From assembly GCA_003695505.1 (NCBI GenBank), contig RFIY01000252.1, positions 1 through 9,269 of the forward strand: a stretch of DNA of 9,269 bases, in the 5' to 3' direction. How positions within the stretch are numbered: position 1 is the stretch's first letter; each line of letters starts with the position of its first letter. Below, one piece after another: positions 1 to 9,269 of this stretch. A program made the translations under genes and the position numbers. The stretch is from J088 sp003695505 [NCBI: Candidatus Dadabacteria bacterium] (GTDB taxonomy: Bacteria > J088). The notes under the pieces are model-generated. The model ran no database searches and was not told the DNA's origin. It saw nothing but the letters and a program-made list of their open reading frames with translations.

Positions 1-428
1 ACCAGCACGTCCCAGGTCAGCATCGACTGCGGAAAGTTGAAATAGCCGATGCCGGGGATCAGATGCCAGAGGCGTTGCGGGCCGCCCATGTCGGCCGTCA
101 CGAAGGCCAGGCACATGATCAGCGCGGCGACCGCGACACCTTCCCCGATCAGTACGGCGCGTGAAAAGTCGACATCTTCCAGTACATAGGCCGGCATCAC
201 GATCATGACCGCGGCCGCGGCGAGACCGACCAGAAACGTGAAGTTCGAGATGTAGAGCCCCCAGCTCACGTGGTCGGTCATACCGGTAACGGCCAGGCCT
301 TCGCGGAGCTGAACTGTCCACGCCCAGCCGCCGGTGAGCATCACGATCGACAGGGCCGCCATCCACAAGTGGTAGGTCCAGTTTCCGGACGTTACTTCTT
401 TCAGGGCATCAATGAAAAATCGTCGCAT
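1..428 (-). CDS. NrfD/PsrC/DsrP-type integral membrane quinol-interacting subunit (C-terminus cut by window start)
   Basis: The 142 visible codons belong to an NrfD-family (polysulfide reductase NrfD/PsrC/DsrP) membrane protein, which in known complexes exchanges electrons between the quinone pool and a periplasmic ferredoxin-like subunit. Seen: a short N-terminus starting MRRFFIDAL, hydrophobic segments at about residues 22-40, 58-80 and 91-113, a DHVSWGLYISNF stretch before the second segment, and ADMGGPQRLWHL (112-123) followed by SMLTWDVL, both typical of this family. The gene runs off the window, so full length and total helix number are unknown. ATG at 428 lies 3 nt after the stop of the FeS gene and has only a weak ribosome site, so it is probably translationally coupled. 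Context suggests it is the membrane anchor and quinol oxidase of a Nap electron-input module, replacing NapC or NapH. A DsrP, QrcD or other NrfD homologue cannot be distinguished without the C-terminus. Confidence 0.9.
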   Translation of the reverse strand, partial: MRRFFIDALKEVTSGNWTYHLWMAALSIVMLTGGWAWTVQLREGLAVTGMTDHVSWGLYISNFTFLVGLAAAAVMIVMPAYVLEDVDFSRAVLIGEGVAVAALIMCLAFVTADMGGPQRLWHLIPGIGYFNFPQSMLTWDVL

Positions 429-431
429 CGT

Positions 432-1496
432 TCAGTCCATGAAATACCAGAACTTGGGTTCGGTGCCGAGGTCTTCTTTGAGGCGAAATACCTTTTTGTT
501 TTCCAGTACGTAGCGAATTTCACTGTTTGGGTCGAGCAGGTTGCCGAAGATGCGCGCGCCGGTCGGGCAGGCTTCGGCGCACGCCGGCAATTGCCCTTCA
601 CGGCTGCGCTGAATGCAGAAGGTGCATTTTTCCATCACACCCTTCTTGCGGGGTCGGTTGCCGAGGTAGTGCTGCTTCGGATTCAGTTCGTTGCGCGGAA
701 TTTTCGGCTCGTGCCAGTTGAAGCGGCGGGCCCAGTACGGGCAGGCCGCTTCGCAATAGCGGCAACCGATGCACCAGTCGTAGTCGATGACCGTGATGCC
801 ATCGGGCTCTTTCCAGGTCGCGCCGACCGGGCAGACCTTGACGCAGGGCGGATTCTCACACTGGAAGCACTGGGTGCCCAGATAGAAATGCCCCTCCTGC
901 GGCACCTCGTGGAAGTAGTCTGCGTTGCCGTTCTCGGGGCTCATATGGCCGTTTTTGATTTCGAAAATGCGAATGTACTGCATCGTCGAGGCGCGGTCCT
1001 GATTGTTTTCGAGGACGCAGGCCCGGATGCAGTCACGATAGCCACGGCAACGCGAAATGTTGAATGCGTAACCGTACAGCACGCCCTCTCGCGCAGGCGT
1101 GCCCGCGATCGAGACGCGCTGGCCGCGTTTGAGCTCGGCGAGCCGTTCGAGCCGCGCGATGGTTTCGCGGCGTTCCTGCTCGGTCATCAGGCGGTAGTTG
1201 CCTTTGAAATACTCTTCCCATTCGAGCTGTCGCCGTTCCTTTTCAGCGTCGGACTTGCCGATGCTGGCCTGCGCGGTGGCAGCGGCCCCGAATGCGGCCG
1301 CACCGGTCAACAACGCCTTCATCGCGTCGCGGCGGTCCAGAGACTTGTCGAGCAGGGTGCTTCCTTTGGGTGTCTGCTCGGGGGCCGGGTCATCGGCTGC
1401 GGGCGCGGCAGGACCCGGCGAGCGGTCGCTGGCAATCATGCGCAGAAATCCGCCGAAGTCGAGGCGGCGGCCGCGGCGAGGTTCAGTGCTCGACAT
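432..1496 (-). CDS. Tat-exported 4x[4Fe-4S]-type ferredoxin subunit (NrfC/PsrB/DsrO-like)
   Basis: A 354-residue periplasmic iron-sulfur electron-transfer protein, expected to link the NrfD membrane protein to periplasmic cytochromes. Seen: a long N-terminal extension, then a Tat-like signal LDRRDAMKALLTG (53-65, twin Arg 55-56) ending near AQA-S (about 75-78). Four ferredoxin Cys groups follow: 150/156/160, 210/213/218/222, 242/245/248/252 and 291/294/306/310. The middle two have the CxxC-x4-C-x3-C and CxxCxxCxxxC spacings of the NrfC/DsrO/PsrB family; the last is CxxC-x11-CxxxC. The first reads C-RG-Y-RD-C-IRA-C: the expected second Cys is Tyr153, so this cluster may be altered or may recruit another ligand. 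The start at 1496 is chosen over an upstream in-frame ATG at 1667 because a GGAGT site sits 7 nt before it and the upstream extension is a shadow of the cytochrome gene. It overlaps that gene by 14 nt. It is not NapG: it has longer spacing, a different layout and an NrfD partner. Confidence 0.92.
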   Translation of the reverse strand: MSSTEPRRGRRLDFGGFLRMIASDRSPGPAAPAADDPAPEQTPKGSTLLDKSLDRRDAMKALLTGAAAFGAAATAQASIGKSDAEKERRQLEWEEYFKGNYRLMTEQERRETIARLERLAELKRGQRVSIAGTPAREGVLYGYAFNISRCRGYRDCIRACVLENNQDRASTMQYIRIFEIKNGHMSPENGNADYFHEVPQEGHFYLGTQCFQCENPPCVKVCPVGATWKEPDGITVIDYDWCIGCRYCEAACPYWARRFNWHEPKIPRNELNPKQHYLGNRPRKKGVMEKCTFCIQRSREGQLPACAEACPTGARIFGNLLDPNSEIRYVLENKKVFRLKEDLGTEPKFWYFMD

Positions 1497-2079
1497 GATT
1501 CGACTCCATCGGACCAAGGCGTTCAGGGACGATGACCGGTGTGGCGACCGGCATGCGGGGCTTGAGGCTTGGGGAGTGAGGGTTGTGGCAATGCGCGCAG
1601 TTGGCGACGACGCGCGTCTCGGCCCAGCCGCTGAGACGCTTGCCGTGACTGCCGCCAAGCCAGTCACCTACCTGGTTGCGATGACATTCGCGGCACCGTG
1701 CGGCCTGATCGTGCAGAGGCACGTTGCCGTCGAGGGTCGTCAACAATTGCGGCCGATTGCGCTCGTGGCAGTCACTGCATTCCATTCCCGCCGCGTGCTC
1801 GATCGCAATGTCGTCATGGCCGGCACCATCCGGTTTGCGACCGGTGCCCTTGCCGTCGTGGCATCGTGCACACGTTTCGGCTTCATCAAGTTCCCGGGCA
1901 ACGAGTACGGTCGTGGACTGGATGGCCACCGGTTCGGCGGACCAGCGCTCGATCGTCATCTGCCGCTCGGCAGCACTCGCGGTGAGGGCCGGTGCGTAGT
2001 CGTACGATTCAGGGGCGCGCTGGCAGGCCAGTGGGGCAAGCAGCAGCGCGAACAGCAGTGGCAAGGTGGCCCGGCGCAT
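1483..2079 (-). CDS. Periplasmic tetraheme c-type cytochrome
   Basis: A 198-residue exported cytochrome with four CXXCH heme-attachment motifs: C70-H74, C101-H105, C129-H133 and C161-H165, the last in CAHCHNPHSP. The N-terminus MRRATLPLLFALLLAPLAC is a signal peptide. Cys19 could be a lipidation site, but Pro at -3 makes the lipobox non-canonical. There is no NapC/NirT-type membrane-anchored core, so it is not NapC. Its role is inferred from position, between a NapB-like cytochrome and an FeS/NrfD pair, much as small multiheme cytochromes sit in DsrMKJOP or Qrc complexes. It probably carries electrons from the FeS subunit toward NapB/NapA. ATG at 2079 is preferred over an upstream in-frame start at 2358 because AAGGGAG lies 8 nt upstream and the signal peptide begins there; the extra 93 codons would have no hydrophobic or heme character. 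Its start shares one base with the stop of the preceding gene (TGATG). NapM of deltaproteobacterial Nap clusters is a possible functional analogue. Confidence 0.88.
   Translation of the reverse strand: MRRATLPLLFALLLAPLACQRAPESYDYAPALTASAAERQMTIERWSAEPVAIQSTTVLVARELDEAETCARCHDGKGTGRKPDGAGHDDIAIEHAAGMECSDCHERNRPQLLTTLDGNVPLHDQAARCRECHRNQVGDWLGGSHGKRLSGWAETRVVANCAHCHNPHSPSLKPRMPVATPVIVPERLGPMESNHVEH
1503..1507 (-). promoter_or_regulatory. Ribosome binding site fixing the FeS protein start
   Basis: GGAGT on the minus strand, 7 nt before ATG 1496 and inside the end of the tetraheme cytochrome gene. It favours 1496 over the upstream in-frame ATG at 1667 and the internal ATG at 1439. Confidence 0.65.
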
Positions 2080-2744
2080 CAGTGTAGCTCCCTTGTGAAG
2101 ACGGCTGCGACATCCTGCTGCGATGCGTGCAGCGGTACATGGCATTGCCTGCACGACGTCAGTTCGGGGTGGCTGGTGCGGATGGCCTTTGGCGTGGCCG
2201 GTGCGGCGTGGCAGGCGACGCAGTTTTCCCGCATCTGCAGTTCGTGCGGAATCAGCAGCGGTGACGTCGGGGTGGCCCGATTGCCGAGGGCGACACGGGG
2301 CGCAGGACGAAATCCGTTTGCGCGGAACAGCCCCTTGGCGTCTTGCGGTACGTGGCACTGCCGGCAGTAGACAAGCTCGGGGTGGGGCGTTTGCGGCGCC
2401 CAGGCGTTCAGCGGCGGCGCCCAGGAGCCGCGCGCATGGCAGGCGAGGCAGGCCTGCCCATCCATCGCCTCTGTATCGACGCTGTGCGGCACGGTTGGCG
2501 GGGCGCCGTCAAAGGCCCGATTCCTGTCGCGATCGGAAAGCGTGCGGGCTCGCGCCGGCACGGTTGCCGTCTGCGATCCCGGTGCCTGCCAGACGGCCGT
2601 GGGTCCCGTCGACCCAAACGGAGACAGCGCAGCCTGCCGGACGTCGATGGACGGCGTGACGGCACGGCGGCTGCCGATTGCCGCGATCAGTGCGAGTGAG
2701 ACAATCAGGACGATCGCGATACTGGCAAGTCTGCGGGTCAGCAC
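2079..2744 (-). CDS. napB: NapB-like cytochrome with duplicated diheme unit (tetraheme)
   Basis: A 221-residue exported c-type cytochrome directly downstream of napA and the best candidate for the NapB electron donor of nitrate reductase. Known NapB is a diheme protein of about 150 residues with an upstream PH ligand, CxxCH, a second distal His and CxxCHV, then an N-x-F-x-P tail. This protein contains the PH...CxxCH...HPEL...CRQCHVP pattern twice: H87, C99-H103, H121, C127-H131, and then H167, C175-H179, H192, C198-H202. The first copy is followed by a NapB-like NGFRPAP. A hydrophobic segment (residues 5-23) serves as signal peptide or anchor; no clear cleavage site follows it, so anchoring is possible. 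The start is GTG at 2744, supported by GGAGG 6 nt upstream; no ATG gives a better signal peptide. It lies 31 nt after napA. The napB assignment is good, but the four-heme form is atypical and it could be called a NapB-related tetraheme cytochrome. Confidence 0.85.
   Translation of the reverse strand: MLTRRLASIAIVLIVSLALIAAIGSRRAVTPSIDVRQAALSPFGSTGPTAVWQAPGSQTATVPARARTLSDRDRNRAFDGAPPTVPHSVDTEAMDGQACLACHARGSWAPPLNAWAPQTPHPELVYCRQCHVPQDAKGLFRANGFRPAPRVALGNRATPTSPLLIPHELQMRENCVACHAAPATPKAIRTSHPELTSCRQCHVPLHASQQDVAAVFTRELH
2088..2094 (-). promoter_or_regulatory. Ribosome binding site fixing the tetraheme cytochrome start
   Basis: AAGGGAG on the minus strand, 8 nt before ATG 2079, lying inside the end of the NapB-like gene. 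It argues against the longer reading frame that begins at 2358. Confidence 0.75.
2133..2249 (-). repeat. Second internal NapB-type diheme unit of the NapB-like gene
   Basis: This encodes residues 166-204 and carries P-H (167), CVACH (175-179), S-H-P-E-L (191-195) and CRQCHVP (198-204). It matches the first unit at every heme and candidate distal-His position and is identical in HPEL and CRQCHVP. The spacing between the two heme motifs is shorter than in the first copy. Confidence 0.75.
2346..2489 (-). repeat. First internal NapB-type diheme unit of the NapB-like gene
   Basis: This encodes residues 86-133 and carries P-H (87), CLACH (99-103), P-H-P-E-L (120-124) and CRQCHVP (127-133). The order of a distal His before each CxxCH is that known for bis-His-ligated NapB. 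Ligand assignment is inferred by pattern, not by structure. Confidence 0.75.
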
Positions 2745-2750
2745 GTTGGT

Positions 2751-2755
2751 CCTCC
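2751..2755 (-). promoter_or_regulatory. Ribosome binding site for the GTG start of the NapB-like gene
   Basis: GGAGG on the minus strand, 6 nt before GTG 2744. It supports use of the rare start codon. Confidence 0.78.
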
Positions 2756-2775
2756 GTCAGCCCAAACCACGATAC

Positions 2776-5088
2776 TCAGGCTCGCTCGACCCGGACGGCA
2801 CATTTCTTGTAGTCCGGCTGCTTCGAAATCGGGCAGAATGCATCCAGTGTCAGTTCGTTGACCAGCTTTGACTCATCAAAGAACGGCACAAAGACCTGTC
2901 CCCGTGGCGGGCGTCCGCGGCCGTTGATGTGCGCGCGAATCTTCATGACGCCGCGACGCGACCGCAGGATGACGAGATCGCCTTCGCGGATTCCCAGTTC
3001 GGCCGCGTCTTCCGGATGGATCTCGACGTAGGCCGACGGGACTGCGCGATGAAGCTGCGGTACACGGCGGGTCATCGAACCGGTATGCCAGTGTTCCAGG
3101 ACGCGCCCGGTGTTGAGCCAGAACGGATACTCTTCGTCCGGTGACTCCGCCGCCGGTTCGTACGGCCGCAGCCAGATTCGCGCGCGGTGATCCGGTTTGC
3201 CATAGAAGTCAAATTTCACATCGGGATTACAGGCTGGGTCGTATTCGCTGTTATAGCGCCAGGTTGTTTCCTTGCCGTTGACGTAGGGCCACTGGATGCC
3301 CGGTTTGGCCACGAGTTCGTCATACGGCGCCATTTCATGCTTTGGCCCGGCATGGAACTTGCGGTATTCTTCCCACAGCTCACGGATATGTGTTTCATAT
3401 GGCCAGGGAAATTCCTTTTCGAAGCCCATTCGGCGCGCCACTTCGATGATCTGCCAGGTATCGCTCATCGCCTCGCCTGGTGGATCAAGCAGTTGTGCGA
3501 AGTGCTGGGTGCGACGCTCCGAGTTGCCGTACATCCCCTCACGTTCGATCCACATCGCGCTCGGCAAAATCACATCGGCGACGTCCGTCGTTGGTGTTGG
3601 ATAGACATCGGACACCACAATAAAGCGGTCCTCCTTGAGCGCCGCGCCCCGATAACGATTCAGGTTCGGGATCGTGACCATCGGATTCGTGACCTGGATC
3701 CACATGAAGCGGATATCGCCATGATCCAGTGCGCGGAACATGTCGACGGTGTGGTGGCTGGGTTTGGGGGGGATGCGTTCGACGGGTACGTTCCAGATTT
3801 TGGCCGCCAGCTCGCGGTGTTCTTTTTTCATCACCACGCCGTGCGGCAATTTGTGCGTCAGCGTGCCCACTTCGCGCACTGTACCGCACGCGCTCGGCTG
3901 ACCGGTCAGTGAGAAGGGACTGTTGCCGGGCCGCGAGATCTTGCCGACGAGCAGGTGGATGTTGTAGACGAGATTGTTGATCCAGGTGCCGCGTGTGTGC
4001 TGGTTCATCCCCATGCACCAGAACGACACTACATTGCGCTTTGGGTCGCCATAGAGCGAGGCCAGATAGCGGATGGCGTCGGCGGGAACACCGCTGAGTC
4101 GCTCGACCTTTTCCGGCGTGTAGTCCTGCAGGAACGCTACGAACTCGTCCCAGTTCGCGGGTTCCGGCTTGTCCTTGAATTTGAACGTGTCCTCGGTGCC
4201 ATAGCCGATGTTGGTCTTGCCTTTGGCAAAGGCGACGTGGCGCTCGATGAAGGCCCGGTCGATCCAGCCACGTTTGACCAGTTCGTAGCAGATCCCATTG
4301 GCAACCGCGAGGTCCGTCTGGGGCTTGAACAGGAAGGAATGATCGGCGGCGTCGCTGGTGCGCGTCGTGCGCGTTGCGAGGTCGATGATCACCGTCCCCG
4401 GGTGGGTGCGGCGCCGTTCAAGCAGCCGTGAAAAGAGGACCGGGTGCATTTCGGCCATGTTATTGCCCCAGAGCACGAACACATCGGCGTGCTCGATGTC
4501 GGCGTACGCGCCCATCGGCTCGTCGAGGCCGAACGACGTCAGGAAACCGGTCACCGCACTGGCCATGCAGAGCCGGGCGTTGGCTTCGAGGTTGTTGGTG
4601 CCGATGCAGCCCTTCATGAACTTGCTTGCCGCGTATCCATCCGGAATCGTCCATTGACCGGAGCCGTACATGGCGACGGCGTCCTTGCCATGCTTGTCGA
4701 TCGTCTCCTGCATTTTCGCGGCAACCAGGTCGAGGGCTTCTTTCATCGGGACCGGAACCAGCTTGCCGTTCTTGCGGACGTACGCTTTGGTCAGGCGATC
4801 GCTGCCATACAATGCCAGAATCGAGTGATACCCCTTGACGCAGGCCAGACCCTTATTGGCTGAGCCGCGGCGGTCGCCGCGTACCGCGACTGCGCGTCCG
4901 TTCCGGATCGCAATCTGCAGGCTGCAGCCGACACCGCAAAAACGGCACGGCGCCTTTTCCCAGCGGACGCCCTTCAGGTCGACACGGCTCGGTGGCCCCG
5001 CAAAAGAGACGCCCGGCACGAGCTGTGCGGCGGCGGTGACGGCGGCAGCGGCTGCTGCGTCATGGATCAGTTCACGACGGGTGCGCAT
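2776..5088 (-). CDS. napA: Periplasmic nitrate reductase catalytic subunit NapA
   Basis: Catalyses two-electron reduction of nitrate to nitrite in the periplasm, using a Mo-bis-MGD cofactor and one [4Fe-4S] cluster. Seen: Tat signal MRTRRELIH followed by an Ala-rich segment to about residue 30; cluster cysteines C48, C51, C55 and C83 with the conserved Lys85 of CVKGYH; Mo-ligand Cys174 in [12 protein letters not shown]; then DEPMGAY, the [12 protein letters not shown] stretch, MGMNQHTRG (359-367), [13 protein letters not shown] (396-408) and the C-terminal [15 protein letters not shown] (661-675). These identify NapA rather than NasA or formate dehydrogenase. At 770 residues it is shorter than typical enteric NapA (about 830) and nearer the monomeric deltaproteobacterial form. 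ATG at 5088 is chosen because AGGAG lies 9 nt upstream and the Tat motif follows at once; in-frame ATGs at 5115 and 5124 would only add residues before it. It overlaps napD by 17 nt. Confidence 0.97.
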
Positions 5089-5338
5089 GCGATTGTTCTC
5101 CTGTCTCTGGATCATCCCAGGCAAACGTCAGGTTCAGGCTGAAAATGCCCGGCAGTTGCCGCAGCCGCTCGAAGGCGGTCTTGTGGCTGTCTGTATCGGG
5201 CGTGTCGAAGACAGCAACGATCATCCGCCGCTCGTTATCCGGAAACGCACGCACGCAATCGGGGTCCTGCTGCAGGGTAGCCAGCAGATCGTGAAGGCGT
5301 TCTGGATCGGGCAGAATCAGGTAGCTGGAAATGGGCAT
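5072..5338 (-). CDS. napD: NapD, Tat-signal-binding chaperone for NapA
   Basis: An 88-residue cytoplasmic protein of the NapD family. NapD proteins bind the NapA Tat signal peptide and hold back export until the cofactor is inserted. Seen: N-terminal MPISSYLI, a central V-A-V-F-D strand and [15 protein letters not shown] (58-72), which match the ferredoxin-like fold and the LPGV..L core of NapD. There are no Cys clusters or membrane segments. ATG at 5338 has GGAGAG 7 nt upstream. It is the first gene of the nap operon, directly behind a promoter with an FNR-type site, and its 3' end overlaps the start of napA by 17 nt. The C-terminal tail after WDDPETGEQ is poorly conserved and His/Ser-rich. 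Confidence 0.9.
5098..5102 (-). promoter_or_regulatory. Ribosome binding site fixing the napA start
   Basis: AGGAG on the minus strand, 9 nt before ATG 5088 and inside the end of napD. It supports this start over the in-frame ATGs at 5115 and 5124. Confidence 0.75.
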
Positions 5339-5365
5339 GGCGTGGCTCTCCGTATCCTGTTTGTG

Positions 5366-5371
5366 ATGCTA
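5366..5371 (-). promoter_or_regulatory. Probable -10 element of the nap operon promoter
   Basis: On the minus strand this reads TAGCAT, four of six matches to TATAAT. Taking it as -12 to -7 places the start of transcription near 5359, giving a leader of about 21 nt that includes the napD ribosome site. From that start the FNR palindrome is centred at -41.5, the class II activator position. No good -35 hexamer is needed or seen. The start site is inferred, not measured. Confidence 0.55.
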
Positions 5372-5391
5372 ACAGGAGAAAACCACCAAAA

Positions 5392-5409
5392 AATTGATCC
5401 CAATCAATT
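5392..5409 (-). promoter_or_regulatory. FNR/Anr/Dnr-type operator upstream of napD
   Basis: The sequence is a perfect inverted repeat, AATTGAT-N4-ATCAATT, whose core TTGAT-N4-ATCAA (5394-5407) is the exact FNR consensus. Its centre lies 62 nt from the napD ATG. FNR-family proteins with this site (FNR and Anr sensing oxygen loss, Dnr sensing NO) activate denitrification and Nap genes. This predicts induction of the operon when oxygen is scarce. Which family member acts cannot be told from the site. I see no clear NarL/NarP heptamer pair nearby. Confidence 0.88.
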
Positions 5410-5442
5410 CATGTGCGAGTTCGTGGAACCGACTGTTGCCGA

Positions 5443-8345
5443 TCAACGTCCGTTCTGGAGATGGGCGCGTAGCAGCGTGATCAACTCGTCGAATGCGGTC
5501 TGAACCGTGGCTTGCCGACGGGTCAGTTCCCGTTCCAGTTGGTCGGGAGTTTCGAAGCCCATTGCCCGCGCGAGCGCGCGAAGCTGCGCCGGCTGGCGCG
5601 GCAGTCGGCTGCCGGGTCGGTCGAGCACAAGGTGCAAACGGGTTTCGAGCTTTCGGTACCAGCAGAGGTGGTCATGCAGCTCGTGCAGCCGTTTCGCGCC
5701 CGGGAGGTCGGCGTCCGCGCATGCTGACAACGTGGCGATTGGTGAATGCAGATCCAGCTCCGGGGCGTCGCGTACGAAGCGCAACTGGAACAGCGACGTG
5801 ATGGTCTCGATGTCCGCCGTGCCGCCGGGGGCAGCCTTGATCGGCTCATTCGGGCTGCGTTCAGCGATCAGTTTTTCGCGGATGCGTAGCATCTCATCGA
5901 GGTCGGTTTCAGTCACGGGGCGCTCGAAGCAGGCGCGGTGGCGGGTCTGCGCCAGTGCATCGTTGATGGTCGAATCCACGACGCAACGCCCCTTGACCAG
6001 CGCAACGCGTTCCCAGATGGCGGCCTTGTCCGTCTGATACGCCACAAACGACCGCAATGTCGTCACAAGCAGGCCCTGGTTGCCACTGGGACGCAGGCGC
6101 ATGTCGACCTCGTAGAGCTCGCCTTCGCGCGTGTGGGTCTGCAACAGCGAAATCATGCGCTGCGCGACACGAATCGCAGACTCCAGTGTCAGGCGTTCCG
6201 ACTCGCGTGCGACAAACACCAGGTCGAGGTCGCTGCCGTAGTTCATCTCTCCGGCGCCGAGTTTTCCCATCGCCAGCGGGGCAAGGGTCGTCTCGTCGTC
6301 GGCCGCGAACTGGAAGCGGGGCGCGAGCACATCGAATGCAAGCCGCCGAACGCGCTCGAGGATGACCGCCGCGAGGTCGGATAGCTGTGCCTGCACGGAT
6401 GCAAGCGGCAGTTCGCCGTTGAGGTCGAAAAAGCCGATGCGCAGAATTTCCTGTTTGCGGAAACGGCGCAGGATGTCCGAGACTTCCTCGACGTCCCTGC
6501 GGTCGACGCGGGCGAGCTGGTCATCGAGCTGCGCGGACAGCTCGCTCCGGTTCCGGACCGGTGTGAGGTGTGGGCGCAGCACCAGTGTGTCCAGAAACTC
6601 GGGGTTGCGGATGAACAGGTTCCCGAGGTGACGGCTGCCAGCGAACAGTGCGCTCAGCGCGGTCGCCACGGCCGGGTTTTCCTTGAGCAGCGCGTAGAGA
6701 TGCGCCCGTCCGCCGACGCGCTGGATGAACTCGACGGACAGTGGCAGCGCCTGGTCGGGGTTTGCCGTTGCGCTGATTTCTTGCAGCAGGTGCGGCAGCA
6801 GTGCCTCAAACTGCTCCCGGGTTCGACTGCCATATACGGATGCGCGGGGTCCTGCGACGAGGCGATCGAGCCAGGGCAGTGCGTCATCCGGTCGTTCGAA
6901 GCCGATCCGGGCGAGTAGTTCCTTCCGGCCGTCGTCGTCGAGTGTTTCGTTCTCGAGCAGTTCGTAGATTTCCGTGCGAATTTCGGGTGCGTCCTTGTCG
7001 CGCTTGTACAGCAGCGCGAATTCGTTGGCGACATTCGACATATGTCCGCGCAGATCACGCACCATCGTGTCTGCGGGAGACGCGCCCCGGTAGCCGGCCG
7101 CGCGTGCAAGTTCACTGGCGAGCGGCTCTTCAAGCGGCAGGATATAGGTCTGCCGGTCGTCCCGGGCCTGTACGGTGTTTTCGATGTGACGCAGAAAAGT
7201 GTAGGCTTCCCGGAGACGTTCCGCGATATCGGTGGGCATCAGGCCGGCATCGGCGAGCGCCTGGATCGCGCCGAGCGTGTCGCGTACCTGCAAGGCGGGC
7301 GTGCGTCCACCAAAGATGATCTGCAGATTCTGAACCAGAAACTCAAGCTCGCGGATACCGCCGTTGCCGTGTTTCAGGTCGATCATGTCTTCCCCGTGGC
7401 GCGTCGCTTCGCGATCAATCTTGTCGCGCAGATAGCGCATCGCGTCGAGCGATTCAAAATCGAGGTGGCGCGGAAAGACGAAGGATTCAAGCTGCGCGAG
7501 CAGACGGTTCCCGTACGCGGTGTCTCCGGCAACGGGACGAGCCCGCAACAGCGCGATGCGATCCCAGGTAGCGCCCCAGTTCGGGTAGTATTCCGCAAAG
7601 GCGTCTCCGGAGGGCACGAGCAGACCACTCTGGCCGCCCGGGCGCAGCCTCAGATCGACCCGATAGACGAAACCGTCGGGGGTCATCTCGTTGAGCAGGC
7701 GGGAGGTGGTCTGGACGACCTTTTCCCAGTAGCGTTGCGCGTCGGTGTTACCGTCTGTTCCTCCGGTCGTCTCGCCGCGATTGTGGCTGCAGACAAAGAC
7801 GAGATCGACATCGGAACTGAAGTTCAGCTCGCGGACACCGAGTTTGCCAAAGCCGATCGCGACGATTGAGGCCGGAGATCCGTCCGGGTTGGTGACCGTC
7901 CCGAAGCGTGCGCTCATTCGTTCCATCGCGGCGCTCAGGGCCGTGTCGATCAGACGTTCCGCAACCAGACTCAGTCCATACCAGACCTGTTGCGGGCTCC
8001 AGATGCCGAGCCCCTGCGCGAGTGCGAGCCGACCGTGCGCGAGATTGCGGGCGCGGCGCAGGCTGACAACGATGTCGGCATCAGAATCGTCGAGCAGACC
8101 GCCGATTTCCTGGCACAGTTCGTCCGGGCCCTGCACCAGTACATCACGGCAGCTACGGTCGATCAGATGGGGATGCTGCCGGACACAGAGGCGCAGCATA
8201 TCCCCGTAACCGAACGCGAATGCAGCCAGCTCGGGATCGGGACTGTCCACCAGGGCGGTTGCTTCGTAAATGCGGTCGAGATCCTTGCGGGCCCGTTCCG
8301 GGTCGGGTGCAATATCGTCGATCGCTTCCAGAAGCTCTGCTTCGG

Positions 8346-8349
<4 letters not shown>
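5443..8349 (-). CDS. glnE: Bifunctional glutamine synthetase adenylyltransferase/adenylyl-removing enzyme
   Basis: GlnE adds AMP to, and removes it from, glutamine synthetase (GlnA) under control of PII and glutamine, and so tunes nitrogen assimilation in the cytoplasm. At 968 residues it is close to the usual proteobacterial length (about 950) and appears intact. The N-terminal adenylyl-removing half has GFGKLGVRELNFSSDVDLVF (166-185), VDLRLRPGGQSG (231-242) and GGIRELEFLVQ (330-340). The C-terminal adenylyltransferase half has AMGKLGAGEMNYGSDLDLVF (693-712), VDMRLRPSGNQG (748-759) and PGGTADIE (841-848). Both nucleotidyltransferase domains keep the G-x-G/M-GKLG and SD-x-D motifs with metal-binding Asp pairs. 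The stretch after DIE reads TITSLFQ where the family normally has EF..Q. ATG 8349 overlaps the gatB stop by 4 nt (ATGA) with no strong ribosome site, implying coupling. The stop lies 104 nt before napD. Confidence 0.97.

Positions 8350-9269
<920 letters not shown>

Follow-up and report, generated by a model that had tools for sequence, protein, structure and literature searches.

An operon that pairs the periplasmic nitrate reductase Nap with an iron-sulfur (FeS) subunit and an NrfD-family membrane protein is probably a distinct, overlooked route from quinol to nitrate. Among respiratory nitrate reductases Nap is one of the two main kinds, with NapC or NapGH as its textbook quinol donors. The operon probably encodes a membrane-attached quinol:nitrate oxidoreductase with a cyt2-FeS-NrfD arm, a further Nap architecture. 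The window, the whole stretch of 9,269 nucleotides that we analysed (C324:1-9269), belongs to an assembly of 2.83 Mb in 395 contigs that is 84.5% complete. Open reading frames and profile searches gave the order napD-napA-cyt1-cyt2-FeS-NrfD, as an earlier note on this DNA had claimed, with all six genes on the minus strand. The overlaps or short gaps that it had described were also found, the steps running from -17 to +31 bases: napD and napA overlap by 17 bases, cyt1 and cyt2 by 1, and cyt2 and the FeS gene by 14, and the gaps are 31 bases between napA and cyt1 and 3 between the FeS gene and nrfD. The nrfD gene runs past the contig start, and the window holds its first 142 residues. The features are:

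5072 to 5338, minus strand: napD, 88 aa (PF03927, 30.7 bits against a cut-off of 28)
2776 to 5088, minus strand: napA, 770 aa, twin-arginine start, NapA equivalog cut-offs exceeded
2079 to 2744, minus strand: cyt1 (putative tandem NapB), 221 aa, four CxxCH (PF03892, 42.3 against 25.1)
1483 to 2079, minus strand: cyt2 (tetraheme cytochrome c), 198 aa, lipoprotein-type signal with Cys19 placed by eye
432 to 1496, minus strand: FeS subunit, 354 aa, Tat-type signal, four ferredoxin-type motifs (Fer4_11, 71.9 bits)
1 to 428, minus strand: NrfD-family integral membrane subunit, first 142 residues (PF03916, 52.6 against 25.8)
5394 to 5407, no strand assigned: FNR-type palindrome TTGAT-N4-ATCAA, exact, 55 bases upstream of the napD start codon

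The palindrome, recognised by an FNR consensus that we take from general knowledge, is the single exact match in the window, where 0.17 matches with at most one mismatch are expected by chance. It is a possible regulator site for this operon and is not a general trait of the type: among 60 relatives three have it exact upstream of napD, where 0.07 would be expected, and two of these three are near-copies.

The napD product had no NCBIfam match at E<=0.001; NapD presumably acts as chaperone for the Tat signal of NapA, which has its arginine pair at residues 4-5. The open frame of NapA (to 5124) exceeds the cut-offs of PRK13532 (990.5 against 904) and TIGR01706 (956.9 against 930.55). Its CxxCxxxC, CVKG and ARxCMASA segments align with solved NapA (3ml1 and 2nya), and CxxCxxxC..C and ARLCMASA are invariant across 12 rows, the L excepted; we take these cysteines to be the ligands of the [4Fe-4S] cluster and of molybdenum. 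The window NapA is 75% identical to that of relative L007, 68% to that of Flammeovirga and about 44-48% to classical NapA among the plasmid matches listed, and it scores 629 bits against solved Desulfovibrio desulfuricans NapA and 819 against Cupriavidus NapA. The E. coli protein is about 58 residues longer. In a tree of the window, 33 relatives and classical NapA, with napMADGH-type NapA absent save for one undefined NapA-like row, this lineage (34 rows, 88/95) has moderate support as one clade, and the seven classical rows group at 100/100.

The first cytochrome, called NapB-like in the earlier note, does belong to the NapB family, and that description is now corrected. Cyt1 is, by comparison of its two halves as profiles, a four-heme tandem NapB, unlike the diheme NapB: the N-terminal and C-terminal halves match each other in hhalign with a probability of 99.4 (E 1.5e-21), and match E. 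coli NapB with probabilities of 97.2 and 96.0. The window protein and 73 of the 76 relatives having cyt1 carry four CxxCH motifs, and four further histidines are invariant in 52 sequences. Searched with a strict regular expression, 22 of 76 cyt1 proteins show the NapB motif twice, 47 show it once and 7 lack it, and the tandem identity is accordingly drawn from the profile comparison instead. The AlphaFold model, with a mean pLDDT of 66.3, is too weak for fold or interface, and Foldseek gave it one match only, at E 9.1. It has a helix at residues 2-28 (pLDDT 91 for residues 1-10, 97 for 11-20 and 74 for 21-30), and this hydrophobic N-terminus looks like an uncleaved membrane anchor.

Cyt2 has four CxxCH motifs in 78 of the 79 relatives that have it, and H88, H95, H145 and H168 are invariant in 53 sequences; its AlphaFold model (pLDDT 59.2) is likewise too weak for fold or interface. 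A strict lipobox was found in 17 of 76 cyt2 proteins of relatives, and by eye a cysteine follows the signal helix in more of the non-Desulfobacterota and is missing from most Desulfobacterota, so lipid anchoring of cyt2 is not general. As a candidate NapC, cyt2 was rejected in the window, where it had no PF03264 match at E<=0.001; Pfam was searched with one further cyt2, that of L082, which grazes this family with 24.2 bits against a cut-off of 24.1 over about 40 positions.

The FeS subunit has 15 invariant cysteines, their columns kept in 82 of 82 proteins, with three of the cysteines in the first motif. A regular expression for that motif missed 21 of the 82; the 61 that it matched have Tyr or Phe at the second position, save for one Ser. 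Two adjacent arginines occur within 80 residues in all 81 FeS proteins put to this loose test of a twin-arginine signal. Over 136 residues the window NrfD piece shares 64% identity with the full-length NrfD of Flammeovirga (405 aa), and polar residues such as E102, D119, R218 and E272 (numbered as in Flammeovirga) are conserved in all 75 proteins compared. We assume from its family membership that NrfD binds quinol. Against the DsrO model the FeS proteins of the window (185 bits) and L007 (185.2) both stay under the cut-off of 200. The DsrP model, with a cut-off of 350, gives 412.5 for the NrfD of L007 and 163.6 for the truncated window piece, and single matches to it exceed the cut-off in 17 hosts.

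As the earlier note had asked whether Nap-linked NrfD and FeS proteins form their own clades, trees were built of both, and they do. The Nap-linked NrfD proteins make one clade (75 rows, 100/100) and DsrP another (14 rows, 99/99), and the two hold apart even within one genome that carries both. Among Nap-linked rows this tree took those with 381-459 residues, leaving out truncated and over-long rows and the window piece; the names of its three DsrP-labelled groups come from score and clade, L152 alone being verified by its neighbours. In the FeS tree, with one short row dropped, the Nap-linked clade stands apart from DsrO (82 rows, SH-aLRT 99 by a quick method).

A taxonomic search from family to phylum returned the source genome alone, and relatives were therefore sought by sequence. 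Two degenerate peptides from the FeS side, scanned over 84,980 species genomes, found 122, and 80 of these together with Flammeovirga make up the 81 loci analysed; the hosts are mostly metagenome-assembled genomes (MAGs). The pairing of NrfD and FeS genes with napDA recurs well outside the window: all six genes stand in order with matching spacing in 62 of the 81 loci, from about ten phyla. Three of these 62 have nrfD interrupted by a contig end, and in L032 the step before the FeS gene is slightly long. The remaining 19 are mostly interrupted by contig ends. The order cyt2-FeS-NrfD is found in 77 of 81 loci and, by a separate search, in L023. We found napA in 71 loci, and the 10 without it have contigs that start beyond the position where it would lie. 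The complete operon lies on a complete plasmid of Flammeovirga kamogawensis, where the next gene is an unrelated epimerase, and the order is also found in the named strains Sulfidibacter corallicola and Acanthopleuribacter pedis.

The linkage was also approached from the side of NapA. In Desulfobulbales the NapA scores fall into two groups, and samples were picked by hand from both, 20 from the 64 high scorers and 19 from the low scorers listed. All 20 high-scoring NapA belong to this operon, with NrfD visible in 18 and interrupted by a contig end in 2. The 19 low-scoring ones are all located with NapG and NapH; distant FeS or NrfD genes lie near some of the low-scoring loci (L256, L259 and L260). 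Of 257 Desulfobulbales genomes at least 66 have this NapA type, all of them among the 138 with a NapA-like match.

A napC or napGH just beyond the contig start, which the earlier note had left open, was not found in the complete Flammeovirga operon, and no NapC, NapG or NapH was recognised in the fetched stretches (about 4-9 kb) around the 20 high-scoring NapA. The source genome, at 84.5% completeness, has no match to PF03264 (NapC/NirT) or TIGR02163 (NapH) at E<=0.001. When the 81 loci were searched by BLAST with the E. coli proteins NapC, NapG and NapH, clear NapG and NapH came up in L075 only, as parts of an additional nap cluster of the classical kind downstream. Weak NapH-like frames with 22-28% identity were seen close to the operon in three loci, L037, L038 and L081; the one in L081 comes immediately after nrfD. 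Among 35 whole host genomes NapH is above cut-off in one, and matches below cut-off occur in 32, family matches at the same level being seen in 12 of 14 control genomes. A NapC/NirT-family match is present in 27 of the 35 hosts and missing from 8. Of the 53 matches listed, 20 from 19 genomes were fetched, and 18 of these adjoin NrfA and are hence probably NrfH. The other two are G034 (L090), with no NrfA near, and G033 (L091), with a NapA-like cluster that has NapG, NapH and NapC. Nor, among the downstream genes identified, did a catalytic subunit appear to which the FeS/NrfD pair could belong. Scanning for ORFs of at least 90 aa, we found no same-strand follower within 100 bases after nrfD in 50 of 68 loci; among the 18 with a follower the sole recurring one (six flanks) is a MoCF_biosynth protein, as tested on L045, most of the recurrent families in the flanks being tested through one member each.

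It is conceivable that the trio of cyt2, FeS and NrfD is a separate quinol:cytochrome c reductase, DsrOP-type or resembling alternative complex III (ACIII), which feeds a general periplasmic cytochrome pool that NapA draws on. Three loci, L154, L156 and L158, have the trio and no NapA. They form sister branches (L156 at 100/98), L156 having a cytochrome c gene about 0.6 kb upstream on the same strand; this is compatible with a general quinol-to-cytochrome arm, and so also agrees with the reading that we favour. In the Acidobacteriota locus L214 the trio adjoins a NapA-NapG-NapH cluster, and a stand-alone dsrOhPh-tetrahaem locus in cable bacteria and relatives has, in the published description, been put forward as a candidate ACIII (PMC13047784). 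Against this stand the separate Nap-linked clades, the presence of napA in every locus whose contig reaches its place, and the trio beside this NapA lineage in 20 of 20 cases found by NapA; a shared pool has no need of so strict a pairing, which makes a separate reductase unlikely.

Far less probable is that NapA acts on another substrate, such as selenate, perchlorate or another oxyanion, or runs in reverse. The lineage is distinct, at about 44-48% identity to classical NapA among the matches listed, and we know of no characterised member; yet both curated NapA cut-offs are exceeded, alignment with solved NapA matches the Cys and FeS motifs, and napD is retained. An artefact of assembly or binning could be suspected in one short contig of a 395-contig MAG, but it is ruled out by the same order in the complete Flammeovirga plasmid, Sulfidibacter corallicola, Acanthopleuribacter pedis and many other assemblies.

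We thus favour a Nap with a different electron-input arm, as the earlier note had proposed, and the reading is supported by the fixed linkage, the separate descent and the lack of any recognised NapG or NapH beside this NapA lineage in the sample. Working from the sequences, we infer a single complex, its order of electron transfer, nitrate as its substrate, which quinone it uses and what becomes of the protons. NrfD would oxidise quinol, probably at the periplasmic side of the membrane, and the electrons would pass through the clusters of the NrfC/DsrO-like FeS subunit to the tetraheme cyt2, and from there through the membrane-anchored tandem NapB to NapA with its [4Fe-4S] cluster and molybdenum, where nitrate would be converted to nitrite. 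The trio would in this way stand in for NapC or NapGH. Our literature search found no report of a purified protein or mutant of this type. Because quinol would be oxidised by an NrfD-type subunit rather than by NapC or NapGH, the complex might also move or separate protons, so that nitrate reduction adds to the proton motive force; we hold this to be possible and rather doubtful. In the textbook view Nap respiration is electroneutral, and this view would be overturned if the energy-conserving reading were true.

The variant makes it testable whether periplasmic nitrate reduction conserves energy. Surveys that judge nap systems by napC or napGH would overlook it, and NCBI's DsrP model labels its NrfD as a sulfate-reduction subunit, as in Flammeovirga. 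It also suggests that stand-alone DsrOP-tetraheme loci, such as those of cable bacteria, may carry quinol electrons to periplasmic cytochromes.

The arrangement does not appear to be a standard Nap type already described; it is none of the four nap operon structures in a 2026 review, and our literature search found no description of Nap with an FeS/NrfD module. Classical Nap (napEDABC, napDAGHB, napAGHBFLD) likewise has NapD, NapA and a NapB-type donor in quinol-fed periplasmic nitrate reduction, but its quinol arm is NapC or NapGH instead of cyt2-FeS-NrfD, its NapB has two hemes where cyt1 has four in two NapB halves, and its NapA is on a separate branch (88/95). The napCMADGH and napMADGH clusters of Desulfovibrio desulfuricans, Thermosulfurimonas and Caldithrix share with this operon a tetraheme cytochrome in the nap operon of anaerobes and a NapA of similar length; as described, they have NapG and NapH and lack NapB (PMC5276818, PMC5317091). 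Clusters of that kind occur in some genomes that also carry this operon.

In E. coli NrfABCD a multiheme cytochrome, an FeS protein and NrfD also feed a periplasmic nitrogen-cycle reductase, but this is NrfA, the cytochrome is the pentaheme NrfB, and the NrfD is distant in the tree. Nap clusters with neighbouring genes for NrfD, FeS and multiheme proteins have been described in two tunnel MAGs, where the NrfD cluster includes ActD and adjoins Nap and Nxr genes (PMC10732223), and in Thermosulfurimonas dismutans, where a four-gene locus lies near a napMADGH cluster (PMC5276818, PMC4911364). For these loci the authors propose respiratory electron transfer, nitrite reduction or sulfur metabolism, and not a quinol arm of NapA (PMC10732223, PMC5276818, PMC4911364). 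The dsrOhPh-tetrahaem locus of cable bacteria combines a tetraheme cytochrome with DsrO-like and DsrP-like proteins as a proposed electron route from quinone to periplasm (PMC13047784, 2026; PMC10926707, 2024); it has no NapA as described, and is compared here by description, its sequences being outside our trees. The closest named relatives are those of DsrMKJOP, which also has an FeS protein paired with NrfD and immediately preceded by a multiheme cytochrome. No DsrM, DsrK or DsrJ family match was found in the window, while the control L152 shows DsrM-K-J-O-P. The DsrMKJOP system has dsrMK where this operon has napA, 12 DsrO proteins lack the first-motif cysteines of the Nap-linked FeS subunit, which itself scores under the DsrO cut-off, and the clades are separate.

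Read on its minus strand, the window carries napD, napA, a NapB-like cytochrome gene (cyt1), a second tetraheme cytochrome gene (cyt2), a gene for an FeS protein of ferredoxin type and, interrupted by the start of contig C324, the first part of nrfD. The gaps between the six genes are at most 31 bases, or the genes overlap, and the order napD-napA-napB-like-tetraheme c-4xFeS-NrfD claimed in the earlier note is borne out. The stretch and its assembly are:

C324:1-9269, operon on the minus strand: the window, from a 2.83 Mb assembly of 395 contigs, 84.5% complete

A long open reading frame on the same strand, which we take to be glnE-like, ends 104 bases upstream of the operon, and the frame preceding it is presumably gatB-like. 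Between the glnE-like frame and napD there is a perfect predicted FNR-type palindrome (window 5394-5407), found exact upstream of napD elsewhere only in loci L015, L016 and L082. Searches at family, order, class and phylum level returned solely the window's own genome. The window NapA (770 aa) scores above both curated NapA equivalog cut-offs, has CxxCxxxC, CVKG and ARLCMASA, and aligns over its full length to the solved NapA structures 3ml1 and 2nya, which we take to be those of Cupriavidus and E. coli; about 50 residues present in these two enzymes near position 566 are missing from it. Its nearest sequences in the NapA tree are from Gemmatimonadota and Acidobacteriota.

The operon is real, conserved and widespread. 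A tblastn search of plasmids showed the same six genes, complete and followed by an epimerase gene, in Flammeovirga kamogawensis; identity to the window is 68% for NapA, 39% for cyt1, 29% for cyt2, 64% for FeS (over 74% of the query) and 64% for NrfD (over the 136 residues at hand). Starting from FeS, two peptides of its alignment, used to scan 84,980 species genomes, gave 122 relatives, and in 62 of 81 loci (the best 80 of the 122, and Flammeovirga) all six genes stand in order with like spacing, nrfD being cut by the contig end in three of the 62. Among the other 19 loci, the contig starts past the place of napA in 10, which have no NapA, and inside or just before napA in six; L080 stops ahead of nrfD, L047 has a napD-like frame at the nrfD end and not before napA, and no napD was found in L070. 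Since napA is missing only where the contig starts too late, every one of the 81 loci that reaches the napA position has it. The loci come from Gemmatimonadota, SAR324, Bacteroidota, Calditrichota, Myxococcota, Acidobacteriota, Chloroflexota, Desulfobacterota, Fibrobacterota and Kiritimatiellota (some of these names are classes or families). In the flanks, molybdenum-cofactor-type proteins and a ScdA/hemerythrin-type protein recur, each family in 5-6 of the 81 loci, with members at:

L045, 12215-13264
L057, 1269-2345
L082, 11931-12863
L011, 1150-2112

The trees indicate a separate descent of the Nap-linked NrfD and FeS proteins. With 97 NrfD proteins in the tree, all 75 that are Nap-linked form one clade (100/100) and 14 DsrP form another (99/99), and several genomes that carry both still have them in separate clades; one of the DsrP, in L152, was confirmed as such by its neighbours DsrM, K, J and O. 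In the FeS tree, which agrees, 82 rows fall to the same side of one branch (quick method, SH-aLRT 99), and the question raised earlier, whether the Nap-linked NrfD and FeS proteins form clades of their own, is answered in the affirmative. The closest kin of the Nap-linked NrfD are loci with the tetraheme-FeS-NrfD trio and without NapA. The direct sister (100/98) is L156, found in a SAR324 genome; it has a cytochrome c gene 585 bases upstream on the same strand, and no NapA was found within its 13 kb. The next branch (90/70) holds L153, a contig fragment starting inside FeS, L154, whose cytochrome has three CxxCH, and L158. L158 (4362-10199, Flavobacteriaceae) has, after its trio without NapA, one more FeS-NrfD pair, whose NrfD belongs to a different branch. 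The NapA tree (43 rows) sets the window type (34 rows) apart from classical NapA (7 rows) at 88/95, with a rooting weakened by long outgroup branches. Both NapA lineages are carried by L075, a Desulfobacterales MAG, where the six-gene operon is directly followed by a classical napF-napA-napG-napH set (5723-16886), with nrfA and a NapC-family gene upstream of the two.

Which electron arm goes with which NapA lineage was also searched starting from NapA. A profile built on 12 window-type NapA was run on the order Desulfobulbales, to which G033, a Desulforhopalus, belongs, and 138 of 257 genomes had a match at E<=1e-150. The scores fall into two widely separated sets: 64 genomes score 1533-1620 bits, followed by partial matches in G525 (1360 bits) and G431 (1131) and a fragment in G558 (978), below which nothing exceeds 766 bits; the partial match in G537, 341 positions long at 663 bits, is possibly another NapA of the high type. 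Hand-picked loci were fetched for 20 of the 64 high-scoring genomes and for 19 with lower scores. All 20 high scorers have the order NapD-A-tandem NapB-tetraheme-FeS (in L239 cyt2 is only a piece with one CxxCH), and NrfD follows in 18, a contig end removing it in L225 and L233; no NapC, NapG or NapH was recognised in these stretches, which are mostly operon with little beyond. NapG and NapH are present in all 19 lower scorers, seven of them with the classical NapF-D-A-G-H-B and 12 with a small tetraheme cytochrome, NapA, NapG and NapH; in three of the 12 (L256, L259, L260) a distantly related FeS or NrfD gene lies nearby. NapA lineage matched electron arm without exception in the 39 loci, which are not 39 independent events because the sampled genomes are akin. 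In Acidobacteriota the operon type is rare: a NapA-like match occurs in 35 of 396 genomes and is of the window type by score in two (G007, G049), both with the six-gene-type operon. Other Acidobacteriota loci (L197, L200, L201, L203-L205, L207-L210) have an octaheme cytochrome, a NapA 53-58% identical to that of the window or Flammeovirga, and a four-heme NapB-like protein, and no NrfD arm or NapC/G/H was recognised in the stretches examined; in L198 and L199, NapA and the four-heme NapB are in view but not the octaheme.

It is conceivable that another quinol donor of the host also feeds NapA, and a survey of 35 genomes, the window's and 34 from the 80 hosts, addressed this. NapH scored above cut-off in one of them, G029, which hosts L075 with its second, classical nap cluster; a further 32 have weaker NapH-family matches, as do most control genomes. 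Near the operon, L081 has a 347-aa frame (12092-13135) on the same strand, starting at the nrfD end and 24% identical to E. coli NapH, predicted to be a weakly NapH-like membrane ferredoxin-like protein, and weak NapH-like frames are also found in L037 and L038. The earlier note had read the module as standing in place of NapC or NapGH, and in keeping with this the window's genome (84.5% complete) gave no PF03264 (NapC/NirT) match, as did seven more of the 35. From 19 of the other 27 genomes, 20 of 53 listed matches were fetched, and 18 of them adjoin NrfA and are therefore probably NrfH. The exceptions, in L090 and L091, may by sequence be real NapC-type proteins, the latter in a cluster with NapA-like, NapG and NapH, which implies that another donor could also serve in some hosts besides the trio.

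Fifteen cysteines of the FeS protein are invariant (82 of 82 sequences), where four ferredoxin motifs would take 16; at the second cysteine of the first motif, 60 of the 61 cases readable by pattern have Tyr or Phe instead, and the first-motif cluster may be a [3Fe-4S]. Most of the first-motif cysteines are absent from DsrO: all 12 DsrO compared lack the first, and nine of the 12 lack the next. The window cyt1 has four CxxCH, with a heme spacing of 28, 48, 23 in 64 of 76 sequences. Its halves match each other (profile probability 99.4, E 1.5e-21) and both match E. coli NapB (97.2 and 96.0), from which cyt1 is, judged by sequence, a tandem NapB. Four more invariant histidines (52 sequences) would fit four bis-histidine hemes, as expected, and a modelled helix spanning residues 2-28, of high confidence up to residue 20, is probably an N-terminal membrane anchor. 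Four CxxCH are found in cyt2 of 78 of 79 relatives, together with four more invariant histidines (53 sequences), and the window cyt2 has, by eye, a lipoprotein-type signal. From linkage and family knowledge we infer that quinol would most likely be oxidised by NrfD and that electrons would pass by FeS, the tetraheme cyt2 and the tandem NapB to NapA. The trio would be the quinol arm and NapD-A-tandem NapB the reductase; the trio is also found without NapA, and the tandem NapB without the trio, in the Acidobacteriota stretches with the four-heme NapB-like protein and a related NapA.

The NCBI DsrP model NF045798 is above cut-off in 34 of the 35 surveyed genomes, and 17 of them have just one match to it, itself above cut-off, which must be the Nap-linked NrfD (for G001 and G007 the coordinates were compared by eye). 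In Flammeovirga, for example, the gene bears the DsrP label. The naming concerns:

L006, 9928-11145: Nap-linked NrfD, named DsrMKJOP subunit DsrP by the NCBIfam equivalog model NF045798

A systematic misannotation is likely, and the DsrP label by itself is no evidence of sulfate metabolism in these genomes.

Several known systems bear comparison. QrcD, another NrfD relative, is described as taking protons from the cytoplasm (H+/e- 1), with its essential residues known (PMC13059093), which makes a charge-separating Nap with an NrfD arm conceivable by analogy. L214 (G353:C87:47700-62100) has the trio followed by an octaheme-bearing frame, adjoining a cluster of NapA, tetraheme cytochrome, NapG and NapH, and recalls a locus reported near nap in Thermosulfurimonas. 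In cable bacteria, the text consulted places DsrOP homologues at a separate locus, first called putative DsrOP (PMC10926707) and later given a tetraheme cytochrome and discussed as a possible alternative complex III (PMC13047784). Term searches of the available text did not find Nap mentioned in a 2021 review on NrfD-like subunits (PMC8076601), or NrfD in a 2026 Nap review (PMC13223375), and no description of the six-gene operon was found in the open-licence literature read. Set beside the four operon structures given in the latter review, napEDABC, napDAGHB, napCMADGH and napAGHBFLD, the six-gene operon is, as far as searched, an undescribed Nap variant in which the quinol arm is exchanged and NapB is a tandem.
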